Origin: a virus
IMG/VR virus record: IMGVR_UViG_3300017750_000023
Span: 1 to 41,906 of that record
DNA: 41,906 nucleotides
Strand: one strand, 5' to 3'
In this document: positions 1 to 41,906 of the stretch, one piece after another
Position numbering within the stretch: position 1 is the first letter of the stretch
How the letters are laid out: every line of letters starts with the position of its first letter
The notes under the pieces: generated by a model
What the model was told of the DNA's origin: nothing
Seen by the model: only the letters and a program-made list of their open reading frames with translations
Databases searched by the model: none
Made by a program: the position numbers and the translations under genes

Positions 1-600
1 TGCAGTTTCAAGAGTCGTTGCTGTGGCTGCATTTCCTGAAGTATTTTGATTACCAGCAGTATTAACACCTGGAAGGTTTATATTTGCAGACCCGTCAAAA
101 GAAACTCCGCCAAGTGTTCTTGCCGTTGCTAATGCTGTTGCAGTAGATGCATTTCCAGAAGTATCTTGGGTTCCCGTTGTATTTACACCTGGCAGAGTAA
201 TATTGGCAGACCCATCAAACGATACACCTCCAATATTTCTGGGAGTTGCGAGTACTGTAGCAGTAGATGCATTTCCAGAAGTATCCTGAGTCCCTGAAGT
301 ATTAACACCTGGAAGGTTTATGTTTGCAGATCCGTCAAAAGGTACTCCGCCAATGCTTCTGGAGGTGGTCAGAGTAGCGGCAGATCCTGTAGTATTTTGA
401 TTACCAGCAGTATTAACACCTGGAAGGTTTATGTTTGCGGACCCGTCAAAGGATACACCACCAATAGTTCTTGCAGTAGTTAGAGTAGCAGCAGATCCAG
501 TAGTATTTTGATTGCCGGCAGTGTTAACACCTGGAAGGTCTATATTTGCAGACCCGTCAAAGGATACACCACCAATAGTTCTCGCAGTGCTTAAAGCATC
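1..600 (-). repeat. Tandem repeats coding a fibre shaft (37-40 codons each)
   Basis: The core that encodes DGSANI.LPGV begins (plus-strand cctgg) at 68, 188, 308, 419 and 530, so unit spacing is 120, 120, 111 and 111 bases. All are multiples of three and keep the reading frame. Units differ by point changes and a 9-base length difference, indicating repeated duplication followed by drift. Confidence 0.85.
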
Positions 601-711
601 CGCAGTAGCAACATTAGTAACTGTTAAGGTGGGACTATCATCTGCACCAGACTTAGTAACACCTGTTCCTGCAGTTATGCTTCTTACGTCTTTGCCTAAT
701 ACCTTTGTCAT
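1..711 (-). CDS. Tail fibre protein, N-terminal part (cut by window edge)
   Basis: Open reading frame of 237 codons that runs off the left edge, so the C-terminus is missing. It starts MTKVLGKDVRSITAGTG at an ATG 3 bases after the stop of the giant fibre gene, with GGAG upstream (in the sequence GGTGGAGATTTAAAAAATG). After about 50 residues it consists of near-identical repeats with the core ARTIGGVSFDGSANINLPGV followed by NTAGNQNTSGNAATAT. This repeat is common in fibres of marine and enteric tailed phages and is thought to form a fibrous trimeric shaft. The receptor-binding end would lie outside the window. It is the last visible gene of the fibre operon. Product class is well supported; the receptor is unknown. 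Confidence 0.85.
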   Translation of the reverse strand, partial: MTKVLGKDVRSITAGTGVTKSGADDSPTLTVTNVATADALSTARTIGGVSFDGSANIDLPGVNTAGNQNTTGSAATLTTARTIGGVSFDGSANINLPGVNTAGNQNTTGSAATLTTSRSIGGVPFDGSANINLPGVNTSGTQDTSGNASTATVLATPRNIGGVSFDGSANITLPGVNTTGTQDTSGNASTATALATARTLGGVSFDGSANINLPGVNTAGNQNTSGNAATATTLETA

Positions 712-714
712 TTT

Positions 715-3700
715 TTAAATCTCCACCCAACCTATTGTAGAATTTACATATACTAATTCTACGAATCTTCCTGCCGCAACCGTACCGTCTTGTGCAGAAG
801 AATCAATATTACTAGAATTTCTACCTACAGTAGTACTGCTGCTAGAAATATTTTTAATTTTTACCCACTCGCCAGCACTGGGGCTGCTTGGCAAAGTTAT
901 AGTAACAGCTCCACTACCGTTTACAATTATTTGATCTTCTGCGGAAGCGGTATACGAGGCGGTCTTTATAGTCCAAGTTATGCTGGAGCCACTGCCTCCC
1001 TCGCCTCCCCCTGATGCTGTTAAATCAATCTCTCCATTTGTATCATCATAGCTTGCTGTAACAGAAGTATGATTAGAGTGGGTAAACATAGCTGCTACCG
1101 CATCTTGTATTGCCTCTGTAAGATTAATATTTGCTGAGCCATTAAAAGAGTGATCTGTAGACCCTACAGTAAAGTTTCTTGCTGTTGCAAGGGTATCAGC
1201 AGAACCCGTAACATTACCTGTTAAACTACCTGTTAAATTAGTAGCTGTAAGATCTCCCGAAATAATAATACCGTCAGAATCTGAGGAGATTGTTTTTGTA
1301 CCTACTGTAATAGTATTTGCAGCAAATTGTCCTTCTTCTACAAATATCTTTCTAAATCTCTTTGAAGAAGTACCTAGATCATACGTATCATGGGTTGCAG
1401 GAACAAAGTGAGCTGTTACTTCAACATCTGTAGAAGTTGCTTCAAGTTTCTTGGTAGTACCATTATATAGCGATGTTGTAGTAACATCAAAGTCTTCATC
1501 AGTTGAATCATAAGATATAGTTGTACCCAGCTGCTTATTGCTAGGAAATAGAGTACCAATTGCATCTGTTAGATTGGGGCTCTGAGTACCATCAAATGCA
1601 TGGCTGGTGTCCTTAATAATAAAAGCCACAGCACTTTGCAAAGCAGTTGCAGTTCCTGCATTACCTGAAACGTTACCTGTCAGCCCTCCAGTAATATTAC
1701 CGCTAATATTACCAGTAACATTACCTGTTAGATTTCCTATAAAGGTACCTTGAATATTTCCTGCGCTTAATCGACCTGTACTAGGATTATAGTGCAGTTG
1801 GTTATCTGTTTCTAGATCTAGATTACCTGATTGGCTCGAAACGAACGGCAGATAAAAAGTGCCAGATTCTGTGTTATTAGCAGCTACTGTTACAGTACTT
1901 GCAACATCTGCAGTACCTTCAAGATCTGCTACTACCTTGGATTTAGTAAATCCTGAGGCAATTGTGGTAGACGTTCCTGGATTTGTCTGAGAATCCTCAA
2001 AAAACTTCCACTTATTATCACTTGCATCTCTAAATAAACCGGCGTATAGTTGAGTACCTGTGCTTGCTGTGCCCGCTATACTAGCAGCTACAATAGCCCC
2101 GCTGCCATCGACTGTTGTAACTGTTATAGTAGCATCATTTGTAGTAGAAGTGCCGCCTAGATTTGCTCCTGATATAACAATAGTATCATTAGCTACGTAG
2201 CCACTTCCTGACGTTGTTATGCTAACAGATGTATAGCTTCCTCCCGACTTATTTATGGTAAAGGCTGCATTGCTACCGCTTCCAGAGGTGCTTGCTTGAG
2301 TTACCCCGGTAAAGCTTTGAGCGTTTGTCTTATTATATCCACCAAATAAACCTATGTCCGCAGCGTTTAAAGTATTACCGCTAGCCAGCTCTATAAGAGG
2401 GTCGGTTACGGATAAATTAGTGGTACTAATAGTAGTTGTGCCGCCACTTATAGTCAGTGTGCCATCCACATTTAAGTTTCCAGCAATATTTGTGGCACCC
2501 GCAATACCCACACCTCCTGCAACAGTTAAAGCTCCTGTTGTAGTGCTAGTACTAGCGGTGGTTCCGCTTATAGTTACATTGGAGCTAAATACAGGGGTGG
2601 CACTGAATGTTTTAACACCATTAATAGTTTGAGCATCCGTATTATCTATACGCAAGACTTTATTGAAGTCTATTCCTATAAGTCCACCATTATAAGAGAG
2701 CCCTGAGGACACAGTTATATGATCATCTATATCCGCATCAACAAACCTCTGTATCCAAGCATAGTCAGAGCCATTCCAACTAAGAACATATCCAGAAGTA
2801 GGGTTGCTTTGATTTAAATGTGTATCTACAGAAGTATTAAAGGCGCCAGCGGTTCCCGCCAAGGTATAGGCAGCATTCCAGTTGCTAGAGTTATCCGTAA
2901 TAATACTATAAGTTCCGCTACCATTAGTTGCCATAATACCGGCACTACTAAAGTCGCCATCCACAACCAAATTTGTAGGCAAACTTTGAGTATTTACTGC
3001 GGTAATCCTGCCTTCTGCATCAATTGTTAAACTTCCTATGAAGTCGCTGCTGGCTGATCCATCTGTGCCAAACGTGCCTGCCGTACCAGTAAATACATGA
3101 TCTAATGTCACCTCTCCATTAGTTACTGTAAAATCATTATCACTAAAGGAAGCTATACCCTTAACACTAGTAGTTGCTGTAGCGACAGAGGGAGGAGAGG
3201 CAAACACATAGCTACTACCATTATATGAGAGAAATTGCCCGCTAGTAGCTCCTGAGGTTGACACGTCTCCTAGTTCATTAAGGTCTAAAGTAGCTCTTAA
3301 ACCGTTGCTATCTGCAGTCAATGTTCCATTTGAATGAAGATTTAGATTTACTGTAGGAGTAGTACTCGCGGTGCCTGAAATACTTAAACCAGTTCCTGCC
3401 GCAACAGAAGTAACAGTACCAGCATTAGTAGTAAATCCGCTTGTACTATTATCAAATATACTCAACGAAATATTTGAAAAAGTTTTAGTTGCTTCTAAAT
3501 TGGAGTTACTTGTATCCAGAACAACTAGCTTATCTGAACTTACGGCTGCAGCAGACATGGCGCCTAGTTCGCCTAAGTCTAGATCAATAGTAATAGTACC
3601 GGAACCGCTTGCAGTAATTGCACTACCGCCGGTAATTCCTGTTACCGTCCCGCTAGTAGCATTATCTACATAGGACTTTACAGCTCCTTCGGTAGGAACT

Positions 3701-6700
3701 GTGGTATTAGAAGCATTTCCTACAGAAGTTACAAAACTTCCTACACTATTTGTACCATCATTTAAGCTACCAAAGTTTACATTACCCGCAATATGAATGT
3801 CTTTCCACTTGCTGCTTGTACTGCCTAGATCGTGCTGATTATTTGCAGAAGGTACTACATCGGATGATATAGTTGCTCCGTCCAAATCCAAGTCAGTATC
3901 AATATCCAGCTTAGGTACATTCAGTGTATCGTCGGTAGTATCAAACCGTAAAATGGCATCAGTTCTTAGTGTTGAAGCCCCTTCTTGCCCGTCGCTCATA
4001 AGAATAAAATGATTTGTATTATTCGTAGAGGCTGCAAGATTTACACCACTTGAAGTGTTTTGGGATATTGTTATAGAGCCTGCAGTATCATTATAACTAA
4101 CAAAACTATCGGTAAACATTGCCCCTACAATATCTTCTATAGTTTCATTTAATATGCCAAGAGTTTTATTTGTGCCATCTTGAGTAATATTTGTACCAGC
4201 TATTGCACCTACAAAGTCAGCCACCGATTCTTTCTTTGAGGCAGAACCATCCGCATCAATAAATACGATTGAATCATTTGGGACCGAAAGAACTTCACTT
4301 GCTAAACCATCAAGATTCAGAGAAAGTTTTCCAGAGGTTGCTGTAAGAGCACTGTTTGCTCCATTTACAAAATTTGTTGCAAAATCTGCAATACTCTCTT
4401 TTCTGCTACCATTATTCGTAGCATCAATAAATGCAATACTGTCTTGCGAAGAGTCTACGTCTGCTGCAGTAAGTCCATTTAAATCTATAGCAAGCGTAAC
4501 ATCACCTGATGATCCACCGCCTGATAAACCTGTACCAGCAATAACTCCTGTTATGTCACCAACTGCTGTTGTATATCCATAACTTAGAATTTTATCTTCA
4601 ATGGCCGCTGATGTCATTAATGATGTATCATCATTACTAAATGATTCACCGCTTGTTTGCAGTGAACCTGCCGCTAATTCTGAAACTGTTAATCCACTAA
4701 CGTTGAGTGTGACTGTACCACTTGTACCGCCCCCACTTAAGCCAGTTCCGGCTGTAACACCTTCTATATCACCCGCATCACTAGTAAAACTAATTACACC
4801 AGTTGAATTATTATAACTTAAATCTCCACTTACGCTAATAGCACTTCTGGCTAGAGCATTTGTGAAGTATTGGTTGGTTGAACCTTCTGCTAAATCATCA
4901 GTGTCATGATTGCTAATGTCGCTAACTGTACCAGTTACATCACCAGTTAAATTACCTGCAAAACTAGTTGAGGAAAGTACAGATGTAGATGGATTAAAAG
5001 AAAAAGTGTTTTTTGACTCAAGTTTAGAGTCTGTAATGTTTAGTTGATGGTATAGAGGTTGGGTACTTGTACTAAGTACTTTTGAAACAATAAATATACT
5101 TTGTGCCGGGTCAAAGACTAAAGCATTTCTAGACCCTGACCTTACATTAGTGGAGCTTATTTGAGTCTCAGAGGTAAATGATATATCCGAACCTGTAGCA
5201 ACAGCTCTCTTAAATACATATCCTCCGCTGGACTTATCTGCTAAAAGTATTACTTCTTTTGTTGCAGGATCATTTGATAAAACCATATCGCTATAAAACG
5301 AGGAATTAAGAGTTACATCTGATCCATAAGTATGAGTATTATTAGAGCTAGATACAATAACTTTTCTATACTTATTGCCATGAACTATTATACCAAGCTT
5401 ATCGTCATTACTTTCTGTATACTCTATATCTCCTAAAGTACGGATTATTCCCGAGTCTTGAAGAGTAGCAAAGGGCAGACCATTTATGCCTGAACTAGAT
5501 AGAGTTGTTCCGCTACTTGTTAAAATTCTTGTATTATTGTATCCATTACTTTGTGAAGGATTACTAACGCTTGCCATTCTTTCGCCAATAGCTACAATAA
5601 ACTTATTTGCAATACCTGACCAAGATGCATCAATATTCGTTGCATCATTCTCAGAGACGTCAGTAGTAGCAAAACCAGTGTTTGTTATAGGAAAACTTCC
5701 TCCTGACCCAGGAGCTCCTGCTAAATCAGAAATGCTTGAGCCACCTGCAAAATTTGCTCCTGTGTAGGTTGGCCCTGTAGTATAACCCCTACCAGTATTT
5801 GTCATAGTTATACCGGTTAGATAATACTTACTATCTCCGGATTCGAATGTCCAGTCAAAAGTACCTGTTGCTTGCGCACCCCCTGGTAAATCTGGAGCAC
5901 TAAAAGTAGGAGTAATTTGTGTTCTAAGGCTGGAATCGCTTTGAGCAAGACGCGGAGTTCTATTATCGACAGCATTCGCATCAGGAGCAGCAAAGTAATT
6001 CGTCATTTCATCCGTAGTACTTACTCGCTTATTACTCATTGCAAGTTCAGAGCCTAAAGTAATTGAACCTCCGCTCGAAATATTTGCAATTAATGCTATC
6101 GGGTTTCCGTTTGTATCAATATGAGTAACAAGAGTTCTATTTGTAGAAGTATCCGTCGGATCTCTTGTAATACTAATAGCACCCAGTAAGGTATCAGAGC
6201 TGGTACTTTCAACATTAGTGGGAGCACCAAATGTTACTGTAGAACCATTAAAAGTAAGTACTCGTAGTCTATTTACTTTATTTGAGCCACTAGCTTCTGT
6301 CAAACTTATTAGAATGTTTGAAGAAGGATTAAGATCCGCTAAAGTTATTTGTCCGTAGGAGGGTTGAGTACTAATGCCGGTGGCTCTTTGCGCACAGACA
6401 ATATTTCCATTACTATCGGTTGCTGTAGTAACATTTCCCCACGTAATACTTCCCGAAGAATATGTACCAATGCTGTATTTTAATATACCTGAACTTGTCT
6501 GGGCCCAGAATGCAAGATACTTATTGTAAAGCTTGGAATAGTATAAAGACGGAGCGTGAGTATGTATATTATCCGATGAATTAGATACAATTGTCGCACC
6601 TGTTGTTACACTATCTGCATTTGGCTTTAAAAACGGTATTTCATGAGCAGCACTTACACCCTCTGAAGGAAAAATACTGGCGTTTCTTGCGCGGGTAGCT

Positions 6701-9700
6701 GTACCGGAGAGAGTTCCGGATATATTGAGTACTCCTGTCGTACTTTTTAATGTATTAGTAGAGGGTATATAATTTAAGGAAGAACTTATTTCTATAGATT
6801 GAGGAGAAGCTGTTCCATCAACAAAAGCAAGGTAGTGAGTATCTGCACTAGACTCTTGAGTAGTAATACCTACTTGAGAGGCTACAGAAGAAGACCCGCT
6901 AACATTTCCTACAAATGAAGTAGCTCGGAGAACTCCGGTGCTCGGATTGTATGTAAATGGATTAACATCTCCGGATACACTTAAATCTTTTCTTAAACCA
7001 TGGTAATCTACAGAGCTAATTGTTTCTGCCGTAGGATCCCCAAATATAATAGGAAACTCGGAGTTAGTTGTATCCGTTTCAGTTACAGCAACTTTTGTAG
7101 ACTTTGTTGATATACCCGTAAATGTAGCATCAGTACCATTTGTACCTGACTCAAGTATTTTATTAGTACCGTTACTAGCATATACATCCCCGGTTAGATT
7201 ACCAGTAATTGCACCAGTAGTTGTAAATGCACCTGCTGTTATAGTACCTGATACTGTAGGAGCATTTACTAAGCCAATTGTAATAGCATCGTTTGAAACA
7301 GTTGTTTCAATTTCGTTACTAGTACCTACAAAATTTAATGTTCCACCAGTTGTGAATGTGTCGTTTGAACCACTGTCTGCACTTAACGTAAATGAGGTAT
7401 TGATGCTTCCAACTTGAGTATCAACGTATGCTTTAATAGATTGTTGAGTAGCACCAAATTGAGATGAGTCATCAGACATCGAATCATCGTCTAAGAACCC
7501 TGAAACCGCAATATTATTGGCACCACTAAAAGAAGCGGCTGTAATAGCACCTGCTTTCAATGCACTTGCTGTGCCTGTAAAGGTATTTGAACTTTCTGTG
7601 GCATCTGCAATGAATACAAATTCACTTGCTGAATCATCATAACCAAAGAAACCTTTCTTTGCGGACGAACCATCGTGCCAATTAAACTTTATACCTCTGT
7701 CCAAATTGTCATCAGATGAAATTGTTGGATCACCTACTTCAAAAATAGGATCATCAACTTGAACTGTTGTACTGTTTACCGTGGTTGTTGTACCGTTTAC
7801 TGTAAGTGTTCCGTCTACTACAATATCATTGCTAAAAGTCTTTTCACCGCCAATACTTTGAGTACCACTTGTTCTTACAACGGTATTATCAACCTGTATA
7901 TCGTCAGCATTTACAGTTATACCACCACCGCTGGCTGCTGCTAAGTTTACAGTAAGAGTTTGACTACTTCCTGCTGTTGTAAGACCTGTACCACCTGCGA
8001 TAGTCAGGGATTCAGAGTTTAGAGTAACATTTTGAGCACCACCGCTATCCCCAGCAAACGCTAGATTCTGTGTTGTCACATTAGAGTCAACATAGGCTTT
8101 TACTGCTTTTGCGGAAGCAAGAGTATCATCGTTCGAGGACACAGAACTTAGATCAGTATCTAGAACACCTGCTTTAAAATTATCTACTTCAATGTTAGAT
8201 ACAGTATTATTGTCTACATCTATTGTTTTATTTGTAAGTGTCTGAGACCCAGCTAAAGTAGCAACAACAGTAGAGTCTATAGCAAGGGTGACCGTATTAG
8301 CTGATGCTGAGCTGGTAAGACCTGTGCCTCCAGTAACTGTAAGACTCTCTGAATCAAGATCAATTGCAATCGTACCGCTGTCTGCGGTAACATCTAAATG
8401 CTGTGCAGTTACTTGAGCGTCTACATAAGCCTTAACAGACTGTTGAGTAGGTATAAGCGTAGCACTATCAGAAGACATGTCATCTTCATCAGCAAAAGCT
8501 GTTACAGTGATTGAGCCATCATTGAGGCTTCCAAAGGTCAGGTCTGTAATAGTAGTAGCAGCAATTGTGCCACCTTCTACTTTATCCCCGGAAATCTGGT
8601 TGTCTGCAAGCGTAAGAGTACCTGCTGAAACATTTAGAGTTTTTCCAGCCCCTACAGTAATATCAGCAGCATCAATAGTACCGCCGTTAATGTCTGCTGT
8701 GTCAGCTACAAGGCTGTCAATATTAGCAGTGCCATCAATATATAAGTCTTTCCACTCTTTGGAGCTGCTTCCAAGATCAAAAATACCGTCATCATCAGGA
8801 ATAAAGTTAGAGTCTATAGCTCCAGTAAATGTAAGTTTATCTGTAATGTTGTCACCAAAAGTGAGATCCCCAGATAAAGTTAAATCTCCAGTTACATCAA
8901 GATTACCCCCAATAGTTACATTTCCTGAGACGTCCAGAGCATTAGTTACCAACTTATCGTTAGTATCGTCATAGTAAATACGAGTATCTGCTTTTAGTGT
9001 TCTGCCTGTTCCACTGACAGCATCTTCTATGCCTACAAAAAATAAGTTATCGCCACTAGGAACACTGGCAGTATCATGCTGCGTAACTGTTACAGTAAGA
9101 GCCGCATCTGATTGACCAATAGTAGTTGTGGAATCAAAGGATCCCTTAAATGTACCTTCGAATCTACCCGTAAACTGTCCATCGAGGTTGCTAGCAAATA
9201 TAGTGCCTTTGCCTGGATTATATTGTAATCCTGTCTCTGAGAGTATTTTTGAGGTACCAGTTGTGCTGTCAACAAAAGTAATAAAGTGAGTAGTATCCAG
9301 TGCTACTGTACCTGTTCCGGAGCCTGTACCATTTGCCGTGAAAAGTGTTTCTAGTACTGTACCTGTACCATAGCTAGCATTTCCTGTGCCTCTAGCCCTG
9401 AATCTATCTCCTACAGAAGGAGGGGTGCTCTCACTACCCGCCCCAAGAATAATCCAGTTAGTAATCTCTACGACAGTACCGGTTCCACTGCCTGCTCCTG
9501 TTGCAGTAAATCCAACACCAACTGTATTTGCACTTGCTCCGATTGCTGTAAAATCAGTATTTCCTACGGATACAATTTTATATACTTTAGTATTAGAAGT
9601 AGTGGTTGCGGCCGCAGTAGTTCCCAGACTTGTGATAATATATTCACGAGTCTCTACTAATTGAGGGTTGGAAGTAGCAGATATATTTACGCTTTGAGCA

Positions 9701-10170
9701 CCAAGAGAAGCAAAATTAGTGTTACCTAAGGTTTTAATACCATAAGCGGTACCGTTTGTAATATTAGAAGCGTTTAGAATAACACTCTCTACCCCCATTT
9801 CCGCCGTAGGAACACTGCTTACTGTAGTAGCGGATGTTATTCGTCCCTGAGAATCAACCGTAAATTGCGGAATAGAGCTAGAAGTGCCGTAAGTTCCTGC
9901 TGAAACTGAAGTGTTATCGAGGGCTACAGATACTTGATTATCGGAAACTGTACTTGTTAGACCAGTGCCACCAGCTATTGTGAGAGTATCTACACCAAGA
10001 GTAACAGTGTCGTTTGAACCAGAGTCGGCTGAAATAGTTATAGATGCGCCTGACAAACCTATAACGTTATTTTGCCAAACACCAACAGTTGAATTGAATG
10101 TCCAGGTAATATTTCCTGCAGTTAACGTATCGCCATTACTAGGATTGGAAGGAAAATCTATTTGAGACAT
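715..10170 (-). CDS. Giant tail fibre / adhesin (3151 aa)
   Basis: Very long, Ser/Thr/Gly/Ala/Asn-rich fibre protein. The N-terminus (FPSNPSNGDTLTAGNITWTF) matches the style of phage fibre attachment domains. There are repeated 'ADSGSNDTVTLG.DTLTIAGGTGL' segments; KAYVD or KSYVD motifs near 8420, 8090, 7420 and 3670; two 'DLGSSSKEWKDLYI'-type segments; two VDGTL-type modules (about residues 770-890 and 2510-2760); and GTGTV-type beta modules near residues 190-300. Residues about 1200-1710 differ from the rest: they hold repeated strands ending in lines such as NKYLAFWAQTSSG, KLGIIVHGN and KEVILLADKSSGG, and look like beta-propeller blades. The C-terminus ends in GWVEI, like the preceding 102-residue protein (QWVEI). 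The ATG follows the previous stop codon directly. It is probably the main side or central fibre; host receptor unknown. Confidence 0.85.
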   Translation of the reverse strand: MSQIDFPSNPSNGDTLTAGNITWTFNSTVGVWQNNVIGLSGASITISADSGSNDTVTLGVDTLTIAGGTGLTSTVSDNQVSVALDNTSVSAGTYGTSSSIPQFTVDSQGRITSATTVSSVPTAEMGVESVILNASNITNGTAYGIKTLGNTNFASLGAQSVNISATSNPQLVETREYIITSLGTTAAATTTSNTKVYKIVSVGNTDFTAIGASANTVGVGFTATGAGSGTGTVVEITNWIILGAGSESTPPSVGDRFRARGTGNASYGTGTVLETLFTANGTGSGTGTVALDTTHFITFVDSTTGTSKILSETGLQYNPGKGTIFASNLDGQFTGRFEGTFKGSFDSTTTIGQSDAALTVTVTQHDTASVPSGDNLFFVGIEDAVSGTGRTLKADTRIYYDDTNDKLVTNALDVSGNVTIGGNLDVTGDLTLSGDLTFGDNITDKLTFTGAIDSNFIPDDDGIFDLGSSSKEWKDLYIDGTANIDSLVADTADINGGTIDAADITVGAGKTLNVSAGTLTLADNQISGDKVEGGTIAATTITDLTFGSLNDGSITVTAFADEDDMSSDSATLIPTQQSVKAYVDAQVTAQHLDVTADSGTIAIDLDSESLTVTGGTGLTSSASANTVTLAIDSTVVATLAGSQTLTNKTIDVDNNTVSNIEVDNFKAGVLDTDLSSVSSNDDTLASAKAVKAYVDSNVTTQNLAFAGDSGGAQNVTLNSESLTIAGGTGLTTAGSSQTLTVNLAAASGGGITVNADDIQVDNTVVRTSGTQSIGGEKTFSNDIVVDGTLTVNGTTTTVNSTTVQVDDPIFEVGDPTISSDDNLDRGIKFNWHDGSSAKKGFFGYDDSASEFVFIADATESSNTFTGTASALKAGAITAASFSGANNIAVSGFLDDDSMSDDSSQFGATQQSIKAYVDTQVGSINTSFTLSADSGSNDTFTTGGTLNFVGTSNEIETTVSNDAITIGLVNAPTVSGTITAGAFTTTGAITGNLTGDVYASNGTNKILESGTNGTDATFTGISTKSTKVAVTETDTTNSEFPIIFGDPTAETISSVDYHGLRKDLSVSGDVNPFTYNPSTGVLRATSFVGNVSGSSSVASQVGITTQESSADTHYLAFVDGTASPQSIEISSSLNYIPSTNTLKSTTGVLNISGTLSGTATRARNASIFPSEGVSAAHEIPFLKPNADSVTTGATIVSNSSDNIHTHAPSLYYSKLYNKYLAFWAQTSSGILKYSIGTYSSGSITWGNVTTATDSNGNIVCAQRATGISTQPSYGQITLADLNPSSNILISLTEASGSNKVNRLRVLTFNGSTVTFGAPTNVESTSSDTLLGAISITRDPTDTSTNRTLVTHIDTNGNPIALIANISSGGSITLGSELAMSNKRVSTTDEMTNYFAAPDANAVDNRTPRLAQSDSSLRTQITPTFSAPDLPGGAQATGTFDWTFESGDSKYYLTGITMTNTGRGYTTGPTYTGANFAGGSSISDLAGAPGSGGSFPITNTGFATTDVSENDATNIDASWSGIANKFIVAIGERMASVSNPSQSNGYNNTRILTSSGTTLSSSGINGLPFATLQDSGIIRTLGDIEYTESNDDKLGIIVHGNKYRKVIVSSSNNTHTYGSDVTLNSSFYSDMVLSNDPATKEVILLADKSSGGYVFKRAVATGSDISFTSETQISSTNVRSGSRNALVFDPAQSIFIVSKVLSTSTQPLYHQLNITDSKLESKNTFSFNPSTSVLSSTSFAGNLTGDVTGTVSDISNHDTDDLAEGSTNQYFTNALARSAISVSGDLSYNNSTGVISFTSDAGDIEGVTAGTGLSGGGTSGTVTLNVSGLTVSELAAGSLQTSGESFSNDDTSLMTSAAIEDKILSYGYTTAVGDITGVIAGTGLSGGGSSGDVTLAIDLNGLTAADVDSSQDSIAFIDATNNGSRKESIADFATNFVNGANSALTATSGKLSLNLDGLASEVLSVPNDSIVFIDADGSASKKESVADFVGAIAGTNITQDGTNKTLGILNETIEDIVGAMFTDSFVSYNDTAGSITISQNTSSGVNLAASTNNTNHFILMSDGQEGASTLRTDAILRFDTTDDTLNVPKLDIDTDLDLDGATISSDVVPSANNQHDLGSTSSKWKDIHIAGNVNFGSLNDGTNSVGSFVTSVGNASNTTVPTEGAVKSYVDNATSGTVTGITGGSAITASGSGTITIDLDLGELGAMSAAAVSSDKLVVLDTSNSNLEATKTFSNISLSIFDNSTSGFTTNAGTVTSVAAGTGLSISGTASTTPTVNLNLHSNGTLTADSNGLRATLDLNELGDVSTSGATSGQFLSYNGSSYVFASPPSVATATTSVKGIASFSDNDFTVTNGEVTLDHVFTGTAGTFGTDGSASSDFIGSLTIDAEGRITAVNTQSLPTNLVVDGDFSSAGIMATNGSGTYSIITDNSSNWNAAYTLAGTAGAFNTSVDTHLNQSNPTSGYVLSWNGSDYAWIQRFVDADIDDHITVSSGLSYNGGLIGIDFNKVLRIDNTDAQTINGVKTFSATPVFSSNVTISGTTASTSTTTGALTVAGGVGIAGATNIAGNLNVDGTLTISGGTTTISTTNLSVTDPLIELASGNTLNAADIGLFGGYNKTNAQSFTGVTQASTSGSGSNAAFTINKSGGSYTSVSITTSGSGYVANDTIVISGANLGGTSTTNDATITVTTVDGSGAIVAASIAGTASTGTQLYAGLFRDASDNKWKFFEDSQTNPGTSTTIASGFTKSKVVADLEGTADVASTVTVAANNTESGTFYLPFVSSQSGNLDLETDNQLHYNPSTGRLSAGNIQGTFIGNLTGNVTGNISGNITGGLTGNVSGNAGTATALQSAVAFIIKDTSHAFDGTQSPNLTDAIGTLFPSNKQLGTTISYDSTDEDFDVTTTSLYNGTTKKLEATSTDVEVTAHFVPATHDTYDLGTSSKRFRKIFVEEGQFAANTITVGTKTISSDSDGIIISGDLTATNLTGSLTGNVTGSADTLATARNFTVGSTDHSFNGSANINLTEAIQDAVAAMFTHSNHTSVTASYDDTNGEIDLTASGGGEGGSGSSITWTIKTASYTASAEDQIIVNGSGAVTITLPSSPSAGEWVKIKNISSSSTTVGRNSSNIDSSAQDGTVAAGRFVELVYVNSTIGWVEI

Positions 10171-10479
10171 TTAAATCTCCACCCACTGTGCACTACCATT
10201 ACTGTTTTCATAATAGATAAAGGTTCCGAGAGCCGTATTGTCATCGCGAACAGATCTCCACATATCCCCTATTTGAGGGCTTGAAGGAGGGTTCTCACTT
10301 TGAGTTAAAAATACTTTTCCTCGGTTAAGATGCTCAATAGATTCAGTGCCGCTAACATTCTTTTTCATATAGATAGCGCCATCTGCAGTATTCATAGCAA
10401 GTTCACCCAGAGCTAAATCTGAGGTAGTAGGAACGTTTCCTGCTGTAGCAGAACGCTTTAATTTGATAGTTTGTGCCAT
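10171..10479 (-). CDS. Short fibre-associated structural protein (102 aa)
   Basis: Begins MAQTIKLKRSATAGNVPTTSDLALGE, closely similar to the start of the upstream 580-residue fibre protein (MAQTIQIKRR). This N-terminal block recurs in fibre proteins of marine phages and probably forms an attachment domain. The C-terminus ends QWVEI, matching the end of the giant fibre (GWVEI), so it looks like a minimal fibre with only head and tail ends. Stop TAA abuts the ATG of the giant fibre. SD AGGAGAG lies 8 bases or so upstream of its ATG. Role in the particle is inferred from position and similarity of the ends. Confidence 0.7.
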   Translation of the reverse strand: MAQTIKLKRSATAGNVPTTSDLALGELAMNTADGAIYMKKNVSGTESIEHLNRGKVFLTQSENPPSSPQIGDMWRSVRDDNTALGTFIYYENSNGSAQWVEI

Positions 10480-10522
10480 TTGGCTCTCCTAAATGCTGCG
10501 TATATACGCGGGAGAAAAGATA

Positions 10523-12265
10523 TTAGTAGGTGCCGCCGTCTAGAGTATTAGACCATTGAGCAGCTCCACTTCCGTTCATAGCTAAAATATAATCGTGATT
10601 TGTTGTGCTTGCATTTCCTGAAGGTTTTACGAGTCGGGTATACCCTCCGTCAGAGGCTGCTCCAATAAGTAAATCACCAACTGCTGTTGTTGAAATTCCC
10701 TTAATTCGTAAAGCATCTGATGATACCTCTAATGTAGTATCATCGTCGTTTACATTGAGAGTATTACCGCTCTTTGATAAAGCATCTCCCGCAATAATTT
10801 GACCCGCACCCGAAAACTGAGTAAATACTAAATTAGTTGTACCGAGAGTTGCTTGTCCTGTTACATTAGTAAGAACAAAACCATTGTCTCCATCGGAACC
10901 TTCTTCTACAAAAACAAACAATCCGCCGGTTACTTCCGTATTTGCATTTGCATCAGAAGATCTAGTAAGCACCGCACTTGCAGCTGGATCAGCGGCACCG
11001 ACAGTTGTAACTTCATATATGCCGTTTTCAACTTGACTTGTTTGATTCTGCACAAGTACTCTATCGCCCTGTGATAAAGCAATGCTATCAATAGTAATTG
11101 GGCCCGTAGCTGTTGCGGTAAGAGTTCCTGCAGAATTATTATAGGAGGCTGTAAAGTTGGCTTGAGTAGCAACGCGAGCCGAATCTTTTATATCTAATGC
11201 TTGTTTTACGGCGTCTACATATGCTTTAGTGGCTGCATCCTGTGCCTGGGTAGGATCCACAACATTAGTAATTCGGCTAGAGTTTACATCTACAACACCA
11301 GTACCGTTAGGGTTTAAAGAAATATCACCATTAGTATCAGTAGAAGATATTTCATTCCCCGTTACATTAATATTTCCGGCAGTAATATTTGTAATAGATG
11401 TCGCTAAACTTACAAATCCTTGTGAAACATTAAAATCACTGCTATTAAAAGACGCAGTACCTAAAGAAGCTGCTCCAGCATTTGCTCCGCTCGTAGCTGC
11501 AGTGGCACTGACAGTAAGAACTACGTCATTACCACTTGTAGTAACTGCTGTATTGATTGGGTTTGTACCCAAAATTTTCAGCTCACCATTAAGCTGCGCT
11601 AAATCTTGCTCCCCTCCCACGTCATCAGAGACTTTTAAAACAGTAGATACTGCTTGGAAAGTAAGTGCTCCCGACGCATCAGAGACAAGAGCATGCCCGC
11701 TAGTACTTGCATCAGCCGTGGGAAAAGTATATCCAGCCGCTCCATTAGCACCCAGATGTAGCTGCTTATTTAATTTAATCTGTTCTGCAGAATTAGTAGT
11801 AACAAGAGTAATATAATTGTTACTACCTTCACTAATTGTCAGACCTGTTGCAGAGTTATCTACAACCTTAAACTCCGTGGCTTGACTAGATAAATCTATG
11901 GTACCAGAATCAATATCAAGATTTCCGCTTCCTGTATCAATCTTTACATTGCCCGAGCCTGCAGTAATCGCATTTCCGTCTATAGTAAGATTAGCAGTTT
12001 TAAGTTTATTTACCTTTCCTGAAGAATCTGCAAGGATTGCACTTGTTGCACTTTCATTTAAGGTGCCCGGAGTATGGGCCATTAAGTCTGTAAAATATTT
12101 ACCCCCAATTACATCAATACTAGATGCATTATCTCCAGCGCCAGGTCGTCCGATATACAGCTTATTTTCTGTTGAGTGAGCATTATAGGCTAACTCCCCC
12201 ACCGCCATAGTACTAGGGGTACCCGCACTTGCGTGACGTCTTTTAATTTGAATTGTCTGAGCCAT
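10523..12265 (-). CDS. Tail fibre protein (580 aa)
   Basis: N-terminal MAQTIQIKRR...AVGELAYNAHSTENKLYIGRP domain followed by beta-rich repeats. Around residues 325-350 is DPTQAQDAATKAYVDAV, then a domain with the pattern 'DSARVAT...TIDSIALSQGDRVLVQNQTSQVENGIYEV' (about residues 355-410) that is widely found in phage fibres. The C-terminus ends TLDGGTY. An SD-like CCGGAG precedes the ATG. It belongs to the fibre operon driven by the promoter at 13073-13101. It is separated from the next gene by 43 bases. Fibre identity is confident; whether it is a shaft or a connector to the giant fibre is not known. Confidence 0.8.
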   Translation of the reverse strand: MAQTIQIKRRHASAGTPSTMAVGELAYNAHSTENKLYIGRPGAGDNASSIDVIGGKYFTDLMAHTPGTLNESATSAILADSSGKVNKLKTANLTIDGNAITAGSGNVKIDTGSGNLDIDSGTIDLSSQATEFKVVDNSATGLTISEGSNNYITLVTTNSAEQIKLNKQLHLGANGAAGYTFPTADASTSGHALVSDASGALTFQAVSTVLKVSDDVGGEQDLAQLNGELKILGTNPINTAVTTSGNDVVLTVSATAATSGANAGAASLGTASFNSSDFNVSQGFVSLATSITNITAGNINVTGNEISSTDTNGDISLNPNGTGVVDVNSSRITNVVDPTQAQDAATKAYVDAVKQALDIKDSARVATQANFTASYNNSAGTLTATATGPITIDSIALSQGDRVLVQNQTSQVENGIYEVTTVGAADPAASAVLTRSSDANANTEVTGGLFVFVEEGSDGDNGFVLTNVTGQATLGTTNLVFTQFSGAGQIIAGDALSKSGNTLNVNDDDTTLEVSSDALRIKGISTTAVGDLLIGAASDGGYTRLVKPSGNASTTNHDYILAMNGSGAAQWSNTLDGGTY

Positions 12266-12284
12266 TTATGAACTCCGGGGTAGC

Positions 12285-12707
12285 CTAAAAGGCTCCTGCA
12301 TCTAGTGTGTCTGAATCTCCTCCAGCTGCACCTACAATTATAGGTACCCACTCAAAAGTGCCAGTACTAGTTTCGCGATATATTTTTATTTGATCGTCGT
12401 CAGTATCATACCAAATATTTCCCTCACTTACAGAGGAGCCCCCTGTGGGAGCGGGTTGATTATCTTGTGAATAAGAGGCTAGATCGGCCAATTGTCGAAC
12501 TGCGGCGTCTATAGTTGTTGCTGTAATTTGTCCATAAGGGCTGAAGGATACATTTGACGCAGAAGCCGAAATAGGAAGGGCAAAGTTATTTACTACTAAA
12601 TCTGTCTCATCGCCAACAACATTTACAGAAACTGCACCTTCACTGCTTACTGTTATTTCTTTTACTTCTTCAGTAATACTAACCTGAGTAATATCTTGAT
12701 CAGCCAC
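12285..12707 (-). CDS. Small fibre/baseplate-associated protein (140 aa)
   Basis: Acidic protein with an N-terminal Val/Thr-rich stretch (VSITEEVKEITVSSEGAVSV), a middle segment containing TIDAAVRQLADLASYSQDNQ, and a domain with GNIWYDTDDDQIKIYRE and a Trp-containing strand (FEWVPI), the kind of small beta unit seen near the ends of fibre proteins. It ends DSDTLDAGAF, resembling TLDGGTY of the next gene. It overlaps the upstream gene by 8 bases, so translation is probably coupled. I do not recognise a named family; a structural role at the tail end is inferred from context. Confidence 0.65.
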   Translation of the reverse strand: MADQDITQVSITEEVKEITVSSEGAVSVNVVGDETDLVVNNFALPISASASNVSFSPYGQITATTIDAAVRQLADLASYSQDNQPAPTGGSSVSEGNIWYDTDDDQIKIYRETSTGTFEWVPIIVGAAGGDSDTLDAGAF

Positions 12708-13053
12708 TTGCTCCCACCGTAATTCCAGCAGTAAGATTTACTGTGCCTTCGATAAGTCTCTTAACTGTAACATTATCGGCAGTGTGTATTTCTAAATCAT
12801 AAACATACAAGCCGGGGGCAAGAGCCGCAGTAATATTTGGAAGTAGTTCCATTTTTACCTTCCCATCGGTTACTGGAGAAGGAATAGTGCAAGTAAACGT
12901 AGCAGCTGCAGTAGTAGCACTCTTGCTAGTTTTCATTTTCGCACGAGCCGCGTAGCCGTCAAGGTTTTTAGCTACCCCGGCTTCCTTAATAATCAGATCG
13001 ATAGCAAAAGTCGATCCTTGGTCAATCACTAGGTCATAGTTAGCTGCGCTCAT
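12700..13053 (-). CDS. Baseplate/fibre adaptor-like beta protein (117 aa)
   Basis: First gene of the fibre operon. The pattern 'YDLVIDQGSTFAIDLIIKEAG....LDGYAARAKMK' followed by 'LAPGLYVYDLEIHTADNVTVKRLIEGTVNL' resembles small N-terminal domains of baseplate upper proteins and similar short proteins in marine phages (recollection of family style). ATG at 13053 is preceded by GGAG (ATGGAGAATTTCAATG). The promoter at 13073-13101 predicts a leader of only about 13 bases. Probably an adaptor joining fibres to the tail tip; function inferred. Confidence 0.65.
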   Translation of the reverse strand: MSAANYDLVIDQGSTFAIDLIIKEAGVAKNLDGYAARAKMKTSKSATTAAATFTCTIPSPVTDGKVKMELLPNITAALAPGLYVYDLEIHTADNVTVKRLIEGTVNLTAGITVGASG

Positions 13054-13072
13054 TGAAATTCTCCATGATTAA

Positions 13073-13101
13073 ATTATAACAAAGGGGACATACGGAGTCA
13101 A
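13073..13101 (-). promoter_or_regulatory. Promoter of the fibre operon
   Basis: Minus strand: TTGACT, 17 bases, TATAAT, with the A-rich element AAAAAATAATTC immediately upstream. It fires leftward into the 117-residue gene; the start point should lie near 13066. It is back to back with the oxygenase promoter; 35 A/T-rich bases separate the two -35 boxes. Confidence 0.85.
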
Positions 13102-13136
13102 GAATTATTTTTTAAGTGGTTATACCAAAAAATATC

Positions 13137-13165
13137 TTGACAAGTTAACTAATTTATAGTATAAT
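13137..13165 (+). promoter_or_regulatory. Consensus sigma70 promoter of the oxygenase gene
   Basis: TTGACA at 13137-13142, 17 bases, TATAAT at 13160-13165, preceded by AAAAAATATC, which resembles the upstream element of the minus-strand promoters. Transcription would start near 13172, about 19 bases before the ATG. Confidence 0.88.
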
Positions 13166-13190
13166 AACGGCTCACTTAAAGGAATGTATA

Positions 13191-13820
13191 ATGGAATACG
13201 AAATAAAAGAACTAACCAATAAAACTCCCTATGTGTATATAAAAGATTTATATTCAAAAGAAGAGTTATCTGAGCTTTTTCTAGAGTTAGACTACCTACA
13301 AAGTAGAAAGAATATTTGGCTAGATCCGGAGCAAAGCGGAAGTGCAATGACTCCAGATAAAGTTCCTTTAAAAAATAATAAAGGGATATGGATTAATCAT
13401 TTATATAAACAGGTTGAGATGTCTGCAATTCTATCCCACAACATGAAAATATACTCTTCTGGACTAGCACAAACATTGGCGTCAGAACACTCCTGGTTTG
13501 AGTACTTAATACAAAACTCTCGCTTCTCAACACTTCTTTCTTATTACGAAAATAGCGGAGAATATAAACCCCACAGAGACAGATCTGTACTTACTACTTT
13601 AACCTGGCTTTACAAAGAGCCTAAACAGTTCGAAGGAGGAGAGCTTACTCTAAACGATGAAGTAGGATTTAATTGTGAAAATAACTCAATGCTTATATTT
13701 CCCTCTACCTGCATTCACGAAGTCTCTCCAGTAGTGCTACAAGAGACGGCAAAGTCTGGCATGGGTCGATATAGTATAACAACGTTTGTTACCCTAGAAG
13801 AAAGCCAAACAGACTCTTAA
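13191..13820 (+). CDS. 2-oxoglutarate/Fe(II)-dependent oxygenase (209 aa)
   Basis: Contains the iron-binding triad of the prolyl-4-hydroxylase-like 2OG oxygenases: H128-x-D130 in YKPHRDRS and H176 in CIHEVSPV, followed by R193 in GRYSITTF, which would bind 2-oxoglutarate. The strand FEGGELTL between them is typical. Such enzymes hydroxylate proteins, nucleic acids or small molecules; many marine phages carry them with unknown targets. It is the only plus-strand gene within the late region, has its own perfect promoter, and an SD-like AAAGGA about 8 bases before ATG. It ends 2 bases before the end of the convergent tail-tip gene, with no clear terminator, so transcripts may overlap. Probably a separately expressed accessory gene (moron). 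Confidence 0.88.
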   Translation: MEYEIKELTNKTPYVYIKDLYSKEELSELFLELDYLQSRKNIWLDPEQSGSAMTPDKVPLKNNKGIWINHLYKQVEMSAILSHNMKIYSSGLAQTLASEHSWFEYLIQNSRFSTLLSYYENSGEYKPHRDRSVLTTLTWLYKEPKQFEGGELTLNDEVGFNCENNSMLIFPSTCIHEVSPVVLQETAKSGMGRYSITTFVTLEESQTDS

Positions 13821-13822
13821 CC

Positions 13823-16800
13823 TTATAACTTTCCAATTTTTACCCTTAAAGTTCCTCCATCAAAGATCTTAATCGTATTATTTCCTTGAGTAGTATCTAA
13901 AATAATTGTATTTGAGGAGGAAATTGAAGTTTGTCCGTTTCCTATAATTAGTCCTGCGGTGGATAAGCCAATTTTACCCCCGCTAATAGCGGTAGCACTA
14001 AATTGAATAGCAGCGGTCTGAAAGCCAGAGTTATTACTTAACTGACTTGTTTGACTAGGAGGGGTAACATAGTTAGTTGTTTGAGTAACATTTATCTGTC
14101 CTGGCTGAGTAAATGCTTGAGTTTGATACCCAGGACCATTTTGAAATTGACTTAAATTGCTCAAACCAGATTGAAAGCCGGGACCATTAGTAAACTGACT
14201 TAAATTGCTTAAACCAGATTGAAAGTTTTGATTATTCTGTAGTTGACTAATCTGCGTGGGATTGGCTTGATAATTCTGAGTTTGAGCAACATTTATTTGG
14301 CCTGGATTAGTAAATGCGTTAGTTTGAAACCCCGCTCCATTAGTTAACTGATTTGTGTTTGTCGGGGGTGCTGCGTAATTATTTGTTTGAGTAACATTTA
14401 TCTGTGCTGGTTGAGTAAAGGCATTAGTTTGATATCCAGAATTATTCTGTAGCTGACCAACCTGAGTAGGATTAGCTTGATAGTTTAAAGTTTGTGTTAC
14501 ATTTATCTGACCTACATTTAATCTTTGTGCATCAATTGTACCAGTTGTAATCTGTCCCCCATCAATAGTTGTAGTACCTTGCTCCCCGAAGCTTAGAGAA
14601 TTATTTCCATCTCCTACTTCTTGCGAGCTTGTAAAAGTAACTAGTCCCGTAAAACCTATCCCCTGAATAACGTTGCCGATAGAAATACTTTGAGTTCCTG
14701 CATAGCTGCTCTCTTCAATAGTTACTCTTACATACCAATATTTATTTGCATTACCAGCAGCAAACGTAGGCGCTTGTTCGGCCCATCCAGAAGTATGCGA
14801 AGCAAAAAGCCCAGTAGAAAAGCTATAGCCGCTAGCAGTAGGGGCGGTGGGGGCAGAGGAAGAACTACTTTGATAGTATAAGACAGCACTAGCTGTCCTA
14901 GGACCCGTAGCTCCAGTTTGTCCTAGCTGCCCTTGCTGCCCAGGTACCCCGTCAACTCCTCTTCTGCTTTTAGTGAAGGTCTGTACCTTTTCAAATGTAG
15001 TAGTACCACCCAAAGAATCAGTAACAATAATAGTATATGTTATAGATCCTGTGTCTGCAGACATGGCAGAAATAGATTGACGAACATATGATGTTGACGT
15101 ACTACTTGCAGCACCTGCAGTTATTCCAGAAGATATAGTTGCATTAGAAACTCTAAACGAAGGCTTTCCATAAGGACTAGTATCGTCATAGTTTAATGCA
15201 GTACTTCCTATAAAAGCGGTTATGCTTATATTTGTATTGTTAAAACTAGTAGGAGTTCCAGATCCATCAGCCAAAACACTAACATTATCATTAGTAAGAT
15301 TTACTGAAATTGCGTCTCTAGCGCCATCTGAGATACCAATTACTCCGCCCGTAGGACTGACAGGATGGTACGCGGAAAAAACTTCTCGAGGTGCGCGAGT
15401 ATTTATTCTCTGATTAGGAACAAGAACACTATAACGTATCCAGTAATATAATGTTTGGGCCCCTTCGCCTGTAATTATATCGGTGTATATATCGCTCTTA
15501 GAAGTGCCCACAAGTTTTGTGGTAGAATGAGTAAGATTATTTGCAGTTCCCCTCCATATCTGTACACTATAAGTTGCGGCATTGAATGAACTAGAATTTG
15601 TCCATGTTAACTCAATTCCTCCTCTATCGTTTTGAGTAGCATTTAGGCCTGAAGGTGCAATAGGTGTGGCTATATTACCTATGCCCGGTTCTACCTGTTG
15701 AATTACTCCTTTTGCTACAGGGGCAGTAATTAAGTAAGCGTCGTCACTATGCTCAAAAGCGGTTACTTGAGTTGTACAGTTTTCATTAAAAGTTAGGTTA
15801 GATACTCTAAATAACTTATTAGTCCAACCAAACCGCGGGTATGTTACTCTAATAACATTGCCAGCAACAAATAAAATACCTTTTGGACCAACAGTAAAGC
15901 CTATCTTAAGACTAGATCGTGATTCTTCCAAGTATTGTTTTGCATTAATTCTTGCATTATAGTAATTAGTAATATAAGGGGTGCGAATTGATCCTTTTTT
16001 AGGAACCATCCTATCTTCTTTAAGATAAGTAGAATTAAACAAAGCTACGGACCTTGACTCAAATCGGTTTTGAGGGTCATTTATAGCAACGTCAATTTGA
16101 TTATACGTTCCCTTTTGTCCAGCATCTTCAACGGCTATGCTACCAATTATATCTCCTTCATCGATATCTTCTGCTATATAATCAGCAGAATTTACAGTTA
16201 TAGTCGATGGAGGAGTAAACGTTCCTTTAACCCCTAAGGAGTATTTACCGTTAGAGTACCTTAGCATACCATTAAAATGTCCGAGCATTCCATTAATATT
16301 ATCAAAGATAGGCTTATTAGTATTTATAACAGCATTTGTTTGGTGCCGCGTGACATGTCTTTGATTCTGTGCCTCCCAGCCCAAATACCTCCAATATTTA
16401 ACATCATCACAGTCATATAAATTGTACCCAGAAGAGAAAGAACCTCCCCCAGAATGCTCTTTAATTACAGGATTACCGTCGAAAGTTTTCCGAGTAGGGT
16501 TTCTGTCTACTACAATATTGGCAGCACCAGACCCACTAACTTTTGTAATGTTAAAAGTACTAACACCCGGAGTAGTAGAAGGAGTATTACTAATTATCCC
16601 GTTAGAAGAAGCTTTATGCAGAGCTCCTTCATAATAGTAAAGTTCGTCGGTGTAAAAATACTTCCAGTTTTCCCAGCGATGGACAAGTTTGCCTAGAACA
16701 TTAGTTAAAACTATAGATTTATAGGTGGTACCTCCTATAGTCTCACTCGTTATACTTTTTACCTCACCTTGAAATAAGACTTTTCCGGATGCTGCTGCAT

Positions 16801-19564
16801 ATTGGTAAACTGCACCCACTTGTACAGTAACTACAGTAGTTAATATAGTGACATCAGATCTAGTATCACAAGCGCGTGCCGAAGCTAGAAAAGACTCGAG
16901 ATCAATATCCTCCTCTATGTCTAGATCCCGACCGTATCTTTTACTGGTTAAATAATCTAATAGTTGAATTGCGGGATTTGTAGATACACGAATATCGTCA
17001 TCTGTGCTCAGAATCTTGTAAGTATCTCCTGAAGTAGGTAACTGCTCTTCCTCAAACACACTAGAAACTTTTGCTATACGAGAGCCACCATCATAATCAA
17101 CTATTTGTCTTTTTTGCTTTAAAATACTGCCATCATTTAGAGTTTTAGTGATTTCAATAAATAATCCATTATACGCATCATCAGAAGAACTGGCTGTAGA
17201 GGCAAGTCTGACGCAGTTTTTTAATATTACATAAGAATTTACTAAGTTAGATGCATTTGTTCCCGTATTACCTACGTTTGTTATAGTATTGCCGCTACCA
17301 GAATATGCAAAAGAGTAATGATTAAGTTTATCTTTGGTAAAAGTTCCAGCATCACTACCAGAAATGGCAATAGCACTACCAAGAGTAAAAGCGTCTATAA
17401 AGGTGGAGTCCAAAGTACCGAAAGTTATATTTGTAGAGACTCCATTGCTGTTTGCTGAAGCGGATGTAATTTGTTTGGATAGAGTAGTTTGTACTGCTCC
17501 AGTATTCTCTGAGTTATCATAAGTTTGCATATGATAAGTATTACCGCCGCTAGTCATATAAAAAGATGTGGTGGAACCTATAGGAGGTTTTTCCATAAAT
17601 CTAATTAGATTTTTGGCGGCCCCAGACATTTCAGTTATAGCATATATATCAGCAATTTTTACTGTGCCTAAGGTAGAGTTATCAGAAGTCTTTTTTATAG
17701 TTACTTCTTCGCCTAAATTAAAATTAGAAAGGGCATCATCACTACTTGTATAGCTAGGATGTTGTTCATAAGAAAAGTCATAATTAAAACACTTTAATCC
17801 CTTGCCCCTAACTACAAAGTCCAGGGAAGGAATAGTGGTATCTCCCTCTCCTATAGTGTATTCAACAACTGCGTATGCTGTATCCAGTACCTTATGGTTT
17901 CCTCCCCAATAATCTGCGCTACCATTATAATAATCAGTACCTAGTTTAAAGTTAGCAGCATTTCTTAAAAGTAGTTGATCAGCTCTTTGTTCTTCTTTTC
18001 CAGAATGAAATAACAGCTTCGCATTTATAGGGCTAGTAAAACTAGTACCTTTTTCATGGGTTATCCCTGCCGCACTATTACTTGCTCCAAAAGTGAAAGC
18101 AGAAGCTGTTGGAGCTTGATAATCATATTGTACTTGATAAGTTTCTTTTTCTGCCTGATCTACTTCAGCCCAATCTATATATCCGTTAGACTCAGAGTGT
18201 CCAGAAGTAGAAAAGGTGCTTCCTGTAAGAACATTTTGTCCAGTTAAAGTATCTCCCTGATCCATTCGACCAACACAAAGTACATCAACTGTTTCCTCAG
18301 AAGTTTGCTGACTGCGAGTATCTTTGTCATTTTCATCAATGCAGATAGAAGAGGTATCATCTAAATAAACGTCATATATTCCTCCAACTTCACCCTCACA
18401 CAGAGCATATGCGCAAAAAACTTTTTTGGCGTCACTGTTAAGAGCATCTACAAAGAAAGGAATACTGTCTATCTTATTTACACCATAGACCACAGGAAGA
18501 TACTTTGCATCCAAATTAAATCGTAGGTCTGTTTCCCTGTCTACCTCTACCTCGTACTCTACTAATCTTTTCCCGCCAAATAATCCTGCCAAACCTCCGC
18601 GCTTTTTCTCTTTATATCGAGTTTCATTTACTTGATATGTTGCTATAAGATTTACTGCCTGCTCACTATGAGCGAAGCCAAGATCCTTAGCATAGGCTGG
18701 ACGAGTTAGAGCTTCGGGATCCGGCTTGTTATTACCGTCTAAAGCTCTATGATAAGAATCTGACGTTAATCTTCCTTGCACTCTAGAAAAATCAGCCCAA
18801 TGACTAGTAAGAGTCCATGATACTATAGAAGATTTTGTTACATCTTCGGAAATTTTTCCTTGCGATATAATCCCTTTGAATATTAAATAAGGAGCACCTA
18901 TAGCAGCACCTGTAGAGATATCTATATGTACTTTATATACAAAAACATCTCTATTTATATATCGTGCATAACTGTTACTACTCCTATTGCTTATCACGCC
19001 CTCTACTTCAGGACTACTAAGTTGCAAGGTTCTTGTTGCAGAAGATTCGCTACTAATTGTATCAATAGCAGTTATATTGGCTGTAAGATTATTATTCGAA
19101 AAAGTATTTATTCTTACAGATTTGCTATCATTTGTGCCATTATAAATAGTTACTAAATCCCCTTCTCTAAACCCGGCTTCGACAAGATCGTCTGTAGCTG
19201 TAAGGGAGGAAGCTGTAGTAGTAAGAGTAGTAGTAAGAGTAGTTTTTAGTGCTGCAGAGGATACATTTAGTGTCATAGAAGAAGCTTTTGCTTGAATAGT
19301 CTCGGACACTGCACCTACTTTAGTGAGCTTATTCGCTACATAAGTTTGATTTCCATTAGCATTTCCTGCAACGTCAGAGCTGCCATCGTTAAAAACAATG
19401 TCTCTGGAACCATCTGTTACATAGATATAGTCCTTTGCTCTTCGTGCGCTTTTCCCTCCCTCTGTTTTTAAGGGCTTCTCAAACTTGACCAAGTGTGCAT
19501 AAGCAAAGGGCTCCTCTATAAGAAGGGAGTTGCGTAAATTTGTATTTAAAGTTCTAATTGCCAT
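13823..19564 (-). CDS. Tail tip / host specificity protein, J-like (1913 aa)
   Basis: Large protein in the position of the lambda J or central tail hub gene, directly after the distal tail gene. The N-terminal third contains tail-hub-like segments (SYARYINRDVFVYKVHIDIS, DSDAKKVFCAYALCEGEVGGIYDVYLDD). Middle: PAIQLLDYLTSKRYGRDLDIE, typical of J-like proteins. A fibronectin-III-like domain follows (APSGLNATQNDRGGIELTW...YSVQIWRG). Near residue 1530 a short collagen-like Gly-x-y run (GVDGVPGQQGQLGQTGATG) leads to an Asn/Gln-rich repeat region at residues about 1683-1856, then a compact C-terminal beta end. It probably closes the tail tube and carries receptor-binding parts. Its ATG lies 1 base beyond the overlap with the upstream stop codon (ATTACTG junction). 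Confidence 0.88.
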   Translation of the reverse strand: MAIRTLNTNLRNSLLIEEPFAYAHLVKFEKPLKTEGGKSARRAKDYIYVTDGSRDIVFNDGSSDVAGNANGNQTYVANKLTKVGAVSETIQAKASSMTLNVSSAALKTTLTTTLTTTASSLTATDDLVEAGFREGDLVTIYNGTNDSKSVRINTFSNNNLTANITAIDTISSESSATRTLQLSSPEVEGVISNRSSNSYARYINRDVFVYKVHIDISTGAAIGAPYLIFKGIISQGKISEDVTKSSIVSWTLTSHWADFSRVQGRLTSDSYHRALDGNNKPDPEALTRPAYAKDLGFAHSEQAVNLIATYQVNETRYKEKKRGGLAGLFGGKRLVEYEVEVDRETDLRFNLDAKYLPVVYGVNKIDSIPFFVDALNSDAKKVFCAYALCEGEVGGIYDVYLDDTSSICIDENDKDTRSQQTSEETVDVLCVGRMDQGDTLTGQNVLTGSTFSTSGHSESNGYIDWAEVDQAEKETYQVQYDYQAPTASAFTFGASNSAAGITHEKGTSFTSPINAKLLFHSGKEEQRADQLLLRNAANFKLGTDYYNGSADYWGGNHKVLDTAYAVVEYTIGEGDTTIPSLDFVVRGKGLKCFNYDFSYEQHPSYTSSDDALSNFNLGEEVTIKKTSDNSTLGTVKIADIYAITEMSGAAKNLIRFMEKPPIGSTTSFYMTSGGNTYHMQTYDNSENTGAVQTTLSKQITSASANSNGVSTNITFGTLDSTFIDAFTLGSAIAISGSDAGTFTKDKLNHYSFAYSGSGNTITNVGNTGTNASNLVNSYVILKNCVRLASTASSSDDAYNGLFIEITKTLNDGSILKQKRQIVDYDGGSRIAKVSSVFEEEQLPTSGDTYKILSTDDDIRVSTNPAIQLLDYLTSKRYGRDLDIEEDIDLESFLASARACDTRSDVTILTTVVTVQVGAVYQYAAASGKVLFQGEVKSITSETIGGTTYKSIVLTNVLGKLVHRWENWKYFYTDELYYYEGALHKASSNGIISNTPSTTPGVSTFNITKVSGSGAANIVVDRNPTRKTFDGNPVIKEHSGGGSFSSGYNLYDCDDVKYWRYLGWEAQNQRHVTRHQTNAVINTNKPIFDNINGMLGHFNGMLRYSNGKYSLGVKGTFTPPSTITVNSADYIAEDIDEGDIIGSIAVEDAGQKGTYNQIDVAINDPQNRFESRSVALFNSTYLKEDRMVPKKGSIRTPYITNYYNARINAKQYLEESRSSLKIGFTVGPKGILFVAGNVIRVTYPRFGWTNKLFRVSNLTFNENCTTQVTAFEHSDDAYLITAPVAKGVIQQVEPGIGNIATPIAPSGLNATQNDRGGIELTWTNSSSFNAATYSVQIWRGTANNLTHSTTKLVGTSKSDIYTDIITGEGAQTLYYWIRYSVLVPNQRINTRAPREVFSAYHPVSPTGGVIGISDGARDAISVNLTNDNVSVLADGSGTPTSFNNTNISITAFIGSTALNYDDTSPYGKPSFRVSNATISSGITAGAASSTSTSYVRQSISAMSADTGSITYTIIVTDSLGGTTTFEKVQTFTKSRRGVDGVPGQQGQLGQTGATGPRTASAVLYYQSSSSSAPTAPTASGYSFSTGLFASHTSGWAEQAPTFAAGNANKYWYVRVTIEESSYAGTQSISIGNVIQGIGFTGLVTFTSSQEVGDGNNSLSFGEQGTTTIDGGQITTGTIDAQRLNVGQINVTQTLNYQANPTQVGQLQNNSGYQTNAFTQPAQINVTQTNNYAAPPTNTNQLTNGAGFQTNAFTNPGQINVAQTQNYQANPTQISQLQNNQNFQSGLSNLSQFTNGPGFQSGLSNLSQFQNGPGYQTQAFTQPGQINVTQTTNYVTPPSQTSQLSNNSGFQTAAIQFSATAISGGKIGLSTAGLIIGNGQTSISSSNTIILDTTQGNNTIKIFDGGTLRVKIGKL
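13996..14516 (-). repeat. Asn/Gln-rich coding repeats in the tail tip protein
   Basis: Repeats of 35 codons with the pattern QINVTQTxNYxxxPTQxxQL, then xNxxGxQTxAFTxPG. Two complete 35-residue units are followed by one expanded to 67 residues, which contains two copies of a 16-residue subrepeat (FQSGLSNLSQFxNGPG), and then a partial unit. Nearly one residue in three is Asn or Gln. Confidence 0.85.
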
Positions 19565-20289
19565 TACTGTACTTCTTCTAAACTCAAGGAATAATTATAT
19601 AAATTATTCGTATTTAATGAATATTTTTGTGAATCTTTTGCTATTACTTTAATAAGAGGGTTGTGGAATATAAAATCATCGGCAGCTTCTACCTGTTTTG
19701 CCATACCTGGTATAAAGTGAACTCTTACTTGTGTGGCGGATGGCTGAGCTTTTCCAGTATCGTAATCTGCGCTGGTCTCTACTCGGGTTACCATGTATGT
19801 TTTAGTATGATTTGAATTTGTTCCATCAATAGTAAATAAGTCCCCTGGAGATGGAGTTTTATTAGTGGTATTACTATAGCCCGATTTACTAAGGAGCGCA
19901 GTAGTTGCTCCTGCAGTTATTGTTCCTGCTGCTTCAAGATTATTACTTGCTGCAAAAGTTGCAAAAGTAGAGTCTTGAGGAACTCTGTGCTGCGGTAAAG
20001 AAACAAAAAAAGGATTTACAGCTCCCTGCCTTTGAAGAAGAAAAGTGTAAATTCTTTCAAAATCTGCTCTAATCATAGGGTTATACTTAATCTGTATCTC
20101 CCATTTATGAGAAGCTATAGCTCTTGCTAATAATCTTCCTGAATTTGTAAAATCTTTTATTGTTGGCTGAATAGAAGATAAAGTTACAGACGCAAAGCCA
20201 GGACCTGCAGTTCCATTTACCTGCCCCGCAGTACCAATAGTATTATTTGGATCAGGAAGTATATTTTGAAATGAAGTAAAAGTAGGCAT
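19564..20289 (-). CDS. Distal tail / minor tail protein (241 aa)
   Basis: Sits between the tape measure gene and the tail tip gene, the usual place of the distal tail protein or lambda gpM/gpL-like proteins. Sequence features: an N-terminal segment with SIQPTIKDFTNSGRLLARAIASHKWEIQIKYNPM, a helix RADFERIYTFLLQRQGAVNPFFVSLP, and a beta-rich second half containing GDLFTIDGT and TQVRVHFIPG. The motif 'W.I...Y.PM....F..I..FL..Q.G....F' is typical of minor tail proteins that cap the tube. It shares one base at its start with the end of the tape measure gene and one base at its end with the next ATG. Role from position and style; moderate certainty. Confidence 0.7.
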   Translation of the reverse strand: MPTFTSFQNILPDPNNTIGTAGQVNGTAGPGFASVTLSSIQPTIKDFTNSGRLLARAIASHKWEIQIKYNPMIRADFERIYTFLLQRQGAVNPFFVSLPQHRVPQDSTFATFAASNNLEAAGTITAGATTALLSKSGYSNTTNKTPSPGDLFTIDGTNSNHTKTYMVTRVETSADYDTGKAQPSATQVRVHFIPGMAKQVEAADDFIFHNPLIKVIAKDSQKYSLNTNNLYNYSLSLEEVQ

Positions 20290-23200
20290 TAGTATCTACT
20301 CACCGCACCCGTGGAATTAGGAGCAAGGGTCATAGTATCTACTTCTTCCACAAAGTCTTGGCCGTACGAATTTGCGGCCTGTCTAATCATACCAATAATA
20401 TTCCCCTGTTGATTCAGTAACATATCTTCAACTCCACTAGCATCTATAGTATTAATATTAAAGCTTACATTTGTGGCTGCTCCTGCCTCTATATCATCAT
20501 TTGGCACTACTCGACCAGGGACTTCAGGCACGAATAGCTCTGGACCCTGCTCTCCTACAATAAGTCCGGTATTACCACCTTCGGCTCTATTTCTGTATCC
20601 CGAGAACGCTGATCGGAAGTTTTCAGGGCCGCCACTACCCCGCTCTCCTCGCATGTAGCCAAGCTCGCCCCTAGAGGACTGGGATCTAGCTAAGTCAACA
20701 CTATTTCTGCGCTGGCCCACTGATACAGAGGTTGGATTGCCGCTTCCTGCACTGCTACCGCCACCATCATACGAAGTTCCAGAAACAGTGGCTAGTTGCA
20801 TAGCACCTATCGCGGCAATAATAGAGCCTGTTATGAATCCAAGAACACCCCCTTGCTCGTATGCTTTCATAATACCCACTGCAGTACTAGCTACGATTGA
20901 AGCCATCTTCATCTTCTTTTCTCTTTCGAAGTTCTTTCGTTCGGTAGCCTCTTTCTTTTTCTGCAAAGATTGTAGTTTAGCCAAACTAGCGGCACTTTGT
21001 CCGTCTCGTTTCTTTTCTGCTGCTATCTCTTTATCTATAGCAGCTACGGCAGCTTTGCCTTGAGCCGATTGGATAGATGCGATAGCATTTATAGCGCTCG
21101 CAGCAATAGCTACTCCATCTGCGGCTTTTATTGCGCCATTTTCCATGCCTTCAAAAGCTGCAGTAAAGCTTTCTGTCATTAAGAAAGCCCCCTGAGTTAT
21201 AGCTGCCATTACTTCACCTTCAGGACCAAGCTTGGCTAAGTCACCAATCATTCCTTGGAACCCTTCTCTCAGTGCACCTATTTTTTCAGAAGAAATATTT
21301 TCCAAGGTAGCACCTTCGGGCATCTCTATGTTTGCGGATGTGGCGGCCGCATCCACTGCACTACCTGCTCCAGTTCTAAGGCCTAATAGTCTATTTCTCT
21401 CTACTTCTTCTTTGTTAATTGTCTTTAAATGCTCTCCATGCAGGGCTAAAAGCTCTGCTTGTATTCTTAAAACTTCTGTAGTATCTCCTTGTCTTGCGGC
21501 TATACTCAATTGATCTGTTAGTAAATTAGTCTTTAGTTGGTTTAACCTTAGCTCTTCATTTAACGCAGAAATTTCTAGGCCGCCCCTGCGGGATGTAGCT
21601 GTTGTAATTTTTGAAAGCTGTTCTTCTATAGGCAACTCTAGTAGACGTTGATTGACCTCGACTAACTCTTGTACGGCTTGTTTAAAACCCTCTAGATTCC
21701 CTTTAGATACTCCTAGATCGCTAAAAGCATCATTATACTTATTTATAATCTCTGGTAGATCTTCGTTAGCAAGATTCTGTATTATAGTGTTAGCAGCGTC
21801 TATCTGAGACCCAAAAGCTCCTGCGGTTCTTTTATTGTCTACAAATAACTTACTAAGATTTGCGACTGCATCTGACGCTCCATCAACAGCCGCGGCCGTT
21901 TTATTTACACTAATATTAAAGCTATTTATTTCTTCTAAAGCTGCCTCTACATCTCCATTTTTACTTAAAGCGGTAAATACTGATCTCAGCTTTTCTATTC
22001 GTCTGCCTAGCAACTCTACTTCACTGCTTGTTTTACCTGCCGTTATACTTACTACTTTTTGAGCCTCTAAAGCTGCCATTCCTTTTATAAGAACATTTTG
22101 CATCGCCTCAGCAGTTAGAGTGCTCTGGATAGCAGAAGTTTCTTGGATATTTGTAAGATTTTCGGTGGCCTCGGCAAGTCCTTCATTAGCAGATTGAAGG
22201 GCCAGCACATAGTTTGTCTCTCTAGGCACCATCCTTCCTCTTTCAGCTCTATAAGTGTTTTCAACACCCAAAAATTTTAAAAGCCTTTGTCCAATTGTAA
22301 GTTCTTTATTGTATGCTTCTGGTACCTTATCTTGTACCTCCTGCTGGTGAAGCGTCGCTCTTACCACACCCTCTCTTGCCTCCATTTCTTGAGCGAGCTT
22401 ATCGGCGAGTTGTGATGCTATCAAACTTTCCATTGCATCGTTAATAGTATTAATAACTCCTGTGCTAGCGTCTAATACAGCAAAAAATCTTTCTGCATCA
22501 GTAGTGCTTCTGGAGTACGTTGTAGCTAACTGACTGACTACATTATCTAGGTCTGATAATCTTTCTTCGTTCTTTTTTATTGCTTCTTCAAGAGCTGTGG
22601 GCGGAGTGGAAAAGAACTCTACTATGCTAGGCCCTACTAATCCAATCAATAAGGCCACTTGCCCTATTATAGGCAGCATATTTAAAAGAGCAATACCAAG
22701 AGCTTTTGCAGCAACGGCTGTAGTTGCAAAACCAACTCGTAATAGTGCTAAAGACTTTGTGAGAGCACCCTTGCTAGCAGTCGATGCTGTAGTGGCAGCT
22801 ACATCCATAACAAAAGCTGCTCGCAAGGAGGAGAGCATTTTTCTAAGGTCTCCCTGGGAGGCGGCATTTAATGCAGTTGCTTGAGTATTTAATATTTTAG
22901 CTTTTGTATCTAATTGCTCACTAATAGTTATCTGTTTTCTGGCTACTACTAGGGCTGCCATTTTTACACGCTTATCTTTGACCTGCTTGCTTTCTTCTCC
23001 GTGTTTTTCTATCATTGCGGACAGAGTTCTTAGATGAGCTTTTTCGGACTTATCTATACTTTTTATTAATTTTTCTCTATCCTTTAATGAAGCAGTCCCA
23101 TCTGCCACAGAATCGACTAAATTATCAAATACTTTTGGAGCGCCTTCAAATGATTTTAAACTTTTTAAATTAGCTTTTCCAGCATCTGCAGCCTCTGTAG

Positions 23201-24170
23201 CAAGATCTGCCATCGCTTCTCCACCCCGAGTAAGGGCAGGAAGCATTTGTCTAACTACAGTACCTGACAAAGCAGCTATAGCTCCCGCTAATACTATCAT
23301 ATTAGTTCCAAGAACTCCAAGAACAGGCTGTAATACCGTATTAAAAAGATTAATCGCACTTTTAGTTAAATTGTCAAAAGTAGCCGCCAGCTGATCATAG
23401 GGATTAGGGTCAATTACTTTTGCAAGTGCTCCAAACTTAATTTCCCCCTGAGTAATAATAGCATTTGTAAATGCCATTCTTTTCTCAAACTGAGTAAGCT
23501 CATTAGCAGTTTTATTAAGACTTAGTGCATATCTTTCCGAAGCTTCATCCAGACGAACCATGATACCTAATTCATCAAGGATTTCAGGCTCCAGCTTTGC
23601 AGCACCTCTTACTAAGCGATCCATGGCATCAGTCATGTCTCGTCCCAGTGCGAGAGAAGCCCCCTTAGCTACTTTTGTAAGACCCTCTAGCTGGTTTTGA
23701 CTAAAGCCAGCAGAAACACCCACAGCTACGGCTCTCATGGCATCGGCTGTAGATAGAGCTGCTCCTGTGATCTCTTTTAGACTCTCTACAAGAAAGGGCA
23801 GATTTTGGCCTGCTGCTCTTCCTGTAAATATAAGACCTTCTTCTAACTGCTTTACAGCGGCACTTCTTTGTAAAATACCAAAAGCAGCTGTAACAGCAAA
23901 AACATTAGCCGCTAAAGTAGCGTAGGCAGGAACCAGCCCACCTTCTCCAGTCATACTATTACGCATCTTAGAGAAAGCCTTCGTGCTATTCGAGGTTGCT
24001 CCAGCTACTCCTTTTTCGCCTTTGCTATACTTATTTCTTGCCTTACTAGTCTTATCGGTAGTTTTACCTAACTTTTCAGTGGCAGCTGCTGCTTTTTCAG
24101 CATTTTTTGCAGTAACACTTAAAGACCCGTCATCGGATATTTTAATTTTTAGGTTTACTGTGTTTGCCAC
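20289..24170 (-). CDS. Tape measure protein (1293 aa)
   Basis: Long alpha-helical protein downstream of the chaperone pair, the standard tape measure position. The N-terminal 250 residues contain the block LVPAYATLAANVFAVTAAFG and helices typical of phage tape measures, followed by hydrophobic segments (MIVLAGAIAALSG; ALGIALLNMLPIIGQVALLIGLVG; GGVLGFITGSIIAAIGAMQLA) and coiled-coil stretches. Near the C-terminus is GLIVGEQGPELFVPEVPGRVVPND, a motif common at the end of tape measures. By the usual rule of about 0.15 nm per residue the tail would be about 190 nm long (inference). It starts 1 base after the stop of the chaperone frame. It is likely ejected with the DNA. Confidence 0.93.
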   Translation of the reverse strand: MANTVNLKIKISDDGSLSVTAKNAEKAAAATEKLGKTTDKTSKARNKYSKGEKGVAGATSNSTKAFSKMRNSMTGEGGLVPAYATLAANVFAVTAAFGILQRSAAVKQLEEGLIFTGRAAGQNLPFLVESLKEITGAALSTADAMRAVAVGVSAGFSQNQLEGLTKVAKGASLALGRDMTDAMDRLVRGAAKLEPEILDELGIMVRLDEASERYALSLNKTANELTQFEKRMAFTNAIITQGEIKFGALAKVIDPNPYDQLAATFDNLTKSAINLFNTVLQPVLGVLGTNMIVLAGAIAALSGTVVRQMLPALTRGGEAMADLATEAADAGKANLKSLKSFEGAPKVFDNLVDSVADGTASLKDREKLIKSIDKSEKAHLRTLSAMIEKHGEESKQVKDKRVKMAALVVARKQITISEQLDTKAKILNTQATALNAASQGDLRKMLSSLRAAFVMDVAATTASTASKGALTKSLALLRVGFATTAVAAKALGIALLNMLPIIGQVALLIGLVGPSIVEFFSTPPTALEEAIKKNEERLSDLDNVVSQLATTYSRSTTDAERFFAVLDASTGVINTINDAMESLIASQLADKLAQEMEAREGVVRATLHQQEVQDKVPEAYNKELTIGQRLLKFLGVENTYRAERGRMVPRETNYVLALQSANEGLAEATENLTNIQETSAIQSTLTAEAMQNVLIKGMAALEAQKVVSITAGKTSSEVELLGRRIEKLRSVFTALSKNGDVEAALEEINSFNISVNKTAAAVDGASDAVANLSKLFVDNKRTAGAFGSQIDAANTIIQNLANEDLPEIINKYNDAFSDLGVSKGNLEGFKQAVQELVEVNQRLLELPIEEQLSKITTATSRRGGLEISALNEELRLNQLKTNLLTDQLSIAARQGDTTEVLRIQAELLALHGEHLKTINKEEVERNRLLGLRTGAGSAVDAAATSANIEMPEGATLENISSEKIGALREGFQGMIGDLAKLGPEGEVMAAITQGAFLMTESFTAAFEGMENGAIKAADGVAIAASAINAIASIQSAQGKAAVAAIDKEIAAEKKRDGQSAASLAKLQSLQKKKEATERKNFEREKKMKMASIVASTAVGIMKAYEQGGVLGFITGSIIAAIGAMQLATVSGTSYDGGGSSAGSGNPTSVSVGQRRNSVDLARSQSSRGELGYMRGERGSGGPENFRSAFSGYRNRAEGGNTGLIVGEQGPELFVPEVPGRVVPNDDIEAGAATNVSFNINTIDASGVEDMLLNQQGNIIGMIRQAANSYGQDFVEEVDTMTLAPNSTGAVSRY

Positions 24171-24171
24171 T

Positions 24172-24573
24172 TTATTTTCTCTTTAGCTTATCATACTCTC
24201 GTTTTAATTGCTGAGAGGCTTTTTTGATAGCCCTGGAGTCAAGCCATGCTAGAATTTCTAGAAAAAACTCTTTATCTTGAATCTCGAAAATTTCTATATA
24301 GTAAGATAAGTTAGTATAGTCTTTACCAATATATCCTATTTCAGGGTATACTCTATCTCCAAGCATACCAAATGTATTTAAAGCAATAACTGCTATGTCA
24401 GGTAAGTCTTCTTCACTGGGAGGAATCTCACTCTCTACTGGTTCTTTGCCTAACTGTTCCATCATAGCAAGATATTTATCTCGCGTCATTCCCGTATCAA
24501 GATTCTTGAACAGTATTTCCAGTCTTTTTATTGTTAGATTTTTTTGGCTTTCCACGAAAGTTATCAAGGTCAA
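24172..24573 (-). CDS. Tail assembly chaperone, frameshift extension (gpT-like)
   Basis: Open frame overlapping the end of the 150-residue gene by 77 bases. The first part of the frame (to about 24540) shadows the upstream gene; its first possible start is a TTG with no SD, and the first ATG (24486) lies just after the upstream stop with only ACGGGA before it. This is the lambda G-GT type layout, in which the second frame is made only as a fusion by ribosomal frameshifting. Predicted fusion: about 136 residues of the first frame plus 122 of the second. The extension is helical and charged (LPDIAVIALNTFGMLGDRVYPEIGYIG; ending QQLKREYDKLKRK). It would bind the tape measure protein during tail assembly. 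Confidence 0.75.
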   Translation of the reverse strand: MTLITFVESQKNLTIKRLEILFKNLDTGMTRDKYLAMMEQLGKEPVESEIPPSEEDLPDIAVIALNTFGMLGDRVYPEIGYIGKDYTNLSYYIEIFEIQDKEFFLEILAWLDSRAIKKASQQLKREYDKLKRK

Positions 24574-24949
24574 AGACTACCTCGTTTAGCCAAGTATCAA
24601 ATTCTGCAGAGCCTGTAACAAGAACTTCTGCGTTTTCTTCTGTATAAGGAACATCCTTATCCATATCTTCGGAGTCTGCATCAATCAGCACAAGAGTTTC
24701 TAGATGTGCTAAAGTCAATCCTTTCCAATTCTTTACGCTTGCTGAAGCAAACTCTGATACAAACTTATCTTCGTCTAAATGCTCCGTAAGCTGACGAGTT
24801 TTTCTATCAAATTTTTGAGTGGTACACCTTTTTCGTAGAGCCGTAAGTTCTTTTCTTGAAAGATTTGCTACCTCTACTGAAAATCCTTCTAAGCCAGGAA
24901 AGTCTACCCAAGTGGATTTACTATCCACTACTAGTTTTTTAAGATCCAT
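24497..24949 (-). CDS. Tail assembly chaperone (gpG-like, 150 aa)
   Basis: Located between the tube-like protein and the tape measure, with a second overlapping frame at its 3' end; this pairing is diagnostic for the tail chaperone G/GT. Acidic and helical (LDEDKFVSEFASASVKNWKGLTLAHLETLVLIDADSEDMDKD), with a Lys/Asn-rich end (GKPKKSNNKKTG) encoded across the A7 run that may be the slip site. SD AGGAG lies 9 bases before the ATG in an 18-base initiation region identical to one at 38891-38908. No other function is suggested. Confidence 0.8.
   Translation of the reverse strand: MDLKKLVVDSKSTWVDFPGLEGFSVEVANLSRKELTALRKRCTTQKFDRKTRQLTEHLDEDKFVSEFASASVKNWKGLTLAHLETLVLIDADSEDMDKDVPYTEENAEVLVTGSAEFDTWLNEVVFDLDNFRGKPKKSNNKKTGNTVQES
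24539..24545 (-). promoter_or_regulatory. Putative ribosomal frameshift site (A7 run)
   Basis: Minus strand reads CC-AAAAAAA-TCT. In the first frame this is CCA AAA AAA TCT; in the second frame CAA AAA AAT CTA. The frames differ by +1 (equivalent to -2), not -1. A lysyl-tRNA on AAA could re-pair perfectly after a +1 or -2 slip. No downstream stem was established by eye. Confidence 0.6.
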
Positions 24950-24964
24950 TAAACTAAATCTCCT
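24947..24964 (-). repeat. Duplicated translation initiation region, copy 1
   Basis: AGGAGATTTAGTTTAATG (minus strand) at the start of the tail chaperone gene is identical to the sequence at 38891-38908 in front of the fibre chaperone gene. It contains the SD, spacer and ATG. Confidence 0.8.
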
Positions 24965-25854
24965 TAGTTTGTGTTATATTGAAGTATTGAAGATAGAGCA
25001 GCTGAATTATCTGTCAGTCTCCAATCATAGTTTTGAATAAATACATCTGCTGCACCAATTCTGTTAGTAAAAGCACACGTAGCAGGGCCCATAGAGAAGC
25101 CCCTAAAATTGGAGCCCGATTGTCCGTTTCCTGCTTTTATAGAAATAGAAACAGACGAATCCCATGCTTGTGTATTGCTCGTATTCGCATCTGTAAGATA
25201 CTGAGAAATTGATCCGGAGAGTATTTTTTTAGACACAACATAGCCACTAGGATACATTGAGTTTGAGGCTGATGTGACATCTCTAGACGCATGAATTGTA
25301 GTATATGGAGTCCAGGAGACTTCATTTTGCAATTCCATTGTTACAGATATTACATCAGTAATTGAAGAAGAGTCTATAGTTATATCCAAAATTGGATTAA
25401 TTATATAAGATCTAGTACTAGATCTGGACTGGAGGGTTCCTGCAAGGGAGGCTCCTCTAGTTAATTTAGATGCTTCTCCTTGAATCTCAATACTCAGGGG
25501 TCGTGATTTCTCAATTACGAAACTACCATTTGTAATGACACATTTTTCAAGTTTAAAAACATCTTCGGGAGTGCTTACATACAAGTCAAAAGAACTAGTA
25601 TCTAACATAAGCGTCTCTAGAATAGTAAAGTCAGACTCCTCGATAGCAGGAATCCTAAAAGAAAAATTACCTACATTAGCTTTATTTATAACACTTCCTT
25701 CAAAGTAATTTGATTGTGCATGAAGAGTTTTTACAGGATAACTACTTTCTGCAAAGGTTTGGCTAAAGTTTATTTCACTAATGTCTATTCTATACCTATT
25801 TCCTCCCTGTACGACGAATAGTTGTGCTTCTCTCTTAAAATTATAGCTGGGCAT
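24964..25854 (-). CDS. Tail tube-like structural protein (296 aa)
   Basis: Beta-rich protein with N-terminal MPSYNFKREAQLFVVQGGNRYRIDISEINFSQTFAE and the pattern 'SFVIEKSRPLSIEIQGEASKLTRG', reminiscent of tail tube folds; a second half has similar strand patterns (SITDVISVTMELQNEVSW; DVFIQNYDWRLTDN). It lies between the main tube gene and the chaperones and has its own promoter (25905-25933) placed after the tube gene terminator, so it can be transcribed separately from the tube. It could be a second tube protein, a tube-decorating or tail-initiator protein. I cannot assign a named family. Confidence 0.6.
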   Translation of the reverse strand: MPSYNFKREAQLFVVQGGNRYRIDISEINFSQTFAESSYPVKTLHAQSNYFEGSVINKANVGNFSFRIPAIEESDFTILETLMLDTSSFDLYVSTPEDVFKLEKCVITNGSFVIEKSRPLSIEIQGEASKLTRGASLAGTLQSRSSTRSYIINPILDITIDSSSITDVISVTMELQNEVSWTPYTTIHASRDVTSASNSMYPSGYVVSKKILSGSISQYLTDANTSNTQAWDSSVSISIKAGNGQSGSNFRGFSMGPATCAFTNRIGAADVFIQNYDWRLTDNSAALSSILQYNTN

Positions 25855-25904
25855 TGATTTTTAACTCTAAGAGAATAAGGTACTCTCACTTTTAATTAAC
25901 CTAT

Positions 25905-25933
25905 AGTATAATGGAGCAGAGGAAAAATGTCAA
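25905..25933 (-). promoter_or_regulatory. Promoter of the distal tail operon
   Basis: Minus strand TTGACA, 17 bases, TATACT, with CAAAAATAAATC immediately upstream. Start near 25898, leader about 44 bases before the ATG at 25854. It sits right behind the terminator of the tail tube gene, so it restarts transcription for the tube-like protein, chaperones, tape measure and tail tip. Confidence 0.85.
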
Positions 25934-25952
25934 GATTTATTTTTGTTTGGTC

Positions 25953-25977
25953 AAAGAAAAAGGGGCCGAAGCCCCTT
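25953..25977 (-). terminator. Rho-independent terminator after the tail tube gene
   Basis: Minus strand: AAGGGGC-ttcg-GCCCCTT, a perfect 7-base-pair stem with a UUCG tetraloop closed by C-G, followed by TT-C-TTT. It starts 23 bases after the stop of the 484-residue gene. Confidence 0.9.
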
Positions 25978-25999
25978 CTAGTACAACTGTCTCTAGGTG

Positions 26000-27454
26000 T
26001 TATGGGCGATATGTCAAAGAAACTTCGTCCGTACCTGAGATAGTAGATGGAAGTGCTTGAAAGTTAGTTTCCAAAGCAATAACATCTTCTACAGAGTGCG
26101 TAGGAACTTCAATATGACATGTAGGCATAGTAACTTCTAGACCAGTACCCGTAGCCCCTCCAATCTTAAATGTAAGAGCAAAGGAGTTAGTTACTGTACC
26201 TGTAATACTTCTCAAATCCTCAAACAGATCCGCCGAAGCATTAGTAGCTGAGGTATCTTCTGTCAAATAACATGTAAATGAGCCTGATACAGTTCGAGTC
26301 CCTGTAACATGACCAATTGGCACGTTCACAATGCCGATCTCCTCGGGAGTAATATAAGTGTTATTATTATTAATTGTAATATTACCGCCTGTAAGAGTCA
26401 AATTATAACCACTAGCTGATAAGCTTCCAATATAGGGGGTACCTGATGTAGGAACGGCAGTTAGAACTGTTAAACGGTTACGAATAAAGTTACTAGTACT
26501 AGTGATGTCTTCATTAATGTAAGTAGACGCATTTGCGCTACTATCTACGGTATACAGTCTGTGTGCGGCATCTGAGTCTAGCCATACTGCTTTTTCCTCT
26601 ACTGCGGTAAGAGCACTAATTGCAGCACCATCAGCAGTTGTATCGCTTGCGCCCGGGGCTCCTGCTTGAGTAATAGTTTTTCCAGAAAAATCAATTACAT
26701 CCGTAGAGTTTCCTGACCAGTTAATTGTAGCAATTCCATCGATATCAAAATCAATAGAAGCTTCATTTACTGTACAGCCTTTCAACTTCACTACTTTACG
26801 ATTGTCTTCGCCCAATACAAAGTACATATTTGCAGTTCCAAGAGTAGACGAGTTAGAAGCATGAAAAGACACTCTACTTTGTGCTGCAGTATGAGCACTT
26901 ACCTTACGCTTTACAGTACCATTACCAGTAGCTGCTGCAGATCCTGCTGTAATTACAAGCCCTGCAGTGTTTGCTGCGGATACTCCCGCTTCAAAAGTAG
27001 CAACATTAGTTACAGTGAAGTCGGTGGTTCCTACAACGACGATTTCATAAGTTTCACCTTGAACCATATCTGTTGCATTAATTACAAGAGAATTTTCAAA
27101 GTCAAACTTAGCAGTATCATATGCAGTTGCGCCAGCCATCAAATTCCATAATACTTCTTCTACTGCATGAACCATGTTAGCATCATCGTCTGCCTTTCCT
27201 GTACCATTACCGGAAGAAGCAAAAGGGCGAACATAAGTGGCAAAACTCCATTCTCCTGGAGCCAATGAATCGTTAAAAGCTCTACGACCACGACGGCTAA
27301 TTCCGCCTGCCGATTCCATTTCGTTTAGAGTTATTTCTGAACTATTGGTAGCTTGTGAAAAGCTGAATCCATCTAGAACAGGTACATCCCATATATAGCC
27401 TCCAAACTCGATATAAAGTTTCGAGTCCCGGCTAAAATATAATTGCTGTGCCAT
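26000..27454 (-). CDS. Major tail tube protein (484 aa)
   Basis: Starts MAQQLYFSRDSKLYIEFGGYIWDVPVLDGFSFSQATNSSEITLNEM, a pattern of tail tube proteins: a strand-rich N-terminus with an 'SSEITLNEM' segment, then RRAFNDSLAPGEWSFATYVRPF. Later parts have further tube-like strands (TRTVSGSFTCYLTEDT; EVTMPTCHIEVPTHSVEDVIALETNF). Residues about 123-183 hold an extra module (VGTTDFT...GLVITAGSAAATGNGTV) also found in the giant fibre. Position after the tail terminator gene and a strong terminator behind it fit an abundant tube subunit. It is about twice the length of minimal tube proteins, so it should carry surface domains. SD AGGAG lies about 8 bases before the ATG. Confidence 0.82.
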   Translation of the reverse strand: MAQQLYFSRDSKLYIEFGGYIWDVPVLDGFSFSQATNSSEITLNEMESAGGISRRGRRAFNDSLAPGEWSFATYVRPFASSGNGTGKADDDANMVHAVEEVLWNLMAGATAYDTAKFDFENSLVINATDMVQGETYEIVVVGTTDFTVTNVATFEAGVSAANTAGLVITAGSAAATGNGTVKRKVSAHTAAQSRVSFHASNSSTLGTANMYFVLGEDNRKVVKLKGCTVNEASIDFDIDGIATINWSGNSTDVIDFSGKTITQAGAPGASDTTADGAAISALTAVEEKAVWLDSDAAHRLYTVDSSANASTYINEDITSTSNFIRNRLTVLTAVPTSGTPYIGSLSASGYNLTLTGGNITINNNNTYITPEEIGIVNVPIGHVTGTRTVSGSFTCYLTEDTSATNASADLFEDLRSITGTVTNSFALTFKIGGATGTGLEVTMPTCHIEVPTHSVEDVIALETNFQALPSTISGTDEVSLTYRP

Positions 27455-27515
27455 AGTTTTCTCCTATGAATCTTGAAAAGACTTGGACGTGAACATTTGT
27501 TCGTGCCAGTATTTT

Positions 27516-27968
27516 CTAATATCGAACCTCTATTAGCATCTCTCCAACGCCTAGCGGTTCTAACACTCCCTCATCAGTATCTATACTGATTACGGAAATT
27601 TGTTGTGTTCTAAATAAGTTATTCTGCTTATCGGAGTACTGTAAATTTGAGTTTTCTTCTAAAACAGTTTCTACATCTTCCATTAAAGCATTCAATGCTT
27701 CCTGCGCCTCTTCTTCGTTAACATAACAGCGAATGGTCACAGATAGGAATCTATCTTTGTAGCCACCACCCTGATATTGACGAGTCTCACTTCCGGCGTT
27801 CAAGTGAACTGCAGGAAAATCTTCTACTTCATCCCAGAACAATAATCTAGGAAATACATTTCCATCCAAGTCTACTAAAAACTGTCCTGCTCCATTAATA
27901 TCCTTTAGTTTAGTTACTAGAGCTTCTATAATATTAGAACGCCTGGAGGTATAATCTCTTGCTGCCAT
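27516..27968 (-). CDS. Tail terminator / completion protein (150 aa)
   Basis: Compact alpha/beta protein with N-terminal helix (RRSNIIEALVTKLKDINGAG), the segment FPAVHLNAGSETRQYQGGGYKDRFLSVTIRCYVNEEEAQEAL, and a helix MEDVETVLEENSNL. The arrangement 'helix, FPAV.L, E.R.Y, R.L.VTIR.YV, helix' is that of tail terminator proteins (lambda gpU-like), which cap the growing tail tube and join it to the head. It lies just before the tube gene, as expected, and shares one base with the stop of the upstream gene. Confidence 0.75.
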   Translation of the reverse strand: MAARDYTSRRSNIIEALVTKLKDINGAGQFLVDLDGNVFPRLLFWDEVEDFPAVHLNAGSETRQYQGGGYKDRFLSVTIRCYVNEEEAQEALNALMEDVETVLEENSNLQYSDKQNNLFRTQQISVISIDTDEGVLEPLGVGEMLIEVRY

Positions 27969-29392
27969 TATTGTCTCCTAGTATATATTCTTCCTAAAAA
28001 GTATTGAGCCATTATCTCTCTAATAGACTTGTCAATAAGAGGTCTAGGATCTCTATTTGAGTCAGAAAATCTACTACCACTTGTGCTCTCATATACTTGG
28101 TATGGATCTTTTCTGTAAGTATACCCTACACTAGGGAAGCCTTGTTTTGTTAAAGAAACATCTGTCGCCTTAACGCTAGCTGCAAATCTTCCTGTTCTAT
28201 TCTCAAGCCCCGGTGGTCCCATATTTGATAAAACCGTATTAGGAAGCCTGGCATTAAGAACCCCTAAAATATTTGCTAAAGAGGCAGAGCTTTGTGTAGC
28301 TCGAGTCTGTAAAGGTGCAGAGGTAGCTAAAGCCTTTTTACGTCTTTTTACTCCACCTTTATTTGAAGACTTCTTCGTGCGCTCTTTAGTAGATCCTTCT
28401 GTTTTTAGCTTAACCTTTCTAGGATCTATTTTCTTATCTATCTTTACTTTTTTGTCTTTTATTTTTACACTAACAATAGGTTCTACAAGCACAGAAAAAG
28501 TTTTGTCTCTAATAGAACTAGAGCCTTCGACATCTATAAGTTTCTGTATTCCTATTTCTTCAAAATACTGCCTTACTAACTTTAGGGTCTGCTTCTCCCT
28601 AGCTGCATCTACCCCTCTATTTTGATACTTATTCTGATAAGTAATGTAAGGAATATAATTTGCGGATACCCCTTTTGTCTTTGTGACATTAGAGTCATAC
28701 TCTAATAATACAGCATCTATTTCAGTAAGAGCGCCGACATCGAGCTCTCCTTCTTCTACTTTTGTGCTAAGATAGCTTCTTAGATCCTGCCCTATCTGGA
28801 GTGCTGTTTCAGGATCATCTGCAATAGTGCTAGCTTGTTGTAACCCTTGTTGTATCGTAAGGTTAGAAACAGGGGAACCTCGTCCCGCTCCGTGTCCCCT
28901 ATCCACTGAAGATTTTAGCTTTTTTAGCTGATCTTCGGTACCTTCAACTACGTGCTCGATAATTTTTCGTTTAAGCCTAGAGAGCGAGCCGAAAGAAGGA
29001 ACAACAAAAGCTTTGCCTTCTAAAATTAATTTAAAAGTTCTTGGGTCACGTTCTTTTATGGTACGTCCCGCAAGAGTGTTTTCAATTGTTTGGGGCCCTT
29101 TTGTATGAAAATAATTATTTGAAATAAACTTATCTTGTAATACTTTGGCCTGAGATCGAGCATAAGTTAACATAGACTTAGTTGGTCTAATAGTATTTAA
29201 CTTACCTAATCTTTCTCCGTGTCGTTTATTTAATTCTTTTATTGAGTCATTAACGAAGCTAAGATCCTCTAGGAATAATACCTGAGGACGTCCAGATCTC
29301 TGCAAAGACTTTCTTACTCTTGTATTCTCTTCTGCACTCAGTTTCTTTAATAACTGATTCGATATATTTTTTCTTATAGAAGACTTACTCAT
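27968..29392 (-). CDS. Neck / head-tail joining protein with long basic N-terminal part (474 aa)
   Basis: The C-terminal 130 residues (NTVLSNMGPPGLENRTGRFAASVKATDVS ... RDPRPLIDKSIREIMAQYFLGRI) resemble HK97 gp10-like head-tail proteins, and the position between the connector and the tail terminator agrees. The N-terminal 330 residues are helical and charged, and residues about 310-360 are extremely Lys/Arg-rich (KIKDKKVKIDKKIDPRKVKLK ... KRRKKALATS). The protein is therefore about three times the usual length for this position. The basic linker might touch DNA leaving the head (inference). It overlaps both neighbours by one base. Family call moderate. Confidence 0.6.
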   Translation of the reverse strand: MSKSSIRKNISNQLLKKLSAEENTRVRKSLQRSGRPQVLFLEDLSFVNDSIKELNKRHGERLGKLNTIRPTKSMLTYARSQAKVLQDKFISNNYFHTKGPQTIENTLAGRTIKERDPRTFKLILEGKAFVVPSFGSLSRLKRKIIEHVVEGTEDQLKKLKSSVDRGHGAGRGSPVSNLTIQQGLQQASTIADDPETALQIGQDLRSYLSTKVEEGELDVGALTEIDAVLLEYDSNVTKTKGVSANYIPYITYQNKYQNRGVDAAREKQTLKLVRQYFEEIGIQKLIDVEGSSSIRDKTFSVLVEPIVSVKIKDKKVKIDKKIDPRKVKLKTEGSTKERTKKSSNKGGVKRRKKALATSAPLQTRATQSSASLANILGVLNARLPNTVLSNMGPPGLENRTGRFAASVKATDVSLTKQGFPSVGYTYRKDPYQVYESTSGSRFSDSNRDPRPLIDKSIREIMAQYFLGRIYTRRQ

Positions 29393-29973
29393 TAGAAGTT
29401 TTTATATAAGTCTAAAACTCTTTTTATATGGTCTGGAAAGCCCACGTTTCCTGCAACACTAGTAGTAGCAGAATTTTGTATAGATGCTCCTCCTAGAGTT
29501 TTTCTTTCTCTATGTTCTCTCTTAAAATAATATGTAATTAAATCAATTACTGCAAGTTTAAGGTCTGTAGGTAAAGCAGAATAACCTGCAGTATAGGTTA
29601 CTTTTACAGAGCCAGCACCTTTGGGCCAGTTCTTATAACCGCTGCCTGAAACATACAAGACACTATCTGTGCCTGAATCTAAATAGTAATCTGCGCTTGC
29701 AAGAGTGGTATAACTAGCCCCTACAGAGCTTCTTGTTTCAACAGAAACAATTGCATTTACAGGACTTTCTGTAAGCTGTACGATATGAGTACCCCAATTA
29801 ATTGAAAATTCTTCTACTTTATTACTAGAGAAAAAATCAACAAAAGAGTTGCCACAATAAGTTTTTACTAATTCACTTATAGAAGGAATAAGAGTTTGAA
29901 TGCGCAAATCATCCTTAGGATTAGACATGCCTTCTGCCTCTTTATACTGCGCTAATGTAATTAAATCTGCCAT
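29392..29973 (-). CDS. Head-tail connector, HK97 gp6-like (193 aa)
   Basis: N-terminus MADLITLAQYKEAEGMSNPKDDLRIQTLIPSISELVKTYCGNSF is the typical start of gp6-like adaptor proteins (helices with 'D..I..LI......V..YCG..F'). A beta insert follows (VQLTESPVNAIVSVETR; ASADYYLDSG; WPKGAGSVKVTYTAGYSALPTDLKLAVIDLITYYF), another hallmark. It should form a ring under the portal. The ATG lies 13 bases after the T-tract of the capsid terminator, so expression probably depends on read-through; no SD is evident before it. Confidence 0.85.
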   Translation of the reverse strand: MADLITLAQYKEAEGMSNPKDDLRIQTLIPSISELVKTYCGNSFVDFFSSNKVEEFSINWGTHIVQLTESPVNAIVSVETRSSVGASYTTLASADYYLDSGTDSVLYVSGSGYKNWPKGAGSVKVTYTAGYSALPTDLKLAVIDLITYYFKREHRERKTLGGASIQNSATTSVAGNVGFPDHIKRVLDLYKNF

Positions 29974-29985
29974 AAGTATATTAGT

Positions 29986-30014
29986 AAAAACTTTGGGGGA
30001 GGTTGCCCTCCCCC
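29986..30014 (-). terminator. Terminator after the capsid gene
   Basis: Minus strand: GGGGGAGG-gcaa-CCTCCCCC, a perfect 8-base-pair stem with a GNRA-type GCAA loop, then AAAG and TTTTT. The four bases between stem and T-run may make it leaky, which would allow read-through into the connector and tail genes. Confidence 0.82.
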
Positions 30015-30031
30015 TCAGTTGCTAGCTATTA

Positions 30032-31426
30032 TTAAGCTACTGAATCAATCTTGATTACGGGCTGATCACCGCTTGCACCTGCGACGATTTCATTGAAGCC
30101 CAGAGACTGGGTAGCAACGAGTACACGACGCTGATTCATTACTTCGTAATCCTGCTCAACGGTTACACCGCGGAGTCGTGGAATCACGTAGTTACGTGCA
30201 TATACTGCGAATGCGACTGCTGCGGCATTAGCTTCTGCGGCGAACTCTTCAGAAACAACTACTGGAGAACCGAACACGGCTCCAACAGTACCAGTTACTT
30301 TGATAGCAAGCTCAGTACCTACTTCATCAAGGCTCTGGAAAGCAGAGTCACTCAACAAATCATAGTACATATTTGGGCTTACAATAAAAGTAACATCAGA
30401 AGGATTCAAGCCATACTTGCCCATTTCCTTACGTGCACCCAAGAGGGTAGCACCAGTCATGGTAGAGAAGTTGCCTGCACCTAGTGAAGCACCATCGATG
30501 TCGTGCTTAGCAGTTGCTGCTGCTGCGTGTCCATCAAGGCCAGAAATAGTACCGTTACCCTTAAGGATAGCGGCTTCTACTGCACGGCCATGTGCACGAG
30601 CAACACTTTCAACCAACATAGGCATCAAGTTAACAAGTACTTGCTCGTCAACTTCGTTATCCATGAACGTGCTTGAGATCAAGCGATAGGCGTTCAAGAT
30701 AACTTGCTTAGGCTGGTAGGTAGCGTTTGTTGCGCCACGATTTTCCAAGTTACCACCAGCAGCGGCAGTTGCCCAAGCGGCTGGATCAACATCTACCTGG
30801 ATAGGAAGAACTGTAGACTTGCCATTTACAGGAACTTCACGGAACATACGAGCGACTTTCAATTCGTTCATAATTTCCTTTTCAATCAAAGAAGAAACTT
30901 CCTGATCAATGTCACCTGCGTTAGTAGCATAGTCGATACCTGCTTTTTCTTGAATATCACGAGCAAAGTCAGTATTCCAACCTTTCTGAGTCATAACACC
31001 CAGCATGTGAGCATTCAAGAAATCTTGGCCCCACTTACTGATGTCAGACTTTTCAGAACGATCAGCGAATACACGCTTAGATTCACGCATAGCTGCAATT
31101 TCCTGCGCTTTTTCGTCTAGCTCTGACTTATACTTATTAAGCGTTTCTTCCATATCGGCGTTACGCTTATTAAGATCTTCTTGAACATCAGCCAGCAAAC
31201 GCTCAGTACCTGATTCGATACCAGTTGCGATTGCAGTTTTAACTTCTTGCTGCTGTTGAGCTTTCGTTTCTGCTTCTGCTTGAGCTTGTTCAATAGCTTG
31301 TTGTGCTGCGGCTTCATCCGTAGCTTTTTGTTCGGCTTGCTTCATTGCAATCTTTGCAGCAGTTTCTTCTGCTACTTTCTTAGCAAATGCTTCCAAGTCG
31401 ATTTCTGGAGTATTAACTTCAGACAT
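30032..31426 (-). CDS. Internal-start product: scaffold domain plus major capsid protein (464 aa)
   Basis: Within the fusion gene, AAAAGGAG lies 6 bases before an in-frame ATG (codon 205, MSEVNTPEIDL). This is among the strongest SD/ATG pairs in the window and falls exactly at the boundary between the protease and the delta-like coiled coil. Translation here would give a normal HK97-type capsid precursor. In most HK97-like phages protease and capsid are separate genes, so this start restores the usual stoichiometry. Evidence is sequence only. Confidence 0.75.
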   Translation of the reverse strand: MSEVNTPEIDLEAFAKKVAEETAAKIAMKQAEQKATDEAAAQQAIEQAQAEAETKAQQQQEVKTAIATGIESGTERLLADVQEDLNKRNADMEETLNKYKSELDEKAQEIAAMRESKRVFADRSEKSDISKWGQDFLNAHMLGVMTQKGWNTDFARDIQEKAGIDYATNAGDIDQEVSSLIEKEIMNELKVARMFREVPVNGKSTVLPIQVDVDPAAWATAAAGGNLENRGATNATYQPKQVILNAYRLISSTFMDNEVDEQVLVNLMPMLVESVARAHGRAVEAAILKGNGTISGLDGHAAAATAKHDIDGASLGAGNFSTMTGATLLGARKEMGKYGLNPSDVTFIVSPNMYYDLLSDSAFQSLDEVGTELAIKVTGTVGAVFGSPVVVSEEFAAEANAAAVAFAVYARNYVIPRLRGVTVEQDYEVMNQRRVLVATQSLGFNEIVAGASGDQPVIKIDSVA

Positions 31427-32038
31427 TTGGATCTCCTTTTGAACCTCTTCGGTTCCGTCCGGTGTATCACTAGCTACGCTAGAAGTATTAACTTCGTCTT
31501 TAGCCAGAGTCTGACCGGCTAGATCTACACGATTTGTGAAAGTTTTCTTGAATTCTTCGTACTCAGCCATGGAGTCAAAAGATTTCGCTAGTGAGAAAGT
31601 AGCCTCTTGATTGCAAGGAACGGATACAACCGATACTTCAAACAATTCAGCGTCCTTTATCTTTAGTCCGTCAGTTTCCGATAGGTAATCAGCATCCTTG
31701 ACTCGGAAACCAACAGAAAATGCTCCAAGGATACCTTCTTTAACTAACTCGCAAACATTAGCAGGTGCAGACTTGCTAATTTTTGCTTCTAACTCCAGAC
31801 CATTTTCTGTTACTTTTAGGCCTGTAGCTCGACCGATAGGACGGTCGTAATCATGATTAAAAAGAATAATAGGATTCTTCTCAAAGTTCTTTAAGCCTCC
31901 CTTTGCCCATGCTTCTCCGGAGATTGAGTCTCCAGCACGATCAAAATCAGAGGTGCTTGCCATTCCACGAATCATTACACTGCCATCCTCGGAAGGCATT
32001 GATTTAAAAGTGGAGGTAAGATTAAAAATTTTTTCCAT
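30032..32038 (-). CDS. Prohead protease-major capsid fusion protein (668 aa)
   Basis: Residues 1-150 are an HK97 gp4-type (S78) prohead protease: H62 in ILFNHDYDRPIGRA, S108 in GAFSVGF, and E134 in ELFEVSVVSVP. Residues about 205-315 are a Glu/Gln/Ala-rich coiled coil like the HK97 delta (scaffold) domain. Residues about 320-668 are an HK97-fold capsid protein (DIQEKAGIDYATNAGD; GRAVEAAILKGNGTISGL; GSPVVVSEEF; IPRLRGVTVEQDYEVMNQRRV). Protease, scaffold and shell are thus in one frame. An internal SD and ATG at 31426 would also yield scaffold-capsid alone (separate entry). Capsid codons are GC-richer (about 51% in a 240-base sample) than neighbours. The full fusion is expected as a minor component that cuts the shell proteins. 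Confidence 0.92.
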   Translation of the reverse strand: MEKIFNLTSTFKSMPSEDGSVMIRGMASTSDFDRAGDSISGEAWAKGGLKNFEKNPIILFNHDYDRPIGRATGLKVTENGLELEAKISKSAPANVCELVKEGILGAFSVGFRVKDADYLSETDGLKIKDAELFEVSVVSVPCNQEATFSLAKSFDSMAEYEEFKKTFTNRVDLAGQTLAKDEVNTSSVASDTPDGTEEVQKEIQMSEVNTPEIDLEAFAKKVAEETAAKIAMKQAEQKATDEAAAQQAIEQAQAEAETKAQQQQEVKTAIATGIESGTERLLADVQEDLNKRNADMEETLNKYKSELDEKAQEIAAMRESKRVFADRSEKSDISKWGQDFLNAHMLGVMTQKGWNTDFARDIQEKAGIDYATNAGDIDQEVSSLIEKEIMNELKVARMFREVPVNGKSTVLPIQVDVDPAAWATAAAGGNLENRGATNATYQPKQVILNAYRLISSTFMDNEVDEQVLVNLMPMLVESVARAHGRAVEAAILKGNGTISGLDGHAAAATAKHDIDGASLGAGNFSTMTGATLLGARKEMGKYGLNPSDVTFIVSPNMYYDLLSDSAFQSLDEVGTELAIKVTGTVGAVFGSPVVVSEEFAAEANAAAVAFAVYARNYVIPRLRGVTVEQDYEVMNQRRVLVATQSLGFNEIVAGASGDQPVIKIDSVA

Positions 32039-32039
32039 A

Positions 32040-32354
32040 TTAGTTCTCGTCTTTGCTCATTACTTCTGGAGCAGGCTTAGGCTTAGACGCTGCTTTAGGA
32101 GCAGGCTTAGGCTTGGGTGGAGGCGGTGGAGGATTCTCTGCCTTTTTAATCTCTGCCCATATACCAGGAAGGCTTCCCTCTAGTGTCTGTAACAGTCTGG
32201 ACCAACTACCAAAATGGTTAAGTGCCATACCGGAACGAATAGGAACCTCATTTCCGCAACTGTCGTAATCATGCTTTTCAAGAACTTTTCCTTTCTCAAG
32301 CATAAACATACCTACTTCTTGCAAGATCTGATTTCTTACTCGTAATCTAGCCAT
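32040..32354 (-). CDS. Small conserved head-region protein with Pro-rich tail (104 aa)
   Basis: Start chosen at the ATG (MARLRVRNQIL) because AAGGAG lies 6-8 bases upstream; a longer frame to 32387 has no SD. It overlaps the portal stop by 8 bases. The N-terminal 65 residues have a conserved look (EVGMFMLEKGKVLEKHDYDSC ... NHFGSWSRLLQTLE), and the tail is low-complexity Pro/Lys/Ala (PPPPPPKPKPAPKAASKPKP). I recall similar small proteins beside portal genes of marine phages but know no function. Possibly a head assembly or portal-associated factor. Confidence 0.6.
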   Translation of the reverse strand: MARLRVRNQILQEVGMFMLEKGKVLEKHDYDSCGNEVPIRSGMALNHFGSWSRLLQTLEGSLPGIWAEIKKAENPPPPPPKPKPAPKAASKPKPAPEVMSKDEN

Positions 32355-33546
32355 TATCTTCTCCTTCTTCTGGTCTACCGCCTTCATCTGGGTTTACTGC
32401 ACTTCCTGCTATATTTGCAGGAACCCTTAAATCGTCATATCCTTCTACCGCATCGAACCCTAGAGACCCTCTGGCTTCGTTAGGGCTAATTATACCTGCG
32501 TTTACTAAAGAAGTATAATACTGCGATTGATCTCGTAGTTCTGGTTGTAGGGCAGGAATATCGGTAATGTCCTCTGCCAGTAAAAACCCAAAATATCTTT
32601 CTAATGCAAAATTCATTTTACGAACAATAGGAAGTATAGTCTCTAAGTAATACATTCTCATGTTTGGACGAATATTTGCATTATTTCCAGAGTCCAACAT
32701 CAAAGGAGGAACTCCGAGTGCTTTTAAAATAATTTTCTCGTTTTCTTCAATTGCTGCTTGAAAATCTAATTCTTTAAAGTTTACATTTGATACTGAATCT
32801 AATTCGATACCGCCGTCAAGAATAAGAGGTCTGCGTCCTCCTGCATCTGGTCTATATCGAGCTGTCCATGACTGTATCATTCGCTCTTTAATTTTTTCAG
32901 ATAAAGTATTGGGAGATTTAAGTACCAATCCAGGTACTGCTCCATTTTTAAAGAAATTATCCTGAAAGTCTCTCATGCTGCGAGTTAGTACCATAGTACG
33001 TAATGCAGGCTTTAGTCTAGACACTCCTCTATATATAGAGTAGAATGAGTTGTCTTTAATATGTATAATTTCCGTAGGTTTATAAGATATCTGCTGATTA
33101 AAAGTAAATTTTTCTACATAGGTAGTATCACTAGCATGAATAGTCATTTTGTTTGCGGGTAGATGGTATAGGTGTGCTCCATCAAAATATATAAATATAT
33201 TTCCATCTATTAAAAAATCCGTAACTAGGTTACGGCGAAACGTGCTAATATCTTGAAAGGGGTTAGGTTCTTTGTTTAAAAGAAGCTCTACTCTAGAGCG
33301 TTTAATTCCTTTTACAACACTTTGAAGACCTGAAATTTGAGCCCCAACTCTAATAGGGATTTCAGATACATCATCTACAATAAGATTAACGCCTCTATTT
33401 ACTACTTCTAAATCTTCATAGGCTCTTTCGTAGTTTACTACTTTTTCCCTAGAAGGCTCTGTTTTATGATCATAGTAAGGTTGAGCAGGGTTAAGTTTTT
33501 CCTCTACCTCCGGCTTTCGTCCTAATACTCTATCATACCATGCCAT
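32347..33546 (-). CDS. Portal protein, HK97 gp3 family (399 aa)
   Basis: Has the standard portal layout: N-terminal variable part, VNRGVNLIVDDVSEIPIRV, a core with LVTDFLIDGNIFIYFDG, DSFYSIYRGVSRLKPAL, the stretch FFKNGAVPGLVLKSP, and the tail EENEKIILKALGVPPLMLDSG...NIRPNM...YYLETILPIVRKMNFALERYF, then SPNEARGSLGFDAVEGYDDLRVP near the end. It forms the dodecameric DNA channel at one capsid vertex. Its start overlaps the HNH gene end by 14 bases. Length is normal for the family. Confidence 0.93.
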   Translation of the reverse strand: MAWYDRVLGRKPEVEEKLNPAQPYYDHKTEPSREKVVNYERAYEDLEVVNRGVNLIVDDVSEIPIRVGAQISGLQSVVKGIKRSRVELLLNKEPNPFQDISTFRRNLVTDFLIDGNIFIYFDGAHLYHLPANKMTIHASDTTYVEKFTFNQQISYKPTEIIHIKDNSFYSIYRGVSRLKPALRTMVLTRSMRDFQDNFFKNGAVPGLVLKSPNTLSEKIKERMIQSWTARYRPDAGGRRPLILDGGIELDSVSNVNFKELDFQAAIEENEKIILKALGVPPLMLDSGNNANIRPNMRMYYLETILPIVRKMNFALERYFGFLLAEDITDIPALQPELRDQSQYYTSLVNAGIISPNEARGSLGFDAVEGYDDLRVPANIAGSAVNPDEGGRPEEGEDNG

Positions 33547-33895
33547 GTTTTTCTCTTTGTATTTTTACCCAGTTCTTTTGCTTATTAGCAGTACCTAGTC
33601 CTGGGTTTCTTCCGTAAATGGAGTGCAGCTGTAAGTGGTGCTCATGGCAAAGAGTAACTGTATGTTTGTAAAGTTCTTCTCTATGCTTATCTATAAATTC
33701 ATCTCTAAAAGATAAAATATTTTTTGGATCTAATTGGTTTTTTGCTATATAAGTATGAACCAATGGGCTAAGAGTGTAATAGTGGTGAAAGTCTAATTTT
33801 ACTTTTGATCTACAAATTTCGCACTCAGTGCCTTTTTCATAAGCATTTTTTGCTTTATCTCTTATGTATTTTACAACGTCTCTTTTTAAATCCAT
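33533..33895 (-). CDS. HNH endonuclease (packaging-associated, 120 aa)
   Basis: HNH motif with paired zinc ligands: C25-x2-C28, H37-H38 in LDFHHYYTLSP, and C83-H84-E85-H86-H87 in TLCHEHHLQLH. HNH proteins next to terminase genes are known in HK97-like cos phages to act with the terminase in DNA packaging. It lies between the large terminase and portal genes and has its own promoter (33909-33937). The predicted transcript begins only about 5-7 bases before the ATG, and no SD is present, so translation may be nearly leaderless or depend on longer transcripts. Confidence 0.85.
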   Translation of the reverse strand: MDLKRDVVKYIRDKAKNAYEKGTECEICRSKVKLDFHHYYTLSPLVHTYIAKNQLDPKNILSFRDEFIDKHREELYKHTVTLCHEHHLQLHSIYGRNPGLGTANKQKNWVKIQREKHGMV

Positions 33896-33908
33896 TTTCT
33901 AATACCAG

Positions 33909-33937
33909 AATTATATCGAGTTTGGGGTACCATGTCA
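33909..33937 (-). promoter_or_regulatory. Promoter of the HNH-portal-capsid operon
   Basis: Minus strand TTGACA, 17 bases, TATAAT, with AAAAATAATA upstream. Start expected near 33902. It lies between the large terminase stop and the HNH ATG and would drive HNH, portal, protease-capsid up to the terminator at 29986. Confidence 0.88.
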
Positions 33938-33961
33938 AATATTATTTTTAAGATGGTGTCA

Positions 33962-35263
33962 TTAAAAGCCACTGTTTGATGTCTCAAATGAGTATAAAGC
34001 ATACCTGAGAGCATCTGCCATGTGCGAAGCTTTATTATGCTTTGGCTTTTCTTTAAGTAGATTGGGGTTGGGATCCCATTGATACTGATCAAGAGCTGAT
34101 AGAGTTTCCTTACACTCTTGATCTACATGTAGCTTATCATTATCCACAATTCCTTCTACATGGGCAATCCCATCTAGGACAGACTTCTTAGCATTATTAG
34201 TACTAATATCATAGTTTTGCGCAAAGTCAAAACGAGTTTGCTGTGCGGCGGAATCAATAAATATGTAATCAATATCCCACTTATCTATGAGTCTTTGTAT
34301 TTCTCCTGCATGTTGCTCCGTAGTACGCTCTGCATCGAGATACTCGTCTACTAGGTAATACTTTTCTTCGTCCCAGTCATAAGCAATTACACACAGAGCG
34401 GTAGGATCTCTATACCCTACGTCCAGTCCTGCGAAGACATCCATCTTGCTCATATCCATATCTTGGAACGACCCCGTACATTCTTCGTAGTTATAACTCC
34501 AGACCTGACCTTCGTAAGTATTAAAGTCAGCTTCATATTCTTGACGAAACTCAGCCTCAGACATACTCTTACGAGCCTCTGCTATATCTAGTTCAGACAT
34601 TCGGGGATTTGATTTATAAGTGGCACGAATAGATGCCCACTCAGGAAACTCAGGATCAAAGCCTCTATGGAAAAACTCTGAAAACCAGTTGTTTTTACCA
34701 CGAGGAGTAGAAATAAAGATTGCTTTGGAATTATCTTTGTCAAGCGTAGGTCTAAGTGCCACATTAAAAGCATCTCTACCATCAGCAAGAGCTGCTTCAT
34801 CAAAAATAATCAAATCGTAGGATCTACCTACACAGGAATCAACTTGATTAACTGACCCCATACGCACAGTAGATCCGTTCGATAGTTCTATAACTTTATC
34901 TTTTGCATTATCTTTGACTACTTCAAGATCAAAATGTTTAATCAGTGTTCTTTGCAAGTCGAAAGATATCTGCGATAAAGCATAGTTAGGCGACATAATT
35001 AGAATGTTAGAACTAGGAATAAGAGATACTAGCTGTCCAATAATATTGGCAATGTAAGTCTTTCCCTGTCTACGAGAAACAGCCGCACAGACAAATCGAT
35101 ACTTAGGGCTATTAATAGCATTAATAATCGCTGTCTGGGAAGGTAGTGGTGTAATACCTAGCAACTCCAAATAAGGATCGATAGGCAACTTCAAAAACTT
35201 GTCTTCCTGTGTGTAATCACAAATATAATCAGAGATTATATCCTTGCGGCTAATTTCAATCAT
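33962..35263 (-). CDS. terL: Terminase large subunit (433 aa)
   Basis: ATPase part: Walker A variant S63-RRQGKT-69, Walker B IIFDEA at 152-157, coupling motif STPRG at 185-189. Nuclease part: D281 in FAGLDVGYRD, D337 in IFIDSAAQ, D417 in HMADALRYALY, the acidic residues of the RNase-H-like fold. This is the motor that pumps DNA into the prohead and cuts it. The ATG follows the stop of a 52-residue gene directly. The Terminase_6-type architecture is clear; whether packaging is by cos or headful cannot be seen, though the neighbouring HNH gene favours cos. Confidence 0.95.
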   Translation of the reverse strand: MIEISRKDIISDYICDYTQEDKFLKLPIDPYLELLGITPLPSQTAIINAINSPKYRFVCAAVSRRQGKTYIANIIGQLVSLIPSSNILIMSPNYALSQISFDLQRTLIKHFDLEVVKDNAKDKVIELSNGSTVRMGSVNQVDSCVGRSYDLIIFDEAALADGRDAFNVALRPTLDKDNSKAIFISTPRGKNNWFSEFFHRGFDPEFPEWASIRATYKSNPRMSELDIAEARKSMSEAEFRQEYEADFNTYEGQVWSYNYEECTGSFQDMDMSKMDVFAGLDVGYRDPTALCVIAYDWDEEKYYLVDEYLDAERTTEQHAGEIQRLIDKWDIDYIFIDSAAQQTRFDFAQNYDISTNNAKKSVLDGIAHVEGIVDNDKLHVDQECKETLSALDQYQWDPNPNLLKEKPKHNKASHMADALRYALYSFETSNSGF

Positions 35264-35422
35264 CTAGTCTTGTCCCATGGACCTTGTTTTGCTATACTTC
35301 CTGCAATATTCAAGTTCCGTTAATTTATCATCCTCAGCATCTTTTTTGACAGGTCGAATATTTCTTTTATATTCTTCCACGTCAGAACCCTTCCACTTAC
35401 TATTTTTTAGTTGAGATTGCAT
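35264..35422 (-). CDS. Small charged protein (52 aa)
   Basis: Short frame filling the gap before the large terminase: begins MQSQLKNSKWKGSDVEEYKRNIR and ends KTRSMGQD. AGAGGT stands about 7 bases before the ATG, and the stop (TAG) abuts the terminase ATG, so it fits the operon perfectly. Hydrophilic, no membrane segment. I do not recognise a family. Possibly a terminase accessory or simply a coupling ORF. Confidence 0.65.
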   Translation of the reverse strand: MQSQLKNSKWKGSDVEEYKRNIRPVKKDAEDDKLTELEYCRKYSKTRSMGQD

Positions 35423-35424
35423 AA

Positions 35425-35739
35425 TTACCTCTTAGACATCCATGCAGATACGCCCATATAAGCGCCTACGACGCCGGCCTGAGCAATGTAAAATAACCCG
35501 AGTAAATCTGCTAGAGCAGCTACTCGGCTCTCGCTTACAGCAGGGCTAAACAATATGGCACTAAAAACTATCATAGAGCCCATCGCAACCCATGCCATTC
35601 TTTTTTGAGCTTCTGACTTTTCTTCTCGAAGTTCTAGCTCTAACATATCTTGTGATCGTTTGATCTCTTCATCTGACACCACACCATCTCCATCTAAATC
35701 AAATTGTGCGTAGTGTGAATCTTTTTGTAATTTTTTCAT
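35425..35739 (-). CDS. EF-hand membrane protein, candidate holin (104 aa)
   Basis: Residues 14-25 form a complete EF-hand calcium loop (D14, D16, D18, G19, V21, E25 in DLDGDGVVSDEE), flanked by helices. After a charged helix come two hydrophobic segments (about residues 49-66 and 75-99: AWVAMGSMIVFSAILFSP and ADLLGLFYIAQAGVVGAYMG). Small size, two membrane segments and position among small late genes suit a holin-like protein; the calcium-binding head would be on the cytoplasmic side if the charged start stays inside. It overlaps the upstream gene by ATGA. Lysis role is inference. Confidence 0.65.
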   Translation of the reverse strand: MKKLQKDSHYAQFDLDGDGVVSDEEIKRSQDMLELELREEKSEAQKRMAWVAMGSMIVFSAILFSPAVSESRVAALADLLGLFYIAQAGVVGAYMGVSAWMSKR

Positions 35740-36191
35740 GGCAGTAGAATAAATAGGGCGCCTGCGGCTACTGTACCGCCAATTATTAAAGTAGTAAATC
35801 CAACTAAGATTTGTTGTAATAAATGCTCTCTTTCTCGTCGTTTTCTGGCTACCATAGCCATTTGCTGCTTTCTTGCGTGCTCTTGTTCTGCTTTAGCTTG
35901 TTGAAAGCTTTTAAGCATTTCAGGGTCTATCATAGCTAACAGATCATGGACATCTTTCCAGTGTCTCTCATAGCTTTTCTTAATCATTGTAAGCTTGAGC
36001 AGCTCGCTTTGACTAAGAGGGTTAAAAGTACTGGATTTTCTTCTTACCTCAAATTCAGTAACTGCTTCCCCAAAGTCACTGATGGTACCCATGAGCTGCT
36101 GCATTCCTTGACCGGTTTCATTGGCTTTTTGTATAAGACCATTTATCTGTGACAAAATAGTACTGGCCATCACTACTGATTCTATAACCAT
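35736..36191 (-). CDS. Helical protein with C-terminal membrane anchor (151 aa)
   Basis: Long helices (ILSQINGLIQKANETGQGMQQLMGTISDFGEAV; SELLKLTMIKKSYERHWKDVHDLLAMI), a basic segment (ARKQQMAMVARKRREREHL) and one C-terminal hydrophobic segment (VGFTTLIIGGTVAAGALFILLP). Tail-anchored topology. Similar proteins occur in the small-gene cluster of other marine phages as far as I recall, with no known function. Possibilities are a lysis accessory or membrane-associated assembly factor. The start is uncertain by 7 codons (ATG at 36191 or 36170); neither has a strong SD. Confidence 0.6.
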   Translation of the reverse strand: MVIESVVMASTILSQINGLIQKANETGQGMQQLMGTISDFGEAVTEFEVRRKSSTFNPLSQSELLKLTMIKKSYERHWKDVHDLLAMIDPEMLKSFQQAKAEQEHARKQQMAMVARKRREREHLLQQILVGFTTLIIGGTVAAGALFILLP

Positions 36192-36194
36192 GGT

Positions 36195-36500
36195 CTACCA
36201 CTTTACTTTGTCCGCCCAGTATGCTGCGGACATCTTGCCCTTTGCAATATTCTTTGCATGTCGGGCTTTGAATGAAGCACGTTTACGCTTCATTGCTTCG
36301 CTTTCTCCTTTCTTAGGTTTACCGGCTGTTTTTGCTCCTTGCTGACCAAAACGAATAGTTTTAACTTTATCTCCTGATTTGGCTACAACAATGTGTGATT
36401 TCTTTGCATGTCCAGGAGTGCGCTTGGGTTTATTAAAACCAGAGACACCCGCGCGTTTTACTGCAGGATGCTTTTTCTTAACGCTTTTTCTTCTTGCCAC
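36195..36500 (-). CDS. Small Lys-rich protein (101 aa)
   Basis: Start chosen at GTG 36500 (read as M-ARRKSVKKKHP) because GGAG lies 8 bases upstream; a frame extending to 36530 lacks this and overlaps the preceding 32-codon gene more. Strongly basic throughout: KKKHPAVKRAGVSGFNKPKRT, then KSHIVVAKSGDKVKTIRFGQQG, and the end FKARHAKNIAKGKMSAAYWADKVKW. The 'KTIRFGQQG ... RR.SFKARH..NI..GK.S..YWA.K..W' pattern is one I recall in marine phage and some large-virus proteins of unknown function. Possibly binds DNA or RNA. Confidence 0.7.
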   Translation of the reverse strand: MARRKSVKKKHPAVKRAGVSGFNKPKRTPGHAKKSHIVVAKSGDKVKTIRFGQQGAKTAGKPKKGESEAMKRKRASFKARHAKNIAKGKMSAAYWADKVKW

Positions 36501-36576
36501 GTCGTCTTCTCCGCTTTTTCTTTCCTGCAACTTGTCGAGTTATGCCAGGAACCTTGGCTATACTAATACCCGCCAT
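36478..36576 (-). CDS. Tiny Arg/Lys-tailed protein (32 aa)
   Basis: Very short frame: MAGISIAKVPGITRQVAGK, followed by a tail KKRRRRRGKKKKR. The ATG overlaps the TAA of the upstream gene (TAATG), and the last 23 bases overlap the next gene, so it sits exactly in the operon's coupling pattern; without it there would be a 75-base gap in an otherwise gapless cluster. The tail is protamine-like. The same bases read in another frame give the N-terminal extension of the next gene, so part of the Arg/Lys richness is shared. Translation is not proven. Confidence 0.6.
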   Translation of the reverse strand: MAGISIAKVPGITRQVAGKKKRRRRRGKKKKR

Positions 36577-36851
36577 TACTTTTTACCCCGTCTTTTTCTC
36601 CTTTTAACAAAAGTACTAACATTAGTAGGTTTGCCTCCAGGATTGCCGGCCGCTCTTTTTCTACGGACAGCTGACTTTCGTTGCTTTTCAGTAAGACCAG
36701 CGGCTTTGGCAGCAGGAAGACATTTTGGATAACGTTTTTTTCCTGATTTGGTTCTTCCGCATTTTTCAAAGCCGCCGCTCTTTTTAGGTCTGGATATATC
36801 TACCCAATCTTCTTTAAACCACTTAGTAAGACCACCTTTTGGTTTAGCCAT
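36576..36851 (-). CDS. Small basic protein, 'KGGLTKWFKEDWVDISRPK' family (91 aa)
   Basis: N-terminal MAKPKGGLTKWFKEDWVDISRP, then a Cys-containing segment FEKCGRTKSGKKRYPKCLPAAKAAGL with two cysteines 17 residues apart, then very basic sequence (KQRKSAVRRKRAAGNPGGKPT; end KRRKRRGKK). This family is widespread in marine phages and giant viruses in my recollection (domain of unknown function). GGAGAG precedes the ATG and the gene overlaps the upstream one by 8 bases. Likely a nucleic-acid-binding virion or late protein; unproven. Confidence 0.75.
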   Translation of the reverse strand: MAKPKGGLTKWFKEDWVDISRPKKSGGFEKCGRTKSGKKRYPKCLPAAKAAGLTEKQRKSAVRRKRAAGNPGGKPTNVSTFVKRRKRRGKK

Positions 36852-37137
36852 TATTCTCTCCGCTATGGAGTAAGACCTCCAACTCTTTTATCTTTAACTC
36901 TAAGTCTCTAACTCTTGTTACAGTATCACTTACCTCTGGCGGAGGAGAGAAATTATCAATCCACTCGTCATTTTCTTCAACCTCTATTGATACCGCCTGT
37001 AAGTTATGCTCTAAAAAGGCTATTCTCTCCGTAATACCGGTATAAGCCCACACAGATACTGCAGTAAAGGTTACTAACCCTATTAAATTCTTTAAAGGTA
37101 TGGCTAACTCTGTTGCTTCGTTTATCTTTGTGGGCAT
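36844..37137 (-). CDS. Membrane protein with coiled-coil tail (97 aa)
   Basis: One N-terminal membrane segment (IPLKNLIGLVTFTAVSVWAYTGI) followed by long helices (ERIAFLEHNLQAVSIEVEEN and TVTRVRDLELKIKELEVLLH). SD GAGG lies about 6 bases before ATG. Topology (membrane segment then coiled coil) would fit an inner-membrane spanin or a holin partner, but no lipoprotein partner or endolysin is seen here, so this remains open. Similar proteins are common in marine phages in my recollection. Confidence 0.6.
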   Translation of the reverse strand: MPTKINEATELAIPLKNLIGLVTFTAVSVWAYTGITERIAFLEHNLQAVSIEVEENDEWIDNFSPPPEVSDTVTRVRDLELKIKELEVLLHSGENNG

Positions 37138-37176
37138 AATACCTCGCTTATAGACAACTGCCTATCGCTTAGAAGG

Positions 37177-37338
37177 TCACTTTTTTCCGCGCTTCTTTTT
37201 TAAAATAGCTTTTTGAAGTGCTGGAGGCAGCTTCTTTTGAGCGGCTGTTAAGCCTCCCATAGACTTCTTCTTCTTGCCCTTACCTTTCTTGGCTGGACGA
37301 CCTCTTTTCTTTCCGTAAGTTCCTTTACCTGCTGGCAT
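37177..37338 (-). CDS. Tiny Lys-rich protein (53 aa)
   Basis: Begins MPAGKGTYGKKRGRPAKKGKG and continues with a KKKK run, then SMGGLTAAQKKLPPALQKAIL and a basic end KKKRGKK. The GRP core resembles the AT-hook motif (GRP flanked by basic residues), which binds the minor groove of AT-rich DNA. ATG overlaps the TAA of the upstream gene (TAATG). Family style is known from marine phages; DNA binding is inferred. Confidence 0.68.
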   Translation of the reverse strand: MPAGKGTYGKKRGRPAKKGKGKKKKSMGGLTAAQKKLPPALQKAILKKKRGKK

Positions 37339-37523
37339 TACTTTACTCCCATGCGGTATTTCCCGCCTTTGGCTTTATAAGTTTTTACAAGCCACCCATT
37401 TGCATAAGCTGAAGGATATACAGCAAACTTTCGTTTGGCCTGTGCCTTCACTCGTGCGTAAAGTTTTTTATTTGTAGGAACAGGCTTTTTCTTTGCAGCC
37501 TTTTTGCGTTTACGAACAGCCAC
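37338..37523 (-). CDS. Small basic protein (61 aa)
   Basis: Starts with GTG directly after the upstream stop: (M)AVRKRKKAAKKKPVPTNKKLY, then ARVKAQAKRKFAVYPSAYANGW and LVKTYKAKGGKYRMGVK. The pattern 'LYARVKA.AKRKF.VYPSAYANGWLVK.YK..GGKYR' is one I recall as a widespread small viral protein family of unknown function. The conserved Trp/Tyr core and basic tail suggest a folded nucleic-acid-binding module. No SD is obvious, so translation is probably coupled to the upstream gene. Confidence 0.72.
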   Translation of the reverse strand: MAVRKRKKAAKKKPVPTNKKLYARVKAQAKRKFAVYPSAYANGWLVKTYKAKGGKYRMGVK

Positions 37524-37685
37524 TTATGCGTCCGCTGAAAAAAGATCCTTGCTCTTAACCACTGCTGCCGCTTCTTTTTTCTTTTCGCCATTTTCGTAGG
37601 CTTCTGCATCTTTTTGATTGGAAAAGCCCTTTTTTCCTTTATCAGGGTTAATTCCCCACCAAGTATTTCTTTTTTGATAAGCCAT
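37524..37685 (-). CDS. Small protein, 'KRNTWWGINPDKGKKGF' type (53 aa)
   Basis: Begins MAYQKRNTWWGINPDKGKKGF, followed by a charged helix (SNQKDAEAYENGEKKKEAAAVV) and SKDLFSADA. AGGAG stands about 8 bases before the ATG, the clearest SD in the cluster. The stop abuts the GTG of the next gene. No function known to me. Confidence 0.65.
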   Translation of the reverse strand: MAYQKRNTWWGINPDKGKKGFSNQKDAEAYENGEKKKEAAAVVKSKDLFSADA

Positions 37686-37696
37686 TTTTTTATCTC

Positions 37697-37903
37697 CTAC
37701 ACTTGGAATGCAAGTGTTACTACTAGTCCTAATAGGAATAGTATTAGTGCTCCGCCAAACTGTAGTTGACGCTGTTCCATTCTGTCCAATTTCTCATCAA
37801 TATCATCTAGTCGATTAAATGTGGTTTTCCATCTTTCTTCACACTGAACTTCATGACGTAGAAACTGCTCGACAACATTGTCTAGCTTACGATCGTCAGA
37901 CAT
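37697..37903 (-). CDS. XhlA-like coiled-coil/membrane protein (68 aa)
   Basis: N-terminal charged coiled coil (FLRHEVQCEERWKTTFNRLDDIDEKLDRMEQRQ broken into heptads) followed by one C-terminal membrane segment (FGGALILFLLGLVVTLAFQV). This topology and length match haemolysin XhlA-like proteins, which can assist holins. The ATG overlaps the end of the small terminase gene by 8 bases. A lysis role is possible but not shown; no endolysin lies in the window. Confidence 0.6.
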   Translation of the reverse strand: MSDDRKLDNVVEQFLRHEVQCEERWKTTFNRLDDIDEKLDRMEQRQLQFGGALILFLLGLVVTLAFQV

Positions 37904-38354
37904 CTTTTAACAACTTTTCCATGAGCTTACCGTAGTTGCCCTGGCCGAAAGGTACACCTTCATTTATTTGAACATTTGTTTGACTTTTTACGTTTGTAGC
38001 TTGAGCTTTTTCAAGATCAGCTTGAGCCTTAATCTCGTCCATTCTCATCTTATGTGCCATTTGTAACAAGTCTGCTAAATCCTTACTAGAGTAAACTCCG
38101 GTTTCTTTCGCTTCGTCAAGCTTACTTTCAATCATCTCGTCTAGTAAACTTGCAATATTATTTTTGTTGCGATACCCCATATCTAAGTAAACAGTATCAA
38201 TATACTTTTTTACTTCACGTTTGTTGAGCAACTCTACGACTTGGTTTTCAGAAACCCCGAGAGATTGCACGACCCCGTTGATATTGCCGAACTGCAAGTA
38301 ACTATTAGCTACTTCAAGTCCCTCTGGGGAGATTGTAGTTAATTCTTTAGCCAT
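37896..38354 (-). CDS. terS: Terminase small subunit (152 aa)
   Basis: N-terminal helix-turn-helix-like part (GLEVANSYLQFGNINGVVQSLGVSENQVVELL), then KREVKKYIDTVYLDMGYRNK and a long coiled-coil helix (KDLADLLQMAHKMRMDEIKAQADLEKAQA), ending in NYGKLMEKLLKDV. This is the layout of small terminases, which recognise the packaging start. It is the first gene of the operon that contains the large subunit. The promoter -10 box ends 7 bases before the ATG, so the mRNA should begin at or next to the ATG, without any SD. The N-terminus agrees with the family, so a later start is unlikely. Confidence 0.8.
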   Translation of the reverse strand: MAKELTTISPEGLEVANSYLQFGNINGVVQSLGVSENQVVELLNKREVKKYIDTVYLDMGYRNKNNIASLLDEMIESKLDEAKETGVYSSKDLADLLQMAHKMRMDEIKAQADLEKAQATNVKSQTNVQINEGVPFGQGNYGKLMEKLLKDV

Positions 38355-38361
38355 GTTTCAA

Positions 38362-38390
38362 ATTATAGTTGTTAAGGGGTGGAATGTCAA
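38362..38390 (-). promoter_or_regulatory. Promoter of the terminase/small-gene operon
   Basis: Minus strand TTGACA, 17 bases, TATAAT, with CAAAAATAATTC upstream. Only TTGAAAC separates the -10 box from the ATG at 38354, giving a predicted leaderless transcript. Confidence 0.9.
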
Positions 38391-38407
38391 GAATTATTTT
38401 TGAAAGG

Positions 38408-38893
38408 TCATGGAAGAAAACTTGGTGGTGTAGGCCATACCATGTCGTCTGCATGATCTGGGAGAGTAAGACCTTCTGTAATATTTCTCAATGTAGTTCT
38501 GTAGGTGCGAGCTTCGGCTTTCTGCTCTTCTGTTAGAGTATTATCCGATACCTGAGTCCAATCACAACCAGCTAGTTTATTTGTGCGCACTCGCCTTATC
38601 TCTTCTAGAATTAAATCTGTGTCCCACTCGAAAGACCCTGTAGATCTGTTGTACTCTGCATAATCATTAGGAGGAAGACCTATCTTAAAAAATTGCTGAG
38701 TGTCATGATTGTACCAGTGTTGATTGACAAAGAAGTTAGCATTCTCACAACCTTCTAATAATTCGTCTTCATTGACATGTACAGTTCTCATATACCCATC
38801 TTCGGACAACCCCTCTGGATTTGGTGCTGAGGTAGGAAACTGTACATTAAGTATCTTTCCTGTGGTTTCTTCTATATTTACTATAAATTGCAT
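38408..38893 (-). CDS. Tail fibre assembly chaperone (Phage_tail_APC-like, 161 aa)
   Basis: The C-terminal 70 residues match the known pattern 'RVRTNKLAGCDWTQVSDNTLTEEQKAEARTYRTTLRNI' and end MVWPTPPSFLP, the hallmark of the phage tail assembly chaperone domain that accompanies fibre proteins. The N-terminal half (MQFIVNIEETTGKILNVQFP; DWDTDLILEEIR-like) is variable and probably binds the partner fibre. It follows the 249-residue gene with a TAATG overlap, so that protein and/or the 93-residue one are the likely clients. The SD region is identical over 18 bases to that of the tail chaperone at 24947-24964. Confidence 0.8.
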   Translation of the reverse strand: MQFIVNIEETTGKILNVQFPTSAPNPEGLSEDGYMRTVHVNEDELLEGCENANFFVNQHWYNHDTQQFFKIGLPPNDYAEYNRSTGSFEWDTDLILEEIRRVRTNKLAGCDWTQVSDNTLTEEQKAEARTYRTTLRNITEGLTLPDHADDMVWPTPPSFLP

Positions 38894-38908
38894 TAAACTA
38901 AATCTCCT
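38891..38908 (-). repeat. Duplicated translation initiation region, copy 2
   Basis: Identical to 24947-24964 (AGGAGATTTAGTTTAATG on the minus strand). Confidence 0.8.
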
Positions 38909-39642
38909 AAAAGTAATGTGTTTTGAGATGCTAATCCGCCACCACCGCGAGAGGCGCCCGAGAATTCATATACATTTATATATGCTTGATAACTAAAGTA
39001 CCTAATATTGCTAGCATTAAACTGTATTCCTCTTCTCGACATGACGCCCATACTAGTATAACTTGTAGTACCGCCTTGAGTCCCATAGCGCATTTCTACA
39101 TATAGATCCTCGTCATTAGTTAAAATAGATCCATCTGAAGAACCTAATTGAAGTCCTGAGAAAACTTCACATCTTTCGTTTGAACTAAATCTTCTGGAGT
39201 CGACGGCAACTCTGCCATCTGACGTCATAATTTGAACTCCATAAGCATGGTTGAGAATATAAGAACCCGATACATTTGAAGCAGGTACAGCTATAAAGTA
39301 GTCTACATTTCGAAGCGTCCAAGTTGTTTTGTATGCCAGATTGGAGCTGCTAAACTGTACAGTGCTTGAATAAAATCTTATGTATCCATTAGCAATACTA
39401 GCATGTATGCCTTTAGGATGCGATTCACTATATCCATTAACTCCTGTATTTGAAGTATAACCGGAAGCGTCTGTTACTCCTTTTGCATTTACAAAAACAT
39501 AAAAAGAAGATAATCCAGAATAGGATACAGTATTACCACTACCGGAAGCTACAACGACGAGTCCAACATGATTTTTAGATGAGTCATTTACTACAAAAGT
39601 GCCGCTAGCATCAGAGCCACTTATTTCTATTCCATAAGGCAT
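38893..39642 (-). CDS. Fibre-like or tail-decoration protein (249 aa)
   Basis: Begins MPYGIEISGSDASGTFVVNDSS, the same style as the upstream 93-residue protein (MAGYGLQIFGPNGNEIFGS) and as short fibre proteins of other phages ('YGLQ...ASG.l.ld....'). Beta-rich with many Ser/Thr/Tyr; a Gly-rich end (SGASRGGGGLASQNTLLLG). It lies between its paralogue-like partner and a fibre assembly chaperone, joined to both by TAATG overlaps. Probably a second, small receptor-binding structure encoded away from the main fibre operon. Function by context and style only. Confidence 0.6.
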   Translation of the reverse strand: MPYGIEISGSDASGTFVVNDSSKNHVGLVVVASGSGNTVSYSGLSSFYVFVNAKGVTDASGYTSNTGVNGYSESHPKGIHASIANGYIRFYSSTVQFSSSNLAYKTTWTLRNVDYFIAVPASNVSGSYILNHAYGVQIMTSDGRVAVDSRRFSSNERCEVFSGLQLGSSDGSILTNDEDLYVEMRYGTQGGTTSYTSMGVMSRRGIQFNASNIRYFSYQAYINVYEFSGASRGGGGLASQNTLLLGDLV

Positions 39643-39923
39643 TACGAGAGCCTCAAAGCAATTACATCTACGGCAACCGAATAACTCTTACTATTTGATA
39701 AGGTAATTCCACTACTAGTTTTAGTAATAGTAAGTGCCGCACTTGGTCCGTTTACTATAACCTGTACTTTGGCTGAGTTATTAGCATCTGAAACCGAGTA
39801 AAACTGAGAACCGCCCCCAGGGATACTTACAGTAGCACTAACTTCTAAATTTACTTGTCTCGTGTTTGATCCAAAAATTTCATTACCATTAGGACCAAAT
39901 ATCTGTAATCCATATCCTGCCAT
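39642..39923 (-). CDS. Small fibre-like protein (93 aa)
   Basis: Start placed at ATG 39923 (MAGYGLQIFGPNGNEIFG) because AAAGGAGAG stands about 6 bases upstream and the promoter at 39946-39974 precedes it. A frame that extends upstream to 40169 would run through this promoter and the terminator of the neighbouring gene, so it is not used. The N-terminus resembles that of the next gene; the rest is a compact beta domain with a Ser/Ala-rich middle. Possibly the attachment part of a two-protein fibre. Confidence 0.68.
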   Translation of the reverse strand: MAGYGLQIFGPNGNEIFGSNTRQVNLEVSATVSIPGGGSQFYSVSDANNSAKVQVIVNGPSAALTITKTSSGITLSNSKSYSVAVDVIALRLS

Positions 39924-39945
39924 TATTCTCTCCTTTAAGTATGCA

Positions 39946-39974
39946 ATTATAATTGAAGAGCAATAAAATGTCAA
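39946..39974 (-). promoter_or_regulatory. Promoter of the small fibre module
   Basis: Minus strand TTGACA, 17 bases, TATAAT, with CAAAAAAACTTC upstream. Leader about 16-18 bases containing AAAGGAGAG. Confidence 0.88.
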
Positions 39975-39998
39975 GAAGTTTTTTTGAGGTGGTGCAAT

Positions 39999-40024
39999 AA
40001 AAAGGGCCCCGAAGAGCCCTTTTT
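39999..40024 (-). terminator. Terminator after the secreted protein gene
   Basis: Perfect 9-base-pair inverted repeat AAAAAGGGC / GCCCTTTTT with an 8-base loop, 8 bases after the stop codon of the gene at 40033. The T-run is inside the stem, and A's on the other side make it possibly bidirectional. Confidence 0.88.
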
Positions 40025-40032
40025 GCTGAATG

Positions 40033-40368
40033 CTAGAAGGAGAAACGAATCTCAGTTTCCAGCTTGGAGCCGATTGGATCAACTTCGTCAATTTTCGAAC
40101 CTTCCCACTTACCTTTGAACGTAAGAGGGCCATTCTTAATCTTATATCCAACTTCTCCTGAGTAGCCATCAGTGCGGGGGCCTACTTCGAAGTATAAGTT
40201 CTTGTCGCTGTCACCCAATAGAGTGCCGAAACGCAGGTGGTGCACAGTGTCATCACTCAAAAACTCGTCATCTAAAAATCTCAGATCATTTTTGTATTCC
40301 ACATAGGGACCAGCCATTGCAGCGCTGGAAAATACCATGAGACTGATAAAAGATAGTACATATTTCAT
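40033..40368 (-). CDS. Secreted small outer-membrane-like protein (111 aa)
   Basis: Start at ATG 40368 (MKYVLSFISL) with AAGGAG 7 bases upstream; it opens with a classical signal peptide (K, hydrophobic core, then SSAAMA before GP) and a likely cleavage after residue 19. The mature part (GPYVEYKNDL ... VEYK-, FEVGPRTDG, GEVGYKI, LTFKGKWEG) alternates polar and hydrophobic residues and ends in LETEIRFSF, with the C-terminal Phe expected of beta-barrel outer membrane proteins. At about 92 mature residues it is too small for an 8-strand barrel of usual size, so it may be a half-barrel or periplasmic beta protein. Its own promoter, terminator and a small leader ORF indicate independent control. 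Confidence 0.72.
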   Translation of the reverse strand: MKYVLSFISLMVFSSAAMAGPYVEYKNDLRFLDDEFLSDDTVHHLRFGTLLGDSDKNLYFEVGPRTDGYSGEVGYKIKNGPLTFKGKWEGSKIDEVDPIGSKLETEIRFSF

Positions 40369-40378
40369 ATTTTTCTCC

Positions 40379-40423
40379 TTAGTAGGTCCAAAACAGGAGC
40401 ATACGGGGTGTCGCTCCCTCCAT
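40379..40423 (-). CDS. Possible leader peptide ORF (14 aa)
   Basis: In the leader of the secreted protein gene, ATG at 40423 follows GTGGAG by 6 bases and opens a 14-codon frame (MEGATPRMLLFWTY). Its stop codon TAA overlaps the AAGGAG that serves the downstream ATG at 40368. The frame also spans a short 5-bp stem (40396-40400 with 40413-40417). This looks like a coupling or regulatory leader, but a chance ORF is possible. Confidence 0.4.
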   Translation of the reverse strand: MEGATPRMLLFWTY

Positions 40424-40441
40424 TTTTTCTCCACTTTTCAA

Positions 40442-40470
40442 ATTATATGAAGTATAACACCAATTGTCAA
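40442..40470 (-). promoter_or_regulatory. Promoter of the secreted protein gene
   Basis: Minus strand TTGACA, 17 bases, TATAAT, with CAAAAATAATTC upstream (identical over 12 bases to the element at the terminase promoter). Start near 40435, leader about 66 bases. Confidence 0.9.
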
Positions 40471-40595
40471 GAATTATTTTTGCTTGGTGTAGATTTTAAC
40501 TTATACACCGTTTTACGTTTCTGAAAAAACCCAAAGTCGTACGTGAGGAGGTGCCCCGCGCGGCCGCGATAGTCAAGGTCTATTAACCGCCCCCG

Positions 40596-40633
40596 TTCGA
40601 TAGAAAAAATCAATTGACAAATGCTTTCGATAG
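40596..40633 (+). repeat. Direct repeat TTCGATAG, two copies (possible operator)
   Basis: TTCGATAG at 40596-40603 and 40626-40633. The distance of 30 bases is about three helical turns, and the copies bracket the TTGACA at 40614-40619. A repressor or activator site is possible. Confidence 0.4.
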
Positions 40634-40647
40634 GCGCACTATATAAT
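40614..40647 (+). promoter_or_regulatory. Putative early promoter 1
   Basis: TTGACA at 40614-40619 and TATAAT at 40642-40647, but 22 bases apart; TATATA at 40640 would give 20. An A-run lies upstream of the -35. The spacing is not ideal, so an activator may be needed or the -35 may be fortuitous. Confidence 0.5.
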
Positions 40648-40671
40648 CTCATTCACTGACAGGGGGCTACC

Positions 40672-40866
40672 ATGCTTCACCTACTTGGCACTTATTTAAT
40701 CTCGGCGCTGCTAACAATTTCTGTTAGCGTTTCCGGTGTCACTGGCTGGCTGTTTGTTACAACTAGCAACTACTGGCTAACCCAAATCATCGGGGCGGCG
40801 TTAATTGTTTTTGCTTTCATAATGGTCACGGTTGCTTTTGCAATCACTCAATTTTATTCGGAATAG
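40672..40866 (+). CDS. Small two-helix membrane protein (64 aa)
   Basis: Two hydrophobic segments: LISALLTISVSVSGVTGWLFV and IIGAALIVFAFIMVTVAFAI, with a short polar loop (TTSNYWLTQ) between. AGGGGG precedes the ATG by about 6 bases. First gene of the rightward region, so probably expressed early from the promoter above. No family recognised; early phage membrane proteins may protect against other phages or alter host membrane functions, but nothing specific is visible here. Confidence 0.65.
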   Translation: MLHLLGTYLISALLTISVSVSGVTGWLFVTTSNYWLTQIIGAALIVFAFIMVTVAFAITQFYSE

Positions 40867-40900
40867 GGGGGCTGTCCAACTTTTGTCCAGCTTTGGGGCG

Positions 40901-40928
40901 TTGACTAAATCGCTCTATTTGCTATAAT
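40901..40928 (+). promoter_or_regulatory. Early promoter 2 (extended -10)
   Basis: TTGACT at 40901-40906, 16 bases, TGC-TATAAT with the -10 at 40923-40928. Start near 40935, about 20 bases before the ATG at 40956. Confidence 0.8.
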
Positions 40929-40955
40929 ACTCGCACACTAACCAAGGGGACTTAT

Positions 40956-41249
40956 ATGTCTAACTACACTGAAAAAATGATTGCCACCATGAAAGCGGCG
41001 GCTCCCTTAAATCTTGCCAAGGCGCAAGAGCTTGCCTCGGACTTTGGCGTTAGCCATCGCTCGGTTATCTCAAAAGCCAAGAGCGAGGGCATCGAATACG
41101 TTGCCGCAACTCGCAAGGCGGCGAGCAAGCCTAGCGGCCCGACCAAGGCCGACATCTTGCGCGGTATCCGCGAGGGATTGAGCTTAGGCGACCGCGAGGG
41201 CGACCTAACCAAAACCGAGCTTGTCACCATCTTGGAGCATATCGGGTGA
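40956..41249 (+). CDS. Early protein with putative helix-turn-helix (97 aa)
   Basis: Residues about 15-45 (APLNLAKAQELASDFGVSHRSVISKAKSEGIEYV) form a helix-turn-helix-like pattern with 'A..LA..FGVS.RSV..KA...G'. A basic linker (TRKAASKPSGPTKAD) leads to a C-terminal helical part (ILRGIREGLSLGDREGDLTKTELVTILEHIG). I recall similar small proteins in the early regions of several phages. Likely a DNA-binding regulator. SD AAGGGGA lies about 8 bases before ATG. GC-rich codons, unlike the late genes. Confidence 0.7.
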   Translation: MSNYTEKMIATMKAAAPLNLAKAQELASDFGVSHRSVISKAKSEGIEYVAATRKAASKPSGPTKADILRGIREGLSLGDREGDLTKTELVTILEHIG

Positions 41250-41452
41250 AGGCGGCTCGCCTCTTAATAGATTGGTTGGGGGCAGCAGCGTTATGCTGCG
41301 CTCCTTTCATAATCGACACGACCGAGGGCAAAGCCCTCGCCATCGTGGGGCTGGCATTATTGACGTTGCAAGCGTTGCGCGTTTCGTGCTATAATCTGGT
41401 TTTCTTAAACATAATCGGCATCGGAGGATACACATATGCGATTTATTTTTGA
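41246..41452 (+). CDS. Small membrane protein (68 aa)
   Basis: GTG start overlaps the TGA of the upstream gene (GTGA). Hydrophobic segments LIDWLGAAALCCAPFII and ALAIVGLALLTLQALRV, then LVFLNIIGIGGYTYAIYF, so two or three membrane passes. It overlaps the next gene by 17 bases. The promoter for that gene lies inside its 3' half. Function unknown. Confidence 0.6.
   Translation: MKAARLLIDWLGAAALCCAPFIIDTTEGKALAIVGLALLTLQALRVSCYNLVFLNIIGIGGYTYAIYF
41366..41395 (+). promoter_or_regulatory. Early promoter 3 (extended -10, inside a gene)
   Basis: TTGCAA at 41366-41371, 18 bases, TGC-TATAAT with the -10 at 41390-41395. The same TGCTATAAT occurs in promoter 2. It would start near 41402, 34 bases before the phosphatase ATG. 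Confidence 0.65.
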
Positions 41453-41906
41453 CCTAGACGATACTGTCATCGACAGCAGCCACCGGCAGCGTTTGCTGTC
41501 GGGCGGTTCAATCGACCTTGACTACTGGCGGGCGCACTCGACTGTGGGCATGGTTGCGCGCGATTCGCTGCTGCCGCTGGCTATCAAAATGCGAGAGGCG
41601 ATTGCCGATGGCTTGGACGTTTGGATTTGCACTTCCCGCGTTATGGGCGCGGCGGATTATGCTTTTTTGAGGATGCACAACTTGCATCCTCGCGGCGGCA
41701 TTATCTCTCGGCTGCAAGGCGATGAGCGCGGCTGTGGCGAGCTTAAACTTGCCAAACTTCAAGCCGTAGCCGCTGGCATGGGGCAGGCTTGGCCGGTGTT
41801 TGCTGGGAATTCAATAATGTTTGACGATTCCGCCGAGGTTCAAAAAATCGTTGGCGGCGCTGGATTGCGTGTTATCAATCCTGTACAATACAACTTCACA
41901 ATGCAA
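41436..41906 (+). CDS. HAD-family phosphatase (cut by window edge, at least 157 aa)
   Basis: Motif I at the N-terminus, FIFDLDDTVIDSSHR, has the nucleophile/acid pair D6 and D8 with T10. Motif II-like residues are in WICTSR, and a later acidic pair (MFDDSAEVQKIV) fits motif IV. This is the layout of short HAD phosphatases such as the 3'-phosphatase half of phage polynucleotide kinases or phage nucleotidases. GGAGG lies 8 bases before ATG. The frame runs off the right edge, so length and any extra domain are unknown. An early role in nucleotide or nucleic acid metabolism is likely. Confidence 0.75.
   Translation, partial: MRFIFDLDDTVIDSSHRQRLLSGGSIDLDYWRAHSTVGMVARDSLLPLAIKMREAIADGLDVWICTSRVMGAADYAFLRMHNLHPRGGIISRLQGDERGCGELKLAKLQAVAAGMGQAWPVFAGNSIMFDDSAEVQKIVGGAGLRVINPVQYNFTMQ

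Follow-up and report, generated by a model that had tools for sequence, protein, structure and literature searches.

Between the genes for the small and large terminase subunits (TerS and TerL) of the virus record IMGVR_UViG_3300017750_000023, the whole 41.9 kb of which was analysed here and is called the window, a cassette of small genes on the minus strand encodes five strongly basic proteins, the products of genes e, d, c, b and a, which in our judgement have about an even chance of being late, virion-associated, putative DNA-binding head proteins loaded around packaging. New here are the division of one domain between genes e and c, a fused counterpart of the cassette beside T4-type terminases, the link of gene a to a head protease, and the detection of fused relatives in virions.

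The six open reading frames that the original prediction had placed between the two terminase genes were all found there, on the minus strand (Table 1), and they are joined as it had described, by an abutting TAA-GTG and by TAATG overlaps at 37338 and 36576; the last two genes, b and a, overlap by 23 bases. Two parts of that description had to be narrowed, however. Five of the six proteins are strongly basic, with net charges of +15 to +28, but gene f reaches only +3, and the cluster is not an uninterrupted run, since an acidic membrane-type gene (36844-37137) lies within it. Four more small genes, three of them of membrane type, are found between the cassette and the terminase genes. The four small membrane-type genes that thus stand among the basic ones (37697-37903, 36844-37137, 35736-36191 and 35425-35739), one of which has an EF-hand-like DLDGDGVVSDEE loop, could be lysis genes. 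Beyond the promoter that follows TerL come a portal gene and then a single gene (30032-32038) in which an S78 prohead protease is fused to an HK97-type major capsid protein.

Table 1. Features of the terminase region of the window, listed from TerS towards TerL.
Feature	Position	Strand	Remarks
Promoter TTGACA-N17-TATAAT, perfect sigma-70	38390-38362	-	predicted operon start
Terminase small subunit (TerS)	37896-38354	-	phrog_3802, E 2.3e-39
Membrane-type gene, 68 aa	37697-37903	-	between TerS and gene f
Gene f, 53 aa, Lys+Arg 21%, net +3	37524-37685	-	weakly basic
Gene e, 61 aa, Lys+Arg 34%, net +21	37338-37523	-	DUF5872 N-terminal half
Gene d, 53 aa, Lys+Arg 40%, net +21	37177-37338	-	Lys-rich, AT-hook-like KKRGRP
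Acidic membrane-type protein, 97 aa	36844-37137	-	phrog_20984; inside cassette, outside basic set
Gene c, 91 aa, Lys+Arg 34%, net +26	36576-36851	-	phrog_23735, E 1.6e-27; DUF5872 C-terminal half
Gene b, 32 aa, Lys+Arg 47%, net +15	36478-36576	-	conserved head and protamine-like tail
Gene a, 101 aa, Lys+Arg 32%, net +28	36195-36500	-	phrog_7595, E 1.8e-40
Three further small genes after gene a	35736-36191, 35425-35739, 35264-35422	-	before TerL
Terminase large subunit (TerL), T5-type	33962-35263	-	Terminase_6N/6C; 48% identity to T5-type TerL
Second perfect sigma-70 promoter	33938-33910	-	directly after TerL; start of next unit

The cassette ORFs are genuine conserved genes. All six show purifying selection when compared with their relatives (pN/pS 0.16-0.23), the value for gene b (36478) resting on one relative at no less than 75% identity and that for gene f (37524) on three. 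Among 33 relatives picked by the large terminase alone, in 30 the 4.5 kb upstream of TerL contain at least two small ORFs for basic proteins, while the same holds for the 4.5 kb downstream of it in only 2 of 29. The order TerS-e-d-c-(b)-a-TerL is conserved, and of the 43 contigs reaching 2.5 kb or more upstream, 38 carry gene a. A search of 84,980 species genomes located this gene at 57 loci, nearly all in records titled MAGs or bins, and this near confinement to metagenome-assembled bins fits a virus gene.

Five perfect TTGACA-N17-TATAAT sites, all with 17-base spacers, occur in the window, at 13137-13165 on the plus strand and at 33938-33910, 38390-38362, 39974-39946 and 40470-40442 on the minus strand, against an expectation of 0.47 even with one mismatch allowed. 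Of 60 unique relatives, 36 also have a near-perfect promoter ahead of TerS, where 0.7 would be expected, and such matches fall inside only 3/130 e-to-a spans. Co-transcription with both terminase genes, as originally proposed, is therefore supported by promoters that bracket the cassette and are almost lacking inside it, a pattern which suggests that TerS through TerL form one predicted operon. The end of the promoter at 38390-38362 is 7 bases from the TerS ATG, and an mRNA begun there would therefore be nearly leaderless.

Judged by profile comparison, genes e and c each encode one half of DUF5872 (PF19197), e the N-terminal and c the C-terminal one; elsewhere the domain is a single chain. 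Gene e, with the core motif KFxVYPSAYANxWLVKxYKxxGG, scores above the Pfam cut-off of 27.5 bits over the first third of the domain (positions 1-39, E 2.3e-10, 41.5 bits). Gene c itself stays under the cut-off (positions 51-89, E 2e-4, 22.4 bits), and its relative in phage P-SCSP2 (L296:7420-7677), recognised by the gene c profile at E 5e-13, lies above it over the second half (positions 55-112, E 5e-14, 53.3 bits). What Pfam models as one chain is not found in one polypeptide in the window, where e and c are distinct genes. The two keep close company: gene e is present in 158 of the 167 metagenomic loci that hold gene c, precedes it in 145 of 148 pairs and lies within 250 bp of it in 117. Fourteen columns are invariant in gene c (alignment A2) and 14 in gene e (alignment A3), and the Cys pair that had been noticed in one of the proteins was confirmed in gene c as a conserved CGR...YPKC. 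Two further sequences (L088 and L091) resemble joined DUF5872 halves by eye, had no Pfam match and were left unused. DUF5872 is also on record from CpV-BQ1, a giant virus of algae (PMC12085832), and a single mention was found in the literature on the function of DUF5872 and DUF6321.

In unrelated marine phages, profile matches reveal the same modules, either in individual genes or joined together. In the T4-like cyanophage S-BM3, the T4-GC119 protein (337 aa, net +40) unites the c and e modules, in the order c-e, with DUF6321 (PF19846; RRKSFCAR...RWKC), and its gene adjoins that of the small terminase. The homologues of S-SM1, whose record annotates the protein as hypothetical, and of ACG-2014f follow the small terminase, that of ACG-2014f lying between TerS and TerL, while in S-SSM7 the gene sits elsewhere, not beside the terminases. 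T4-GC119 proteins (phrog_727 and phrog_3477) resemble the cassette in carrying c and/or e modules, in being basic and, S-SSM7 excepted, in lying beside or between gp16 and gp17 in the phages examined; they differ from it in forming one long fused chain that ends in DUF6321, for which a Pfam search gave no match in the cassette genes of the window. In 2010, T4-GC119 was described as hypothetical and as part of a mobile cassette (PMC3037559). Other arrangements were also found, DUF6321 being joined to the e module in one metagenomic ORF (L050), and separate e, c and DUF6321 genes lying between the scaffold and capsid genes in P-SCSP2, a T7-like Prochlorococcus phage.

Relatives bearing these modules have been detected in virions. 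In S-CREM2, 52 of about 220 proteins were detected in the virion proteome (PMC10665884 Table 3), gp137, gp136 and gp160 all among them. The first of these is encoded between the terminase genes and contains DUF6321 (E 3.5e-10), and gp160 shows an e module (hhalign E 4e-6) together with a weak c module (E 0.0014). In a scan of nearly the whole genome, gp137 and gp160 were the only proteins with cassette modules, and the chance of both falling among the virion-detected proteins is about 5%. CsCl-purified virions can carry contaminants, as the authors of that study noted (PMC10665884). The same proteome contains gp136 (L309:6302-7015), a basic protein (pI 10) that is also encoded between the terminases and was detected by 8 peptides, with no cassette module match, and gp12 (L452:7704-10313), which is annotated as a Cas9/Csn1 nuclease. 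The virion proteome of S-SZBM1, with 30 proteins shallower than that of S-CREM2 (PMC9146016), includes neither the DUF6321 protein _192 nor the basic _194 from between its terminases, and S-SZBM1_139, which was detected, carries only a CWxGYK motif. Among its top proteins (emPAI 2.66) is S-SZBM1_195 (L311:17378-17641), of 87 aa, encoded next to TerS; considered as a cassette relative on account of its size, detection and location, it was rejected as acidic and unrelated, as were the small, virion-detected ORF009 and ORF020 of P-SS2.

A second line of evidence comes from gene a, which its alignments identify as a counterpart, encoded on its own, of the domain at the C-terminus of ICP1 ORF125. 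Residues 8-101 align to positions 3-96 of the 96 in phrog_7595, and profile comparison matches gene a to residues 188-262 of ORF125 (E 1.4e-6, 33% identity), that is, to the last 75 residues of a protein whose N-terminal domain is an XkdF-type prohead protease. Gene a has no Pfam match: the XkdF serine protease domain (PF14550) is absent from it and only the non-protease tail domain is common to both, whereas the head protease of the window is of the S78 type and fused to the capsid protein. Fold matches of the gene a model in BFVD are to viral predicted structures only, one of them named XkdF and another, matched weakly, from Tunisvirus. Taken together, the virion-detected fused relatives of S-CREM2 and the homology that gene a has with a head protease's tail domain lend support to the reading of the cassette products as putative internal head proteins. 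The original prediction had left the choice between packaging partners and internal head proteins; these observations favour a role inside the head or in its assembly over one as terminase partners as such.

The homology of gene a would also suit factors of prohead assembly or maturation that work with a scaffold or head protease and possibly leave the virion, their charge serving contacts with acidic scaffold or capsid surfaces. This explanation, which we regard as rather unlikely, draws on the relation of gene a to the XkdF-type protease of ICP1 and on the XkdF among its BFVD matches, on the position of the P-SCSP2 cassette between scaffold and capsid genes, on the residue-specific character of the conservation, and on the S-SZBM1 virion data, from which the DUF6321 protein is missing. 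It is opposed by the presence of fused relatives in S-CREM2 virions and by the polycationic tails, such as that of gene b with its 47% Lys/Arg, which are unusual for scaffold partners and better suit nucleic acid. The description of gene b as almost a protamine tail was borne out, the protein consisting of a conserved 16-residue head (GISIAxVPGxTRQV) followed by a polycationic tail. The AT-hook-like GRP core, on the contrary, is present in gene d as KKRGRP but was rejected as the defining feature of its family, RGRP occurring in only 37 of 78 unique members; the family core is LTAxQKKLPxALQxAI, of which LTAxQKKLP is found in 67 of the 78. As several proteins related to that of gene f are acidic, gene f probably does not belong functionally with the basic genes. 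Its relatives (L011:9443-9640 and kin) end in a tail that is acidic and rich in Cys, CEDCECDPCECEDE.

The genomic surroundings of the families bear on whether the proteins could instead be accessories of the packaging motor. Wherever a metagenomic locus has a gene for terminase, portal or capsid no more than 6 kb away, the nearest such gene is on the same strand (156/156 for a, 112/112 for c and 103/103 for e); a terminase falls inside this distance in 142/206, 96/140 and 88/135 loci, respectively, counts in which many contigs are partial and the structural-gene profiles do not span all lineages. In isolates, cassette families occur with capsid and other structural genes (HTVC023P, HTVC027P and DSL-LC04), between minor head and coat genes (KBS-S-2A), a few kb from the capsid gene (S-CBS2), at the end of the structural operon (P12053L), and ~2.4 kb before the small terminase (CRP-603). 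Late virion genes are thus the general context of these families, while adjacency to the terminases, on which the original prediction had built, is specific to certain lineages, other phages having the families near capsid, scaffold or internal-protein genes. Small DNA-binding helpers for terminase recognition, holding or cutting, comparable to lambda gpFI or IHF-type proteins, would agree with the placement of the genes between TerS and TerL both here, where the terminase is T5-type, and in cyanomyoviruses, where it is of the unrelated T4 type, and with the single predicted transcription unit formed with the terminases. The placement of the families away from the terminase in several isolates speaks against such helpers, and so do enteric T5-like phages, whose TerL is 48% identical and in which no match for a, c or e was found; the cassette was for this reason also rejected as a trait of the T5 family, and a motor role appears quite improbable.

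Sequence searches of the PDB with a, c, e, P0001 and DUF6321 returned nothing significant. The AlphaFold model of gene a reached a mean pLDDT of 80, where the other four models gave 50-61, and that of gene c reached 67. Neither had a PDB fold match at E <1, and confidence in the predictions was too low for a fold to be assigned; no solved structure or fold match from the PDB searches supports DNA binding by the cassette proteins. That the PDB matches, all non-significant, are mostly to ribosomal proteins, and that host-takeover loci typically contain tiny, basic genes of partly lineage-specific distribution, would suit late or ejected proteins that bind nucleic acid and target the nucleoid, RNA or ribosomes of the host, their linkage to late genes being incidental. 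This is the least probable explanation in view of the constant late-module location and strand, the homology of gene a to a head protease domain and the modules found in virion-detected proteins.

If the proteins are, as we prefer, head components loaded around packaging, they would be made while heads assemble and would then enter the prohead, the gene a product through a contact of protease or scaffold type and the e and c products as a two-chain complex. Their Lys/Arg-rich arms may bind the DNA as it enters, either on the inner face of the capsid or around the portal, where the bound arms would neutralise a minor share of its charge and might help to order the DNA or protect it at ejection. 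One copy each of a-e provides about +111 charge; for 10% of the charge of a genome of 42 or 78 kb to be neutralised, about 76 or 141 copies of each protein would be needed, arithmetic that plausibly fits a layer at the surface or portal and less so bulk condensation. Residue-specific conservation in a, c and e, including 26 invariant columns in gene a (alignment A1), indicates that they are not mere charge brushes and points to specific contacts besides charge.

Internal head proteins IPI-III of T4 and ejected proteins of giant phages such as SPN3US lie inside the head, the location proposed here for the cassette; no sequence relation to them was found, and the modularity and between-terminase location of the cassette set it apart. 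To our knowledge, protamine-like or core proteins are generally thought not to be used by tailed phages. With such proteins of adenoviruses and baculoviruses, and with the basic virion proteins of PBCV-1 (PMC3281028), the cassette proteins share a very basic composition and a proposed neutralisation of DNA charge. The 2012 chlorovirus paper saw no evidence for basic proteins contributing much to the neutralisation of phage DNA (PMC3281028).

A wider and more speculative proposal, which we consider unlikely, is that T4-, T5- and T7-like marine phages draw on a common, freely combined stock of basic nucleoprotein modules, which may be split or joined and some of which are also present in giant algal viruses, and that these modules form a putative chromatin-like layer on packaged DNA. 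If true, such a layer would run against the view that phage DNA is neutralised by ions and polyamines only. Although they abound in marine viral data, the cassette families are all labelled unknown or missed by annotation, and their treatment as one basic, virion-linked class of separable modules would gather many orphan genes under one testable question. That question is whether DNA-binding proteins are present inside the heads of marine tailed phages, and culturable isolates (P-SCSP2, S-CREM2, and Pelagibacter and Roseobacter phages) put its test within reach now.
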